From NCBI GenBank assembly GCA_003225315.1, contig QHZD01000019.1, positions 186,001 to 250,000 of the forward strand: a DNA stretch of 64,000 bases, read 5' to 3'. The notes beneath the pieces were generated by a model. The model was not told the origin of the DNA. It worked only from the letters and a program-made list of their open reading frames with translations, and ran no database searches. Of the stretch, positions 1 to 64,000 are shown piece by piece; the first letter of the stretch is position 1, and every line of letters begins with the position of its first letter. The position numbers and the translations under genes are program-made. This DNA is from Acidobacteriota bacterium (lineage in GTDB: Bacteria; Acidobacteriota; Terriglobia; Acidiferrales; UBA7541).

Positions 1-1206
1 GGAGAATTGCTGCTGCCTGTTCGGCGGCCGTTGCACGTGGATGCAATGGGCTGGACGGGATCGACGCCAGCAGGGGGCGCGGAAGGTGAAGTCGTGGCCG
101 CGAATCTCTTCGATATCGAAGAAGAGGTCAAACACACTTCGCGGCTTTCCGGAAAGATTGTGCTGGTGGTCATGAAGGGCGCTCCAAAGAAGGATGTGGA
201 TTCGCTGTTTGCCATCTATGGAGATTTCCTGAAGGCGGGCAGCAAAGCGGGAGCGGTGGCGGTGATCGGGGGCCAGGGAGGATCGAAGGCCGTGGGAATG
301 AATCTTACGCACACCGGGATACTTGGCTTTGACGCTGATTTTGCTATGCCGGTGTTGTCGCTGACCGCCGAGGATCAAGGGCAACTCGAACGATACGTCG
401 AGAACGGGAAAAAAGTGCGCGTGCGCTTTAACGTGCAGAATACGTTTACAAGCGGGCCGGTGGAGTCGGCGAACGTGGTGGGAGAAATTCGCGGGCGCGA
501 GAATCCAGAGCAGGTGCTGGTGGTGGGCGCGCATCTGGATTCCTGGGACCTGTCGGAAGGAACGACGGACAACGGCACGGGCTCGGCAAGCGTGTTGGCG
601 TCGGCCGAAGCGATTGTGCGTTCGGGGATGAGGCCGCGACGGACGATTCGCTTTGTGTTGTTCACTGGAGAGGAGCAGGGGCTGGATGGTTCGTTCGCGT
701 ACATGAAGCAGCATCAATCGGAGATGGCCAATCATTTGGGCAACCTGGTGCTGGATAACGGGCAAGGGCCGGTAAGGGAATTTCAATTAGGAGGGCGAGA
801 CGATTTGGTGGCGAGCTTTCAGCCGTTTGCCCGGTCGCTTTCGTCGATTCGCAATATTGGCGTGACCGACAAAGTGGAAAGTGGAACGGACACGCTGCCC
901 TTTTCGATGGCCGGATTGCCGGGAATCAACATGGATCAGGATTCGCCCGAGTACAAATTCACGCATCACTCGGCAGCCGACGCGTTGGAAGCGGTGAACC
1001 CAGACGTGCTGGCGCAAAACGCCACGTTGATGGCGCTGGCGGCTTACTGGATTGCGGACCGGCCGGAGCGTTTTGCATCGCCATGGCCCGTGGAAAAGAC
1101 CATGAAAATGCTGCGGGCCCAGCGCCAGGACGAAATGCTGAAGGCGTTTGGATTGTGGTCCAAGGAGTTTGCGGAAGCAGAAAAGAAGGAAGAAGCTCCG
1201 AAGTAG
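1..1206 (+). CDS. M28 family metallopeptidase, 5' end outside the window
   Basis: This is the C-terminal part of a zinc aminopeptidase or carboxypeptidase of family M28, which cleaves peptides outside the cytoplasm. The frame is open from base 1, so the true start lies upstream. The first 130 residues look like a protease-associated (PA) insert. The catalytic part follows with a His-Leu-Asp-Ser stretch near nt 532, an Asp-Asn-Gly-Thr-Gly stretch near nt 570, a Gly-Glu-Glu pair near nt 670 and a His-His pair near nt 964; these match the co-catalytic zinc ligands and general base of the family. The protein ends in a Lys/Glu-rich tail. The next gene also encodes an exported hydrolase, which suggests peptide scavenging. 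The family call is firm; the substrate is unknown. Confidence 0.9.
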   Translation, partial: GELLLPVRRPLHVDAMGWTGSTPAGGAEGEVVAANLFDIEEEVKHTSRLSGKIVLVVMKGAPKKDVDSLFAIYGDFLKAGSKAGAVAVIGGQGGSKAVGMNLTHTGILGFDADFAMPVLSLTAEDQGQLERYVENGKKVRVRFNVQNTFTSGPVESANVVGEIRGRENPEQVLVVGAHLDSWDLSEGTTDNGTGSASVLASAEAIVRSGMRPRRTIRFVLFTGEEQGLDGSFAYMKQHQSEMANHLGNLVLDNGQGPVREFQLGGRDDLVASFQPFARSLSSIRNIGVTDKVESGTDTLPFSMAGLPGINMDQDSPEYKFTHHSAADALEAVNPDVLAQNATLMALAAYWIADRPERFASPWPVEKTMKMLRAQRQDEMLKAFGLWSKEFAEAEKKEEAPK

Positions 1207-1232
1207 CGGGTTGGGACAAAAAAGATTTGAAA

Positions 1233-1277
1233 GATTGCGGGCGGCGCGTGACCAGCGTGGCGCCCGCAATCCTCTTT
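1233..1277 (+). terminator. Hairpin downstream of the M28 gene
   Basis: An 11-bp perfect stem (1233-1243 with 1261-1271) encloses a 17-nt loop and is followed by a short pyrimidine run (CTCTTT). It lies 27 nt after the M28 stop codon. The T run is weak, so termination is likely but not certain. Confidence 0.55.
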
Positions 1278-1333
1278 GAGCGGCCCAGAGAGCGTGGAAC
1301 TGTGATAGAAACTCGTCCGTGGAGGACGGAAGA

Positions 1334-2755
1334 ATGAAAACAAAGGCGCTGGGCCTGATGGTTTTTCTCTTGCTTTTCGGCTCGCAAGGCTGGACACAAG
1401 AGAAGGCGCAAGATCGCAGAAAGTTTCTCGATCCGAAGACACCGGTGAGCGATGATCCGCGACGCACCGTCGTGAAGCCGGGACCGCGAGGGCCGGAAGG
1501 CACGGTGGTTCTGCGCAATGGAAGAATCTTTGATGGCACGGGAGCGCCTGCGCGGGAGGGCACGCTAGTTATTGAGAGGAATAAAGTTGTAAAGATTCTG
1601 CTGCCCAGCTCGAACGAATGGCCGAAAGACGCGCACGTGGTGGACGTTTCGGGAAAGACAGTCCTGCCGGGCCTGATCGATCTGCACACCCACCTGACGT
1701 ACCCGCTCAACCAGGAAGATATTGGAGTGGCGATGAACGATGCCGACGCGACGCTGCGAGCCGTCGAAAAGCTGCGCTATTTCATCGAGAGCGGAATCAC
1801 GAGTGTGCGCGATGTGGGATCAAAGGGAGATGTGACGTTCCGGCTGAAAGTGTGGGTAGCTGAGAATCGGATTGCGGGGCCACGGGTGTTTCCTGCGGGC
1901 GCATTCATCACGGGCGAGGGCGGACACTCGACGGAGAACACTCCCGATGAAATCATCGGATTGATGGGCGCAACGCGGCTGGCCTCGGGGCCAGATGATT
2001 GGCGACAAGCGGTGCGGGAGCAATTCCATAAAGGTGCGGATGTCATCAAGCTGGGAAGCCACTTTTCTGCCGAGGAGGTCAAGGCCGCGGTTACGGAGGC
2101 GCACGAGTTGGGACTGAAAGTGACTGTGGATGCGGAGACGTTTTACATTCAGCGAGCAGTCGAAGCGGGAGCGGACACCATCGAGCATCCCTTGCCGCGA
2201 AGCGAAGAAACAATCCAATTGATGGCAAAGAAAGGAGTGGCGGCCGACCCGACTCTGATCCCATACCAAATCATTTTCGAGGAATGGGGCGGATACTTTG
2301 GATCGACCTCGCGGCGGTTTACGTTTTCGAAGGAAGCTAATTTGGAGATGCTGAAGCGTTTGCGGAAGGCCGGGATCAAGTGCGGAGTCGGCACGGACTT
2401 AATTTTGCATTGGTACCGCTACATGCCCGGGCCATACATCCGGGAGCTGAAGAATTTTGTGGAAGCGGGATGGAGCGTTCCGGAGGCGTTGGTGGCGGCG
2501 ACAAAGACGAACGCGGAGATCTTGGATATGGATGACCGGCTGGGTACTTTGCAGCCGGGGAAGCTGGCTGACGTGCTGGTCGTGGACGGCAGGCCGGACG
2601 AGAATTTGGACGACTTGGCCAAGGTGGACCTGGTCATCCGAGATGGCTATGAGGTGGTTGAAGGAGGGCACTTGGCGGTTCCCCGGCATACGGCTGAGAA
2701 GCCTTGGAAGTCCGCGTCGGCACCAGCGGAGATGAAATCGGCGGTGCAGCACTAG
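1334..2755 (+). CDS. Exported amidohydrolase-superfamily protein (imidazolonepropionase/prolidase-like)
   Basis: Predicted metal-dependent hydrolase of 473 residues with an N-terminal signal peptide ending near residue 22, so it probably acts in the periplasm. The start at 1334 is preferred over an upstream GTG at 1319 because GGAGGA at 1321-1326 sits 7 nt before it. The TIM-barrel signatures are a His-Thr-His pair at about residues 118-120, a Lys in the stretch VIKLGSHF, an Ile-Glu-His near residue 285 and a Gly-Thr-Asp near residue 354. The position after the third strand, which usually carries a metal-binding His in this subgroup, reads Val-Asp-Ala-Glu here. The C-terminus has the usual small beta-sandwich segment (GTLQPGKLADVLVVDG). 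Related enzymes cleave dipeptides or cyclic amides; the substrate here is unknown. Confidence 0.88.
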   Translation: MKTKALGLMVFLLLFGSQGWTQEKAQDRRKFLDPKTPVSDDPRRTVVKPGPRGPEGTVVLRNGRIFDGTGAPAREGTLVIERNKVVKILLPSSNEWPKDAHVVDVSGKTVLPGLIDLHTHLTYPLNQEDIGVAMNDADATLRAVEKLRYFIESGITSVRDVGSKGDVTFRLKVWVAENRIAGPRVFPAGAFITGEGGHSTENTPDEIIGLMGATRLASGPDDWRQAVREQFHKGADVIKLGSHFSAEEVKAAVTEAHELGLKVTVDAETFYIQRAVEAGADTIEHPLPRSEETIQLMAKKGVAADPTLIPYQIIFEEWGGYFGSTSRRFTFSKEANLEMLKRLRKAGIKCGVGTDLILHWYRYMPGPYIRELKNFVEAGWSVPEALVAATKTNAEILDMDDRLGTLQPGKLADVLVVDGRPDENLDDLAKVDLVIRDGYEVVEGGHLAVPRHTAEKPWKSASAPAEMKSAVQH

Positions 2756-3311
2756 GACTGACTTAACCGTATTAGTATCAATGGCATACGGGGTGTGCCG
2801 AGCGCCCGATGCCGGATAAGGATGCCATCCCGGATTGGGAAGCGGAACCCTGGATGGAGTCTCCCCCGTCCTAGGGGCATGGGCAAGAATCGTGCCAAGT
2901 GATTGATTTCCACAGAGATTTTTTGGCGGATTGTTGCGAAAGATTTGACAGAACGCGATTTCTTTCCTATACTTCGATGTTTGTCAGGGAAGATTTTGCC
3001 CTGAGTGGGGCGGCTCTAAGTTATGGGGAGCCGTTAAGTTGGAAGGGAATTATCTTCGGTCCCGGAACAATGCAAGACGGAATGGGACAGAAGAGCGGCC
3101 GGAATGGGGCGCCAGCCCCGCAAAGCCGAGTAAGCCTCTCCGAACTGAAGCCAAGAGAATAGTTCTCCCTCTTGGGGTGCGTACGGAGTTTCTTGCTGGT
3201 GGTATCTCCGGATTCGCAGTAGACCTTTCAGCACTGGACTGCACTCTCGCGATTTTGTGTGCGCGCCTTGCGGGAGAAGCGAAAATTCTTGCGCGCGATA
3301 GAGGGACGACT
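2756..3311. other. 556-nt noncoding region with the str-operon leader
   Basis: No convincing gene lies here; an open frame at 2899-3162 shows no family resemblance and overlaps the promoter. The second half is the probable long untranslated leader of the ribosomal superoperon. Small local inverted repeats are visible, for example CGGCTC with GAGCCG near 3014-3035. I see nothing recognisable in 2756-2940. Confidence 0.6.
2945..2973 (+). promoter_or_regulatory. Near-consensus sigma-70 promoter of the str/ribosomal superoperon
   Basis: A perfect -35 box TTGACA (2945-2950) is followed after 17 bp by TATACT (2968-2973). Transcription would start near 2980, giving a leader of about 330 nt before rpsL. 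This is the only strong promoter I noticed before the 21-kb ribosomal block. Confidence 0.75.
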
Positions 3312-3698
3312 GTGCCGACGTTTTCGCAACTGGTAAGGATGGGACGTGAAGCGGTCCGGATGAAGACGAAGTCGCCCGCGCTGGCGGGCTGCCCGGAGAA
3401 GCGCGGCGTGTGCATTCGCGTGTACACACAGACGCCGAAGAAACCGAACTCGGCATTGCGCAAAGTGGCGCGCGTGCGGCTGACGAATGCGGTCGAAGTG
3501 ACGACTTACATTCCGGGCATCGGGCATAACCTGCAGGAGCACTCGATCGTACTAGTGCGCGGCGGCCGCGTGAAGGATTTGCCGGGAGTTCGCTATCACA
3601 TCGTGCGCGGAACACTGGACGCCGCGGGCGTCGAGAATCGCAAGCAGGGGCGGTCGAAGTACGGAGCCAAGCGGCCTAAGGCTGCACAGGCGAAGTAG
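3312..3698 (+). CDS. rpsL: 30S ribosomal protein S12
   Basis: S12 (128 residues) lies at the decoding centre of the small subunit. Translation probably starts at GTG 3312, because the family N-terminus ([12 protein letters not shown]) begins there and a purine-rich AGAGGGA lies just upstream; the frame is open far upstream, but that part has no S12 similarity. The decoding loops [12 protein letters not shown] and [10 protein letters not shown] are intact, and the Lys residues altered in classical streptomycin resistance are wild type. It is the first gene of a str-type operon. Confidence 0.97.
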
Positions 3699-3753
3699 GG
3701 TAACAGCTTCACAGTTGGGCGTGAAACGATTTTTGAAGGAGCGATAAAGAGCA

Positions 3754-4224
3754 ATGCCACGCAAAGGACTTGTTTTCCGGCGAACGCAAGCGACCGACCC
3801 GGTCTATGCCAGCGACATTGTGGAGAAGTTCATCTGCTCGATGATGTGGGAAGGCAAAAAGTCGACGGCGCAGCGCGTGTTTTACGGCGCGATGGATCAG
3901 GTGGCGAAAAAGACGAACGACGATGCGTTGAAGATTTTCAAGAAGGCCATCGAGAACGTGAAGCCGCTGCTGGAAGTGAAGACGCGGCGCGTGGGCGGCG
4001 CGAACTACCAGGTTCCGGTGGAAGTGAATCCCTTCCGGAGGCAGTCGCTGGCGATTCGCTGGCTGCTGCAGTACTCGCGAGAGCGCGCCGGCAAGACGAT
4101 GGTCGACAAGCTTGCGGATGAGTTGATTGACGCGGCGAACGCGCGTGGCGGAGCGATGAAGAAGAAGGAAGATGTACACCGCATGGCGGAAGCGAACAAG
4201 GCGTTCGCGCACTATCGTTGGTAG
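3754..4224 (+). CDS. rpsG: 30S ribosomal protein S7
   Basis: S7 (156 residues, the usual length) binds the 3' major domain of 16S rRNA and starts assembly of the 30S head. The N-terminus MPRKGL and the basic beta-hairpin region [12 protein letters not shown] are typical. A Shine-Dalgarno sequence AAGGAG precedes the ATG. It lies between rpsL and fusA, the standard str order; in E. coli this protein also represses its operon. Confidence 0.97.
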
Positions 4225-4260
4225 AAGGGCGCTAATGAAAAGGGCACCGGTAAGGGATAG

Positions 4261-6582
<2,322 letters not shown>

Positions 6583-6630
6583 TCGGTTTTCAGAGTTTTG
6601 CAAGACTTCGACTGAGGAGCAGAGGACGAA

Positions 6631-7818
<1,188 letters not shown>

Positions 7819-7832
7819 GCTTGGAAAACTAA

Positions 7833-8162
7833 ATGAGACAAGGCGACAAAATCCGTATTCGTTTGAAGGCGTACGACCACAGAATTCTGGACCAGTCTAC
7901 ACGGGAAATCGTGGAGACGGCCAAGCGTACCGGCGCGGACGTGGCCGGGCCGATTCCTTTGCCGACCACCATCAACCGCTGGACGGTCCTGCGGTCGCCG
8001 CACGTGGACAAGAAGTCGCGCGAGCAGTTCGAGATGCGTACGCACAAGCGGCTGATCGACATTCTGGAGCCGACACCGGATACGGTAGATGCGCTGATGA
8101 AGCTGGACCTGCCGCCGGGCGTGGACGTGGAAATCAAGGCCTTCGGGCACGCAGCAAAGTAA
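7833..8162 (+). CDS. rpsJ: 30S ribosomal protein S10
   Basis: S10 (109 residues) sits in the 30S head and also acts as NusE in antitermination complexes. The signatures [11 protein letters not shown] and [13 protein letters not shown] are typical. It opens the S10 part of the cluster only 15 nt after tuf, leaving no room for a separate S10 leader of the E. coli kind. The C-terminus is extended by a few residues. Confidence 0.97.
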
Positions 8163-8257
8163 AAAAAGAAGCAACGAAGTAATGACGTAAGGAAACTCGA
8201 AGAGGCAGGACGCAGCCAATACCCTGGATGGCATGCTGCGAAAGAGAGACGAGGAAA

Positions 8258-8899
8258 ATGGCGGTCAACGGAATCATCGGAGTCAAGCTGGGGATGACGC
8301 AAGTGTTTGTCGACGACGGCACGCTCGTCGGATGCACCGTCCTTCAGGCGGGGCCATGCGTAGTCGTGCAGCGGCGCACCAAGCAGACGGACGGATACGA
8401 GGCCGCGCAACTGGGCCTAGTGGAATTCGTCAAGCCGCAGCGTGTGAACAAGGCCATGACCGGGCATTTCAAGAAGGCCAACGTGGCGCCCATGAAGGTG
8501 CTGCACGAAGTGCGCATCGAGGAATCGAAGGACGAGACGAAAGTCGGCGACCGGGTGCTGGTGGAGAACTTCAAGACTGGCGAACTCGTGGACGTGAGCG
8601 GCGTGAGCAAGGGTAAGGGTTTTCAAGGCGGCGTGAAGCGCTGGCACTATGCCGGAGGCGATTCGACGCACGGCTCGATGCATCATCGCGCTCCGGGTGG
8701 CATCGGAGGCAGTTCGTTTCCGTCGCGTGTTTGGAAGAATCAGCACTTTCCAGGTCACATGGGAAACGTCAAGGTGAGCGCAAAGAACTTGAAAGTCGTG
8801 AAGGTAGACACTGACGAGAACCTGCTGCTGGTGCGGGGATCGGTGCCGGGGCCGAGCGGAGCTTACATTTTTATCCGCAAGGCCAAGAAAGCGAAGTAA
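8258..8899 (+). CDS. rplC: 50S ribosomal protein L3
   Basis: L3 (213 residues) binds near the peptidyl transferase centre. The ATG at 8258 is preferred to an upstream in-frame start at 8228 because [17 protein letters not shown] is the family N-terminus and a GAGACGAGG stretch lies just before it. The extended loop with [21 protein letters not shown] reaches towards the catalytic centre. It is followed closely by rplD. Confidence 0.97.
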
Positions 8900-8923
8900 G
8901 GCGGAGAAGAAGGAAGAAAGATT

Positions 8924-9697
8924 ATGCCGGTCGTCGATGTAGTGAACTTGGATGGCAAGAAAGTCGGTCAGGTGGAGCTGGCGGACGCGATTTTTGGCGC
9001 GAAAGTCAACCAGCACCTGCTGCACGAAGCTTCGCGCTGGCACTTGCGCGGTCTGCGTGCGGGCACGCACAAGGTCAAGGAAAAGAGCGAAGTCAGCGGC
9101 GCAGGCCGCAAGCTTTGGAAGCAAAAGGGCACGGGCCGCGCGCGCGTCGGCTCGATCCGGTCGCCTCTATGGCGTCATGGCGGCACGGTTCACGGACCAA
9201 AGCCACGCGATTACAGCTACGCGCTGCCGAAGAAGATGCTTCTCGGTGCGCTGCGCTCGGCGCTTTCGGCAAAACTGGCAGAGCAGAAGCTGACGGTTGT
9301 GGATGCGTGGAAATTGGATACGCACAAAACCAAGGCGCTTCTCGAAGTGCTGGAAAAGCTGAACCATACGAAGTCGGCGTTGCTGGTAGCCCATGGCGAG
9401 AACCGCAACCTGGAACTGGCGAGTCGCAACGTCGAAGGCGTCATGCTGGCCGCGCCCAATGTTCTGCAGCCTTACGACGTGCTGAAGCACGACTTGCTGG
9501 TGCTCTCTAAGGACGCGGTGACACGACTGAGTCATTCACTTGATCCGGAGAAGAAGCCGGTGGTAGTGCCGGACGTGGAGACGATTGCTCCTGCGGCAAA
9601 GCCGGTGAAAAAGGAAGCGGCGCCAAAGGCGGCAGCCAAGAAACCAGCAGCAGCAAAGAAAGCCGCGAAACCAGCAAAGAAAAAGGGGAAGGGATAA
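8924..9697 (+). CDS. rplD: 50S ribosomal protein L4 with Lys/Ala-rich tail
   Basis: L4 lines the exit tunnel and binds 23S rRNA. The long loop with KQKGTGRARVGSIRSP is intact. At 257 residues it exceeds the usual 200-210; the extra length is a C-terminal low-complexity tail from about residue 215 made of Ala, Lys and Pro. In E. coli L4 represses the S10 operon, but no matching leader is seen here. Confidence 0.97.
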   Translation: MPVVDVVNLDGKKVGQVELADAIFGAKVNQHLLHEASRWHLRGLRAGTHKVKEKSEVSGAGRKLWKQKGTGRARVGSIRSPLWRHGGTVHGPKPRDYSYALPKKMLLGALRSALSAKLAEQKLTVVDAWKLDTHKTKALLEVLEKLNHTKSALLVAHGENRNLELASRNVEGVMLAAPNVLQPYDVLKHDLLVLSKDAVTRLSHSLDPEKKPVVVPDVETIAPAAKPVKKEAAPKAAAKKPAAAKKAAKPAKKKGKG

Positions 9698-9700
9698 GCC

Positions 9701-9997
9701 ATGTCAACCCCTCACTACCAGATTATTCGGCGGCCGATCATTACGGAAAAGGGCCTGGGCGTGAAAGAGACGCAGCACACGGTGGTGTTTGAAGTATCGG
9801 CCGGCGCCACGAAGACGCAGATCAAGGAAGCCGTGCAGCAGATTTTCAAAGTGAAGGTGGCCGGCGTCCGCACGGCAAATTTTGTCGGCAAAATGCGCCG
9901 CCGTGGCCAGAACGAAGGCTACCGGCGCGATTGGAAGAAAGCATACGTGAAGCTCGCCGAAGGCGAAAAGATGATCGAGTACGCGGAGAATTTGTAG
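9701..9997 (+). CDS. rplW: 50S ribosomal protein L23
   Basis: L23 (98 residues) lies at the tunnel exit, where it docks trigger factor and SRP. The N-terminal IIRRPIITEKG and central KTQIKEAVQQIFKVKV segments are typical. It starts 3 nt after the rplD stop codon, which suggests translational coupling. Confidence 0.97.
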   Translation: MSTPHYQIIRRPIITEKGLGVKETQHTVVFEVSAGATKTQIKEAVQQIFKVKVAGVRTANFVGKMRRRGQNEGYRRDWKKAYVKLAEGEKMIEYAENL

Positions 9998-10045
9998 GAC
10001 CGGGACAGTTTGAGAAGTAAGGCATTAAGAAGGTAAGAGGCTGCG

Positions 10046-10864
10046 ATGGGACTGAAGAGCTTTAATCCATACACGGCGTCGCGACGGTTCATCACCGTCG
10101 TGGACAAAAGCCACATCACCAAGCAGGAGCCGGAAAAGGCGCTGCTGGAACCGAAAAAGCGGTCGGGCGGCCGCAACAATCATGGCGAGGTCGTGATCTG
10201 GCACCGCGGCGGGGGCCACAAGAAGGCCTACCGCAAGGTGGACTTCCGGCGCGACAAGCTCGGCGTGCCCGCGAAAGTGGCGGCGATCGAATACGACCCG
10301 AATCGCAGCGCGAACCTGGCGCTGCTGCACTACGCTGACGGGGAGAAGCGCTACATCCTTCATCCGGTGGGATTGGAAGTGGGCGCAACGGTCTCGACCG
10401 GCGAAGGGTCGGACATTCTTCCCGGCAATGCGTTGCAGTTCAAGCACATTCCCCCCGGCACGATGGTGCATAACCTGGAGCTGTATCCCGGGCGCGGCGG
10501 ACAAGTGGTGCGTTCCGCGGGCGGCTCGGCGCAATTGCTGAGCAAGGAAGGCGAGGTAGCTCTTGTGAAGTTGCCTTCCGGGGAAGTTCGTAAGTTTTCC
10601 GTGGAGTGCATGGCCACGGTTGGCCAGGTTGGCAACCTCGACCATGAAAACGAAACCTTCGGCAAAGCCGGGCGCACGCGATGGCGCGGCATCCGGCCGA
10701 CGGTTCGCGGCGTGGCCATGAACCCCGTGGATCACCCGCACGGAGGCGGCGAAGGCAAGGTCAAGGGCAATCATCCGCAGACGCCCTGGGCGTTCCCGAC
10801 GCTGGGCAAGAAGACGCGGCACAACAAGCGCACCGACAAGCACATTGTCGAGCGCAGGAAGTAA
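10046..10864 (+). CDS. rplB: 50S ribosomal protein L2
   Basis: L2 (272 residues) is needed for subunit association and peptidyl transfer. The C-terminal signature [17 protein letters not shown], containing the conserved functional His, is complete, as is the N-terminal [11 protein letters not shown] region. The length is normal. It is followed by an extra small gene instead of directly by rpsS. Confidence 0.98.
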
Positions 10865-10930
10865 AGCTGGAAAGTTTTACTGAGGCGAGAAATCTGGCGG
10901 CGAACTGAGATCCGCCCGGTGAGAGTAAAA

Positions 10931-11260
10931 ATGATGCGAGCGACACGCACAACACGAACAGCAGCACGGCGCGGCCGGCTGGTGAAGCGCACCGCGAAAC
11001 GCGGGGCGAAGCGCGCAACCGCAAAGAGCGCGAAAGCGGCGCGTCCGTTGGTCAAGGCAGTTGTGGCTCCGCCGGAGCCGGTGCTTTACAAGCTGTGCAA
11101 GCCGGGCTGGGCGGTCATCGTGGAGCGGATTGCCAATGCGCAGGGCACGCGGTTTGTCTGCCCGTTCTGCCCGAAGTCGCACCGCGTTCCCGGGCCGGTT
11201 CGAGGATTCAAGAAGATTCGGCGGGCACAATGGGGCCGGTTGCGCCGAGTGGAGGAATAG
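10931..11260 (+). CDS. Small basic Cys-containing protein of unknown function within the S10 cluster
   Basis: A protein of 109 residues (113 if GTG 10919 is used) that I do not recognise as any universal ribosomal protein. The first 45 residues are almost all Arg, Lys, Ala and Thr and look disordered and RNA-binding. The C-terminal half is globular-looking and has Cys56, a Cys-Pro-Phe-Cys pair (77 and 80) and His84, which could form a small zinc site, then a basic end. It lies between rplB and rpsS on the same strand, 66 nt after rplB and 7 nt before rpsS, so it is almost certainly made with the ribosomal proteins. A lineage-specific ribosome-associated protein is the simplest guess; this is inference. 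Confidence 0.7.
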
Positions 11261-11267
11261 GGAATCG

Positions 11268-11612
11268 ATGGCACGCTCACTGAAAAAAGGGCCGTTTGTG
11301 GACGGCCACCTGCGCGTAAAGGTCGAAGGGCTAAATACGCGTAACGAAAAGAAAGTGATCAAGACGTGGTCGCGGCGTTCGACGATCGTGCCGGAAATGA
11401 TCGGGCACACCATCGCCGTGCACAACGGGAAGAAATTCATTCCGGTGTATGTGACGGAACAGATGATCGGGCACAAGCTGGGCGAGTTCGCGCCAACACG
11501 TTCGTTCAAGGGCCACGGAGTGAAAGCGGCGCTCGAGAAGGCTGCGGGCCCGGCACCAGCAGGAGGCGGCGCAGTACCAGCTGCAGCAACACCCGCGGCG
11601 CCGAAGGCATAA
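11268..11612 (+). CDS. rpsS: 30S ribosomal protein S19 with Ala/Pro-rich tail
   Basis: S19 binds 16S rRNA in the 30S head and touches S13. The ATG at 11268 gives the standard [15 protein letters not shown] start, with GGAGGA upstream at 11251-11256; the longer upstream frame overlaps the preceding gene and is not S19-like. Core motifs [16 protein letters not shown] and [13 protein letters not shown] are present. At 114 residues it has a C-terminal Ala/Gly/Pro extension of about 20 residues beyond the usual 92. Confidence 0.97.
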
Positions 11613-11615
11613 ATC

Positions 11616-12125
11616 ATGGCTGACGTGCAGACACAAAACGCATTGATTGAAGCACACGCTCTGGCGCGGCACGTTCGAATGTCGCCGCAGAAGGCGCGGC
11701 TGGTGATGGACCTGATCCGCGGGCAGAAGGCGCAGGACGCGTTGCAGACGCTGAAGTACACGCCAAAACGCGCCGCGAAGCACATTGAAAAAGTGCTGCG
11801 CAGCGCGATAGCCAACGCGGAACGCAAGGCGGATGACGCCGGTGCGCCGCTCGACGTGGACCAATTGTTCGTGGCGCAGTGTTTCGTGAATGAAGGGCCG
11901 CGCTGGAAGCGCCTGCGTCCCGCGCCGATGGGCCGGGCGTTTCGCTACCAGAAGCGCACTGCGCATCTTTGGGTGGGCGTGGCCGAGCATCACGTGGCGG
12001 CCGCGGAACGCGTGGCAGCCAACGTGGCGGAAGCGGAAGCGCAGAAGGGCGTGCGCGGCACGGCGCGCCGTGTTCGCAAGGCTTTAACCGGCAAGCAAGC
12101 GCCACCGAAAAAGGGAAAGAAGTAA
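11616..12125 (+). CDS. rplV: 50S ribosomal protein L22
   Basis: L22 forms part of the exit tunnel. The core (ARHVRMSPQKARLVMDLIRG and the NEGPRWKRLRPAPMGRA loop) is typical. At 169 residues it is longer than the usual 110-120, with an extended C-terminal segment of Ala/Glu-rich helix and a Lys/Pro-rich end. It starts 3 nt after the rpsS stop. Confidence 0.96.
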   Translation: MADVQTQNALIEAHALARHVRMSPQKARLVMDLIRGQKAQDALQTLKYTPKRAAKHIEKVLRSAIANAERKADDAGAPLDVDQLFVAQCFVNEGPRWKRLRPAPMGRAFRYQKRTAHLWVGVAEHHVAAAERVAANVAEAEAQKGVRGTARRVRKALTGKQAPPKKGKK

Positions 12126-12143
12126 GAGGTAAGGAGACCGAGA

Positions 12144-12821
12144 GTGGGACAAAAGACGCACCCGTATGGATTCCGGCTGGGCTACAACAAGCCGTTTAAG
12201 TCGCGTTGGTATGCCGACAAGGAGTATGCCGATCTTCTCCACGAAGACGTCAAGCTCCGCAAGGAGTTGAAAGAAAAGCTAAAGAGCGCGGGCATCAGCT
12301 CGATCGATATCGAGCGCGCGGCGAATAAACTGGTGGTGCGCATTTATACCGCGCGGCCGGGCATCATCATCGGGCGCAAGGGCGCAGAAATCGACAAGCT
12401 GAAGCAGGACGTCCAGAAGCGCACCAAACGCGAAGTGCACATCGACATCCAGGAAGTGCATCGTCCTGAATTAGACGCCACGCTGGTGGCGGAATCGATT
12501 GCTTTACAACTGGAAAAGCGCGTGGCGTTCCGGCGCGCGATGCGCAAAGCCGTGGATTCGGCGCTACGTTTCGGCTGCAAAGGCATCAAGGTGCGCGTGG
12601 CCGGCCGGCTGAACGGCGCTGAAATCGCGCGCAAGGAATGGTACCTGCAGGGGCGGCTACCGCTGCAAACGCTGCGCGCGGACATTGATTTCGGCACGGC
12701 GGAAGCCAACACCACCTACGGAGTGATTGGTGTGAAGTGCTGGGTCTACCAGGGCGAGAACGTGCCCAAGAAAGCGTCGAAGATTCAGAAGGAACGCGAG
12801 ACTGCCGCTGCGGTGGCGTAA
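12144..12821 (+). CDS. rpsC: 30S ribosomal protein S3
   Basis: S3 (225 residues) lies at the mRNA entry channel and has helicase-like activity with S4. It starts at GTG 12144, after a GGAGACCGAGAG stretch. The N-terminus [13 protein letters not shown] is canonical, and the KH domain carries the nucleic-acid-binding [10 protein letters not shown] loop near residue 75. The C-terminus ends soon after the conserved core. Confidence 0.97.
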
Positions 12822-12863
12822 GCGGCGAGCGGTTAACGAAATCAGGGAAGCGAGAACAAAGCG

Positions 12864-13280
12864 ATGTTGATGCCGAAGAAAGTAAAGTACAGAAAGCAGA
12901 TGCGCGGCCGGCGTAACGGCAAGGCCTGGCGCGGCGGAGATTTGGCGTTCGGCGAGTATGGATTGAAAGCCATGGAAAACGCGTGGATCACCGACCGGCA
13001 GATTGAAGCGTCCCGTGTGGCGATTACGCGGTTCATCAAGCGCGGCGGGAAATTGTGGATCCGGATTTTCCCGGACAAGCCGTTCACCAAAAAGCCGGCG
13101 GAGACCCGTATGGGCAAGGGCAAAGGCGCGCCGGAGAAGTGGGTTTCGGTGGTGAAGCCGGGACGCATCATGTTTGAGATGGCTGGAGTGGACGAAGCGA
13201 CAGCCAGGGAAGCTTTGGGACTGGCGGCGCACAAACTGCCCATTCCCACGAAATTCGTATCCCGCGCAGGAGGGTTTTAA
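12864..13280 (+). CDS. rplP: 50S ribosomal protein L16
   Basis: L16 (138 residues) contacts tRNA at the A site. The N-terminus [16 protein letters not shown], the central [23 protein letters not shown] stretch and the AKxP-like end are typical. The Arg target of L16 hydroxylation lies in the MRGR region by family alignment; whether it is modified here is unknown. It is followed 2 nt later by rpmC. Confidence 0.97.
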
Positions 13281-13282
13281 CG

Positions 13283-13492
13283 ATGCCGCGGCGCATTGAC
13301 AAGATTCGCGAAGCGGGCGTGGACGAATTACTGGCCCAGGAGAAAGACCTGACGGAGACGATTTTTCGGCTGCGCTTCCAGCTTTCAACGGGACAGGCGG
13401 AGGCGCTGAAGCGGCTTCGGGAAGCGAAAAAAGATCTGGCGCGGGTGAAGACACTGGTTCGCGCGCAAGAGCTGAAAGCAGGGAAGGCGTAA
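13283..13492 (+). CDS. rpmC: 50S ribosomal protein L29
   Basis: L29 (69 residues) sits beside L23 at the tunnel exit. It is a two-helix protein with the signature FRLRFQLSTGQAEALKRLREAKKDLARVKT. The stop codon overlaps the rpsQ start (TAATG), so translation of the two is coupled. Confidence 0.95.
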   Translation: MPRRIDKIREAGVDELLAQEKDLTETIFRLRFQLSTGQAEALKRLREAKKDLARVKTLVRAQELKAGKA

Positions 13493-13782
13493 TGACAACC
13501 GAAACGCAAAATGCCCCGGTTGCCGAGCGCGGCGAGCGAACTGTCCTCACCGGCAAAGTAACCAGCGCGAAGATGCAAAAAACGATCGTGGTGGAAGTGC
13601 AGCGGCTGGTGCAGCACCCCAAGTACCGCCGGGTGGTGTGCATCTCGAAAAAGTTCTACGCGCACGACGAAAACCGCCAGGCCAAGCCCGGCGACACGGT
13701 GCGCATCGTGGCTTCGCGGCCGCTTTCCAAGTTGAAGCGCTGGCGGTTGAAAGAAGTGCTGACGCGGAACGCGTCGGCCTAG
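13492..13782 (+). CDS. rpsQ: 30S ribosomal protein S17
   Basis: S17 (96 residues) is an early-binding OB-fold protein of the 30S body. The signature GKVTSAKMQKTIVVEVQR and the segment KPGDTVRIVASRPLSKLKRW are conserved. A short N-terminal extension of about 15 residues precedes the core. The start overlaps the rpmC stop by one base. Confidence 0.96.
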   Translation: MTTETQNAPVAERGERTVLTGKVTSAKMQKTIVVEVQRLVQHPKYRRVVCISKKFYAHDENRQAKPGDTVRIVASRPLSKLKRWRLKEVLTRNASA

Positions 13783-13806
13783 TAAGAGAGACAGGGGAGC
13801 AGACCA

Positions 13807-14175
13807 ATGATTCAGATGCGAACCTGGCTGACGGTGGCCGACAATTCCGGCGCGCGCAAGCTGACCTGCATCATGCCGGTAGGCGGCGACGCGGGATTGA
13901 AGGCGGGCCTCGGCGACGTAATTACCGCCGCGGTAAAGGAAGCGACACCGGAAAGCCAGGTCAAAAAAGGAAGCGTGGTGAAAGCGGTGGTGGTGCGGAT
14001 GCGGAAAGAGCGGCGGCGCAAGGATGGCACGTACATCCGGTTTGACGACAACGCCGCGGTGCTGATCAACGATGCGGGCGAGCCTGTGGGGACGCGCGTG
14101 TTCGGCCCCGTAGCGCGCGAACTGCGCGAGAAGAAATTCACGAAGATTGTTTCGCTGGCTCCGGAGGTTTGGTAG
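13807..14175 (+). CDS. rplN: 50S ribosomal protein L14
   Basis: L14 (122 residues) takes part in an intersubunit bridge and is the binding site of silencing factor Rsf[23 protein letters not shown] and the C-terminal [23 protein letters not shown] are canonical. It opens the spc part of the cluster, 24 nt after rpsQ. Confidence 0.97.
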
Positions 14176-14178
14176 GCC

Positions 14179-14532
14179 ATGACACTGAGACACGAAAGAG
14201 CCGAGCGGCACGCCATTCAGATTCGCAAGGGCGATAACGTCAGGGTGATTGCCGGGAAAGACGCCGGCAAGAGCGGGCGCGTGCTTTCGATCAACGCGAA
14301 GAAAAACACCGTGGTGGTCGAGCACGTGGGCATCATCAAGCGTCACACGCGTCCCAACCCCTCGAAGAACATCAAGGGCGGGATCGTGGAGAAAGAAGCG
14401 GGAATCAACGTCTCGAACGTGATGGTGGTCTGCGGGAGCTGCGGCAAGCACACGCGGATTGGCCACACGATTCTGCCGGACGGCACGAAAGTGCGCAGTT
14501 GCCGGCATTGCAACACGACGCTGGACAAGTAA
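14179..14532 (+). CDS. rplX: 50S ribosomal protein L24 with zinc-ribbon end
   Basis: L24 (117 residues) is an assembly initiator with a KOW motif (KGDNVRVIAGKDAGKSGRV). The C-terminus carries two Cys-x2-Cys pairs (CGSC and CRHC), a four-Cys zinc ribbon found in many but not all bacterial L24 proteins. An N-terminal extension of about 12 residues precedes the core. It starts 3 nt after rplN. Confidence 0.97.
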   Translation: MTLRHERAERHAIQIRKGDNVRVIAGKDAGKSGRVLSINAKKNTVVVEHVGIIKRHTRPNPSKNIKGGIVEKEAGINVSNVMVVCGSCGKHTRIGHTILPDGTKVRSCRHCNTTLDK

Positions 14533-14552
14533 AAGGATAGGCAGAGAAGGCG

Positions 14553-15110
14553 ATGAAGAGCCGATTGCAGGAAAAATACCGAACGGAGACGGTGCCCGCG
14601 CTGATGAAGCGCTTTGGCTGGAAGAACATGATGGCCGTGCCCAAGTTGAAGAAAATCACGGTCAACATCGGTCTCGGCGAAGCCAGCCAGAACGCCAAGC
14701 TGCTGGATACGGCGGCGGTGGAGCTTGGCCAGATCACCGGGCAGAAAGCAGTGATCACGCGGGCGAAGAAATCCATTGCGAATTTCAAGATTCGCAAGGG
14801 CATGCCCATTGGCTGCGCTGTGACGCTGCGCGGCGACTACATGTACGAATTTCTCGACCGCCTGTGCAACGTGGTGCTGCCGCGTGTGCGCGACTTCCGA
14901 GGCTTGCCGCAGAATTCCTTCGACGGCCGCGGAAACTACACGCTGGGGCTGAAAGACCAACTGGTGTTTCCAGAAATCGATTACACGCGCGTGGACAAGA
15001 TCAAGGGCATGAACATCACCATGACGACCAGCGCGAAGAACGATGAGCAGGGTCGTGAGCTGCTCAAAGGGCTCGGGTTTCCGTTCCGCGAAAAAGGGGT
15101 GGCGCAATAA
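14553..15110 (+). CDS. rplE: 50S ribosomal protein L5
   Basis: L5 (185 residues) binds 5S rRNA and contacts the P-site tRNA. Conserved segments are [32 protein letters not shown] and the RDFRGL loop. It abuts rpsN with no intergenic bases, which implies coupling. Confidence 0.97.
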
Positions 15111-15296
15111 ATGGCACGCACAGCAAAAATCGCTAAGTCGCTCAAGAAGCCGAAATTCAAGGTGCGGGTCCGCAACCGCTGCCGCTGCTGCGGCCGCGCG
15201 CGAGGGTATATCCGCAAGTTTCAGATGTGCAGAATCTGTTTCCGCGGTATGGCGCTGAAGGGAGAAATCCCCGGTGTCGTGAAAGCCAGCTGGTAG
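15111..15296 (+). CDS. rpsN: 30S ribosomal protein S14, zinc type
   Basis: The short zinc-binding (C+) form of S14, 61 residues, with four Cys arranged as CRCC and CRIC pairs near residues 23-26 and 39-42 and the end [15 protein letters not shown]. Zinc-free S14 is about 100 residues, so this is clearly the C+ version. It follows rplE directly, as usual in spc operons. Confidence 0.97.
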
Positions 15297-15330
15297 CCGC
15301 CGCGGTAAGCGGTGCCAGGACAGGAGATAC

Positions 15331-15729
15331 ATGCAGACGGACCCAATAGCCGATTTTCTGACGCGCCTCCGCAACGCGGCGGCCGCCAAGCACCAACGCG
15401 TCGACGTTCCAGTCTCGAAGCTCAAGACGGAAATCGCGCGCATCCTGAAGGAAGAGGGCTACATCTCGACCTACAAGCTGGTGGACGAGAACAAGACGCG
15501 CAAGATGCTGCGTGTTTTCCTGAAGTACACGCCGGACCGCCGCAGCGTAATCACCGGGTTGAAGCGCATTTCGCGTCCGGGCGCGCGCGCGTATCTCGGA
15601 GCGGCCGATATTCGCCCCGTGGTGGGCGGGCTGGGCATCAGCATTATGACCACGCCGAAGGGTTTGATGAGCGGGCGCACGGCGCGCAAAGCGAAAATGG
15701 GCGGTGAGATTCTGTGCGAGGTTTGGTAA
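15331..15729 (+). CDS. rpsH: 30S ribosomal protein S8
   Basis: S8 (132 residues) binds the central domain of 16S rRNA. The N-terminus TDPIADFLTRLRNA and the C-terminal GLGISIMTTPKGLMSGRTARK are canonical. In E. coli S8 represses the spc operon at the rplE start; no equivalent element was identified here. Confidence 0.97.
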   Translation: MQTDPIADFLTRLRNAAAAKHQRVDVPVSKLKTEIARILKEEGYISTYKLVDENKTRKMLRVFLKYTPDRRSVITGLKRISRPGARAYLGAADIRPVVGGLGISIMTTPKGLMSGRTARKAKMGGEILCEVW

Positions 15730-15760
15730 GCGGTATTTCTAGTCAAGGAAAATAGAGAAG

Positions 15761-16309
15761 ATGTCACGCATCGGACAAAAACCAATTCCATTGCCTGCGG
15801 GCGTGAAGATCGGCCTGCAGAGCGGGAAAATTGACGTGCAAGGACCGAAGGGCAAGTTGTCCTTCGCGATCCCGCAAGGCATCACGTTTGAGCAAAAAGA
15901 CGGCGTGTTGACCGCCCTTCGCGCAACCGAAGAACACCGCGCCCTTCACGGACTGGCGCGCGCGCTGGTCGCCAACGCCGTGCATGGCGTGACCTCGGGC
16001 TTCAAGAAGGAGCTCGACATCGTGGGCGTCGGTTATCGCGCCGAGCTGAAGGGCAAGACGGTTTCCTTCGCGCTTGGCAAGTCGCACCCGATCAATTTTC
16101 CGATTCCGGAAGGCATTCAAGTCGCCGTGGAAAAGCAGACGCACATCATCGTGAGCGGCGCGGATAAGGGCCAGGTCGGGCAGGTCGCCGCGGACATGCG
16201 CTCGCTGCGTCCGCCCGATCCGTACAAGCAGAAGGGCGTGCGCATCACCGGCGAACGTTTGAAGAAGAAGGCCGGCAAAGCTGGAGCAAAGGCTGGCGGC
16301 GCGGCGTAA
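15761..16309 (+). CDS. rplF: 50S ribosomal protein L6
   Basis: L6 (182 residues) lies near the sarcin-ricin loop. The N-terminus [15 protein letters not shown] and the C-terminal [28 protein letters not shown] signature are intact. A short Ala/Lys/Gly tail follows the conserved [12 protein letters not shown] end. Confidence 0.97.
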
Positions 16310-16347
16310 TTGGAATTTTGCACGATTGTGGATTAGGAGAAACGACA

Positions 16348-16728
16348 GTGGCATCGGCAAGAGTTCGCAAGCTATCGAGGGATTTGCACCGCCAGCGCGT
16401 TCATGCGCGCGTGCGCACCAGGGTCGAGGGCACGGCGGAGCGCCCGCGCCTGTGCGTGTACCGCTCGCTGGGACACATTTACGCGCAGGTGATCGACGAC
16501 CGTTCAGGCCAGACGCTGGTTTCCGCCAGTTCGATTGACGGCGAATCGAAAAAGAACTTGAAGGGCGGAGGCAACGTCGCGGCGGCAAAAGTGATCGGCA
16601 AAACGATCGCCCAGCGCGCCAAGGCCGCCGGGGTGAGTAAAGTCGTGTTCGACCGCGGCGGATACAAGTATCACGGCCGCGTCAAGGCGCTCGCGGATGC
16701 GGCGCGGGAAGCGGGGTTACAGTTCTAA
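16348..16728 (+). CDS. rplR: 50S ribosomal protein L18
   Basis: L18 (126 residues) binds 5S rRNA together with L5. The GTG at 16348, with TAGGAGA 8-14 nt upstream, is preferred over a TTG at 16318. Conserved segments are [20 protein letters not shown] and [24 protein letters not shown]. Its 3' end almost abuts the rpsE start. Confidence 0.96.
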
Positions 16729-16732
16729 GCCT

Positions 16733-17308
16733 ATGTCGAAGCAAATTTTGCGGGACAGTCTAGCGGTTCGCCGGCTCCTGGAAGTGAATCCTACGGAGCT
16801 GAAGGATGACGTGATCGCCATCAACCGCGTCACCAAGGTCGTGAAGGGCGGCAAGAACCTGAGTTTCTCGGCGCTGGTGGTGGTCGGCGACAGCCACGGC
16901 CATGCGGGATTCGGCATGGGCAAAGCACGCGAAGTGCCCATGGCGATCAAGAAGGGCATCGAACAGGCGAAAAAGAATCTGATCAAGCTGAACATGAAAG
17001 GCTCGACGATTCCGCACCAGGTCTTAGGACGTTACGGCTCGGCGCAAGTGCTGCTCAAGCCCGCGTCGGAAGGCACCGGCGTGATCGCCGGCGGTCCGGT
17101 GCGCAAGGTGATGCAGGTGGCGGGAATCACCAACGTGCTGACGAAATCGATCGGCACGTCGAACCCGCACAACGTCGTCAAAGCCACTTTCGCTGCGCTG
17201 CTTGGCTTGAAAGACATCGCGCACGTTGCGGAAACGCGCTCGAAGACAGTGGAAGAAATCAGCGGCAAGCCGCCCAAGGAAAAAGCCGCGGCGAGTGAGG
17301 GCGACTAA
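16733..17308 (+). CDS. rpsE: 30S ribosomal protein S5
   Basis: S5 (191 residues) shapes the mRNA entry site and affects decoding accuracy. The ATG at 16733 lies 4 nt after the rplR stop; a longer frame reaching back into rplR is not S5-like. The double-stranded-RNA-binding motif ([23 protein letters not shown]) and the [19 protein letters not shown] loop are conserved. There is no clear Shine-Dalgarno sequence, so coupling to rplR is likely. The stop overlaps the rpmD start. Confidence 0.97.
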
Positions 17309-17565
17309 TGCCAGGGAAAAAGGCGGCGCACACAAAGAAGACTCCCGTCAAGGCCTATAACCGGACGGCGCATGATGGCAAGAAGTCCGGCGGCACGGTG
17401 AAGATCAAGTGGGTGGTCAGCTTTATCAGCTGCACCGACGACATGCGTCAAACCATCCGCGGCCTCGGCTTGCGGAGAATGCATCAAGTGGTCGAGCGCC
17501 AGGATACGCCGGCGGTACGCGGCATGATCCACAAGGTGCGGCACCTCGTAGAAGTCGTGGAGTAG
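17308..17565 (+). CDS. rpmD: 50S ribosomal protein L30 with N-terminal extension
   Basis: L30 core ([24 protein letters not shown] and the segment up to [13 protein letters not shown]) is about 58 residues, the normal size. It is preceded by some 27 extra residues rich in Lys, Thr and Ala, giving 85 residues. The start codon overlaps the rpsE stop (TAATG), which supports the long form. The extension resembles the basic tails of other ribosomal proteins in this cluster. Confidence 0.95.
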
Positions 17566-17569
17566 AGAG

Positions 17570-18103
17570 ATGGCGAAGAAGAGTTCAAGCGGCCCGAGAG
17601 GAGCCCGCAAGCGCGGTCAACACAAGCCGGCGAAACCGGTGTCGAAGGGACGGCGGTCGTTTACGCTCGCGAATTTGCAGCCGCCAGCAGGCTCGCGCCA
17701 GCGCAAAGTGCGCGTTGGCCGCGGCATGGGTTCGAAGCTCGGCAAGACCGCAGGCTCCGGCAACAAAGGTCAGAAGTCGCGCCGCGGCTATTCGCGGCGC
17801 CGCGGTTTTGAAGGCGGGCAGATGCCGCTACACCGGCGTATGCCGAAGCGCGGCTTTCACAATCCGTTTGGCGTGACGTACTCGGTCGTGAACCTGGCGG
17901 AGTTAAATGTTTTTCCGGCGGGCGAGACAGTGACCCCTGAGTTGCTGCGCGCGCACGGTTTTGTGCGCCGCGCCACGGACCCCATCAAGATCCTCGGCGA
18001 TGGCGAGCTGACGAACAAGCTGGCGATTCACGCGCAGGCGTTCAGCGCGTCGGCGAAAGAAAAGATTACCAAGGCGGGCGGTACGTTCGAGGTTGTAGCG
18101 TAG
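17570..18103 (+). CDS. rplO: 50S ribosomal protein L15
   Basis: L15 (177 residues) is a late-assembly protein that threads through 23S rRNA. The glycine-rich N-terminal region ([27 protein letters not shown]) and [19 protein letters not shown] are canonical. A basic extension of about 30 residues comes before the conserved NLQPPAGSR. It lies 4 nt after rpmD. Confidence 0.97.
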
Positions 18104-18126
18104 ATCAGAACTCGCAGAGAACAGGC

Positions 18127-19533
18127 ATGAAGCGATTTATCGAAGCCGTGAAGAACATGTTCCGCATCGAAGACTTGCGGAACCGTGTGCTGTTCACGCT
18201 GGCCCTTTTGGCGGTCTATCGCATCGGCGCGCACATTCCCACACCGGGAATCAATGCGGCTGTCTTGGAGCAAATGTTTCAGCAGTCAGCCGGTTCGGTT
18301 CTGGGCATCTTTGATTTGTTCAGCGGCGGTAACTTCCGCAAGCTGACGATTTTCGCGCTCGGCATCATGCCGTACATCACGTCATCGATCATCCTGCAAT
18401 TGATGACCGTCGTATTTCCGTATCTCGAGCGGCTGCAGAAAGAAGGCGAACTCGGGCGGCGAAAAATTACGCAGTATACGCGCTACCTGACGATCGTTTT
18501 GAGCATCATTCAGTCGTTCACGATCGCGCAGACTTTGCAAGCGGCCGCCGGCCCCAACGGCCAGTCGATGGTCTACCATCCCGGATGGGGATTTACGCTG
18601 ATGACCATCCTGACGCTGACCACTGGTTCGGCGTTCATCATGTGGCTCGGCGAGCAGATTAGCGAACGCGGCATCGGCAACGGGATGTCGCTGATCATCT
18701 TCGTCGGCATCGTCGTGGGACTGCCACGCGCGGTGGTGGACTTGTATGAAAAAGCCCGGACGCAGGCTTGGGGGCCGTTTACGCCCCTTGCGCTCGTGCT
18801 GCTGATCGCGCTGATGATCGCGGTGGTCGCGTTCATCGTCTTTGTGGAAGGTGGGCAGCGGCGCATTCCCGTGCAGTACGCCAAGCGCGTTGTGGGGCGC
18901 CGCGTGATGGGCGGGCAATCCTCGTATCTCCCGCTGCGCGTGAACTCCGGCGGAGTGATTCCGCCGATTTTTGCGAGTTCGCTGCTGGCGTTTCCGGCCA
19001 CCGCCGCGCTGATGTTTGGAACGCGCTGGCCGTTTGTGAAAAACATCGCGGAGGCCCTGAAGTGGGGCGAGCCGCTGTACACCTTGATTTATGTGACGCT
19101 GATTTTGCTGTTCGCGTTTTTCTACGTCGGAATCGTTTTCAATCCGACGGAACTCGCGGACAACATGCGGAAAAACGGCGGGTTCATTCCCGGCATCCGG
19201 CCCGGCCGGACGACTTCCGAGCACGTCAGCAAGATTCTGAAGAGGCTGACGTTTATCGGCGCCGTTTACCTGGCGCTGGTTTGCTTGCTTCCGGAATGGA
19301 TGATCGCGGGCATTCACTTGGACCATCTGGGCTGGGGGATCGGGTCGTGGTTTGACCGCCACTTCCCGGTCTGGTTTCTGAAAGGATTGCAGGTCAATTT
19401 TTATTTTGGTGGAACGTCTCTATTGATCGTAGTGGGCGTGGCCATGGATACCGTGCAGCAACTGGAGGCACAACTGGTCATGCGGAACTACGAAGGGTTC
19501 GCTCGGAAGGGCCGGTTGCGCGGTCGGCGGTAA
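18127..19533 (+). CDS. secY: Preprotein translocase subunit SecY
   Basis: Channel-forming subunit of the Sec translocon, 468 residues, with about ten membrane helices. Recognisable parts are LRNRVLFTLALLAVYRIGAHIPTPG at the N-terminus, the plug region with LGIFDLFSGGN, the loop ANDMRKxGGFIPGIRPG-like stretch (LADNMRKNGGFIPGIRPGR) and a basic C-terminal end. It is slightly longer than the usual 430-440 residues. It sits at its normal place after rplO and works with SecA, encoded at 46686. Confidence 0.97.
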   Translation: MKRFIEAVKNMFRIEDLRNRVLFTLALLAVYRIGAHIPTPGINAAVLEQMFQQSAGSVLGIFDLFSGGNFRKLTIFALGIMPYITSSIILQLMTVVFPYLERLQKEGELGRRKITQYTRYLTIVLSIIQSFTIAQTLQAAAGPNGQSMVYHPGWGFTLMTILTLTTGSAFIMWLGEQISERGIGNGMSLIIFVGIVVGLPRAVVDLYEKARTQAWGPFTPLALVLLIALMIAVVAFIVFVEGGQRRIPVQYAKRVVGRRVMGGQSSYLPLRVNSGGVIPPIFASSLLAFPATAALMFGTRWPFVKNIAEALKWGEPLYTLIYVTLILLFAFFYVGIVFNPTELADNMRKNGGFIPGIRPGRTTSEHVSKILKRLTFIGAVYLALVCLLPEWMIAGIHLDHLGWGIGSWFDRHFPVWFLKGLQVNFYFGGTSLLIVVGVAMDTVQQLEAQLVMRNYEGFARKGRLRGRR

Positions 19534-19548
19534 CGGGAGAGAACCAGG

Positions 19549-20244
19549 GTGGCTCCGGATACACGGCACCCCGATAAACTGGACCGCGCCGTGATTTTTC
19601 TCGGGCCTCCGGGCGCGGGGAAGGGCACGCAAGCAAAGGAATTGGCCAGGAAGTACGGCGTGCCGCACCTTTCGACGGGTGACATGCTTCGCGAGCATGT
19701 CAGCAAGGGCACGCCGCTTGGCATAAAGGCCAAGCCGATCATGGAGCGCGGCGACCTGGTTCCGGATTCCCTGGTGCTGCAGATGATCAGGGAGCGCATC
19801 GAGCGGCCGGATTGTTCGCACGGTTTTGTGTTTGACGGGTTTCCGCGGACGGTGGCCCAGGCGAAATACCTGGGCGAATTGCTGAAGCAACATGGTTACA
19901 AGCGGCCGTTCGTGATTCACCTGGCCATCGATCCTTCGATTTTGCTGCGAAGGCTGACCGGGCGAAGGACCTGCAAAGTGGGCGGCGAGATTTATAATAT
20001 TTACGAGCGCCCGCCCAAGGTCGACAGCATTTGCGATAACGACGGCGGCGAGCTGATCCAGCGGCCGGACGATCGCGAAGAAGTCATCGGGCCCCGATTG
20101 CAGGCGTATGAGAAGCAGACGGCGCCGCTGGTGGCGTATTACGCGCAACGGGGTCTGCTGCACACCATTGACGCGTCTAAGTGCGTGGACGAAGTCGGGC
20201 GTCAGGTGCTGCAAGGCGTGCAGAGCGTGCGCGGGGCGCGATAG
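19549..20244 (+). CDS. adk: Adenylate kinase
   Basis: Interconverts ATP plus AMP and two ADP. P-loop GPPGAGKGTQ near residue 19, AMP-binding LSTGDMLRE and the FDGFPRT segment are intact. It is the long form, with a lid from about residue 141. The lid keeps a Cys at the first zinc-ligand position and a Cys-x2-Asp pair at the third and fourth, but the second ligand position is Gly, so zinc binding is doubtful. Start is GTG 19549, with GGGAGAG upstream. It lies between secY and map, the usual order. Confidence 0.96.
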   Translation: MAPDTRHPDKLDRAVIFLGPPGAGKGTQAKELARKYGVPHLSTGDMLREHVSKGTPLGIKAKPIMERGDLVPDSLVLQMIRERIERPDCSHGFVFDGFPRTVAQAKYLGELLKQHGYKRPFVIHLAIDPSILLRRLTGRRTCKVGGEIYNIYERPPKVDSICDNDGGELIQRPDDREEVIGPRLQAYEKQTAPLVAYYAQRGLLHTIDASKCVDEVGRQVLQGVQSVRGAR

Positions 20245-20308
20245 AGCCCGCGGAGACGGGCCCGGCTTGGGCCGCTGAACTGGGTCCGGAAGGACCCTGG
20301 AAAGATTG

Positions 20309-21082
20309 ATGGCGATTCACCTGCGAAGCGCGGAAGAACTGGAAAAAATGCACCGCGCCGGACTTTTCGTGCACGAAGTCTTGACGGCTTTGCGCGATGC
20401 CGTGAAGCCGGGAATCACGACGATGGACCTCGAGAAGATTGCCGAGGAAAAAATCGCCGGAAGGCCGGGCAAGGCGGCGTTCAAGGGATATCGCGGTTAT
20501 CCCTGCGTGCTGTGCACGTCGGTGAACAACGAGATCGTTCACGGAATTCCGTCGCCCAAACGCAAGTTGCGCGAAGGCGACATCGTCTCGATCGATTTCG
20601 GGATGGAAGTGGACGGTTACTACGCGGATTCGGCGGTTACCGTCCCCGTAGGGAAGATTCGGCCGGAGCTGCAGAAACTGCTGGATGTGACCCGGGAGTC
20701 GTTGGACCGCGCCATCGAGAAGATGCGCGCGGGCAACCGGCTGGGCGACGTCGGCCACGCGGTGCAGAGTTGGGTTGAAGAAAACGGCTTTTCGGTGGTG
20801 CGCGAGTTCGTCGGGCATGGGATTGGAACGAAGATGCACGACGAGCCCAACTTGCCGAACTACGGCGACGAGGGACGCGGCGCGCGGTTGCAAGAGGGCA
20901 TGGTCATCGCGGTCGAGCCGATGGTGAATGCGGGCAGCCCGGAAGTGCGCATGCGGGACGAATGGGTGGCGGAAACGGCGGATGGCAGCCCCTCGGCGCA
21001 CTTCGAGCACACCGTGGCGGTTACCGCCAACGGGCCGTGGATTCTGACGCGGCCGAAAGAGATGACCGGGCCGTCGTGGTGA
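20309..21082 (+). CDS. map: Methionine aminopeptidase, type I
   Basis: Removes the N-terminal Met from new proteins. 257 residues. The five metal ligands are visible: Asp in IDFGMEVDGYYADSA (two), His in EFVGHGIG, Glu in AVEPMVN and Glu in FEHTVAV. The ATG at 20309 is preferred to the overlapping TTG at 20306. It lies between adk and infA as in many spc operons. Confidence 0.96.
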   Translation: MAIHLRSAEELEKMHRAGLFVHEVLTALRDAVKPGITTMDLEKIAEEKIAGRPGKAAFKGYRGYPCVLCTSVNNEIVHGIPSPKRKLREGDIVSIDFGMEVDGYYADSAVTVPVGKIRPELQKLLDVTRESLDRAIEKMRAGNRLGDVGHAVQSWVEENGFSVVREFVGHGIGTKMHDEPNLPNYGDEGRGARLQEGMVIAVEPMVNAGSPEVRMRDEWVAETADGSPSAHFEHTVAVTANGPWILTRPKEMTGPSW

Positions 21083-21131
21083 GAGTTACGGTGGCTGGTT
21101 TTTAAAGCAGTTTGGGTAAGCACGGGAGAAT

Positions 21132-21395
21132 ATGGCAAGACCCATTCGCGAGGAAAAAAAGAAAGGCGACTCCGGGAATTCCAAGGAGGACGCCATTGAA
21201 GTGATGGCGACGGTGATCGAGCCGCTGCCAAACGCGATGTTCCGCGTTGAGCTGGAAAACAAGCACCAGGTGCTGGCTCATGTTTCCGGCAAGATGCGCA
21301 AGAATTTCATCCGGATTTTGGCGGGAGACAAAGTTGCGGTGGAGCTTTCGCCATACGATTTGACGCGCGGCCGGATTGTGTACCGCTACAAGTAG
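21132..21395 (+). CDS. infA: Translation initiation factor IF-1 with N-terminal extension
   Basis: IF-1 binds the A site of the 30S subunit during initiation. The OB-fold core ([23 protein letters not shown] through [15 protein letters not shown]) is standard and about 70 residues long. Some 16-17 extra residues, rich in Lys, Glu and Gly, precede it, giving 87 residues. The ATG at 21132 follows GGGAGAAT. Confidence 0.96.
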
Positions 21396-21419
21396 TTCGG
21401 CGAGTGAGGAACGGGGATT

Positions 21420-21533
21420 ATGAAAGTACGGGCATCGGTAAAAAAGATTTGTGACAAGTGCAAGGTGATCCACCGGCGCGGCGTGGTGCGGGTGATTTGC
21501 GTCAACCCGAAGCACAAGCAGCGTCAGGGATAA
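21420..21533 (+). CDS. rpmJ: 50S ribosomal protein L36, zinc type
   Basis: A 37-residue protein, [20 protein letters not shown] at the start, with Cys11, Cys14, Cys27 and His32 as zinc ligands. It lies between infA and rpsM, the expected place. The ATG at 21420 follows GAGGAACGGGG. Confidence 0.96.
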
Positions 21534-21554
21534 GGTTTTTTCGAGGAGAATGGC

Positions 21555-21944
21555 ATGGCACGTATCGCAGGTGTAGATCTTCCGGTGCAGAAGCGCCTTT
21601 GGGTCGGGCTGACCTCGATCTATGGCATTGGGCAGGAGCGCGCGAAGAAGCTCGCGGCCAAGGCGAATGTCGATCACACCAAGAAGATTCGCGACTTGAC
21701 GGAAGATGAAATCAATCACCTCCGCCAGGCCATCGAACAGGAAGGCCGCGTGGAGGGCGATCTCCGCAAGGAGATTCAGATGAACATCCGCCGGCTGATC
21801 GAAATTCAGGCCTACCGCGGGATCCGCCACCGCCGGAACTTGCCGGTGCGCGGCCAGCGAACGCACACCAACGCGCGCACCCGCAAAGGTCCGCGGCGCG
21901 GCGCCGTGGCGGCGAAGAAGAAGGTTCTGGGCAAGAAGGGCTAG
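21555..21944 (+). CDS. rpsM: 30S ribosomal protein S13
   Basis: S13 (129 residues) sits at the top of the 30S head and contacts the 50S subunit and P-site t[55 protein letters not shown] and the basic tail are canonical. It opens the alpha part of the cluster with a CGAGGAG Shine-Dalgarno sequence upstream. Confidence 0.97.
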
Positions 21945-21958
21945 TGATTTTTTGGAGT

Positions 21959-21976
21959 GCGGGAGCTTGCTCCCGC
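21959..21976. repeat. Palindromic hairpin between rpsM and rpsK
   Basis: Perfect 7-bp stem GCGGGAG/CTCCCGC with loop CTTG, followed on the + strand by TTTTCC. It could act as a weak terminator or processing site inside the alpha genes. It resembles other short palindromes between genes in this window. Confidence 0.6.
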
Positions 21977-22024
21977 TTTTCCTGCGGTTAGAGTTTTCAA
22001 GTATTTCGAGGAATGGAGTGAATC

Positions 22025-22486
22025 GTGGCAAAAGAGCAGCAAAAGAATGCAGCGCCGGACGCGGCAGTAGCACCGGGAAAACCGGCGGCGGCAGCGAAGC
22101 GCAAAAAAGAATTCAAGAAGAAGCGCGAGCGCCGCGTTATTCCACACGGCGTGGTGTACGTCGCGGCGTCGTTCAACAATACGCAGATTTCCATCACGGA
22201 CACGGATGGCCGCGTCGTGTGCTGGTCCTCGGCGGGTGCGATCGGCTTCAAGGGATCGCGCAAGGGGACGCCGTACGCCGCGCAGCAGGCCTCGCTGGCT
22301 GCCGCGGGCGTGGCGCGCGACCAATACGGGATGAAGAGCGTGGAGGTCCGCGTGAAGGGTCCCGGCTCCGGACGGGAATCCGCCGTGCGCGCGCTGGCTG
22401 CGGCCGGACTGCACATCGTCGTGATTCGTGACGTCACGCCGATTCCGCACAACGGCTGCCGTCCCCCGAAGCGCCGTCGCGTGTAG
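22025..22486 (+). CDS. rpsK: 30S ribosomal protein S11 with N-terminal extension
   Basis: S11 (153 residues) lies on the 30S platform. The core includes [40 protein letters not shown] and the end [16 protein letters not shown]. An Ala/Lys-rich segment of about 30 residues comes before it. The start is GTG 22025, with GGAGTGA upstream. The stop codon TAG is the first base triplet next to a palindromic repeat. Confidence 0.97.
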
Positions 22487-22550
22487 ACAGGCATTCTTGT
22501 CTGTCCGCTTCGGAGCGGCAGACAAATTCGGACAGGCAGGAATGCCTGTC
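22486..22550. repeat. Inverted pair of palindromic elements between rpsK and rpsD
   Basis: Element A (22486-22505) is a stem GACAGGC/GTCTGTC with loop ATTCTT; element B (22531-22550) is GACAGGC/GCCTGTC with loop AGGAAT. B is nearly the reverse complement of A, so the two form an inverted pair. Between them a third hairpin (22499-22523) has a TTCGG-type loop. The same pair occurs after secA at 49654-49746. Confidence 0.8.
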
Positions 22551-22588
22551 CCACAGAGTTCGAGAGTTTTGGGAAGGGAGAATAGAAG

Positions 22589-23221
22589 TTGGCAAGACAC
22601 CGAGATGCAGTCTGCCGCCTGTGCCGCCGGGAAGGGCAGAAGCTTTTTTTGAAAGGCTTGCGTTGCTTTACGGAGAAGTGCGCCATCGAGAAGCGCAACT
22701 TCGTTCCTGGGCAACACGGGCAGTCACGGCGCCCGAAGGTCGCCGGATACGGCTTGCAATTGCGCGAGAAGCAGAAGGTCAAGCGCACTTACGGGTTGCT
22801 GGAGCGGCAATTCCGCAATTATTTTGAGAAGGCCGCGCGCGCCAAAGGCCCAACCGGCGAGAACCTCATCATCATGCTCGAACGCCGCCTGGATAACGTG
22901 GTGTGGCGAGCGGGTTTGGCGTCCTCGCGTTCGCAGGCGCGGCAGCTTGTGCTGCACGGGCACGTCCGCGTGAACGGGAAGAAGGTCAACATCCCGTCCT
23001 ATCTCATCAGCGTGGGCGAGGAAGTGGCCATCAAGGAAAAGATGCACCAGAACGCCATGGTGATCGAGGCGCGCAACGTCGCGCAGAGCCAAAGCGCGGT
23101 GCCTTGGCTCGAACAAGAGCGCGAACAGTTCAAGGCCAAGGTTGTGGCCCTGCCGAAGCGCGATGATGTGCAGACGCCGCCGATCAACGAGCAGCTCATC
23201 GTCGAATTGTACTCGAAGTAA
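22589..23221 (+). CDS. rpsD: 30S ribosomal protein S4, zinc type
   Basis: S4 (210 residues) starts 30S assembly. The four N-terminal Cys (9, 12, 26 and 31) mark the zinc-binding form. The S4 RNA-binding domain is seen in [34 protein letters not shown]. The start is TTG 22589, supported by AAGGGAG at 22574-22580 and by the family N-terminus MARHRD. It is separated from rpsK by the palindromic repeat pair. Confidence 0.96.
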
Positions 23222-23316
23222 GTTTCACCAAGGCGCGGCCAGCGCCAGCGAGCCCGGCGGACCGGGCAATGGATTTGTTTTTGGCCCGGACTTGCGGGCC
23301 GGAAGGAAGGAACACG

Positions 23317-24345
<1,029 letters not shown>

Positions 24346-24360
24346 GGGACAAGATAAGCG

Positions 24361-24780
24361 ATGCGACATCTCAACTCAGGTTCTAAACTCGGAAAGCAGC
24401 CGGATCATCGCCGCGCGGTGCTGCGCAGCCTGGTGACCAATTTGCTCGAACACGGGCGGATTACCACTACGCTGACACGCGCCAAAGCCGCTCGCCCCGT
24501 TGCGGAGAAGATGATCACCCTTGGCAAGCGCGACACGCTGCAATCGCGCCGTCAGGCGGCATCGTACATCATGCTTCCTGCCGTCACGCAGAAGCTGTTC
24601 AGCGAGATCGCTCCGAAGTTCGCGGATCGCGCCGGCGGCTACACCCGCATTATCCACGCAGGAAACCGCGTCGGCGACAACGCCAAGGTGGCCATCCTTG
24701 AGCTCATCGGTTATGAGTTCAAGCTCAAGGAAAAGAAAGAAAAGCCCAAGAAGGAAGAAGAAGCCGAAGTAAAGAGCTAA
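24361..24780 (+). CDS. rplQ: 50S ribosomal protein L17
   Basis: L17 (139 residues) lies near the tunnel exit. [34 protein letters not shown] is the canonical start. The C-terminal tail is rich in Lys and Glu. It is the last gene of the ribosomal superoperon, followed 27 nt later by a strong terminator. Confidence 0.97.
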
Positions 24781-24807
24781 GCATCGGTTCCCCGTACAAA
24801 CTTTAGC

Positions 24808-24849
24808 AGCCCGTTCCGACAGGCCGGAACGGGCTTTTTGTTTTTTTTG
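24808..24849 (+). terminator. Strong intrinsic terminator of the ribosomal superoperon
   Basis: A perfect 11-bp GC-rich stem (24808-24818 with 24825-24835) with a 6-nt loop is followed by TTTTTGTTTTTTTTG. This is the clearest rho-independent terminator in the window and it marks the end of the alpha genes. Confidence 0.95.
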
Positions 24850-24887
24850 CCAGTTTTTCGGTGAATTCGTGCGCAGTGGAATTTCTA

Positions 24888-25442
24888 TCAGGAAGCCGTT
24901 GTGCCGATTGCGGGTACTTTCGCTTGGCCTTCAGCTCGTCGGCGGAACCATATCCAAAGCCCGACAAACGCCACAAAAGCGCCGATCGAGTCGAGCAGAG
25001 AATCGTAAGGCGAAGCCGTTCGGCTGGATACGAACGCCTGGTGAATTTCATCCAGGGCCGAATATCCCGCGGCACAGAAGAGTGCCGCGATGCCCCACGT
25101 CCACCGCCACCCTTTGCGGTCGCCGCGCACGCCGCGGTAAAGCAACAGGAAGAAAATAAAATATTCCGTGAAGTGTGCGCACTTGCGGATGATGTGATGG
25201 ATGAACTCGAATTGAGGGGTCGTCAGTGAAGGATCCAGCCAGCGCAGGATCGGTTCAAAGAACCAGCGGGTGTGCTCCGCAGAAAAGCTGTCCGTGGACA
25301 TCGTGAAGATGAAGCATGCCCATATCGCGACTGGCCACCAGGCGCGCACCCAAGCGGGCATTCGCGGCGGCTGCAAGCGCGCCTGAATCTCTTGCAATTG
25401 GGGAGCAGGGCGTGGATTGCGCCACGGTTGCGTGTCGGCCAC
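24888..25442 (-). CDS. VanZ-like membrane protein
   Basis: A 184-residue protein with about four hydrophobic helices (roughly residues 34-50, 88-105, 113-128 and 150-168). The VanZ-family features are the His-x3-Lys-x2-His-Phe-x-Glu-Tyr stretch near residue 85 and the segment ALDEIHQAFVSSR with following Asp residues near 135-152. VanZ confers low-level teicoplanin resistance in enterococci, but most homologues are of unknown function, so no resistance role is claimed. It lies head-on to rplQ and downstream of guaB on the same strand. Confidence 0.85.
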   Translation of the reverse strand: MADTQPWRNPRPAPQLQEIQARLQPPRMPAWVRAWWPVAIWACFIFTMSTDSFSAEHTRWFFEPILRWLDPSLTTPQFEFIHHIIRKCAHFTEYFIFFLLLYRGVRGDRKGWRWTWGIAALFCAAGYSALDEIHQAFVSSRTASPYDSLLDSIGAFVAFVGLWIWFRRRAEGQAKVPAIGTTAS

Positions 25443-25503
25443 TAGGATTCAACTCCCTTTGTTTCATTCTGCACGCTGCTTCCTCTTTCGCCGTCCCGCA
25501 CCA

Positions 25504-26967
25504 CTATTCCATACGATAATTGGGCGCTTCTTTTGTGATGATGACGTCATGTACGTGGCTCTCGCGCAATCCGGCAGCGGTGATTCGAACGAACCGGCTC
25601 TTTTCCGTGAATTCCTTTAGCGTCGCCGCTCCCACGTAACCCATGCCGCTCTTGAGTCCGCCGACGAGCTGGTCGGTCAGCGCGCCCAACTGGCCTTTGT
25701 AGGGTACGCGTCCTTCCACGCCTTCCGGAACAGACTTGCTGCGCTCACCTGAATCCTGTACCAGCGCGTAGCGGTCGGAGCCCGACTCCATCGCTCCGGT
25801 CGAACCCATCCCGCGATAGGACTTGAACGTGCGGCCCTGGTACAGGATGGTTTCTCCGGGAGACTCTTCGGTGCCGGCGAAAAGACTGCCGATCATCACG
25901 CAGGACGCGCCTGCCGCGAGCGCTTTGGAAATGTCGCCCGAGTATTTGATGCCGCCGTCGGCAATAATGGCCACGTCCGTGCCCTTCGCGGCTCTCGCGG
26001 CTTCCATGATCGCAGTCAGTTGCGGCACGCCCGCGCCGGTAACTACGCGCGTCGTGCAGATGGAACCGGGCCCGATGCCCACTTTCAGCCCATCAATGCC
26101 CAGCGAAATCAATTCCTTTGCGCCTTCGTAGGTAGCCACGTTGCCGGCGATGAGTTGTATTTCCGGCAAGCGGTGCCGAATGGCCTTGATCGCTTCCATC
26201 ACTCGCTCGGAGTGCCCGTGCGCCGTGTCGATGGCCAGGACGTCAGCTTTCGCTTTGGACATTTCCACGGCCCGCTCCAGAAAATCGCCCGTCGCCCCAA
26301 CGGCAGCGCCCACGCGCAATCGCCCGTGCTCGTCTTTTGCCGCACGCGGGTATTCGAGTTTCTTTTGGATGTCTTTGACCGTGATCAAGCCCTTCAAGTT
26401 GAAGTCCTGATCAACGACGAGCAACTTCTCGATGCGGTGCTTTTGCAGGATGCGCTCGGCTTCTTCTAGTGTGGTCCCTACTGGCACGGTCACAAGGTTG
26501 TCCTTGGTCATCACCGAACCGACTAGTTGCGCGTGATTCTTCTCGAATCGCAGGTCGCGGTTGGTCAGGATTCCCGTAAGCCGCGAGCCGCGCGTCACCG
26601 GCAACCCGGAAATCTTGTACTTGTTCATTATTTCCAGCGCCTGCCGCAGCGTGATGTCCGGCGAAATCGTCACCGGATCGACGATCATGCCGCTCTCCGA
26701 GCGCTTTACCCGGTCCACTTCCTCGCCCTGGCGGTCGATGGGCATGTTGCGGTGCACCATTCCGATGCCGCCCTGCCTGGCGATGGCGATGGCCAGCCGC
26801 GATTCCGTCACCGTGTCCATGGCCGCCGACGCCAGCGGAATGTTTATCGGCAGCTTGTGCGCGAACTTCGTGGTGGTGTCCACGTCCGTCGGCAGCACGG
26901 CCGACCGCCCCGGCAAGAGCAGTACGTCGTCAAACGTAAGACCTTCGGGGATAGCACTGTCCATCAT
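25504..26967 (-). CDS. guaB: Inosine-5'-monophosphate dehydrogenase
   Basis: Oxidises IMP to XMP, the committed step of guanine nucleotide synthesis. 487 residues, the standard length. The barrel has the active-site loop [11 protein letters not shown] and the flap YRGMGS; two CBS domains lie at about residues 95-205. The ATG at 26967 has GAGG 5 nt upstream. The frame stays open to 27093, but that part overlaps the promoter at 27093-27121, so it is not used. Confidence 0.97.
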
Positions 26968-27019
26968 TCCAGCCTCACACAATAACATTGGGCACGCAAA
27001 CGGGCGCCCTAAAGCAGCG

Positions 27020-27045
27020 CAGCCCAGCGGGTGCCCGCTGGGCTG
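27020..27045. repeat. Perfect palindrome in the guaB leader
   Basis: Two 12-nt arms, CAGCCCAGCGGG and CCCGCTGGGCTG, are separated by only TG. It lies in the 5' untranslated region of guaB, about 50 nt before the start codon, and would form a very stable hairpin in the mRNA. No U run follows on either strand, so it does not look like a terminator. Confidence 0.85.
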
Positions 27046-27092
27046 TCGCACAATTCCATCAAGTTGAAAAAATGAATCACCGTGAATCTTCA

Positions 27093-27121
27093 ATTCTAAG
27101 CGGCAACGCGAATCCGGTCAA
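27093..27121 (-). promoter_or_regulatory. Sigma-70-type promoter of guaB
   Basis: Read on the - strand, TTGACC (27121-27116) and TAGAAT (27098-27093) are separated by 17 bp. Transcription would start near 27086, giving a leader of about 120 nt that contains the palindrome at 27020-27045. Confidence 0.7.
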
Positions 27122-27200
27122 GTTGACCGCGAACCTCTGCTACTGAAAACGGAGACGCCTTGACGGCCGGCGTACCCAAAACTAACCGTCTTTCCACAAA

Positions 27201-27236
27201 GAAAAACCTGGGCTGACTCGGTCGAGCCAGCCCAGG
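27201..27236 (-). terminator. Intrinsic terminator of the TonB-receptor gene at 27269
   Basis: On the - strand a 9-bp stem (CCTGGGCTG/CAGCCCAGG, at 27207-27215 and 27228-27236) is followed by TTTTTC. It lies 33 nt after the receptor's stop codon. Confidence 0.85.
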
Positions 27237-27268
27237 CTTCCGTTGTTAGCTTTGGCTAAGCCGTCCGC

Positions 27269-30200
27269 TCAGAACGTGAAGCGTGCGCCGAGCTCACCCC
27301 AAACCGAGCGCGGGACGATGGTGCTGCTCGGGTTGATAAAGCCAACCGGATGGCCGAACGTTGTTGCGTCGGCGATGCTGCGGCCAAAGTTGTTGCCGTA
27401 GTTGGCGCGGTTCGTCAGGTTGAACGCCTGGGCCATCAACTGCACGTTCATGCGTTCGCCGAACTTGATATTCTTCGCCAGCCGCAGGTCGAGTTCGAAG
27501 TACGGATCTCCACGGAGTGGATCGTACTTGGCGATGGTGCAGCTTTGCGCCACGCCGTTCAACCCGTAGAAGCAGTTCCGCGCGCCGGTGTTGTTGCCGG
27601 CGAACGCAAACCAGTTCGTGGGAGCGTTCGTCGGAACCACGACTGCAATACCCGTTCCTCCTCCCGTATTCAAGGTATTGGACGAGTTAGTTAGATTGTA
27701 GGGGCGTGCCGAACCGAACTGCATGATGGGCGAGAGCTGAAAGCCCTTGGCCAGATCGACGATTCCGCTCAGCGTTACGTGATGGCGCTCATCGTTGGGC
27801 GACGGCCCCCACTCGTAGCTCGCAAACGGATTCGACGCGATTCTCGGATAATTGCGGAATGAACCGCCACCCCCGTCATAGGAGTTGGCCCAAGCCAGCG
27901 TGTAATTTGCGTTAACTGAAAAGTGACGATGCATGCGCTGGCGTAAGCTGATGTTCATGCCGTCGTAATGCGAACGGCCGATCGACTCCTCGTTACGGAC
28001 GCTTGCGAATTGCGCCGAGGTAGTCCCCGGCGCAGTAAGTCCGTTCAGCGGAGCTGTGCAGCAAGCTCCACCCACGGGCACGCGCTGATCGATGTTGATG
28101 GTCTTGTTCTCGTGCAGACCGAGAACATGCGTGTATTCTGCCTCAACCACGGTCTTCGGGTTGAGCGACCAGCTATACCCGCCGTTAAACTCCAGGGTCT
28201 CGGGGTTGCGATAGTTGGGGTCCATCAGTCGACCGATACTGCCCGGCGGAAGCTGTGTGGACGGAGGAGGAATCGTCGGAAGCGGGCTGACGCCATATCG
28301 CCATTGGCCAAGGGTAAGGCCTGTACCTGGAACGGGGTCAGTCGGATTGGTAAGGCTGAGCACCGTTGCAAAGACCGTTGGGTTGCTCATTTGTTCCATA
28401 AACAACGGGATGTTCTGGAATACGTTGCCGTAGTAGAGGCCGAATCCCCCACGCAATACGTGCTTGCCAGCGCCAGTCACGTCGTAAGCGAAGCCGACTC
28501 GCGGGCTGAAGTCCTTGTTGTCGTCATGCGGTAGCTTGCTCACGTAAGGGTTCGAGATCGGGCTGTTGTACGCCACCAGTGCCAAATAGGTGCGGCTCTT
28601 CTGTATGTCCGACACGCCGATCATGTTGAAGTCCTTATCCCAGCGCAGACCGAGATTGAGCGTCAGACGCCGGTTGACTTTCCAATCGTCCTGGAAATAG
28701 AGACCGAGTTGCTTGGTAGCGACAAGAAAGTATGGATTGCCGTTCGCAATGTCCATGCCGGTGATGAGGCCAGCGGTTGAGAATCCATTGGGATATGTAC
28801 CTGGATTGGCTAAAATCACGCTGGGATTCTGCGCGAAGTCAACTTCCAGCGTCGAGCTGAACTCAAAGAATCCCCCTTCCACTGGATTGTTGATGAAATC
28901 CACTCCACCCTTAAAAGTATGGTGGCCAACGGTTTTCGAGATGTCATCCTTGAACTGCCACTTTTTCTGAAAGGACTGCTGGGGAACGTTGATATTGGTG
29001 CCAAACGACGCATTGGGGAAGGTTACGAGCGGCGCGCTGATGCTGCTGGCGATGAGGTTGTTCCAGTATTGATAGCCAAACGTGAATTGGTTAACGGTCG
29101 TGTTCGAAAGAATCGAGTTCCACGTAAGGTTGCTTAAGATCAAATGGTTTTTGGTGAAGTTGCCGTTGGTGAGGTCGCCTGTGCCGTCAGACTGGTCATT
29201 CAGGCTGTCGTTGACCTGTGAGTTGTAGCTGAGATAGACGTTGTTCTTGCTGTTGATCACGAAGTCCATTCGACCGTTGTAACGCGTTTCAAAAAAGGGA
29301 CGCGGGATAGTAGCCGAGGGCTGAGCCAGAAGTCCTGCGCCCTTCGCGAGCGTGAGCTCGGTGAAAGACTTAAAGTCCTCTGCCTGAGCCTGGTGTTCGC
29401 GTTCGCGTTCAAGGGCAAAGAACCCGAAGAGTTTGTTCTTGCGCAAAGGTCCTCCGACGGATCCGCCGAACTGCTGACGCGTGTAGTCAGGGTGAGAGGG
29501 AATCGTGCCGTCTGGGTGAGCTGGCGTTGGTCCTGTGCCAGTGGGATCCTTCTCGTCCGTGTTCAGGCTGGTATCGCGGAAGTATCCGAAGACGGAGCCG
29601 TGATAGTTGTTGGTGCCCTGCTTGGTGATCATGTTAATAGCGGCACCTTCTGAGCGGCCGTTTTCCGCAGAGAACCTCTGAGTGCTGATCTGGAATTCCT
29701 CCACGGCTTCCAAGGGAAGCTGCATTACAGGTCCCCCGACAGTGTTGTCCTTGTTATCCACGCCGTTGACCGTAACGTTCACGTTGCGGCCTCCCGCGCC
29801 ATTCACGGAAAGAATCGCATAGCGGTTTTTCGTGGGATCGTAGGAATCCGTGGACTTGACGCCCGGGGCCAGATAGGCAAGGTTGGCCACATCGCGTCCG
29901 ACCATCGGCAGTTCTTGTACTTCTGTGGGAGTAATAGTCTGGCTGACACTCGTCTTCGCTTGATCAACAAGCGGGGCTTCGCTGGTTACTTCGATAACTT
30001 CAGACATGGAGCCGGTTTTTAGTTCCACGTTTACGGTGGCTGTTTGGCCGATCAAGATTTCAATAGTTTGCGCCACGCCGGCGAATCCCGTCTTGCTCAC
30101 CATCACCGTGTAAAAACCCACGGGCAGCAATTCGAAACTGTAGTAACCGGTATCACTGGTGGTTGTTGTTCGAGTGCTATCTGTAGCTTTGCTTTTCGCC

Positions 30201-30348
30201 ACGACCTGGCGCCCGAAACCACGGCCCCGGACTTATCTGTAACCGTACCTTGAATCGTCCCACTCGCGGTTGCTTGGGCGAACGCGTTGCCGCTTCCCAG
30301 ACTGAGCAACAGCACTCCAACCAAAAGCATGTATACAAGCTTTTTCAT
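27269..30348 (-). pseudogene. Oar-like TonB-dependent receptor, broken by a one-base frameshift
   Basis: An outer-membrane receptor of about 1026 residues if the frame is restored. The first part starts at 30348 with a signal peptide and a carboxypeptidase-type regulatory domain (GTIQGTVTDKSGAVVSGA), then leaves frame at about 30205-30208. The second part continues in the next frame with the rest of that domain (DTGYYSFELLPVGFYTV), a plug domain (VQELPMVGRDVANLAYLAPGV) and a long beta-barrel ending in aromatic Phe. The two parts match a single family protein with one base missing near 30206. It may be a real pseudogene, phase variation or a sequence error; the rest is intact. The AB-hydrolase gene lies divergently upstream. 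Confidence 0.85.
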
Positions 30349-30767
30349 TTTCTCTTCCCCCTGATGCAGCTAAGCTGCAATCGCTTTCTCGCTACGCCCA
30401 TCTGCCGAATGGATCACCCCTTGTTTTCGACCTTGATTGGGCTGGAGAACCCAACCGAAAAGAAGCGAAGCAATGAGAAAACACCGCAACACGTCCCCTG
30501 GAATCCCGGCAGAGGCTCCAGCTCAATCTTTAGTAAGTACCTTTGAAGATGACTGCGGCCAACGTTTCATAAATCGAACTCAACTCCCTGAAATTGAGTC
30601 CGTCCTGCGAACGGCCTGACTAAGTCACCGGGCACTTTACATACCATTAAGACATCGACGCAAGCTGGTAAAAAACAACAACATAGCGCTCGGCGTTGCT
30701 GTCATTTAGTCAGAATATAGAAGAAAATATCGCAAAACATACGGAAAATCATATCTAACGGAACTCC
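30349..30767. other. 419-nt divergent intergenic region
   Basis: The region separates the broken receptor gene (-) from the hydrolase gene (+). It becomes AT-richer towards 30640-30760. A 6-bp inverted repeat ACTCAA/TTGAGT lies near 30583-30599. No gene or confident promoter was recognised. Confidence 0.5.
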
Positions 30768-31811
30768 GTGCTCGCCTTTGTCTTGCCTGTGCCGAGCCTC
30801 GTGAAATACAGTCTCGATGTGGATTTCGTCCTCCCGCCCTTTGAACCGCACCCTCTTTTGAAGAACGGCCACGCAATGACTATCATCTCGGCTTTTGTCC
30901 CCAGGCGGTTCGACATCCCGCCCGCCGAGGCCAGGCTCTTCCAGGTTGATCCGGAATCCCGCCTGCTCGCCCATTGCCACTGGCAACCGGGGAAGCGCAA
31001 GGACGCGCCTGTCATCGTCGTCGTTCATGGCCTTGAGGGCTCCAGCGATGGAAATTATGTCCGAGGCATTGCCGAGAAGGCTTTCCATCGCGGCTTCCAC
31101 GTCGTGCGCATGAACCAGCGCAATTGCGGCGGCACTGAAGCCCTGACGCCCACGTTATACAACTCTGGCATGAGCGCGGACTATCGCGCTGTCTTCGAGG
31201 AGCTTTCAAACGCTGACGGCTTCGAGCAAGTCTTTTTCGCCGGCTACTCGATGGGTGGAAACCTGGTGACCAAGATGGCCGGAGAGTTTGGCGCCGCAGT
31301 GCCGAAGGCTTTGCGCGGCGTCTGCGCTGTCTGCCCCGCTCTCGACCTCGCGGCTTGCGCCGACGCCCTCGAGCGCGTGGACAACTATCCCTATCAGCGC
31401 CGCTTTGTGAACGGCCTGATGTCCCGCTACGCCAGAAAGCATGAATTGTTTCCGGAGCGCTACGCGATTCGCGGTCTGGCACCGGTTCGAACGGTCCGTC
31501 AATTTGATGACGTCATCACCGCGCCGCAATTCGGCTACCGCGACGCGCAGGACTATTACGAAAACGTTGGAGCAAAACGCGTTGCGGCTCAAGTCCGCGT
31601 GCCCATGCTGATGATCACCGCGCAGGACGACCCCTTCGTCCCCTATGCTTCGTTCCTCGCCGCCAAAATCAGTGACAATCCCGCCATTCAATTTGTCGCG
31701 CCCCGGCACGGCGGCCATTGCGGCTTCATTTCGAGGCATGCTGGAAGCGAGCGCTTCTGGGCGGAGCAGCGCGTTGTTGATTTCTGCGCCTCCATCGCAG
31801 AATGCAAGTGA
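30768..31811 (+). CDS. YheT-like alpha/beta hydrolase
   Basis: A 347-residue hydrolase. The nucleophile elbow GYSMGGN is near residue 160, with the oxyanion-side HGLEGSSDGNY near residue 87, an Asp in AQDDPFVP near 286 and a His in HGGHCGF near 315. The N-terminal PFEPHPLLKNGHAMTI and the NQRNCGG segment match the YheT/ABHD1-3 group. GTG 30768 is used here; GTG 30801 or 30819 are alternatives that start nearer to the conserved region. The substrate is unknown, although relatives are lipid esterases. Confidence 0.85.
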   Translation: MLAFVLPVPSLVKYSLDVDFVLPPFEPHPLLKNGHAMTIISAFVPRRFDIPPAEARLFQVDPESRLLAHCHWQPGKRKDAPVIVVVHGLEGSSDGNYVRGIAEKAFHRGFHVVRMNQRNCGGTEALTPTLYNSGMSADYRAVFEELSNADGFEQVFFAGYSMGGNLVTKMAGEFGAAVPKALRGVCAVCPALDLAACADALERVDNYPYQRRFVNGLMSRYARKHELFPERYAIRGLAPVRTVRQFDDVITAPQFGYRDAQDYYENVGAKRVAAQVRVPMLMITAQDDPFVPYASFLAAKISDNPAIQFVAPRHGGHCGFISRHAGSERFWAEQRVVDFCASIAECK

Positions 31812-31827
31812 AGCGCTGATCGCAACC

Positions 31828-33135
31828 TCATCCCAGCGGTTTTTCCAGCGACATCGCAAATCCCTGCGTCAAGAGCCGCGCCGGCCCTTCTGCCGCAATC
31901 ACCATGTCGTCCTCGCACCGCATCCCGAATTCGCCGGGAACATAAATCCCCGGCTCATTCGAAAAAGTCATGCCCGCCTCCAGCACCGTCGTGCTTCCGC
32001 GCACCAAATAAGGATGCTCGTGGCCATCGAGTCCGATGCCATGGCCCAGTCGATGCGTGAAAAACTTGTAGTCCGGTCCATACCCCGCGTCGGTGATCAC
32101 CTTGCGCGCTGCGTCATCCACGGTCCCGGAAAGCCGCCCGGCACGCGCCGCATCGAGCGCCGCATCCTGCGCTTTGCGCACGATTTCGTAAACGCGCGCC
32201 ACTTTTTCTGGCGGCTTGCCAAAAACTCCTGTGCGCGTCACGTCCGATTGGTAACCATCTACCGCGCAGCCGCCGTCGATCAGCACTACGTCGCCTTCTT
32301 TCAATTTTTGCGGCTTAATCGTGCCGTGCGGCAGCGCCGCGGATGCGCCCAGCAGAACCAGCGCTCCGCCGTGCAAACCCATTTTCGAAAAGCTCGCTTC
32401 CACGAGCTTGGCAATGTCTTCTTGTGACATCCCTTCCTTCAACGATGCAAACACCGCCCGAAAGACATCAAACGTTGCTTCGCAGGCCAGCCGCATCAAC
32501 TCCAGTTCGTGATCGGATTTGCGTCCCCGGCAAGCGATCATCACTGGATCGGCGGAAGCGCACTGGAACCCCGGAGCCGCCGCGTGAAAATGATCGAAAA
32601 ACGTGAACGCCGCAGTTTCTTCCACCCCGACACATCCCGTTCGAATCCACCGGTCTTCCAACGCCGCCGCCGCGATTTTCGTTGGGCTCTCGTCTTCTTG
32701 CCACGCCCGCACTTCCGCGGCGAACGTTAGCTTCTCCCGCATTCGCCCCTCTTCAAATGCGGGTACCACCACGATTGGTTCTCCAGTGCGCGGCAGCACC
32801 AGCGCCAGCAACCGCTCGCTGATTCCCCAGCGGATGCCGGTGAAGTAGTAGAGCGACGTCCCAGGCGCGATAAATAGCGCATCGTATTTCGGCGCCGACT
32901 CCGACATTAATTTTTGCGCTTGCAGCATCCGCCCGTGAAACTCATCAGCCGTGATTGGCCGCACTCGTCCTCCCAGCGGCTTCAGTCCTGCAAACGCTTG
33001 CGGCAGCCCACTGGGCGTGTCCCTATCTTCGGCGCGCACCGCCGGAGTCAGCGCCAGCGCGGACGAAGCCGCGACACCCATCAAAAGTTGGCGTCGTGAA
33101 GTCTGGTAACTCTGTTCCTGTTTTAGTTTGTGCAT
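31828..33135 (-). CDS. M24 family peptidase (Xaa-Pro aminopeptidase-like) with Tat signal
   Basis: A 435-residue metallopeptidase that should cleave N-terminal residues before Pro. The N-terminus has a twin-arginine motif, SRRQLLMG, and a hydrophobic stretch ending in AVRA, so export by Tat is likely. The creatinase-like N-domain is followed by the pita-bread fold with metal ligands in IDGGCAVDGYQSD (two Asp), HRLGHGIGLDGHE (His), SNEPGIYV (Glu) and MRCEDD (Glu). It ends 16 nt from the end of the convergent hydrolase gene. Together with the M28 and DUF885 genes it suggests use of extracellular peptides. Confidence 0.92.
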   Translation of the reverse strand: MHKLKQEQSYQTSRRQLLMGVAASSALALTPAVRAEDRDTPSGLPQAFAGLKPLGGRVRPITADEFHGRMLQAQKLMSESAPKYDALFIAPGTSLYYFTGIRWGISERLLALVLPRTGEPIVVVPAFEEGRMREKLTFAAEVRAWQEDESPTKIAAAALEDRWIRTGCVGVEETAAFTFFDHFHAAAPGFQCASADPVMIACRGRKSDHELELMRLACEATFDVFRAVFASLKEGMSQEDIAKLVEASFSKMGLHGGALVLLGASAALPHGTIKPQKLKEGDVVLIDGGCAVDGYQSDVTRTGVFGKPPEKVARVYEIVRKAQDAALDAARAGRLSGTVDDAARKVITDAGYGPDYKFFTHRLGHGIGLDGHEHPYLVRGSTTVLEAGMTFSNEPGIYVPGEFGMRCEDDMVIAAEGPARLLTQGFAMSLEKPLG

Positions 33136-33201
33136 GACAGAGAAGAGGTTTATCTGGCGGGACCGCAGCTTGTCAAGGCAGATCGAAGTGCAGAAACAAG
33201 A

Positions 33202-33227
33202 GAGGGACAGAATTGACTCTGTCCCTC
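33202..33227 (-). terminator. Palindromic hairpin after the BON-domain gene
   Basis: A perfect 10-bp stem GAGGGACAGA/TCTGTCCCTC with a 6-nt loop lies 20 nt after the stop codon of the BON gene on the - strand. The bases that follow (TCTTGTTTC) are only moderately U-rich. It may terminate transcription or be another member of the dispersed palindromes. Confidence 0.6.
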
Positions 33228-33247
33228 CCTCGAAAGCTCATGCTGCG

Positions 33248-34327
33248 TTACCTCGTCGGTGGGTTTTGCGAATTCGGATCAGCAGGCGCCTGGTTCGCAT
33301 TCGAATGCTGCCGCGACCTCTTCTCGGGCAAGTAAGTAATGTCCAGCGGCTGTTGCAGCGTAAAGTCCAGGCGCGTTTCCGACGGGATCTTCACCTGCTG
33401 TCCTTTGGTGAAGACCTGCACACCTGTGCCGGCTCCGCCCCCGACGGCCGCGCCGATCGCCGCTCCTTTTCCGCCCCCGGCCACCGCGCCAATCAGCGCG
33501 CCCAGCGCCGCTCCGCCGCCAATCCTTTCCGCGGACTGCTTGCTGCGGGAAGTTCCAGACTGCTTCACGTCGCTGCTGACCACGTTATATGTTTTTCCTT
33601 GAAAGACGATGCTGATCAACTCCAGTCCAAGCTCGCTGCGGCCTGTCACTCTGCCTGCGGACTTCGCATCTACAAGCTTGACGTACGCATCTGCGCCGCT
33701 GGGCACGATCACTTTGTTGTCCACCACGATCGGCGCGTCGAGTGATGCCTTGAACACCTGTCCCGCCTGGTTCGTTTTCGAATCGATGCTGTCGATCGTG
33801 CGCACCGTCACAATCGCATTCGCCGGCACGGTGACCGTCACTGGCTGCGGAGGAGGAGGAGCTGGCGCCGTTGCCGGGGGCCCGACCGCGGCCGCCGGCT
33901 CCGCCATCGAACTTGCTGGCGCAGCAGCCGCAGTTTGCCGTGGTTTTTCCGGCTTGGGGGAGGGTTTCGCTTTTGCGATGCGCTTGGCACGCGCGGCTTC
34001 GCGAGTTGGCGCGGCAGCTTGCGGCACCGAGATTTGTGCCGTCGCCACACTCATCTGGTCATTCACGCGGCTCACTCCCTTGGTTTCCGACGCAATCTTG
34101 TAAGCCGCCAGCCTGGCTGCATCATCCGGCACTTGTCCCGTCAGCGTTACTTCTCCCTGTTTGCTGACCACATTGACGGTCGCCGCCCTCAGCGCGGGCT
34201 CAGAAAACATTTTTGCCTTGACGTCCGTGGTGATCGCGTCATCGCTTGGCTTGCCGACGCGCGAGCAGGACACGCTCATCGTAAGCGCCAGCACTAAAGC
34301 CAGGACACCGATCTTATTCTTGGGCAT
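33248..34327 (-). CDS. BON-domain envelope protein with glycine-zipper segment
   Basis: A 359-residue exported protein. The ATG at 34327 has GGAGGA 4 nt upstream; the frame is open further upstream, but that part has no signal sequence. A hydrophobic signal ends in SVSC at about residue 22, a possible though non-ideal lipobox. A BON domain (about residues 30-92) suggests binding to membranes or phospholipids. A Pro/Ala/Lys-rich linker follows to about residue 165, then a beta-rich domain, then a glycine-zipper (IGGGAALGALIGAVAGGG) near residue 275 and a polar tail. It probably has an envelope or stress role; the exact function is unknown. Confidence 0.8.
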   Translation of the reverse strand: MPKNKIGVLALVLALTMSVSCSRVGKPSDDAITTDVKAKMFSEPALRAATVNVVSKQGEVTLTGQVPDDAARLAAYKIASETKGVSRVNDQMSVATAQISVPQAAAPTREAARAKRIAKAKPSPKPEKPRQTAAAAPASSMAEPAAAVGPPATAPAPPPPQPVTVTVPANAIVTVRTIDSIDSKTNQAGQVFKASLDAPIVVDNKVIVPSGADAYVKLVDAKSAGRVTGRSELGLELISIVFQGKTYNVVSSDVKQSGTSRSKQSAERIGGGAALGALIGAVAGGGKGAAIGAAVGGGAGTGVQVFTKGQQVKIPSETRLDFTLQQPLDITYLPEKRSRQHSNANQAPADPNSQNPPTR

Positions 34328-34530
34328 TTCTTCCTCCGCGTCGGCAGTTTCAAAATGCTCGGGAGGACTGGGGGAGCCCCAAGTGACGTTCCTTCCGCAT
34401 GCACCAGCGTGCGCGGCGTGCCGCATTCCGTAGGGTGCGGCTGAAGGAGAATCTGCTGCCTTTATTAGCATTGTGCGGGAACCGGGCCAGAAATGCAATT
34501 CAGCTGTTCCGTCGTTGCCGAAGCGGCTCG

Positions 34531-34568
34531 CAAAAAAAAAGCGGGAGGTGCTCATCGAGCACCTCCCG
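34531..34568 (-). terminator. Intrinsic terminator of the TonB-receptor gene at 34592
   Basis: On the - strand a perfect 10-bp stem (GGGAGGTGCT with AGCACCTCCC, 34543-34552 and 34558-34567) is followed by CGC and then nine T residues. It lies 24 nt after the receptor's stop codon. Confidence 0.92.
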
Positions 34569-34591
34569 GAATGTACGATCTGAACTGACGT

Positions 34592-37500
34592 CTAGAACAC
34601 GAACTTCAGTCCCAGCGTCATGGACCGGAATCCACCGCTGAAGAGAGTGCTAGCCGCCAGGAAGTTGGAATCGGTCGGAATCACATATCCAGGTGTGGTG
34701 GTGGCTGTGGTCACGCCAGTGGTGCTAAAGACGTTGCCATTGCTGAGCGCGAAGTTGGGATGGTTGAGAACATTAAAAATGTTCACTTTGGCCTGCAGGT
34801 ATTTTCCTTCGGTAAAATGGAAATCTTTGCCGACAGCCAGGTTAAGTACGCCGAATCCCGGGCCCGTAAAGCTGTTTCGCCCAAGGTTCGATCTCGCGCC
34901 CGGTCCAGTAATTACATATTTGGCTGAGGCATTCACTGGCGTGTAGCCAATGGCCGGGTCGAAGCCGAGCGGATTCGCACCGTTCGTAGCACAGCCGTTA
35001 GTTGTCGTCGTGTTGGTTACGCTGGTCGAACCGACATAGACGCTTCCAACTGGATGCCCAGAGTTCGTGGATGCTATTGCCTCACAGACAGGGAACACGT
35101 CTGAGCCTAGGAGTCCCGATGCGAAAGGATTGAAGGATGCGCGGTCGCCGGCGGAATCGCCATTGCCATTTGAGTCGACTCCTCCAGACTGAAGAGTTAC
35201 CGGCTGTCCAGTCTGCGCAAGGAAGACTGAGCCGATGTTGAACCCGTTAACGAGAGTCTTGACCCAGCGGCTGTCGGACTTGACGTTCGGCACCTGGTAG
35301 ATGAACGAAAGTGCGAACTTATGGCGCACGTCTAAGTCCGAGTTCCCGCGATCTTCGTTAATGCGGTTGGTGTCCTGGGCCCGGCGTGGGTTCAGCAGGC
35401 TGGTGAAGAATTCATTCGTCGAATTGTCAATGGTATGGGCGTACGTATAGTTTGCATTAAACGTGAGGCCATGACGCGCCCGCTGCGTGAAGTTCACTGA
35501 GCCCGCATGGTAAATGCTGCTCCCAAACGGCGGATCAGAGGTAACGTTCGCTTTGAAGGGGCATATGCCTCCCCCTGTTGTGCACGGAAGCTGAGAATAA
35601 ATGTTCGAGTTGAAGTTGTTGAAGGGGGTGTCTGTTGGCGTACTGGCCGTGAATGATGTCGGAATGTCCGAAGCCTTGAAGAAGGTCGGTAATGGAACAA
35701 TCCCGGCGTCAAACGCACTCTCTCGATTCCGGCGGAACTGTACCGGCAATTCCAAGCCGCGCGTGCCCAGGTAGCGAACTTCGACCGAGGTATTCCGTGC
35801 TAGTTCATGTTGCACGCCCAGAGACCACGTCAGAATCTTGGGCATGACGGTATCGTCGATGAAACTGGTGGTCAGCGCGCGAGCTCCTGCTTGTCCGGTT
35901 GGAGGAACATAGGTTTGCGGCAGTCCTCCAAGTTGGAGAAATCCCGCGTTGCCAGGAGTGGTGCACCAGCCCGGCTTTGGCGCTAGGGTGCACGCGGAGT
36001 TCGGGTCGAGTTCACTCTGCAGTTGCGGAGGCAGAGTGATCGACGCGAAGTTTTGGAATTTCACATCATAGGAAATCCCGAATCCGCCACGAATCGAAGT
36101 CTTGCCATTTCCCCTCGGGTCATAAGCAAAACCCACGCGGGGACCGAAGTTGTTCTTGTCCGTCTTGGGGTCGCCGAAGGTGATGACTCCCGGCGCGTTG
36201 GAAATCGCGTTCAGGGTCTGAGTGCTCGATCCCACCGGATTGGTCCAGTATTCGTACCGCAGACCCAAGTTCACGGTGAGGCGAGGTGTGAATTTGAAGT
36301 CGTCCTGGACGAACCAGCTGAACAAGCTCTGGGTGCCAAGGAAGCTACCCGTTCCGGCGTTGCGCAACGTCCTGCCAGGATTGTCCGGCAGCACGTCGTT
36401 GATGAAGGCGTTTGCCGTCTTGTACTGATTGTCACTGTTGCTCCGGGGCAGGAAGAACTGCGGATAAATGAAGTGATTGTACTGGCCACCAAACTTGAAT
36501 GTGTGCTTTCCCTTGGACCAGGAAAAGGTATCAGCAATTTGATACGTGTTTTGTTTCTGCGTTGTGTTGTCGCCCGGTCCCACGGTCACCCCGCCGAGCA
36601 GGTCGTTGATGGTGATGTCCTGCGGGCACGCTGTGCAAGGGTTGAGGGTATCTAGCGAGAAGTACGAATACTGCAAGCGTAGGTCGTTCACGAGCGTACT
36701 GTTAATGGTCCAAACGTCGTTCAGGGCAATCTTGCGGTTGTGAATGGGCTCAGCCTGGTTGAAGATGGCTTGAGTGGAATTCACCGGCAGGATGAAGTTC
36801 TCCTGGTTGAGCAGGAAACGCGCGCCAAATTGGTGGCGGCCCATCGTGTAGTCGACGTTCGTTTGTACGTCATGCTCGCGCTGGAAAACCGGACTGAAAA
36901 TAGTGATGTTGCCGATGGGAACGTTGGGCTGGGGTACCCCGGCGACGACAGGACAATTGACGCAAACCTTTCCAGCATCGTTCGCCACTGCTATGGGGAA
37001 ATTAGCCAGTAGCGCCTTTACGGCGCTATCTGCGGCGTTGGCCTGTAGTGTGGCCATTCCGGCGGCCGTGGGCGCGGTAAAAGCAGTGGGCGCCCCCTGG
37101 CCATGAAGGGTCGTATACTCGTAGGCGCCGAAGACGAATAATTTGCTCTTGATGATTGGTCCGCCGGCCGTGCCACCAAACCGGTTGTTGTCGAATGCCG
37201 GCTGGCCTGGAAGCGACCCGTTTAGGATGGAACCTTTCGTCAGGTTATCCAATGAGTTGTAGTTGCGGTTCTGGTTGTACCACTCTCCCGAGCCGTGCCA
37301 GTTATTGGTGCCAGTCTTAGTCACCAGGCTAAATTGGCCGCCAGCAGAGTGTCCGTATTCCGCGCTGAACTGATTCGTCGTGAGATTGAATTCCCCAACC
37401 GCATCGGGAATGACCGTCGAGTTGTTTCCCGTTACTCCGAGGTTGTTGTCGTCCACTCCGTCCACGGTGAAATTGTTGTCGCGTGGACGCGTTCCTCCAA

Positions 37501-38092
37501 CAGAACCGCCGATTCCCGTGACGCCGCCCGGCTGTGCCACAACATTGGGTGCCAGCACCGCCAGATTGAGCGGGCTGCCGTTCAGCGTTCCTGCCCCGTT
37601 CGGTAGGTCCATGGCTCGCGAGTCAAATGTGTTGTTCAACTCCGATGACGTTGTCTGAATTGCCACGCTGCCGCCGGAAACCTCCACTACCTCCGTTGCG
37701 ATGCCCAGGTCTACGTGGGCATCTGCCACGTTATCCTGGTTGGCGATGACGTTGACGCCTGTCTTCAGGAAGTTCTTAAAGCCCTTGGCCTCCACTTCTA
37801 CTTTATACAAGCCGGGAATCAGGCTCGGAAACGAGTAGGTTCCCGCCGAAGTTGCCGTGATTTTGACCGACACACCCGTCTCCTGATTCGTTGCCGTTAC
37901 CTGCGCATCCGGAACTGCTGCGCCGGAAGGATCCAGTACCTGCCCTCGCAGCGTTCCCGTAATTCTCTGCGCCGCCATCGGCATCGAAAAAACCAATGCC
38001 AATCCCAGAATCAACGCAGAATAAAGCAAACCTCTCACGCTGCTGAGCCCGAATCCAGATAGCCCATCATGCACGCGTCTCTCAAATTTCAT
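34592..38092 (-). CDS. Oar-like TonB-dependent receptor
   Basis: An outer-membrane protein of 1166 residues. It has an N-terminal signal region, a carboxypeptidase-type regulatory domain at about residues 45-125 (GTLRGQVLDPSGAAVPDAQV), a plug domain (about 135-240, with NNFTVDGVDDNN) and a large beta-barrel with many NxGLRYEY-like strands, ending in Phe-Val-Phe. The ATG at 38092 is preceded by GGGGGGA; a TTG at 38107 would add five residues. Acidobacteria and Bacteroidetes often carry many such receptors for large substrates; the ligand is not evident. It is intact, unlike the related gene at 27269. Confidence 0.92.
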   Translation of the reverse strand: MKFERRVHDGLSGFGLSSVRGLLYSALILGLALVFSMPMAAQRITGTLRGQVLDPSGAAVPDAQVTATNQETGVSVKITATSAGTYSFPSLIPGLYKVEVEAKGFKNFLKTGVNVIANQDNVADAHVDLGIATEVVEVSGGSVAIQTTSSELNNTFDSRAMDLPNGAGTLNGSPLNLAVLAPNVVAQPGGVTGIGGSVGGTRPRDNNFTVDGVDDNNLGVTGNNSTVIPDAVGEFNLTTNQFSAEYGHSAGGQFSLVTKTGTNNWHGSGEWYNQNRNYNSLDNLTKGSILNGSLPGQPAFDNNRFGGTAGGPIIKSKLFVFGAYEYTTLHGQGAPTAFTAPTAAGMATLQANAADSAVKALLANFPIAVANDAGKVCVNCPVVAGVPQPNVPIGNITIFSPVFQREHDVQTNVDYTMGRHQFGARFLLNQENFILPVNSTQAIFNQAEPIHNRKIALNDVWTINSTLVNDLRLQYSYFSLDTLNPCTACPQDITINDLLGGVTVGPGDNTTQKQNTYQIADTFSWSKGKHTFKFGGQYNHFIYPQFFLPRSNSDNQYKTANAFINDVLPDNPGRTLRNAGTGSFLGTQSLFSWFVQDDFKFTPRLTVNLGLRYEYWTNPVGSSTQTLNAISNAPGVITFGDPKTDKNNFGPRVGFAYDPRGNGKTSIRGGFGISYDVKFQNFASITLPPQLQSELDPNSACTLAPKPGWCTTPGNAGFLQLGGLPQTYVPPTGQAGARALTTSFIDDTVMPKILTWSLGVQHELARNTSVEVRYLGTRGLELPVQFRRNRESAFDAGIVPLPTFFKASDIPTSFTASTPTDTPFNNFNSNIYSQLPCTTGGGICPFKANVTSDPPFGSSIYHAGSVNFTQRARHGLTFNANYTYAHTIDNSTNEFFTSLLNPRRAQDTNRINEDRGNSDLDVRHKFALSFIYQVPNVKSDSRWVKTLVNGFNIGSVFLAQTGQPVTLQSGGVDSNGNGDSAGDRASFNPFASGLLGSDVFPVCEAIASTNSGHPVGSVYVGSTSVTNTTTTNGCATNGANPLGFDPAIGYTPVNASAKYVITGPGARSNLGRNSFTGPGFGVLNLAVGKDFHFTEGKYLQAKVNIFNVLNHPNFALSNGNVFSTTGVTTATTTPGYVIPTDSNFLAASTLFSGGFRSMTLGLKFVF

Positions 38093-38408
38093 TATCTCCC
38101 CCCTCAATTCGTACTGCTTTCGATTTGTCCCATATTTCCGAAGCTCCTATCCCGTACGACCGCCCACGCGAATCGGATAGGCAGCATCAGAGTTGCATTA
38201 CGAAATGCAGGTTGTGCGCCAATGCGTGACTGGAGTAACGTGCTGTCATTTCTATGACTTACGAGGCAAAACGGACCGTCGAAAAGTTAAACTTCGATAC
38301 TTTTGGATGGTTTATCTAATTTAGATTCAGGTATGCGTAACAGGAGATCGAAAGGATGGCTGCATTGCAATTTTCTAGAACATGCAGAATAGTTGAGGTT
38401 GGGCAGCT
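38093..38408. other. 316-nt intergenic region upstream of the TonB-receptor gene
   Basis: AT-richer than its surroundings, especially 38280-38340. It probably holds the promoter of the receptor gene on the - strand, but I could not assign boxes with confidence. No gene seen. Confidence 0.5.
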
Positions 38409-39104
38409 CTACTCAGCTCTTACAGCAAGTATTTTCTTGCCCTCCACTTTTATTTCAATGCCCAGAGGCGGGCGCAGATCGGAGCCCTGCACAATGGCGC
38501 CGCGCGCCCAAACGCTTCCGGGAAGATTACTCAATTTGAGCGGGTCGTACACCGTGCGGCTGCAGGGGTTTCCCACCATGGGATGTTTGGCGGCGCTAAA
38601 ACCGTAGTCGTTTTTCAGCTTCTCCAAGTCCGTGACGTATTCGAGCTGGCAATCCCCGAAAGGAGCTTTTTGTGCGAATGCCCAGTACCCGCTCGATTGA
38701 GAGGGTGAGCCTGTTGGCAATCGAACGAGCAGCCCGGAAATGTTTTCGCCGTTGAGGCGGTTGCGAATAAAAAATTCTTTCGACGACCACGGCTTGGCCA
38801 TCTCCGTAACGCTGGCGATGCCGGGATTCGCATCGGTCGCGTGAGGCAAGAGCGTGCTTGGATCGGGCGCCGGCGCGGGAACTTCGATTTGAGGCTGCTG
38901 GTCCACGGCTTGCGGCGTTACACGCTTCGGACGAAGAGCTCGTGCTCCCAGGAAGATCATGAGAAGCACGGCAAGAAGTCCGATCACAAGCTTGACCGCA
39001 GGATTCGGCGCGGTAGTTGCGCGCGAGCCGGAAACGCCGGGAATTTGCGGCATTTCGGATTTGAAGCGGTCCGATGGGGGCTGGTCGGTCATTTGGCTGA
39101 GCAT
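38409..39104 (-). CDS. Membrane-anchored protein of unknown function, possible degenerate Rieske fold
   Basis: A 231-residue protein with a single membrane helix at about residues 37-57 (VIGLLAVLLMIFLGA) after a polar N-terminus, then a Pro-rich linker and a domain facing the periplasm. The start is uncertain: ATG 39104, ATG 39092 or TTG 39137, none with a good Shine-Dalgarno sequence. The domain has a Cys in GDCQLEY and another in HPMVGNPCSRTVYD followed by PPLGIEIKVEG. This order recalls the two cluster-binding loops of Rieske proteins but lacks the Cys-x-His pairs, so it would not bind a 2Fe-2S cluster. That similarity is by eye only. Confidence 0.6.
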   Translation of the reverse strand: MLSQMTDQPPSDRFKSEMPQIPGVSGSRATTAPNPAVKLVIGLLAVLLMIFLGARALRPKRVTPQAVDQQPQIEVPAPAPDPSTLLPHATDANPGIASVTEMAKPWSSKEFFIRNRLNGENISGLLVRLPTGSPSQSSGYWAFAQKAPFGDCQLEYVTDLEKLKNDYGFSAAKHPMVGNPCSRTVYDPLKLSNLPGSVWARGAIVQGSDLRPPLGIEIKVEGKKILAVRAE

Positions 39105-39241
39105 TGATTCTATACTCAAAGAGGAGAAAGTTGACAACCGGCAGTTGAAAGTGGAAACCGAAGAACAAAGTCACGGCGACGCAATTGGCCTGCGTAGAAA
39201 GTTGATGACGGTGCCCAAGCGCGGGTAGGCTTGAAGATATC

Positions 39242-40102
39242 ATGTGGAGAAGGGCGAGCAGCTCTACGGAATCGCTGCGGCGTCAAGGAGTTCTGCGACG
39301 CTGGCAGTTGTGCTGCGCGGCGTGCCTGGGAATTGCGTCCTGGTGTCCCTTAGCTGGAGCGCAGGAAGCGACGCAAATCTCCACGGGGCAAACGACCACG
39401 CATATCTCAACGCCACCAGTGGTTGAACGCGAAGTTTCCTGGCGCACTCTGCCGCGAAACTTTTTGCTGGATCAGAAAGATATCTGGTTGTTTCCGGTAC
39501 GGCTCGCGGAGGGACGGCATTGGCTGCCCGCGCTGGCGGTAACGAGCGCAACGGCGGGACTGATCGCCGCTGATCCGCACGACACGCCGTACTTCCGGCG
39601 CACCGCGCGATTCGAGGGCTTCAACAAAGTTTTTTCCGGGCGCAACACGTCAGCAATAATGGCAGGTGTTCCTTCGGCATTTCTGGTCGTGGGATATTTC
39701 CGGCACGATTCCTACACGGAACAGACCGCGCTGCTGGCGGGAGAAGCATACGCCGACAGCGCCATCGTCGACGTGGCAATGAAGATGACGACGCGGCGGC
39801 TGCGTCCTTCGGACATCGCGCCCAACGGCAATTTCTCCGATACTTTTTTCAACAGTCATAAGGGTTTCAGCGGCACGAGTACGAGCTTTCCTTCGGGACA
39901 TGCGGCGGCCGCGTTTTCCATCGCCACGGTCTTCGCGCATCGTTACCGCCAGCATCGCTGGGTTCCGTGGGTTACGTACGGCGTAGCCGCCACGATTGGA
40001 TTTTCTCGGTTGACGACGCAGGCGCACTTCCCTTCGGATGTGTTCCTCGGGGCGGCGCTGGGTTATTCCATTGCGAGATTCGACGTGCTAAGACCGCGAT
40101 AG
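39242..40102 (+). CDS. PAP2-family phosphatase
   Basis: A 286-residue protein with an N-terminal signal ending near residue 41 (AGA). The three PAP2 motifs are present: KMTTRRLRPSD near residue 181, SFPSGHAAAAF near 215 and SRLTTQAHFPSDVFLG near 255, with the catalytic His in the second and third. Family members remove phosphate from lipids such as undecaprenyl diphosphate or phosphatidate. It is divergent from the gene at 39104 and is followed 148 nt later by the Gly-rich paralogues. Confidence 0.88.
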   Translation: MWRRASSSTESLRRQGVLRRWQLCCAACLGIASWCPLAGAQEATQISTGQTTTHISTPPVVEREVSWRTLPRNFLLDQKDIWLFPVRLAEGRHWLPALAVTSATAGLIAADPHDTPYFRRTARFEGFNKVFSGRNTSAIMAGVPSAFLVVGYFRHDSYTEQTALLAGEAYADSAIVDVAMKMTTRRLRPSDIAPNGNFSDTFFNSHKGFSGTSTSFPSGHAAAAFSIATVFAHRYRQHRWVPWVTYGVAATIGFSRLTTQAHFPSDVFLGAALGYSIARFDVLRPR

Positions 40103-40250
40103 AGCAAGCCAAGGCAACAATGTTCCCAAAATGGCACGGGAATCTGTTATTGAGAAGGGTACAGGAGAATGCAGGAGGCTTGTCTCAGGACCACGGTAAA
40201 TCTACTGTAAGAGAAGTGCAAGGAGGGGCAGGGTTCCAGCGCCGACGGCT

Positions 40251-43200
40251 ATGATTCAGGAACAACGAGGCGGGGCGCGAGCGTTTGTCCGCAGCCTGAA
40301 CATTCTGCTGAAATTTGCGCGTCTGTACGAGTTTGGGCACGCGAAAACGGGGCAGCAGTTTGAAACGACCTGGAAAGAGCTGCGCAATGCGCTGGAAGAC
40401 AGCGGCGGCAGCGGTGTGCTGCTGGGAGCGTCGGGAACACAGATCCTGCTGGATGGAGTCCCGCTTGGATCGGCCGCAGGCGAACGAAGTTTTGCGCAGC
40501 TCCTTACTTCATCGGGAATCGCGAGCATTCATTTTTCTCCCACACTCACACAGCCGCAATTTGCGCGATTTGTGCGCGCCTTCCCCAGCGGAAACGCGAA
40601 GCCTTCTTCCCTTGCCGAACAATTGAAAAGCGCTTTGGCGGGAGACACCAGCATCAAGGTGAATGAAATCCGCTATGTGGCGGAAGATTCATCCGTGGCG
40701 GGCATCAAGGTTGCCGCGCAACTTACGCAGAAAGTGCTCGGCGCGGCAGGCGACAAATTTAGAGATTTCTTTGAAGACCCGAACAAGATGCTGCAAATGA
40801 TCCTGGCTGCCGAGAGCATGCGCGCCACCGGCGGTGGTGGGGGCGGCATGGGCGGACCAGGACACGGACCCGGAGGCCCCGGACCCGGATTTGGGACGGG
40901 CAGCGGTGGAGGGTCAGGCGGTGGTACTGGTGCTAGTGGTGGATCTGGCTCTGGCGCGCCCGGAAGCGGCGGAGGCTCCAGCTTGTGGGAGTCGGGCGGG
41001 TCAGGCGGTGGTGGCGGCACGGGGCCAGGAACTGGTGGCCCAGGTGGCGGAATCGGAACGGGTGGTGGAACCGGTGGTGGAACCGGAACGGGTAGTGGTG
41101 GCACGGGTGGCGGTGGATATGGCGGCGGTGCCGGGACTGGCGCTGGTGGGCCTGCTGGTGGAAGTGGAACCGGCAGCGGCGCTGGTAGCGGGGCGGGCGG
41201 AGGTGGATTTGGAGGTAGTGGGGGCGGAGGGACCGGGGTCGGCGGGGGAGTAGGAACTCCGGGAACGGAAAGCGCGACGCCGGGAAAATGGCTGACGGCC
41301 TCGGCATTGTTGCGCAGCGGCGCAGCCGGGGGAGTGGGCGGAGTATCGGGTACCGGAGGGGGACTCGGAACGGGCGGCGGAGCGTACAGCGTCGAGGAGG
41401 AAGACGTCCGTGCGATGCTGGGATTGTTCGCGCAACTAGGGAAATCGCGAAAAGACTCCGAACACCGCATGGACGTGCCGACATTCCAATCGCGCCTGAG
41501 CGCGATGCCGGTGCGGGCGCAATACACGCTGCAGCAGGCCCTCGCGGGGCTGGCGGCGCAGGCGCCTGATGCCAAACCAGACAAGCCGATGCTGCTGAAG
41601 CTGGCAGAGCACGTGGCGATCCGCTTCGCCTTGGACAGCTACGAAAAAGGCGAATTGCGCGTCAACGCGGTGAAACAACTGCTCGACCGCATGAATACAG
41701 AAATTGAGGCGCTGCGCAAGATTTTGTCGACGCAAGAAGAGATGATGTCGCAGGCTGGACTTTCAGTGCAGTCCTACACGGAGTTGTTGGACCAGGAATT
41801 CTGGGAACAGGTGCCGGAAGAGAACAAGAAAGAAGTGCTGACGTCGGACGAGGCGTGGTGCGTGCCACCGAGAAACGTGCGCGCGTTCCTGGAAGACATG
41901 CTGCGACGCGGGGAATTGAAGACCGTCAATGAGATTTTGATGAAGTACGCGTCGTGCGTGGGACTGGAAGCGCCGGAAGCGCGACGAACGACGGCGATCG
42001 GGCTCTCGGATTTGGGCGAATTGTACGGCAGCGGCGACGGCAGCGCGCTGATGGAGGCGATCAAGAAGCTCGGCAACCAATTGGCCATCGAGCGCGAACC
42101 GGAATTACAGACGTTGGTGAGCGCGGCGTTTGTGCGCTTGAGCCAGGAAGCGGCCTCGAAGCGCTGCTACCCGGCCATGCAGCAAGCACTCTCGTCGTTG
42201 GAGAGTGTGGAGACGCAGAGGCCTGGATCGACGCAGAGCCTGCGGCCACGCATCGGCGCGGAGGAGCGGCTGCCGGAATTCATCGAAGAAGCAATGCGCA
42301 GCGGCCACATCGCCGACGGAATGATGGAGATCCTCAACCTGATGCCCAAGGCCACGATCCACTACGTGACCAACCGGTTCGGGCATTGCGGATTCCGCGA
42401 GGACTGTGAACTGCTGGCCACGATTATCCGCAACCTCGGAGAGGATGCCACGCAACGGCTTCTCGAAACGCTTCAAACGGCACCGCCAACGGAAGCAGTT
42501 GAAGCCGTCGGGTTGGTGAGCCAGCTTTCTCCGGAAAACGTGGAGAAGATTCTGCCGGCGCGGCTCTCGCAATGGCCGCGCTCCTCTCACGACCGCGCCG
42601 TCCGGCAACTTTCCGCCACTCCGGCGGAAGAGCGAGCGCGGCTTTTGGTTGCCATATATGACTCGCTGGACGCTATGATTCGCCCGCTGGCCATCGACGA
42701 AATGGGGATGAGCGGGCAGGTCAGTGGCATTCCTAAATTGATCGAACTGGTGCAGAACGATGCAACTCCAGGCTTTACGAGACTGAAAGCCGTAGAGGCG
42801 CTCGGCCGATTGCGCGCTTCGGGTTCCAGCCAGCTTTTTCAACACATTCTGGAGACCCGGCAGGTTTGGCGCTGGGTATATCCGAATGAATTGAGAATCG
42901 CCGCAGCGCAGGCGCTGATGCGCGTCGAACCCACGATGGGCATGGAAAAGATCGCCGCCAGCGGGATCGACCGCAAGGAACTGACGCTCGAACCAAGCGA
43001 TCCAGAGGCCAATGCCTCCGTGATCCGGCAGAGGCGCTACGCGCGCTTGAAGCTGGCGCGCAACCTTATTGCAGTGACGACCAATTTGCGCGGGAATTTC
43101 AGGCTTTCCATACCTGAATTGAATCTCGGCGGCGGAATCGGCTCCGGGGAGCGCCATCTGGCTCCGGGTTCGCTGCTGTCCCTGAAATTTTCGCACGGTG

Positions 43201-43394
43201 TGCGCACCATCAAGGCGCAAGCGATCGTTCGCGGAGCCCGGCCACAGGCGATGGCATTCGAATTCGTGGACATGGACCTGGATGAGCGCTACCGCCTGCG
43301 AAAACTGCTGCTGGAGCTCGGCGGATTGCCCCTGGTCGCGCAAGTCACGAATCGCACCCGCCGCCGCGGACGAGTGGCGCTGGCGAAGAGCTAG
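40251..43394 (+). CDS. Large Gly-rich/HEAT protein with PilZ-like C-terminus, paralogue 1
   Basis: A 1047-residue protein of unknown function with no signal peptide or membrane helix, so probably cytoplasmic. Residues 1-170 form a domain starting RSLNILLKFARLYEFGH, with VLLGASGTQILLDGVPL. A Gly-rich linker covers about residues 193-385. Helical repeats resembling HEAT follow at about 450-900, including RLKAVEALGRL. The last part, from about 925, is PilZ-like: an R-x3-R motif in RQRRYARLKL, then ELNLGGG where the family has D-x-S-x-x-G, so the second c-di-GMP motif is degenerate. A close paralogue follows. A scaffold or c-di-GMP effector is a guess. Confidence 0.8.
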   Translation: MIQEQRGGARAFVRSLNILLKFARLYEFGHAKTGQQFETTWKELRNALEDSGGSGVLLGASGTQILLDGVPLGSAAGERSFAQLLTSSGIASIHFSPTLTQPQFARFVRAFPSGNAKPSSLAEQLKSALAGDTSIKVNEIRYVAEDSSVAGIKVAAQLTQKVLGAAGDKFRDFFEDPNKMLQMILAAESMRATGGGGGGMGGPGHGPGGPGPGFGTGSGGGSGGGTGASGGSGSGAPGSGGGSSLWESGGSGGGGGTGPGTGGPGGGIGTGGGTGGGTGTGSGGTGGGGYGGGAGTGAGGPAGGSGTGSGAGSGAGGGGFGGSGGGGTGVGGGVGTPGTESATPGKWLTASALLRSGAAGGVGGVSGTGGGLGTGGGAYSVEEEDVRAMLGLFAQLGKSRKDSEHRMDVPTFQSRLSAMPVRAQYTLQQALAGLAAQAPDAKPDKPMLLKLAEHVAIRFALDSYEKGELRVNAVKQLLDRMNTEIEALRKILSTQEEMMSQAGLSVQSYTELLDQEFWEQVPEENKKEVLTSDEAWCVPPRNVRAFLEDMLRRGELKTVNEILMKYASCVGLEAPEARRTTAIGLSDLGELYGSGDGSALMEAIKKLGNQLAIEREPELQTLVSAAFVRLSQEAASKRCYPAMQQALSSLESVETQRPGSTQSLRPRIGAEERLPEFIEEAMRSGHIADGMMEILNLMPKATIHYVTNRFGHCGFREDCELLATIIRNLGEDATQRLLETLQTAPPTEAVEAVGLVSQLSPENVEKILPARLSQWPRSSHDRAVRQLSATPAEERARLLVAIYDSLDAMIRPLAIDEMGMSGQVSGIPKLIELVQNDATPGFTRLKAVEALGRLRASGSSQLFQHILETRQVWRWVYPNELRIAAAQALMRVEPTMGMEKIAASGIDRKELTLEPSDPEANASVIRQRRYARLKLARNLIAVTTNLRGNFRLSIPELNLGGGIGSGERHLAPGSLLSLKFSHGVRTIKAQAIVRGARPQAMAFEFVDMDLDERYRLRKLLLELGGLPLVAQVTNRTRRRGRVALAKS

Positions 43395-43604
43395 ATTCGC
43401 GCAAACTGATTTTTTTCCGACGAGAACGCCCCTTTCCCACCTGTCCTCCCTCTCGGTGTGCCCGTACGACTGGTCAGGGAATCTACCCGTCCTTTGGTGG
43501 CTTGACCGTGGGAACACATAGACCGGCTGTACCATTGCGGCGAACGGACGCTGGCCCTACGGTACTAGTGAGGGAGTCCCATTGAAGGAAGAAGTCGGCG
43601 CAGG

Positions 43605-46523
43605 ATGAAAGCAGATCCAAAAGCAGCGTCCGGGCGCGCATTCGTAAGAAGCCTGAACATTCTCTTGAAGTTTGCCCGCCTGTACGGCTACGAGCATACC
43701 CGGACTATTGAACAGCTCCAGACCGCTTGGCAGGAGCTTCGTGCCGCCATCCCCCTGGGGACGGAGGCGGGGCTGCTGCTCGGAGCGACGAATTCACAGC
43801 TTTTGCTCGATGGTGTGCCCCTGGAAGGCTCGCCTGCTGAAAAACAATTCGCGCAATTGCTCTCAGCGGCAGGACTTGCCAGCATTCAGTTTTTCTCTTG
43901 CATTACTGAAGAAGAGATCGGCCGATTTGCGCGCGCCTTTCCCACCGGCAAAGCCAAACCCGCGGAACTAGCGTTGCAGCTGAAAGACGCGCTCACCGGC
44001 GCGCAAGGAATCCGCATCAATGAGATTTGCTTTGTGGCTACGGACTCGCGACTGAAGGAAGCGAGCATGGCCGCTCAGCTTGCAGCGGCGTCGCTTGGCG
44101 GCGAACAAGATGAATTCAAGAAGTGGCTAAACGATCCACAGAAACTGCTGGAGTTGATTGCGGCGGCGCAGGGCGCAAAGGGTGGGGGTGTTGCTCGGTC
44201 CGCGTCGGGAGGGCCGGCGGGTGCCGGGGTTTCCGGTGAGGCGAGAAGTGGCGAAGGGGAATCAGGAACGGGCGGTGGTTCAGGTTCCGGCGTTGGACGC
44301 GGCCTTGAAGGCAGCCCGATCAGCCAAGGCGGGAGTGTGGGCGCAGGCGGAATTGGAACCGGCCAGGCCGCCATCCCGGTCGGGAGCTTTTGGACGAGCG
44401 GTGGCAATGGAAGCGTCCAGATGTCCGATGTGGTGGCTGGCCTGGCGGGGGGAGGCCCAGGGGCGCTTGGCGGCCGAAGAGGGCCGGGAAGAGGTGGAAT
44501 TGGCCGTGGCGAGCCGAGCGAGGAAGAGATTTACGCGATTCTGGGCGCGCTGACGAGTTTTGGGAGCGTTGGGACAGGTCACGGTGGAGTGGCCGCGGCA
44601 GGCGTTTTCCAGGAGCAAATGGCGGAGCTGCCGGGGCGCGCGCAGGACATGTTGAAGCAGGCGCTCGCGAGCCTGGCCGCACAAGCGCCCAGTACGAAGC
44701 CAGACGATTCCGTGATTGTGCAGTTGGCTGAACACCTCGCGATCCGCTTCGCGCTGGAACGCTTCGAGCGCGGCGAAGTGAAAGTCAACGCCGTGCGCCA
44801 GATGCTCGACCGCATGAACCAGGAAATTCAGAATCTGCGGAAGATTCTGGGCGCTCACGAAGACAAGATGACCGACGCAGGTATCCTGGCAGAGTCGCAC
44901 CGCGAGATTCTTGACCGGCAATTCTGGGCGGCAGTGCCGGATAGCGGCAAGCGCGCCGTGCTGCTTTCTGAAGAGGCCTGGTGCATTCCCGCGCGCAACG
45001 TGCAATCTTACGTCGGCGACCTGATCAAGAATGGCGACATCGCCGATGCCGTCAGCATCCTTCAGAATTATGCGGCTTGCGCGGACAGCGAAGAGGCTGA
45101 AGCGCGCAAGAAAACCGCTGCCGGGCTCTCCGAGATGGCGGAACTGTACGCCAAAGCCGATCCAAAGTTGCTGGGCGAAGCCTTGCGGCATTTAGGTTTG
45201 CGGTTGAGCATTGAGCAGGACGCGGAGTTGCAGGGGCTGGTGAGCGCGGCGTTTGTGCGCCTGAGCCAGGAGGCCGCTACGGGCCACTATTTCCCGGCCA
45301 TGCAGCAGGCCCTCGATCTTATCGCCGGAGTGGAGACGCAGCGTCCGGGCATCGCGCGTAGCTTGCGCGGAAAAATGGGAATTGAAGAGCGCGTGCCGGA
45401 GTTTGTCGAGGAAGCTCTGAAGGCGCGCCAGGTAGCCGCAGGACTGACCAATGTTCTGAAGATGCTGCCGCAAACGACCATGGAGCATCTCGCCGCGCGC
45501 TTTAATCGTTGCAGCCTGCGGGACGATTCCGAGCACGTCGCGAATTTGGCGGCAGACCTGGGCGAAGAGGGCGTGCAGTATCTCCGCAGCACGGTACGCG
45601 GCGGACCAACCGCAGAAGCCGTGGAGATGGCCGGGCTGTTGAGCCGGCTCGACCCGGAATCGGTCATGGTATTTCTGCCGGGGCGGATGAAGGATTTTCC
45701 GCGGTCATCGCAAGACCGCATGGTGCGGCAGATTTCCGCCAGCGGAGCGGCCCGGCGCTGCCACATCCTGCTCGAGCTGCTCGATCACGTCGATCCGCTG
45801 GTAACGCCGCTGGTGATCGACGAGATCGGCGTTACGGCGGATCGCGAGGCGCTCGGCAAACTGTTGACGATTGCGGACGGCGATTTGCCCACCGGCGGCG
45901 GGCCGTATCTGCGCGTCAAAGCCGTCGAAGCGCTGGGAAGAATCAATGCGCCGGAGTCGGTCAGCACGTTGAAACGCATCGCGGAGTCCAAGAAAGTTTT
46001 CGGATGGCTTCATCCCCAAGAGCTGCGGATTGCCGCTCTGCAAGCGCTGGAGAAATTGGACCCGGAATGGGTAGGCGACTTTTTGCCCAAGAGCGGAATC
46101 GAAAGGGAAGAGTACGCACTTGCTCCACTCGACGTTCCGGTCACGTCGAAATTTGTACGGCAGCGGCGGCACACGCGCGTTCGTTTGCGGAGGCCTGTCC
46201 GCGCCGTGAGCACTAACCTGAAAGAAAATTTTTCACTGGAAATCAAGACCGCCAGCTTGAGCGGCGGTGTGGCCACCATTAGCCGCCACCTCGCGCCGGG
46301 CACGCAGGTGCAGCTAAGGCTCTCCGTCGGCATGAGGAACCTGCAGGCTACCGCATTGATGCGCGACTACCGCTCCCAGGATATGGCCTTCGAAATCGTG
46401 GACATGAGCCTCGAAGAGCGCGGCAAGTACCGCCGATTGCTCACCGACAATCTCTCCCGCAATCCGAGCGCGGCCGAAACCAATCCCACGGCCGTACCCG
46501 TGGAAACCCTGGCAGCGCGCTAA
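43605..46523 (+). CDS. Large Gly-rich/HEAT protein with PilZ-like C-terminus, paralogue 2
   Basis: A 972-residue tandem paralogue of the preceding gene with the same domain order: N-terminal domain (RSLNILLKFARLYGYEH and LLLGATNSQLLLDGVPL), a shorter Gly/Ser-rich linker at about residues 190-305, helical HEAT-like repeats including RVKAVEALGRI, and a PilZ-like end from about residue 852 (RQRRHTRVRL, then TASLSGG). The two proteins agree throughout except in the linker, which differs in length and composition. The 210-nt gap between them holds no gene and no clear terminator, so joint transcription is possible. secA follows. Function unknown. Confidence 0.8.
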   Translation: MKADPKAASGRAFVRSLNILLKFARLYGYEHTRTIEQLQTAWQELRAAIPLGTEAGLLLGATNSQLLLDGVPLEGSPAEKQFAQLLSAAGLASIQFFSCITEEEIGRFARAFPTGKAKPAELALQLKDALTGAQGIRINEICFVATDSRLKEASMAAQLAAASLGGEQDEFKKWLNDPQKLLELIAAAQGAKGGGVARSASGGPAGAGVSGEARSGEGESGTGGGSGSGVGRGLEGSPISQGGSVGAGGIGTGQAAIPVGSFWTSGGNGSVQMSDVVAGLAGGGPGALGGRRGPGRGGIGRGEPSEEEIYAILGALTSFGSVGTGHGGVAAAGVFQEQMAELPGRAQDMLKQALASLAAQAPSTKPDDSVIVQLAEHLAIRFALERFERGEVKVNAVRQMLDRMNQEIQNLRKILGAHEDKMTDAGILAESHREILDRQFWAAVPDSGKRAVLLSEEAWCIPARNVQSYVGDLIKNGDIADAVSILQNYAACADSEEAEARKKTAAGLSEMAELYAKADPKLLGEALRHLGLRLSIEQDAELQGLVSAAFVRLSQEAATGHYFPAMQQALDLIAGVETQRPGIARSLRGKMGIEERVPEFVEEALKARQVAAGLTNVLKMLPQTTMEHLAARFNRCSLRDDSEHVANLAADLGEEGVQYLRSTVRGGPTAEAVEMAGLLSRLDPESVMVFLPGRMKDFPRSSQDRMVRQISASGAARRCHILLELLDHVDPLVTPLVIDEIGVTADREALGKLLTIADGDLPTGGGPYLRVKAVEALGRINAPESVSTLKRIAESKKVFGWLHPQELRIAALQALEKLDPEWVGDFLPKSGIEREEYALAPLDVPVTSKFVRQRRHTRVRLRRPVRAVSTNLKENFSLEIKTASLSGGVATISRHLAPGTQVQLRLSVGMRNLQATALMRDYRSQDMAFEIVDMSLEERGKYRRLLTDNLSRNPSAAETNPTAVPVETLAAR

Positions 46524-46577
46524 CAGTTTTCCCTTAACCTTCGAAAACCTGCGAATCTATGAGCCATCCCGTGTTTT

Positions 46578-46607
46578 TTGGCGCTGGAGCGTCCCACCAG
46601 TTAGAAT
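46578..46607 (+). promoter_or_regulatory. Possible secA promoter
   Basis: TTGGCG (46578-46583) and TAGAAT (46602-46607) are 18 bp apart. Transcription would start near 46614, which is after the upstream ATG at 46611 and so favours the secA start at 46686. The -35 box is weak. Confidence 0.4.
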
Positions 46608-46685
46608 AAGATGTTTGTACTGGCGCAATGGACTGCCCAGTGCAAGCAAGCACGGGGAACCGTTCAGGAGACTGCGAAATCATCC

Positions 46686-49649
46686 ATGGAAGCAGCGCAA
46701 ATACTAGACCGCGTCGTCGCCAGGTTTATCGGCACCAAGCACGAGCGCGACATCAAGAAATTGCAGCCCGTCATCGCGGCCATCAACGCGCGCGAAGCCG
46801 AAGTGCGGGCGCTTAACGATGAAGGGCTCAAAGCGCGTTTTGCGGAGCTCCGCGCCCAGGTGCGGGAACAATTGAAAGACGCCGACCCCGCTGAGCCAAG
46901 CTACAAAGAGGAATTGCAGAACACGCTGGAGCCCGCGATTGTACCGGCATTCGCATTGGTCCGCGAGGCGGGCCGCCGTTTCCTGAACATGCGTCATTTC
47001 GATGTGCAGCTCATCGGCGGCATCGTTCTGCACGAAGGCAAAATCGCCGAAATGAAGACGGGCGAAGGCAAAACGCTCGTCGCGACCCTTCCCGCCGTGC
47101 TGAATGCGCTGGCCGGACGCGGCGTGCATATCGTTACGGTGAACGACTACCTGGCGCGTCGCGACGCGGAATGGATGAGCCCGCTGTACCGCGCGCTGGG
47201 ATTGAGCGTCGGCGTGATTGTGCACGATCTCGACGACGACCAGCGCCGCGCGGCGTATGGCGCGGACATTACTTACGGCACCAACAACGAATTCGGCTTC
47301 GACTACCTCCGCGACAATATGAAGTACGACCTGGCGCAATGCGTGCAACGCGGCCACCAGTTCGCCATCGTCGACGAAGTGGACTCCATCCTTATCGACG
47401 AAGCGCGCACACCGCTGATTATTTCCGGTCCCTCGGAAGAATCCACCGACAAATACGCCAAAATCGACAAGATTATTCCTAAACTTATTCAGGACATCGA
47501 TTACACGCTGGACGAAAAGCACCGTACCGCGACGCTTACGGAAGAAGGATTCGCTAAGTGCGAACGGCTTCTCTCGCTGACCAACATGTCCGATCCGGCG
47601 AATATCGACATCATGCACCACGTCTATCAGGCCCTGCGCGCGCACACGCTCTACAAGAACGATGTGGATTACGTCGTGAAAGACGGCGAAGTCATCATCG
47701 TCGACGAATTCACCGGCCGCCAGATGCCCGGCCGCCGCTGGTCCGACGGCTTGCACCAGGCCGTGGAAGCCAAGGAAGGCGTGAAGATCGAGCGCGAAAA
47801 TCAGACGCTCGCGACGATTACCTTCCAGAATTATTTCCGCATGTACAAAAAACTTTCCGGCATGACCGGTACGGCGGAAACGGAAGCCGCGGAGTTCGGC
47901 AAGATTTACAATCTGGATGTCACTGTCATTCCGACGAACCGCACGCTGATCCGCATCGAAGCGCCGGACGTCGTTTACCGCACGGAAAAAGAAAAGTTTG
48001 AAGCCGTCGTCAACGGCATCCTCCAGGAAGATAACTCACTGGCGAACGGCATCCGCCATTATCACGAACGCGGCCAGCCGGTGCTCGTAGGCACGATCTC
48101 CATCGAAAAGTCCGAGGCCATCGCGGAATTACTGAAGAAGTCCGGCATCCCGCATCAAGTTTTGAACGCCAAGCAGCACGAGCGCGAATCGCGTGTCGTC
48201 GCGCAAGCAGGGCGTAAAGGCGCGGTCACCGTGGCGACCAACATGGCCGGCCGAGGAACCGATATTTTGCTGGGCGGCAATCCCGAGCAAATGACGCGCG
48301 ACCATTTTCTGAAGAACAAGCTAGCCATGCCCTATGCGGCGGCTCCGGCGGTGATTGGCGCTGATCCTGCGAGTGGCAACGGCGATCAACCCGCGGTCCC
48401 GATGGTGCTCTTCCAGCACGAAGGAAAAATCTTTCAAGTCCCGGCCGATCACTGGAAGCCGGTGTACGACCAGTTTGCCGAACAGTGCAAAGCGGAACAC
48501 GACGAAGTCGTCGCGCTGGGAGGCCTGCACATCCTGGGCACGGAACGCCACGAAGCGCGGCGCATCGATAACCAGTTGCGCGGCCGCGCTGGACGGCAGG
48601 GCGATCCGGGCTCTTCGCGGTTTTTCCTTTCGCTCGAAGACGACCTGATGCGCATCTTTGGCGGCGAACGCATTCGGGCGCTGATGTTCCGCATGGGCAT
48701 GACCGAGGGCGTGCCCATCGAATCGAAGATGTTGTCGGGCCGCATCGAGAACGCGCAGAAAACCGTCGAGGCGCAAAATTTTGACGCCCGCAAACATCTT
48801 CTCGAGTACGACGACGTGATGAACAAGCAGCGCGAGACGATTTACGCGATTCGCCGCTCCGCGCTGGAAGGCAAGGACCAGCGCGACTACGTTCTGGGAA
48901 TCGCCGAAGACGTCGTGCGCGAATTGGTCGAAACGTTCTGCCCGCGCGAGCAGCATCCCGGCCAGTGGAACACCACGCAATTTCTCGCGGAGACCAACGC
49001 GCAGTTTGGCATCGACATGAAAGCCGCGGGCGCCGATCCGGGCACGCTGGCGCACGACCTGCTTGCTGACACCGCGGTCGAGGCTGTCAAGAAGCGCTAC
49101 GAGGAAAAAGAAAAGCAGTTTGGCGCGGACCTGATGCGCTGGCTCGAACGCCGCATCATTCTCGACGTAGTGGATTCGCAGTGGAAAGACCACCTGCTCT
49201 CGCTGGACCACTTGAAAGAGGGCATCGGCCTCCGCGGCTACGCGCAAAAAGATCCCATCGTCGAGTTCAAGAAGGAAGCGTTCGTCCTTTTCGAAGACAT
49301 GATGGCGCGCATCGATAACGAAACGATCCGCTATCTATTCCACATTCAGATGCAGCAGGGCGAGCAGCCGCCGGAGGCCAGACGGCCCGAGCCGCCGCGG
49401 ACTCCGCCCCAGAGCGCGGCCGCTGCCGCCGCAAGCGCAGCAGCGCGTGCAAGTGAACCGCAGCAGTTGCCTGCGGTGGCGCGCGAGATCGAAAGCCGCC
49501 AGCAGCGTCAGCAAAAGGATTTGCAGTATCAGACCGGGCCCGCGCAAGCCGAAGCTCCAAAGCCCGTGAGAGTTGGCGCGAAAGTGGGGCGCAACGATCC
49601 TTGTCCCTGCGGTTCCGGGAAGAAATACAAGAAGTGCCACGGCGCGTGA
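46686..49649 (+). CDS. secA: Preprotein translocase ATPase SecA
   Basis: Motor of the Sec pathway that pushes unfolded proteins through SecYEG. 987 residues from ATG 46686; an ATG at 46611 would add 25 residues. Motifs: Walker [37 protein letters not shown] and [17 protein letters not shown] segment between LGGNPEQM and [12 protein letters not shown] is longer than in E. coli. An Ala/Pro-rich linker precedes the C-terminal zinc-binding end [17 protein letters not shown], which binds SecB and ribosomes. The AGGAG at 46666 is 15 nt from the start, so the start is not settled. Confidence 0.96.
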
Positions 49650-49653
49650 GTAG

Positions 49654-49746
49654 GACAGACATTCTTGTCTGTCTTTTCTTTGCCAAAGCCGCGGTCGAAG
49701 ATTGATTGCAAATTGATGGAACAGAGGACAGGCAAGAATGCCTGTC
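49654..49746. repeat. Inverted pair of palindromic elements between secA and the Mrp gene
   Basis: Element A (49654-49673) is GACAGAC/GTCTGTC with loop ATTCTT, followed by TTTTCTTT, and could terminate secA transcription. Element B (49727-49746) is GACAGGC/GCCTGTC with loop AAGAAT. B is almost the reverse complement of A. The same arrangement occurs at 22486-22550. Confidence 0.85.
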
Positions 49747-49764
49747 CCACCATAGAGGAAACAA

Positions 49765-50607
49765 ATGCCATCAGGCCCAGCACCCATGCAGCAGCCGGAA
49801 CGCCAGCCGATTCCAGGCGTCAAGAATCTCGTCGCCGTCGCCAGCGGCAAAGGCGGCGTCGGCAAGACCACCATCGCGGTAAATCTCGCGCTGGCGTTGG
49901 CAAATCTTGGCAATAGAGTTGGATTGCTCGACGCCGACGTTTACGGCCCCAACGTGCCGATCATGCTCGGCACTCTGCAGGAGCCGCAGGCTACCGCCGA
50001 AAAGCGCATCATTCCCGTGCAGTCGCAAGGGCTAAAGATGATTTCGATGGGCCTGCTCAATCCCGGCGACAAGCCCATGATTTGGCGCGGGCCGATGCTG
50101 CACAGCGTGATTACGCAATTTCTGCGCAGCGTGGAGTGGGGCGAGCTGGATTACTTGATCATCGATCTTCCGCCAGGCACCGGCGACGTGCAGTTGACGC
50201 TGATCCAGACCGTCGCGGTCACCGGCGCGGTGGTGGTCACGACGCCTTCGACCGTCGCGTTGGCCGACGTGCGCAAAGCCATCGAAATGTTTCGCCAGGT
50301 GAACGTGGAAGTGCTCGGCGTGGTCGAAAACATGAGCACGTTTGCGTGCCCGCACTGCGGCAAGGCCATCGACATTTTCGGCCACGGCGAAGGCGCGAAA
50401 ACCGCCATCGCCTATGGCGTGCCAGTGCTCGGCGAAATTGAAATTGATCCGCGCATCCGCGTTGGCGGCGATACCGGCAAGCCGGTCGCGTCCCTTGGTG
50501 AAGCCGGCGCGGGCGCAAAGAGCCTATACAACGTTGCGCGCGCCGTCGCCAATCGCCTCGCGGAAGTAGCCGGCACCACCGGCGGCCCGTCGGTCCAGAT
50601 TGACTAG
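49765..50607 (+). CDS. Mrp/ApbC-type P-loop ATPase, iron-sulfur cluster carrier
   Basis: A 280-residue ATPase of the Mrp/NBP35 group that carries 4Fe-4S clusters to apoproteins. The deviant Walker A GKGGVGKTT is near residue 30, DADVYGPN follows, and the cluster-binding Cys-Pro-His-Cys lies near residue 196. The N-terminal MIP18-like domain found in longer Mrp proteins is absent. The ATG at 49765 has GAGG 6 nt upstream. It stands alone, after secA and the palindrome pair. Confidence 0.92.
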   Translation: MPSGPAPMQQPERQPIPGVKNLVAVASGKGGVGKTTIAVNLALALANLGNRVGLLDADVYGPNVPIMLGTLQEPQATAEKRIIPVQSQGLKMISMGLLNPGDKPMIWRGPMLHSVITQFLRSVEWGELDYLIIDLPPGTGDVQLTLIQTVAVTGAVVVTTPSTVALADVRKAIEMFRQVNVEVLGVVENMSTFACPHCGKAIDIFGHGEGAKTAIAYGVPVLGEIEIDPRIRVGGDTGKPVASLGEAGAGAKSLYNVARAVANRLAEVAGTTGGPSVQID

Positions 50608-50619
50608 AGCCCTTTTTCG

Positions 50620-50647
50620 TTGAACGCGGTTGAGGCCATGATATAAT
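50620..50647 (+). promoter_or_regulatory. Consensus sigma-70 promoter
   Basis: TTGAAC (50620-50625) and a perfect TATAAT (50642-50647) are 16 bp apart. It starts only 13 nt after the Mrp stop codon and would begin transcription near 50654, just upstream of an intrinsic terminator. Confidence 0.75.
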
Positions 50648-50653
50648 GCCGCT

Positions 50654-50711
50654 CAGGACAAACTTTGTAGAGCAGGGCGCTGCGGCAACCGTGTTGCCGC
50701 ATTTTTCTTTT
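50654..50711 (+). ncRNA. Candidate short transcript (small RNA or attenuated leader)
   Basis: The predicted transcript from the promoter at 50620-50647 would run about 55-60 nt and end at the terminator hairpin at 50681-50711. It holds no start codon with a ribosome site. It could be a free small RNA or a leader that controls the next gene. I recognise no known RNA family. Confidence 0.45.
50681..50711 (+). terminator. Intrinsic terminator just upstream of a small exported-protein gene
   Basis: A perfect 9-bp stem TGCGGCAAC/GTTGCCGCA with loop CGT is followed by TTTTTCTTTTT. It lies about 35 nt after the predicted transcription start, before the coding sequence at 50746, so it separates the promoter from the gene. 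Confidence 0.88.
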
Positions 50712-50745
50712 TGGGGGTAAGAGCACGAAACCCGTCTTTCTCGTT

Positions 50746-51270
50746 TTGCTTTCTCTACTCTTGGTCGCGGCCGGGCTGGTGTGGCTGTCGTTTGGAGACT
50801 GTGCAGGACTGTTCCGGCGCTCTTATCATTCAATTGTCCTGGGAGATAAGGACTTCATCGCACGGAAAGTTCGATTCAAGGTCCAAATAGCTGGTACTTT
50901 GCTCTTGCCGAACGGACGTCTCGGTGGCTTCACGACTGTGCGTGCCTCTGACTGCGTAGAGGTGACCATTGAGGAGGACGACGAAGGTTCTCCCTCGCAG
51001 GCCGTGGACGAAATGGAAAAGAGAATTCGGGGAAGCGTTCGCATCGTAGAACGGGTCCCAATCCGTGACCAGGATGGTGAACTTGTTGGAGAGCGCGTAG
51101 CGTTGGTGAAGGAAGGGCCAAAAGCAGAGATCATATCCCTGAAAAAGGGGGCCAGTAGATTGTTCGTAATTGAGTCGAAGTCTTTAACGCATGCGCTAGC
51201 CTATGAAAAGCTTATCCAGAATGGTTACAGGCTCGGCCCCCATGGCTATGTCATTGGAGAGGGCAAATAA
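50746..51270 (+). CDS. Small exported protein of unknown function
   Basis: A 174-residue protein that begins with a hydrophobic segment (LLVAAGLVWLSFG) and so is probably exported or anchored. The rest is polar, with beta-strand-like and charged stretches, two Cys and no family I recognise. The start is unclear: TTG 50746 is the first standard codon, but the frame upstream reads Ser-Thr-Lys-Pro-Val-Phe-Leu-Val, which looks like the true N-terminus, with GGGGGTAAG before an ACG at 50725. Codon use and GC are lower than in the neighbours, suggesting acquisition. It lies downstream of a promoter-terminator pair that may attenuate it. Confidence 0.6.
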   Translation: MLSLLLVAAGLVWLSFGDCAGLFRRSYHSIVLGDKDFIARKVRFKVQIAGTLLLPNGRLGGFTTVRASDCVEVTIEEDDEGSPSQAVDEMEKRIRGSVRIVERVPIRDQDGELVGERVALVKEGPKAEIISLKKGASRLFVIESKSLTHALAYEKLIQNGYRLGPHGYVIGEGK

Positions 51271-51350
51271 CAGGCGAGTGGCCCATACCTGGGGCTCGGC
51301 TCTCGGGACGCAGTTTTGAAAGCTAACGAGCGGGATCCTTTGTAGGTCCT

Positions 51351-51394
51351 TTAGAATCAACACTTGCAGGAGGCTTTCTAATTGTTGATTCTAA
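51351..51394. repeat. 11-bp inverted repeat upstream of the carbonic-anhydrase-like gene
   Basis: TTAGAATCAAC (51351-51361) and its exact complement GTTGATTCTAA (51384-51394) are separated by 22 nt. Near-copies of AACACTTRCAG occur at 51359, about 51396 and 51428, two of them extended to ACTTACAGAAAA. The stretch is AT-rich compared with its surroundings. It may be an operator or a remnant of a mobile sequence. Confidence 0.6.
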
Positions 51395-51461
51395 ATAACT
51401 TACAGAAAAGCTAAATTCTTTAGATGCAACACTTACAGAAAACTGGGGGGAGGCTGTGGTT

Positions 51462-52043
51462 ATGGTTAACCAGAATTCTGGCTCAAACTCCGCCACAAAA
51501 GGCTTGATCGAACTGGCTAGACAACCCGACATCCGGCCCTATCGCGGCAAGCGCCCGCAAATCGCGGCTTCGGCTTATATCGACCCTGCTGCTGTTATCA
51601 TCGGCGACGTGGTGATTGGCGAGGATTCGAGCGTCTGGCCGTGTTCCGTGGTTCGCGGCGACGTCCACTACATCCGCATCGGTGCCCGAACGAACATTCA
51701 GGACGGGTGCGTGCTCCACGTGATGCGCGATGAGTATCCGCTGATTCTTGGCGATGACGTGACCGTCGGCCATTCCGTCACGCTCCACGGCTGCACCATC
51801 GAGTCGCGCTGCCTCATCGGCATGGGCGCGGTCATTTTGAACGGCGTGACGATCGGCGCGGGCAGCATCGTCGCGGCGGGCACGCTGATCACCGAGCGCA
51901 CCGCGATTCCCGCGGGCAGCCTGGTCATGGGCTCGCCCGGCAAAGTGAAGCGCGCGCTGACGGAGATCGACAAAGCCTCGATTGACGCCTACGCCAAGCG
52001 CTACGTTGAGTACAAGAATATTTATCGGGCCGAGCCTACGTAG
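51462..52043 (+). CDS. Gamma-carbonic-anhydrase-like hexapeptide-repeat protein
   Basis: A 193-residue left-handed beta-helix protein. The repeats are visible from about residue 35 (IDPAAVIIGDVVIGEDSSVWPCSVVRGD). The metal-binding His residues are in CVLHVM and in GHSVTLHGC. Members of this group (YrdA/PaaY-like) bind zinc or iron as trimers; many have not been shown to hydrate CO2. The ATG at 51462 is preceded at 8 nt by GGGGGGAGG. The stop TAG is the start of a hairpin. Confidence 0.88.
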   Translation: MVNQNSGSNSATKGLIELARQPDIRPYRGKRPQIAASAYIDPAAVIIGDVVIGEDSSVWPCSVVRGDVHYIRIGARTNIQDGCVLHVMRDEYPLILGDDVTVGHSVTLHGCTIESRCLIGMGAVILNGVTIGAGSIVAAGTLITERTAIPAGSLVMGSPGKVKRALTEIDKASIDAYAKRYVEYKNIYRAEPT

Positions 52044-52067
52044 CGGCAGCCTTTAGGCCGCCATTTT
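52041..52067 (+). terminator. Hairpin at the stop codon of the carbonic-anhydrase-like gene
   Basis: GGCAGCC/GGCCGCC (52045-52051 with 52056-52062, one mismatch, loop TTTA) directly follows the TAG stop and is followed by ATTTTTAA. It could terminate transcription and has the same TAG-plus-hairpin layout as other sites here. Confidence 0.6.
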
Positions 52068-52082
52068 TAAGGAGCTGTCGGA

Positions 52083-53687
52083 GTGAGCGAAGGCGCAGCC
52101 AAAAAAGAAGAGAAGCCGCGCAAGTTCCAAGCGATCCGCGGCACGCGCGATTTGCTGCCGCCGGAGACGGCTCTCTGGAATCGCGTCGAGCAAACCGCGC
52201 ACGAAGTCTTCGCCACTTTCGGCTTCGGCGAAATCCGCCTCCCGATCTTCGAGCCAACAGAATTGTTTGCGCGCTCGATTGGGTTGGATACCGACGTTGT
52301 TTCAAAGGAGATGTACACTTTCCCGGATCATCCACTCCGGCGTCTGGAGCAACTCAGGGAGGCAGTGAAATTTGAAGGCGCGACGTTTTGGCCGACTGAT
52401 GATGCGAGCTTATCTCTTTTCACCAAAGCACTGACCAGGTTCGTAGAATCGCTAGGAGAATTGTTTAGAGACGAAGACTCCGAAACTTATAACAAAGAGC
52501 GATTTGGTCGATTGCGCACCGAATTGACAGATGAAGTATCGAAATTTCAACAGCTCCTCAAGCTTGGCCCCGCTGAGGGATTAGATAGTGAGCTGACGAG
52601 ATCGAAGGAACGAATTGAGACCATTCTGGGCTTTTTTGAATTCGGAGAGTCGCTCACGCTCCGGCCAGAGGCCACAGCCAGCGTTTGCCGCGCTTACATC
52701 GAACACAACATGCAGCAACTCCCCCAGCCGGTGAAGCTCTACTACATGGGGCCGATGTTCCGGCGCGAACGGCCGCAGAAAGGACGCTACCGGCAGTTTT
52801 ATCAGATTGGCGCGGAGGTACTGGGCGGCAGCGACGCTCCGGCCATCGACGCCGAAGTCATCGAAATGGTGATGACGTTTTTCGACCGCCTGGAATTGCA
52901 GGGCGTTCAGCTCGATATTAATTCGATCGGCTGCCGCGAATGCCGCCCCAAATATGTTGAACAGCTGCGCGCCGCGCTCCTGAAAGTGAAGGACAAGCTC
53001 GGCCCGGACAGCCAGCGGCGCATCGAAACGAATCCGCTGCGCGTTCTCGATTCCAAACTCGAAAGCGAGCAGCCCATCATCGCCACGCTGCCGCACATCG
53101 CCGATCACCTCTGCGAAGAGTGCGCCGCGCACTACGCCGCCGTAAAGCATCAGCTCAAAATGCGCGGCGTAATCTACCGCGAGAATTGGCGGCTCGTGCG
53201 TGGCCTTGACTATTACATGCGCACGACGTTTGAAATCACGGCGAAGGGACTCGGCTCGCAAAATGCCGTGTGCGGCGGCGGTCGCTACGACGGGCTGGTA
53301 GAATTGCTGGGCGGGCCGCCAACCAAGGGCATCGGCTTTGCCATCGGCGAAGACCGCTTGATCTTGTCGCTGCAGGAAAGCGGGAAAGCGCCTGTTCAGC
53401 AAGGCCGTGACGTATACATCGCGTGGATGGGCGAGCGCGCGCAAGCGACAGCCATCCGCGCAGCGAAAGATTTGCGCAAGGCAGGATTCAGCGTGGAGCT
53501 TCCGCCGGTGGAGCAAAAATTCGGCAAAGCCCTCGGCCAAGCGGACAAACTCGGCGCGAAGTACGCGCTGATCCTCGGCGACAATGAAGTGTCCGAAGGC
53601 TTGTGGACGCTAAAGACGCTGGCCGACGGCGCGCAAGCAAAGTTCACTGAGCCCGATTTGCTGGAACATCTGAAGAAGCATCTGTAG
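52083..53687 (+). CDS. hisS: Histidyl-tRNA synthetase with a ~100-residue insertion
   Basis: Class II enzyme that charges tRNA-His. Motif 1 region, motif 2 (RPEATASVCRAYIEH then YYMGPMFRRERPQKGRYRQFYQ), the His signature LVRGLDYYMRTTFE and motif 3 GIGFAIGEDR are present, as is the anticodon-binding domain (from about residue 440). At 534 residues it exceeds the usual 420-430. The excess lies between KEMYTF (residue 80) and SLTLRPE (residue 190), where other HisRS have about 8 residues. The inserted segment, nt 52329-52644, has no stop, lower GC and a helical, charged character. GTG start at 52083 with GGAGCTG upstream. Confidence 0.93.
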   Translation: MSEGAAKKEEKPRKFQAIRGTRDLLPPETALWNRVEQTAHEVFATFGFGEIRLPIFEPTELFARSIGLDTDVVSKEMYTFPDHPLRRLEQLREAVKFEGATFWPTDDASLSLFTKALTRFVESLGELFRDEDSETYNKERFGRLRTELTDEVSKFQQLLKLGPAEGLDSELTRSKERIETILGFFEFGESLTLRPEATASVCRAYIEHNMQQLPQPVKLYYMGPMFRRERPQKGRYRQFYQIGAEVLGGSDAPAIDAEVIEMVMTFFDRLELQGVQLDINSIGCRECRPKYVEQLRAALLKVKDKLGPDSQRRIETNPLRVLDSKLESEQPIIATLPHIADHLCEECAAHYAAVKHQLKMRGVIYRENWRLVRGLDYYMRTTFEITAKGLGSQNAVCGGGRYDGLVELLGGPPTKGIGFAIGEDRLILSLQESGKAPVQQGRDVYIAWMGERAQATAIRAAKDLRKAGFSVELPPVEQKFGKALGQADKLGAKYALILGDNEVSEGLWTLKTLADGAQAKFTEPDLLEHLKKHL

Positions 53688-53773
53688 CTCACCCCTTCAG
53701 GGGTGAGGCCTTTTCTCTGGAGATTTTGCAGCATAGCGAAAGTAAACTTCCTCAGGCCTGAAGGCCTGAGCTA
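53685..53773. repeat. Inverted pair of palindromes between hisS and aspS
   Basis: Element C (53685-53708) begins with the hisS stop TAG: TAGCTCA, stem CTCACCCC/GGGGTGAG, loop TTCA. Element D (53750-53773), read on the other strand, has the same TAGCTCA start and loop but stem CTCAGGCC/GGCCTGAG. The arms differ by two compensated base pairs, so hairpin formation is kept. CCTTTTCTCT after C may give weak termination. Confidence 0.85.
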
Positions 53774-53787
53774 CAGGGTGAAGAGAC

Positions 53788-55578
53788 GTGCTGGATTTTC
53801 TTGGCAACCTGAAGCGCACACACTACTGCGGCGAATTGCGCGCCAAGGACGAAGGCCGCGATGCCATTGTCATGGGCTGGGTAGCGCGGCGCCGCGACCT
53901 TGGCAATTTGCTTTTTCTTGATGTGCGCGACCGCACTGGCATCGTGCAGGTGGTTTTCAACAAGGAGACGCAGCCCGCGGCGCACGCCAAAGCCGAGCAA
54001 GCGCGCGGCGAATTCGTCGTCGCCGTGGAAGGCAAAGTCCTCAAGCGCCAAAAAGCCAATCCGGAATTGGCCAGCGGGGAAGTCGAGCTGGTTGCATCGA
54101 AGCTGCACATTCTCAACAACTCCAAGACGCCGCCGTTCCCCATCGAAGACGAAATCAACGCCGCGGAAGAAACGCGCCTGCGCTTTCGCTATCTCGACCT
54201 GCGCCGCCCGAAGCCGCACCGCAATCTCGCGCTGCGCCATAAAATCATCCTGGAAATTCGCAAAGTGATGGACGAGATGGGCTTTGTCGAAGTGGAGACG
54301 CCCATGCTCACGCGCTCGACGCCGGAGGGCGCGCGCGATTTTCTTGTGCCCAGCAGGATTCATCACGGGCAGTTTTACGCATTGCCGCAGTCGCCTCAAA
54401 TCTTCAAGCAAATTCTGATGATCGCCGGACTGGACAAATATTTTCAGATTGTGAAGTGCTTTCGCGACGAAGATTTGCGCGCCGACCGCCAGCTGGAATT
54501 CACGCAGCTCGACCTGGAGATGTCTTTCCCGCGTCAGGAAGATATTTTTCACGTGATCGAGCAAGTGATGGTGCGCGCCTGCGCCGTCGCCGGAATCAAG
54601 GCCGAAGCGCCGTTTCCGCACATGCAATACAAAGACGTCATTCGCAAATACGGCAGCGACAAGCCCGACCTGCGTTTTGGCATGGAACTTCACGAAGCGA
54701 CGCACTGCTTTCCGGATGAGGCCAGGCAAAAACTCCAAATCGAAGGCAGTGTCTTCGCGCTCGCCGCTCCCGGCGCGGCAAGCTATTCGCGCAAGCAACT
54801 GGACGATTTGACGGAAAAGGCAAAAACGCTCAAAGCGCGCGGCGCCTATTTTGTGAAAGTCGCGCCCGAAGGCCTCACCTCCACCGTCGAGAAATTGATC
54901 GGCCCGGAAAATGTGAAGAAGTTCGCCGAGGCTTGCAGCGCGAAACCCGGCGATCTCGTTGTCGCCGTTTCCGCCAAAGAGCAAATCAGAGGCACCGAAG
55001 CCGCCGCGCTGATCGCCGGCCAGTTGCGCTTGCAGCTTGGCGAAGCGCTCGGCGTGATTGACAAATCCCAGTGGAAATTCCTGTGGCTCACCGGCTTTCC
55101 GTTGTTCGAGTGGAGCGAAACAGACAAAACCTGGGTCAGCGCGCAGCACCCCTTCACCGGCATCGTTGATGAAGACCTGGAAAAGCTCGAATCCGCGCCC
55201 TGGGAAGTGCGCTCGAAAGGCTACGACCTTGTTCTGAACGGGTACGAGCTTGGCTCCGGCAGCATCCGAATCCACCGCCAGGACATTCAGGAGCGCCTCT
55301 TCAAAGCGCTGGGCTTGTCCGAAGAACAATTGCGCCGACGCTTTGGGTTTTTTCTCGACGCTCTGACCTACGGCACGCCACCGCACGGCGGCATCGCGCT
55401 CGGCATCGATCGCGTGGTCATGCTCCTCGCCGGTGAAAAATCCATTCGCGAAGTCATCGCCTTCGCGAAAACCACCGCCGCCCAAGATCTGATGGCCGAT
55501 TCGCCCAGCGAAGTGGATGCCGCCCAACTCGACGACCTTGGCCTTGCCATCAAGCAGAAGAAAAAAGCCGCCGAGTGA
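53788..55578 (+). CDS. aspS: Aspartyl-tRNA synthetase
   Basis: Class IIb enzyme of 596 residues, the size of the bacterial type. It has the N-terminal OB fold for the anticodon (MGWVARRRDLGNLLFLDVRDRTG), motif 2 in FRDEDLRADRQLEFTQLDLEMSF, the GAD insertion (about residues 290-420) and motif 3 (GGIALGIDRVVMLLAG). The GTG at 53788 gives the family N-terminus. Whether it also charges tRNA-Asn cannot be judged from this window. The next gene starts 1 nt after its stop. Confidence 0.96.
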   Translation: MLDFLGNLKRTHYCGELRAKDEGRDAIVMGWVARRRDLGNLLFLDVRDRTGIVQVVFNKETQPAAHAKAEQARGEFVVAVEGKVLKRQKANPELASGEVELVASKLHILNNSKTPPFPIEDEINAAEETRLRFRYLDLRRPKPHRNLALRHKIILEIRKVMDEMGFVEVETPMLTRSTPEGARDFLVPSRIHHGQFYALPQSPQIFKQILMIAGLDKYFQIVKCFRDEDLRADRQLEFTQLDLEMSFPRQEDIFHVIEQVMVRACAVAGIKAEAPFPHMQYKDVIRKYGSDKPDLRFGMELHEATHCFPDEARQKLQIEGSVFALAAPGAASYSRKQLDDLTEKAKTLKARGAYFVKVAPEGLTSTVEKLIGPENVKKFAEACSAKPGDLVVAVSAKEQIRGTEAAALIAGQLRLQLGEALGVIDKSQWKFLWLTGFPLFEWSETDKTWVSAQHPFTGIVDEDLEKLESAPWEVRSKGYDLVLNGYELGSGSIRIHRQDIQERLFKALGLSEEQLRRRFGFFLDALTYGTPPHGGIALGIDRVVMLLAGEKSIREVIAFAKTTAAQDLMADSPSEVDAAQLDDLGLAIKQKKKAAE

Positions 55579-55579
55579 T

Positions 55580-56086
55580 ATGAGTCGCAAAGGCGTCGAC
55601 CATCATACAAGATATCCGAAGGCAATTCATGAGGATCAAAATCCGTTTGCTCTTCTTGGATTTCTACCTGGCTATCTACGACTCTTAATCTTTCTACGAT
55701 GGACGGCCTACAAGTGTCCTCACTGCAGTCAGGTTTTTCGGAGAGATTTCTGGCCTAGAAATGTCTGGCTCGGTACTGGGAAGCGCGTTTGCAAGAACTG
55801 CGGACAGATTTTCGACGACGGCTCCAGTGAATGGCCGGAGCTTCCTCTGTTTAGGAAGCTAAGATTCTTTCTCCCGCCTCTTGCTGTTGGGATCTGGGGA
55901 GGATTTGTGGTTGCAGCGGTCGCATCACTCTTCATTGGGCCACGAGACGAACATAGTTGGCCGGTTGTGATTATCGTATCGACCTTCGGACTCATACCGG
56001 CCCTTGCCTGGTCCCCAATCCATCTGGCGCAAGTGATTCGGTCGATTCATCGCTATAATGCTCGTGGGAATCAAGGGACCAAATGA
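55580..56086 (+). CDS. Small zinc-ribbon membrane protein of unknown function
   Basis: A 168-residue protein with a Cys-x2-Cys pair (YKCPHC) near residue 45 and a second (CKNC) near 70, forming a likely zinc ribbon, followed by two hydrophobic helices at about residues 97-117 and 127-148. The N-terminus is polar. I do not recognise a family. The ATG at 55580 starts just after the aspS TGA, and the stop overlaps the mutL start by 4 bases, so it is cotranscribed with both. Its lower GC and different codon use suggest that it was inserted between aspS and mutL. Confidence 0.75.
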   Translation: MSRKGVDHHTRYPKAIHEDQNPFALLGFLPGYLRLLIFLRWTAYKCPHCSQVFRRDFWPRNVWLGTGKRVCKNCGQIFDDGSSEWPELPLFRKLRFFLPPLAVGIWGGFVVAAVASLFIGPRDEHSWPVVIIVSTFGLIPALAWSPIHLAQVIRSIHRYNARGNQGTK

Positions 56087-58062
56087 GCCGCATACGCATA
56101 TTGCCGGAGGCGGTGGCGAACAAAATCGCCGCGGGCGAAGTTGTCGAGCGGCCGGCTTCTGTCGTCAAAGAGCTGCTCGAAAATGCCATCGATGCTGGCG
56201 CGAAGACGATTCGCGTCGAAGTGGAAGTCGGCGGCAAGCGCATGATCCGCGTGATCGACGACGGCCACGGGATGTCGCACGACGACGCGCTGCTGGCCTT
56301 CGAACGTCACGCCACGAGCAAGCTCAAGTCCGCCGACGATCTGCTTTCCATCGCCACGCTGGGTTTTCGCGGCGAAGCGCTGCCGACCATCGCCGCGGTT
56401 TCGCGATTGTTGCTGGAAACCCGCGACGAAGCGGAACCTGAGGGCACGCGCATCGAATTCGCTGGCGGCAAACTCATGGGAGTAAAGCCCGCGGGATTGC
56501 CCGCCGGAACTACCGTCAGCGTCGCCGATATTTTCTATTGTGTTCCCGCGCGCCGAAAATTTCTCAAGTCCGATACGACGGAGCTGGGCCACATCGCTTC
56601 GTTGGTCACGCACTACGCGCTGGCGAATCCCGCGAAGCAATTCATTCTGAGCACCCCGACGCAGGAAATCATCAATTGCCCGCCTGCGGAAAAACTTGCT
56701 GACCGCGTGTATCAACTGTTCGGCCGGCAAGCGCTGGAAGAACTGGTCGAAATTCCCGTAGCCTCCGCGTCCTTCCGCGCCGCAATCACCGAGCCGGAAC
56801 TCGAACCTGAAGAAGAAAAAGCTTCGCTGACCGTTAGTGGCTTTACTTCGCGGCCCGACATCCAGCGTGTGAATCGCAACGGCATCTACATTTTCGTGAA
56901 TCGCCGCCTGGTGCGCGACCGGCTGATTTTGCACGCGATTCACGAAGCCTACCGCAACATTCTGCCGCCGACCGTTTTTCCCGCCACGCTGCTTTTCCTG
57001 GAGATGCCCTACGAAGAAGTTGACGTCAACGTGCATCCCGCAAAAATCGAAGTGCGCTTCCGGCGCTCGCAATTCGTTCATGATTTCACGCGCGATGCGA
57101 TTCGCCAGGCGCTGATGGGCGCGCGGCCGATCGCCAGTTTTGCCGCCGCTGCTGCCGCGCCGCAGACGGCCGGCGGCGGGAACGGAGAATTGTCCGGCGG
57201 AATCGCGCCCGCTCCTGTGGAATCGGGCGTACCGCGCGCGATCATTCCTTCGATGGAAGAAATCGGCGTAGGCTCCGGCGTCGGCTCGGACTTCGGTTCA
57301 GGCGGAGGATTCGATCTCACCGGCGCGCCGATGCGGCCGGTCGAGCAGCGGATTCCATTTACATCGGGAACTTCACTTGGCCAGGCTGTCGCGCCGGTGC
57401 AAATTTCTAGCGCCGGAAATTGGGCCGCGAATCTTGCAGCGCCGAACGCGGATGCTCCCGCAAGCCTGCCGCGTCCCGAACAAATTGCGGACCTCAAGCC
57501 TCTGGGGCAAGTCAGCGCGAGCTTTATCGTCGCCGTGAACGGCGAAGGCCTCTGGCTCATCGATCAGCACGTGGCCCACGAGCGCGTGCTCTTCGAACAG
57601 CACCTCGAAGCGCGCCGTGCTGGAAAAATCGAAGCCCAGCGAATGCTTATGCCGCTGGTCATTGAACTCTCGCCCCGGCAAATCGTCACCTTTGAAAAAA
57701 TCGCCGAGGAGCTGTCCGCGAACGGTTTCGAGGTCGAACTCATGGGGCCAAAGAGCGTGGCCATCCAGGCCGTGCCCGCTGGTGTGATCGCTCCCGACGC
57801 CGAGAAACTGCTGCGAGAGATTCTCGACGGCATCGAGCGCGAGAACGCCGCGATTTCCATCGAAACGTTGCAAGCGAAAATCGCGGCATCCACGGCGTGC
57901 CATGCGGCCATCAAAGTGAACATGCCGCTGGAGCAAGCGAAAATGGAATGGCTGCTCGACGCCCTGGCAAAAACGGATTGTCCGATGAGCTGTCCGCACG
58001 GCCGGCCGGTTGTCTTGCGCTATTCCATCAAAGAAATTGAAAAGGCGTTTCACAGAATCTGA
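56083..58062 (+). CDS. mutL: DNA mismatch repair protein MutL, endonuclease type
   Basis: MutL (659 residues) couples mismatch recognition to strand removal. The GHKL ATPase domain has ELLENAIDAGA, DDGHGM and LGFRGEALPTI. A Gly/Ala/Pro-rich linker lies at about residues 350-470. The C-terminal domain has DQHVAHERVLFE, which matches the DQHA(x2)E(x4)E endonuclease motif with Val for Ala, plus ACHAAIK and CPHGRP, so it is probably a nicking MutL of the sort found in species without MutH. The start overlaps the preceding stop. Confidence 0.96.
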   Translation: MSRIRILPEAVANKIAAGEVVERPASVVKELLENAIDAGAKTIRVEVEVGGKRMIRVIDDGHGMSHDDALLAFERHATSKLKSADDLLSIATLGFRGEALPTIAAVSRLLLETRDEAEPEGTRIEFAGGKLMGVKPAGLPAGTTVSVADIFYCVPARRKFLKSDTTELGHIASLVTHYALANPAKQFILSTPTQEIINCPPAEKLADRVYQLFGRQALEELVEIPVASASFRAAITEPELEPEEEKASLTVSGFTSRPDIQRVNRNGIYIFVNRRLVRDRLILHAIHEAYRNILPPTVFPATLLFLEMPYEEVDVNVHPAKIEVRFRRSQFVHDFTRDAIRQALMGARPIASFAAAAAAPQTAGGGNGELSGGIAPAPVESGVPRAIIPSMEEIGVGSGVGSDFGSGGGFDLTGAPMRPVEQRIPFTSGTSLGQAVAPVQISSAGNWAANLAAPNADAPASLPRPEQIADLKPLGQVSASFIVAVNGEGLWLIDQHVAHERVLFEQHLEARRAGKIEAQRMLMPLVIELSPRQIVTFEKIAEELSANGFEVELMGPKSVAIQAVPAGVIAPDAEKLLREILDGIERENAAISIETLQAKIAASTACHAAIKVNMPLEQAKMEWLLDALAKTDCPMSCPHGRPVVLRYSIKEIEKAFHRI

Positions 58063-58109
58063 CTTTTGCAGGTGCCGGGCCTTAGTCCGGTCATCGGGAG
58101 ACTCACTGA

Positions 58110-58874
58110 ATGAGCGATTCGCAAAAGACCGCAGTGATCTTCGGCCTGGCGAATAAGCGCAGCATCGCCTGGGCCATCGCCCAGAAATTGCACCAAGCCG
58201 GCTGGCGGCTGGGGATTACCTACCAGAACGAGCGGCTGGAGCTTGAAGCCAAGGATTTGATCGCGGAGATGCCGGGCGCCGCGGGATTCATGTGCGACGT
58301 TACGAAAGACGATGAGATCTCGCGATTGTTCGATCAACTGAAGTCGCGATACGGCGTTCTGCACGGCCTGGTGCACAGCGTGGGGTTTGCTCCGCCGGAG
58401 GAGCTGAAGAATCCTTTTCTGAACACGACGCGCGAAGGGTTTCGCATCGCACACGACATCAGCGTCTACTCGCTGATTGCCGTAGCGCGCGGCGCCGCGC
58501 CGCTCATGACTGCCGGCGGTGCGATGGTCACGCTGACCTACTACGGCTCCGAGAAAGTGGTTCCGAACTACAACGTCATGGGCGTGGCGAAAGCGGCGCT
58601 GGAAGCGACGGTCCGCTATCTAGCGAACGATCTTGGGCCGAAGGCCGTCCGCGTCAACGCTATTTCCGCAGGGCCCATCAAAACGCTGGCGGCGCGGGGA
58701 ATCTCAAACTTCGGCGACATGCTCAAAACCCAATTGGAGCGCGCCCCGCTGAAACGCAACATCGATGCCGCAGAAGTCGGCGCGACCGCTGCATTTCTGC
58801 TTTCGGAAGCGGGCTCGGGCATTACCGGCGAGACCATCTTCGTCGATTGCGGTTACAACATCATGGGATTCTGA
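58110..58874 (+). CDS. fabI: Enoyl-[acyl-carrier-protein] reductase (NADH), FabI type
   Basis: Catalyses the last reduction of each fatty-acid elongation cycle. 254 residues, SDR fold. NADH-binding GLANKRSIAWAIA lies at the N-terminus, and the active site Tyr-x6-Lys is in NYNVMGVAK near residue 155. The end GSGITGETIFVDCGYNIMG is typical of FabI. It is the class of enzyme inhibited by triclosan. A palindrome follows the stop. Confidence 0.96.
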   Translation: MSDSQKTAVIFGLANKRSIAWAIAQKLHQAGWRLGITYQNERLELEAKDLIAEMPGAAGFMCDVTKDDEISRLFDQLKSRYGVLHGLVHSVGFAPPEELKNPFLNTTREGFRIAHDISVYSLIAVARGAAPLMTAGGAMVTLTYYGSEKVVPNYNVMGVAKAALEATVRYLANDLGPKAVRVNAISAGPIKTLAARGISNFGDMLKTQLERAPLKRNIDAAEVGATAAFLLSEAGSGITGETIFVDCGYNIMGF

Positions 58875-58877
58875 GTA

Positions 58878-58899
58878 GCACAGGCACTCTAGCCTGTGC
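58878..58899. repeat. Palindrome after fabI
   Basis: A perfect 8-bp stem GCACAGGC/GCCTGTGC with loop ACTCTA begins 3 nt after the fabI TGA, within TGA-G-TAG-C. No T run follows. It is another member of the short palindromes found between genes. Confidence 0.75.
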
Positions 58900-58958
58900 A
58901 CGATTTGCGCGTGACTCAAAGTAGAATCACACAGCCAAGAGTCGCTGTGCTGCTAAGA

Positions 58959-59681
58959 ATGTCCAAACTCACGATCGCCATCGACGGTCCCGCAGGATCG
59001 GGCAAAAGCAGTGTGGCGCGACGCGTTGCAGCGATGCTCGGGTATTTGTATTTGGACAGCGGCGCGATGTACCGCGCGCTTGGGCTGAAGGCTCTGCGAC
59101 AGGGCATCCCCTTGGACGATGAAGCACGGCTCGTGGCGCTCGCCAACCAAACACACATCGAGCTTCGCGCTCCCACAGCAGAGCACGAAGCAGTTGGCGC
59201 GAAAAATTGTGTTTTCCTGGATGGTGCTGACGTCACTCGCGAGATTAGGACGAGCGAGGTAGCGCAGGCGGCTTCGCGGCTCGCAACGATTGCAAAAGTA
59301 CGCCAAGTGCTTGTCGCCGAACAGCAACGCGCCGGCGCTGGCGGCGGGATCGTGATGGAAGGGCGCGACATCGGCACCGTAGTGTTCCCCAAAGCCGAGC
59401 TGAAGATTTTTCTGGACGCTTCGCCGGAAGTGCGCGCGGAGCGCCGCTGGAAAGAGCACCAGGAAAAAGGCGACCGGATTACGCTCCCGGAAGTTTTCGA
59501 CGAAGTGATTGAGCGCGACAGGCGCGATCGCGAGCGCAAAGTTTCCCCGCTCGTACGCGCCGCCGATGCCGTGCTTGTGGACAACACTGCAATGGGCATC
59601 GAAGAAACCGCGCGATTGATCGTCATGCTCGCCCAGGAACGCGAAAAAGAATTGGCGGGAGCCGCCGGAGGGAAACCATGA
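58959..59681 (+). CDS. cmk: Cytidylate kinase
   Basis: Phosphorylates CMP and dCMP. 240 residues; P-loop DGPAGSGKSSVAR at residue 9, the substrate-binding YLDSGAMYRALGLKAL, the RTSEVAQAAS segment, MEGRDIGTVVFP and ERRWKEHQEKG lid-like part are typical. ATG 58959 gives the family start; GTG 58947 is a possible alternative. The stop overlaps the next start (ATGA), indicating coupling. Confidence 0.95.
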   Translation: MSKLTIAIDGPAGSGKSSVARRVAAMLGYLYLDSGAMYRALGLKALRQGIPLDDEARLVALANQTHIELRAPTAEHEAVGAKNCVFLDGADVTREIRTSEVAQAASRLATIAKVRQVLVAEQQRAGAGGGIVMEGRDIGTVVFPKAELKIFLDASPEVRAERRWKEHQEKGDRITLPEVFDEVIERDRRDRERKVSPLVRAADAVLVDNTAMGIEETARLIVMLAQEREKELAGAAGGKP

Positions 59682-61501
59682 TTCGGACTTTGCTGATGCT
59701 GGCATTTTCCGCCGGCTGCGCGCCTTTTGTGATGCCTCTGTTGGCATTTGCGCAGACAAGTTCCGGCCCAACAGAAGCAGCGCGAAAATTGCGCGAGTAT
59801 CTCGACGAAGATTGGAAACAATGGATGGAGGAATATCCCGAAATGGCGACCTCCGCCGGATTTCCCGGGCAGAACCGCCGGTGGAGCGACGATTCGCAAG
59901 AGGGCATCGAGGCGAAAACCCGTCATCTGCACGAGAGCCTCACGAAGCTGAAGTCCATTTCGCGTGATGCGCTTCCCGCCGGCGAGCAACTCAACTACGA
60001 CCTTTACCGGGAGCGGCTGGAAACCGCGGAAGAGGGATTGCAGTATGGCGACGACCCCATGCCGTTCCACGGTGTGATCCCGCATAACCTGTGGATGCCG
60101 ATGACGCAGATGGGGGGAATCCAGCAGGGAATGCCGGCGACGCTGGCGACGATGCCGCATCAGACGGTTGCGGACTACGAAGATATTCTGGCGCGGCTCG
60201 AAGCGCTGCCGAAAAACGTCGAGCAGAACATCGAACTGTTGCGCGGAGGATTAAGGCGGGGATACTCGCCGCCGAAACTCATGCTGCGTGATGTGCCCAA
60301 GCAGATTGCCGGCCTGATTCCCGCGGATGCACTGGCGAGCCCTCTGCTGGAGCCGTTCAGTAAATTTCCCGCGGGGTTTCCTGGAAGCGAAAAAGCTCGA
60401 TTGACGCAGCGCGCGAAACAGCTTTACTCCGGCGCGATTGTTCCTGCAATTCAGAAATTGCATGACTACGTTGTGAAAACTTACATCCCGGCGTGCCGTG
60501 AATCCATTGCCGCGACGGCGTTGCCGAATGGCGCCGCCGCGTATGCGTTTCACGTGCGCTGGCAGACCACTACGAATCTGACGTCGCAACAGATTCACGA
60601 GATTGGACTCTCGGAAGTGAAGCGTATCCGCGCGGAAATGGGCAAAGTCATCGCTTCGACGGGATTCAAGGGCAGCTTCCATGACTTCACGGAATTTCTG
60701 CGGACGGATCCGAGTTTTTTCTATGACCAGCCGGATGATCTGGTCAACGGCTACCGCATCATCACGAAGAAGGTCGATCCGGAACTTGCGCACCTGTTCG
60801 GAAAGCTGCCGCGCCTACCCTACGGCGTTTGCGTCATTCCTGATTTCAAAGCTCCTTCGCAAACCACCGCGTACTACCAACCGGGCGCCCCGAGCGCCGG
60901 CCGCCCCGGCTGTTATTTCGTGAACACCTACAACCTGCGCGCGCGGCCGAAATGGGAGATGGAAGCGCTTTCCCTGCACGAATCGGTCCCAGGGCATCAC
61001 TTGCAAATATCCCTCGCGCAGGAGCAGGAAGGGCAGCCGGAATTCCGAAAGCATTCCGGCTACTCGGCGTTCGTCGAGGGCTGGGCCCTGTACTCGGAGG
61101 GCCTGGGCGAAGACGTTGGCCTATACAAAGATCCCTACTCAAAATTCGGGCAACTCAGCTACGAAATGTGGCGCGCGGTTCGGCTCGTGGTGGATACCGG
61201 AATGCATTCCATGGGCTGGACGCGGCAGCAGGCCATCGATTTCTTCCGCGAGAATACCGGAAAGACCGATCAGGACATTACCGTCGAAGTGGATCGCTAT
61301 ATCGTCTGGCCGGGACAAGCGCTCGCTTACAAGATCGGGCAGATGAAGATTCGCGAATTACGGGCCGACGCAGAAAAGAAACTCGCCGCGAAATTCGATG
61401 TGCGCAAATTTCATGATGCCGTGCTGGAAAATGGAGCTGTTCCGTTGAGCGTGCTGGAAGCCCACATGAAGCAATGGATGGATTCCCAAACGGCGCACTA
61501 A
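59678..61501 (+). CDS. Exported DUF885 family metallopeptidase-like protein
   Basis: A 607-residue protein with a signal peptide ending near residue 25 (LAFA). The hallmark HESVPGHHLQ, a likely metal-binding gluzincin-type motif, lies near residue 433, with a later FVEGWALYSEGLGEDVG stretch that probably supplies the third ligand (Glu). DUF885 proteins are thought to be zinc peptidases and are abundant in acidobacteria. The start overlaps the cmk stop by 4 nt, an unusual partnership. The substrate is unknown. Confidence 0.88.
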   Translation: MIRTLLMLAFSAGCAPFVMPLLAFAQTSSGPTEAARKLREYLDEDWKQWMEEYPEMATSAGFPGQNRRWSDDSQEGIEAKTRHLHESLTKLKSISRDALPAGEQLNYDLYRERLETAEEGLQYGDDPMPFHGVIPHNLWMPMTQMGGIQQGMPATLATMPHQTVADYEDILARLEALPKNVEQNIELLRGGLRRGYSPPKLMLRDVPKQIAGLIPADALASPLLEPFSKFPAGFPGSEKARLTQRAKQLYSGAIVPAIQKLHDYVVKTYIPACRESIAATALPNGAAAYAFHVRWQTTTNLTSQQIHEIGLSEVKRIRAEMGKVIASTGFKGSFHDFTEFLRTDPSFFYDQPDDLVNGYRIITKKVDPELAHLFGKLPRLPYGVCVIPDFKAPSQTTAYYQPGAPSAGRPGCYFVNTYNLRARPKWEMEALSLHESVPGHHLQISLAQEQEGQPEFRKHSGYSAFVEGWALYSEGLGEDVGLYKDPYSKFGQLSYEMWRAVRLVVDTGMHSMGWTRQQAIDFFRENTGKTDQDITVEVDRYIVWPGQALAYKIGQMKIRELRADAEKKLAAKFDVRKFHDAVLENGAVPLSVLEAHMKQWMDSQTAH

Positions 61502-61531
61502 AAACTTGCCACGCCTTACTCGCTAGAAAAT

Positions 61532-61593
61532 GCAGCGACGCCGCTCATGGCGCCACAGGATGCGGCAGGGTGTGCATTCGCTGCGTTTTTTCC
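61532..61593 (+). terminator. Possible terminator after the DUF885 gene
   Basis: Arms GCAGCGA (61532-61538) and TCGCTGC (61578-61584) enclose a GC-rich structure and are followed by GTTTTTTCC. It lies between convergent genes. The long interior makes this call tentative. Confidence 0.4.
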
Positions 61594-61627
61594 TTGCGGT
61601 AAGTGAGATAAGAAGATTGAGAATTTC

Positions 61628-62887
61628 TCAGGCCGGGGCAGACATCGAGCTCAAAAACTCCATGTTGGCTTTCGACTTCGATAGCCGGCTAATCAGCAGC
61701 TCCATGGCCTCGACTGTAGAGAGCGGGCTCAAAACCTTGCGCAACACCCACACGCGGCTCAACTCCTCCGGCGGCAGAAGCAATTCGTCCTTGCGGGTGC
61801 CGGAGCGTTGAATGTCGATCGCCGGGAAAACGCGCTTATCGGCGAGCCGGCGGTCCAGATAGATTTCCATGTTGCCGGTACCCTTGAACTCTTCGAAAAT
61901 GACGTCGTCCATGCGGCTGCCGGTATCGATCAGGGCCGTGGCGATGATGGTGAGAGACCCGCCTTCTTCGACGTTACGAGCAGCGGCGAAAAAGCGCCGC
62001 GGGCGCTGCAGCGCGTTGGCATCAATACCGCCGGAGAGCACTTTGCCCGAGGGCGGCGTTACCGCGTTGTAGGCGCGCGCCAGGCGCGTGATGGAGTCCA
62101 GCAGCACGACGACATCGCGCTTGTGCTCCACGAGACGCTTGGCCTTTTCCAAAACCATCTCGGCAACCTGGATGTGGCGCTGGGGCGCTTCGTCAAAGGT
62201 GGAACTGATGACCTCGCCTTTCACCGTACGCTGCATGTCCGTGACTTCTTCCGGGCGTTCGTCGATCAGCAGCACGATCAGCGCGACTTCCGGATGATTG
62301 GTGGCTACGGCGTTGGCCATGGCTTGCAGCATCATGGTCTTGCCGGTGCGTGGCGGGGCATTGACCAGCCCGCGCTGGCCTTTGCCGACTGGGCAGAGAA
62401 GATCAAGAACGCGGCCGGTCATATTCTCCTTGGTCGTTTCCATTTTCAAACGGCCCTGGGGATAGAGCGGCGTCAGGTTATCGAAGAAAATCTTGTTGCG
62501 CGCGACTTCCGGGTCCTCAAAATTGACGGCCTCGACTTTGATCAGCGCGAAATAGCGCTCGCCGTCTTTTGGCGGGCGCACCTGGCCGGAGACGGTGTCG
62601 CCGGTACGCAGGTCGAACTTGCGGATCTGCGACGGCGAAACGTAGATATCGTCCGGCCCGGGAAGATAGTTGTACTCCGGGGCGCGCAGGAATCCGAACC
62701 CATCGGGCAGGCATTCGAGGACGCCTTCGGAGAAAATCAATCCGTTCTTTTCGGTTTGCGCGCGGAGGATTTGGAAGATCAGCTCCTGCTTGCGCATGCC
62801 GCTGGCGCCGGGAATGTTCAAGTCCTTGGCGATCTTGGCGAGGTCGGTGATGTTCTTTTCTTTCAGCTCGGCAAGACTGATGCTCAT
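61628..62887 (-). CDS. rho: Transcription termination factor Rho
   Basis: Hexameric RNA helicase that ends transcription. From ATG 62887 it has 419 residues, the same length as the E. coli protein, and AAGGAAG lies 7 nt upstream; ATG 62923 would add 12 residues. It has the N-terminal helix domain ([11 protein letters not shown]), the RNA-binding cold-shock fold with [22 protein letters not shown], Walker A APPRTGKT, Walker [17 protein letters not shown] and the Q and R loops (SGGIDANAL). It is intact and ordinary. Confidence 0.96.
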
Positions 62888-63175
62888 CGGATTGCTTCCT
62901 TCAACGTTCGTTTCTTTTGGCATATATCCTTAGCTTTGATTGTGAAAATTGACCCTGGGAATCCGGATTGTTTTTGAGGTGGCGCCCCGCACTGGCCGTC
63001 GACCGCTCCGCGGTCACAATAACCGAAGACGCGAAAACCTGCCGAGATAGGCAAACCAGACTTTCTGCAACCGGAGGCAGCGCCGGGGACGCGGCGAACC
63101 AGAGAGTTCCTCAAGCGTAACATCGGCCATGCCGGTGTCAACTCGCGGGAAGGGCCGGGCCCAAAACAACGCTGC

Positions 63176-64000
63176 TTAGTTGGTCAAACTCTTGTCTTTC
63201 TCGGCGCCGGCTACGAACGGTTCTGCTACGGGCGCGACTGCGGCATGCTCGAGCGGCACCGTTGGCCGCTCCAGCGCAATCTGCAGCACTTCATCCATCG
63301 TTTCTACAAAATGCATCGTAAGAGTGGCGAGGATCTCCTGCGGGATTTCCGCTAGGTCCTTCTCATTGTCCTTCGGAAGCACTACCGTACGCAAGCCCAT
63401 TCGGTGGGCGGCCAGGAGCTTCTCTTTGACGCCGCCGATGGGCAGCACTTTGCCGCGCAGCGTGATTTCGCCGGTCATAGTAACGTCACGGCGCACGGGA
63501 TTTCTCGTCAGCGCGCTCACGATGGACGTGCAGATGGTGATACCCGCGGAAGGGCCGTCCTTCGGGATGGCTCCTTCGGGCACGTGGACGTGAATGTCAA
63601 TCGTGCGATAGAAATCCCTGGGCAGTCCGAGCAGATTCGAGCGCGAACGCACGTAACTCATAGCTGCCTGCGCGGACTCTTGCATTACGTCGCCAAGTTT
63701 TCCGGTGAGCGTTAGGCGGCCTTTGCCTTCCATCAGCGTGGCTTCCGTAGCCAACACCGAGCCTCCCACCTCAGTCCAGGCAAGGCCGGTGGTCAAGCCG
63801 ATTTCATTTTGCTTCTCGAGCCAAAATTCGCGGTACTTCAGCACACCCAGAAAGTCGTTCACGTTCGTGGACGTGATTTCCACGGTCGAACTCGCGCCGT
63901 CGGTAACCACTTTCCGCGCCATTTTTCGCGCGATGTTCTGAATTTCGCGCTCTAGGCTGCGAACTCCGGCCTCGTGCGTGTAGTGCCGGATGATGTGGAG
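63176..64000 (-). CDS. lon: Lon protease, C-terminal part (5' end outside the window)
   Basis: ATP-dependent serine protease. Only the end of the AAA+ domain and the proteolytic domain are in the window; the frame is open to base 64000 ([20 protein letters not shown]), so the gene continues upstream. The catalytic Ser is in [11 protein letters not shown] and the Lys in [14 protein letters not shown]. The C-terminus carries a short Ala/Val/Pro-rich tail. It lies 252 nt upstream of rho's start on the same strand, with no gene between. Confidence 0.95.

Follow-up and report, generated by a model that had tools for sequence, protein, structure and literature searches.

A polymorphic acceptor site before the LRPEAT segment of histidyl-tRNA synthetase in Ca. 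Acidoferrales

Synthetases are usually regarded as slowly evolving housekeeping enzymes, and the hisS gene in the 64,000-nucleotide stretch of DNA analysed here (the window) raises the question of why such an enzyme should carry about a hundred additional residues inside its catalytic core, and how they came to be there. The window's genome (G000) belongs to the gp2 Acidobacteriota, Ca. Acidoferrales, referred to below as the order. Its hisS frame is intact and the product is a histidyl-tRNA synthetase (HisRS) by its score of 469.8 bits against TIGR00442 (curated cut-off 286.75); no other HisRS match at E <= 0.001 occurs in this 97.6% complete genome, and as the sole HisRS found it presumably charges tRNA-His. 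No Rfam match lies near hisS, and a tRNA-His pattern search of 12 genomes gave one candidate match. An earlier note, made from the letters of the sequence, had described an in-frame insertion of about 100 residues in the catalytic core, and this was borne out: KEMYTF ends at residue 80 and LRPE begins at residue 193, leaving 112 residues between them as opposed to 8-9 in ordinary relatives, a net in-frame excess of ~103 residues. The parts of the gene that bear on the question are the following.

52083..53687, + strand: hisS, histidyl-tRNA synthetase, 534 aa (TIGR00442, E 7.5e-141)
52317..52328, + strand: strand preceding the insert, E79-82 (DSSP of the model)
52323..52658, + strand: the insert, spanning residues 81-192 and predicted to form an acidic bundle of four helices in place of a turn of 8-9 residues (gap length, AlphaFold2)
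52647..52661, + strand: strand following the insert, E189-193, leading into LRPEAT (DSSP of the model)
52755..52799, + strand: motif 2 of the catalytic site, MFRRERPQKGRYRQF, residues 225-239, intact (75-row HisRS alignment)

The LRPE.T, motif 2 and GLDYY segments are intact, with columns that are invariant or nearly so in 75 aligned HisRS; L193, P195, E196 and T198 are invariant, as are all motif 2 columns except the nearly invariant K233 (alignment A1). The motifs on both sides are therefore undamaged, as had been claimed, and the only correction needed concerns LRPE itself, which is present where the earlier note saw it but precedes motif 2 rather than forming part of it, if we are right in taking motif 2 to be residues 225-239. 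AlphaFold2, run on the window protein alone among all HisRS with the 75 aligned sequences, predicts helices at residues 86-101, 107-129, 135-160 and 167-184 with pLDDT of 68-93 across the block, and the insert folded by itself again gives four helices (mean pLDDT 82), in keeping with the helical accessory domain first suggested. From the model, the sheet of the class II core is taken to begin with strand E79-82. How the bundle sits against the core is uncertain, given a pLDDT of ~58 in residues 61-80 and no PAE. The best Foldseek matches of the full model are canonical bacterial HisRS (4e51, 1adj, 4rdx, 1kmm), which share the core fold but whose chains of 362-420 residues are, by size alone, too short for such a module. 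The insert is not an intein, as the earlier note had also concluded: F80 is followed by Pro, and the last residue of the insert is a Thr preceding Leu, which are unsuitable junctions; the window insert matched nothing in Pfam at E 1, Hint domains included, and the families matched by 40 related long inserts at E 0.1 include no intein.

How widely the site is occupied can be seen across the order, sampled at one genome per species. A HisRS match was found in 87 of 95 genomes, and 83 of these could be read across the site (G063, G066, G106 and G118 were left out). Extra residues are present in 66 of the 83, and because they lie at the identical place in all of these genomes, misassembly is very unlikely. 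By length, the 83 enzymes comprise 41 with long inserts (71-125 aa), 15 with inserts of intermediate length (31-60 aa), ten with short loops (15-24 aa) and 17 with no insert (8-9 aa). In Ca. Acidoferrales the turn before LRPEAT is thus an acceptor site that is polymorphic between genomes: it may hold nothing extra, a short loop, a module of 31-60 aa or an acidic module of 71-125 aa. Outside the order the gap was 8-9 aa in 58 of 63 HisRS examined, 15 aa in four and unreadable in one, and on a 141-row core tree the order forms one clade from which all 63 are excluded. The lone readable member of each of two sister families has an insert (57 aa in G061, 105 aa in G062), so that the site has probably been occupied for as long as the order has existed; with inserts in both sister families and throughout the order, a recent private gain by G000 does not fit. 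The ten short loops overlap in size with the 15-aa turns seen outside the order. These turns, exemplified by EDRGRADSDRGQSLT, occur in four members of family f11 in the same class (L064, L066, L067, L072) and represent a small expansion in their own right.

Some further irregularities of HisRS in these genomes are recorded here as separate observations. After GAEVL (52824-52844), six genomes of the window's genus (G004, G013, G020, G021, G034 and G035; L024, L036, L038, L040, L032 and L039) have extra residues in place of GGSDAPA, a second variable site, and four HisRS of genus g3 (L043, L044, L053, L180) have a longer, Cys-containing loop after NSIG (CPDTPERKG or longer), a third site of variable length. 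One genome, G044 (L185, L055), has a second HisRS frame on another contig, insert-free and of higher GC, which is possibly a xenolog, contamination or an assembly error; the sequence of its usual-type hisS, on C46, becomes divergent inside motif 2.

By profile comparison the long inserts form one family. The 40 inserts of at least 75 aa align to that of the window at 10-25% identity with no invariant column, yet a leave-one-out profile recognises all 40, each above the best of 50 shuffles (for the window insert, 20.5 bits versus 4.2 for shuffles), and the family remains recognisable across 11 genera. All 41 long inserts carry a net charge of -2 to -10, as compared with 33% of 322 background segments of 100 aa at -2 or below, and Cys makes up 0.3% of their residues. 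The 25 mid-length and short inserts gave no match to the long-insert profile at E 10 with default filters, and sequences without detectable relationship therefore fill the same site. Ten of the 15 mid-length inserts, spread over four genera, begin with xDP and may constitute a second family. Among 299 genomes of the class, the long-insert profile matched 35 hisS genes, all within the order, the remaining matches being weak (G011, G181, G083, G050, G037); among 396 genomes of the phylum it matched the window's genome only, apart from two weak matches (G491, G537), and there are also weak matches in the window's own genome (L002) and in G034 (L037). The weak stand-alone match in G011 runs antisense to another frame, which we take to be urocanate hydratase, and was set aside as chance.

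The lower GC and rarer codons that first drew attention to the insert are real. Its GC3 is 0.49 against 0.74 for the rest of hisS, a value as low as that of only three of 279 112-codon stretches of the window (the insert itself possibly among them), and TTA, AGA, AGG, CTA and ATA account for seven of its 112 codons; the flanks have one among 423 codons, and the share in the window's 48 longest non-overlapping frames is 1.5%. The lowest GC3 of those 48 frames (0.39) belongs to one at 14459-15046 with no Pfam match at E 0.01. Among all 56 inserts of at least 30 aa, GC3 is lower than in the C-terminal core of the same gene (mean 0.56 versus 0.74), and in 50 of the 56 it is also lower than in the N-terminal part; in the size of the drop the window insert ranks 13th of 56. 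The composition is therefore a standing property of the site and nothing special to G000, arising either because replacement outruns codon adaptation or because the donors are poorer in GC. The earlier note had reasoned that occurrence in most relatives with ordinary codon use would make the insertion an old lineage feature, and the first half of that picture holds: it is an old lineage feature, but one with unusual codon use throughout and rapid replacement.

That replacement is rapid is evident from the distribution of length classes on the HisRS core tree of 78 tips (five of the 83 rows were dropped as fragmentary or frame-broken), where the class changes at least 30 times. Shuffled labels require a mean of 35.1 changes and a minimum of 30 in 200 trials; the arrangement is thus not wholly random, its 30 changes equalling that minimum, and at most a trace of inheritance along the core tree is suggested. 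On an AspRS tree of 30 genomes of the window's genus, length class changes ten times. Near-identical C-terminal cores (94-96%) are found with unrelated inserts in G049/G101 (96%), G051/G127 (95%) and G014/G011 (alignment z -1.3 to 1.3), and across genera the inserts of G006 and G051 are 49% identical with cores at 69%, those of G036 and G029 45% with cores at 74%, and those of G056 and G116 43% with cores at 66%. Core and insert would thus seem to have largely uncoupled histories. Alleles recur in different species and genera, and sister genomes carry different ones, the pattern looked for as a mark of diversifying or balancing selection with recombination.

Recent events are directly documented in two cases, an exchange for one insert and a replacement for one sister pair. 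The 43-aa insert shared by G028 and G008 is 93% identical at the nucleotide level, with a dS of 0.15 as against 1.29 in the N part and 1.37 in the C part of the gene; the shared tract is ~240 bp long, its blocks 88-93% identical where other hisS blocks are 64-84%, and it extends from ~33 codons ahead of the point where KEMYTF ends to just inside LRPEA, by a few codons. In the second case G000 itself is involved. Its AspRS is 97% identical to that of G013, but its 112-aa insert bears no relation to the 31-aa insert of G013 (z 0.7), and nucleotide identity, at 94-95% in the upstream gene, 94-98% in the last third of hisS and 89-93% in aspS, falls to 54-85% in mid hisS. The affected tract can be placed as follows.

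52200..53250, + strand: tract replaced between G000 and its AspRS sister G013, breakpoints approximate (nucleotide identity)

Identity is 0.61-0.85 inside this tract and 0.91-0.98 just outside it (0.54-0.84 versus 0.82-0.98 in finer blocks). Since the synonymous difference 3' of the insert is only 0.22 from G000 to G011 and 0.25 to G017, while G013 stands at 0.43-0.63 from the genomes listed, G013 is the likelier recipient. On these comparisons, differences between related hisS genes come from local replacement of alleles around the site, and there is one clear case of a module passing from one lineage to another; the route is homologous recombination, over tracts that range from a few hundred bases up to ~1 kb. 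As a separate observation from the same neighbourhood, the frame at 50746-51456, just 5' of a hexapeptide-repeat gene (presumably gamma-carbonic-anhydrase-like), has no Pfam match at E 0.01, and its DNA is unconserved even in G013 (0.39 identity); synteny seems to break at this point.

Synonymous sites next to the insert were also compared, and two short intervals are relevant.

52275..52322, + strand: 16 codons 5' of the insert, where synonymous sites tend to diverge along with the insert (16 close pairs)
52659..52682, + strand: first eight codons 3' of the insert (LRPEATAS), of low synonymous identity, recovered by ~codon +24 (16 close pairs)

Among 16 close pairs whose inserts are unrelated, the 16 codons on the 5' side have a synonymous identity of 0.34-0.45 and the eight on the 3' side one of 0.35, as compared with 0.68 in the core; blocks farther 5' are at 0.46-0.67, and on the 3' side identity has recovered by about codon +24. 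In 25 non-overlapping pairs with different inserts, synonymous identity averages 0.44 near the insert and 0.64 far from it and is lower near the insert in 22 (p 1e-6), the other three going in the opposite direction. Six pairs with inserts of the same type show a weaker dip (0.58 versus 0.69, lower in five, p 0.09), and three insert-free pairs have a low block (0.32) at codons -24 to -16, so that the dip may in part reflect the 5' third of hisS itself. There is, then, a peak of divergence at linked and mostly neutral sites, weaker in pairs of the same type. When every pair among 31 genus genomes is averaged, the peak is only mild: the mean synonymous difference is 0.53-0.58 in 68 N-terminal codons and the 20 that directly follow the insert, 0.43-0.56 elsewhere in hisS and 0.35-0.51 in AspRS. 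For the inserts themselves, the four pairs of at least 43 aa with a computable dS give dN/dS values of 0.10-0.35, five other pairs with longer inserts being saturated; for three pairs of 15-19 aa loops, too short to judge, the values scatter (0.99, 1.82, 0.01).

What maintains such diversity in an essential enzyme? The explanation we tentatively prefer, while holding it as somewhat short of probable, is that the modules are old, allelic and exchanged by recombination, and that their diversity is maintained by a putative antagonist of HisRS. The module would serve as a shield or decoy, without catalytic function, at the active-site rim, where HisRS would be bound by a protein of a phage, by a toxin or peptide of a competitor or by an inhibitor; rare module types would escape, and negative frequency-dependent selection would keep many types, 'none' included, circulating across species and genera. 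The position beside LRPEAT, the acidic, non-catalytic surface, the tolerance of a missing module, the apparently unrelated solutions to filling one site, the types held in common across genera and the divergence centred on the module together lead us to favour an antagonist. The bolder statement, that HisRS is the target of a widespread and undescribed antagonist and that the order maintains a trans-species pool of interchangeable shielding modules in the manner of antigenic variation, is a possibility we regard as rather doubtful. Essential antagonist targets with polymorphic exposed loops are familiar, as in the loops of BamA and the bacteriocins, and the likeness lies in a local hypervariable segment on an essential protein; HisRS differs in being a cytosolic synthetase, for which the antagonist is only inferred. 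To our knowledge there is no natural inhibitor of HisRS, and no antagonist or partner came to light.

The alternative that comes nearest, although we consider it unlikely, is that the turn simply tolerates nearly anything, with inserts arising and decaying almost neutrally and spreading by chance through recombination. It would account for the many length classes, short loops and bare turns included, for HisRS that work without an insert in 17 genomes, and for the low GC3 of all 56 inserts of at least 30 aa, which fits weak codon selection. It sits poorly with the retention of a recognisable insert family across 11 genera, with the low dN/dS of the four longer-insert pairs and with divergence centred on the insert. 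AspRS, encoded next to hisS and the one gene used as a control, bears on both sides. Of 36 genus genomes, 30 match it as a single stretch covering no fewer than 589 of 596 residues (the remaining six comprise four in which the match is shorter or broken and two where only other proteins matched, weakly), and in those 30 no internal insertion exceeds 2 aa, with one deletion of 19 aa, which speaks against indiscriminate tolerance. In G035 (L261), which is outside the 30 rows and among the genomes with a broken match, a complete AspRS frame whose ends match the window AspRS at 83% has a divergent middle (about residues 270-430 in window numbering) with added stretches of 4-13 aa, so that local replacement reaches beyond hisS, as a permissive view would have it.

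Slightly less plausible to us, and improbable on balance, is that the insert docks a co-evolving cellular protein such as a regulator, another synthetase or a chaperone, its fast change reflecting co-evolution with that partner. A folded, acidic, non-catalytic bundle would be suited to such a role, and the nearest shapes in the PDB include peptide-binding bundles of the FAT type (CCM3, FAK), which resemble the insert in being antiparallel four-helix arrangements and reach Z 13.6 in VIA-align. That score is within the range usual for any helical bundle, however, and with 6-15% identity in the top rows and Foldseek E values of 0.26 or more the arrangement is a common one with no sign of relationship. 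A partner would moreover have to be dispensable in the 17 of 83 genomes that lack an insert, and modules without recognisable relationship occupy the same site.

A third idea, that the module is an extra tRNA-contacting domain gripping the acceptor arm of tRNA-His in the manner of the GlyRS insertion domain, seems very unlikely. The analogy is one of position: the HisRS insert, between E79-82 and E189-193 in the model, follows a strand of the catalytic sheet, as does the domain inserted in alpha2-type GlyRS of T. thermophilus and mycobacteria, which probably sits at the acceptor-arm site (PMC12208437); the same paper describes two mycobacterial GlyRS groups with different insertion domains, one with a zinc motif. 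The HisRS module differs in standing where a short turn is normal, in its predicted four-helix acidic bundle with almost no Cys, and in being replaced between close species and missing in some, and the long-insert profile retrieved no GlyRS among 58 PDB sequences up to E 10. Contact with the acceptor arm is disfavoured by charge, all 41 long inserts being net negative, and tRNA-His should hardly change between close relatives in which the module is absent or unrelated.

The suggestion that the insert might be a graft left by a mobile element did not survive, and a recent graft or intein remnant is now a most improbable account. In its favour are the atypical GC3 and codons; against it are the occupation of the same site throughout the order and the outcome of limited searches. 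Nothing beyond a match at E 0.1 was found as a second copy in the genome itself, no repeats bound the window insert, and with neither it does not qualify as an in-frame mobile repeat element; none of the 217 matches from a pattern search of genome contigs with the window insert was related. Viral contigs (searched with the window HisRS and insert), phages (with one insert, from G017) and plasmids (with the window insert) gave no match, although distant forms could escape. Comparison of the window insert and 40 long inserts with Pfam, PHROGs and PADLOC (NCBIfam for the window insert only) produced scattered weak matches, each seen in one or two inserts, at best E 0.0041, and a PHROG valyl-tRNA synthetase modifier (E 0.083, one of 40 members) was dismissed as being at chance level. 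The best PDB sequence found with the long-insert profile was an outer capsid protein at E 0.0079, and for the module Foldseek gave no specific relative (best E 0.26 in the PDB, 0.45 among viral models). Of the horizontal gain proposed at the same time, one part stands, in that such inserts are exchanged horizontally, and the other does not: there was no single foreign graft, as the site is occupied throughout the order. Least credible of all is that CRISPR self-targeting of hisS drives the replacement: there is the precedent that a spacer against hisS in Pelobacter carbinolicus was proposed to act on that essential gene (PMC2923632), but short secondary matches to this hisS, sought across 36 genus genomes, are weak, reaching E 5.7e-5 at best, and fall mostly outside the insert, and the two examined, both in G022, lie inside open frames. 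This is a weak test, as spacers would match other alleles.

No account of such a HisRS insert, or of an order-wide, recombining, allelic turnover in this enzyme, was found in the open-access literature among the matches listed. One practical implication of the turnover is that hisS trees of the order mix several histories. In the closest pairs HisRS behaves like a surface antigen near its active site while the rest of the enzyme is more than 90% identical, and if selection by an antagonist is indeed the cause, this would point to an unknown weapon directed against HisRS and to a natural library of modules that protect it.
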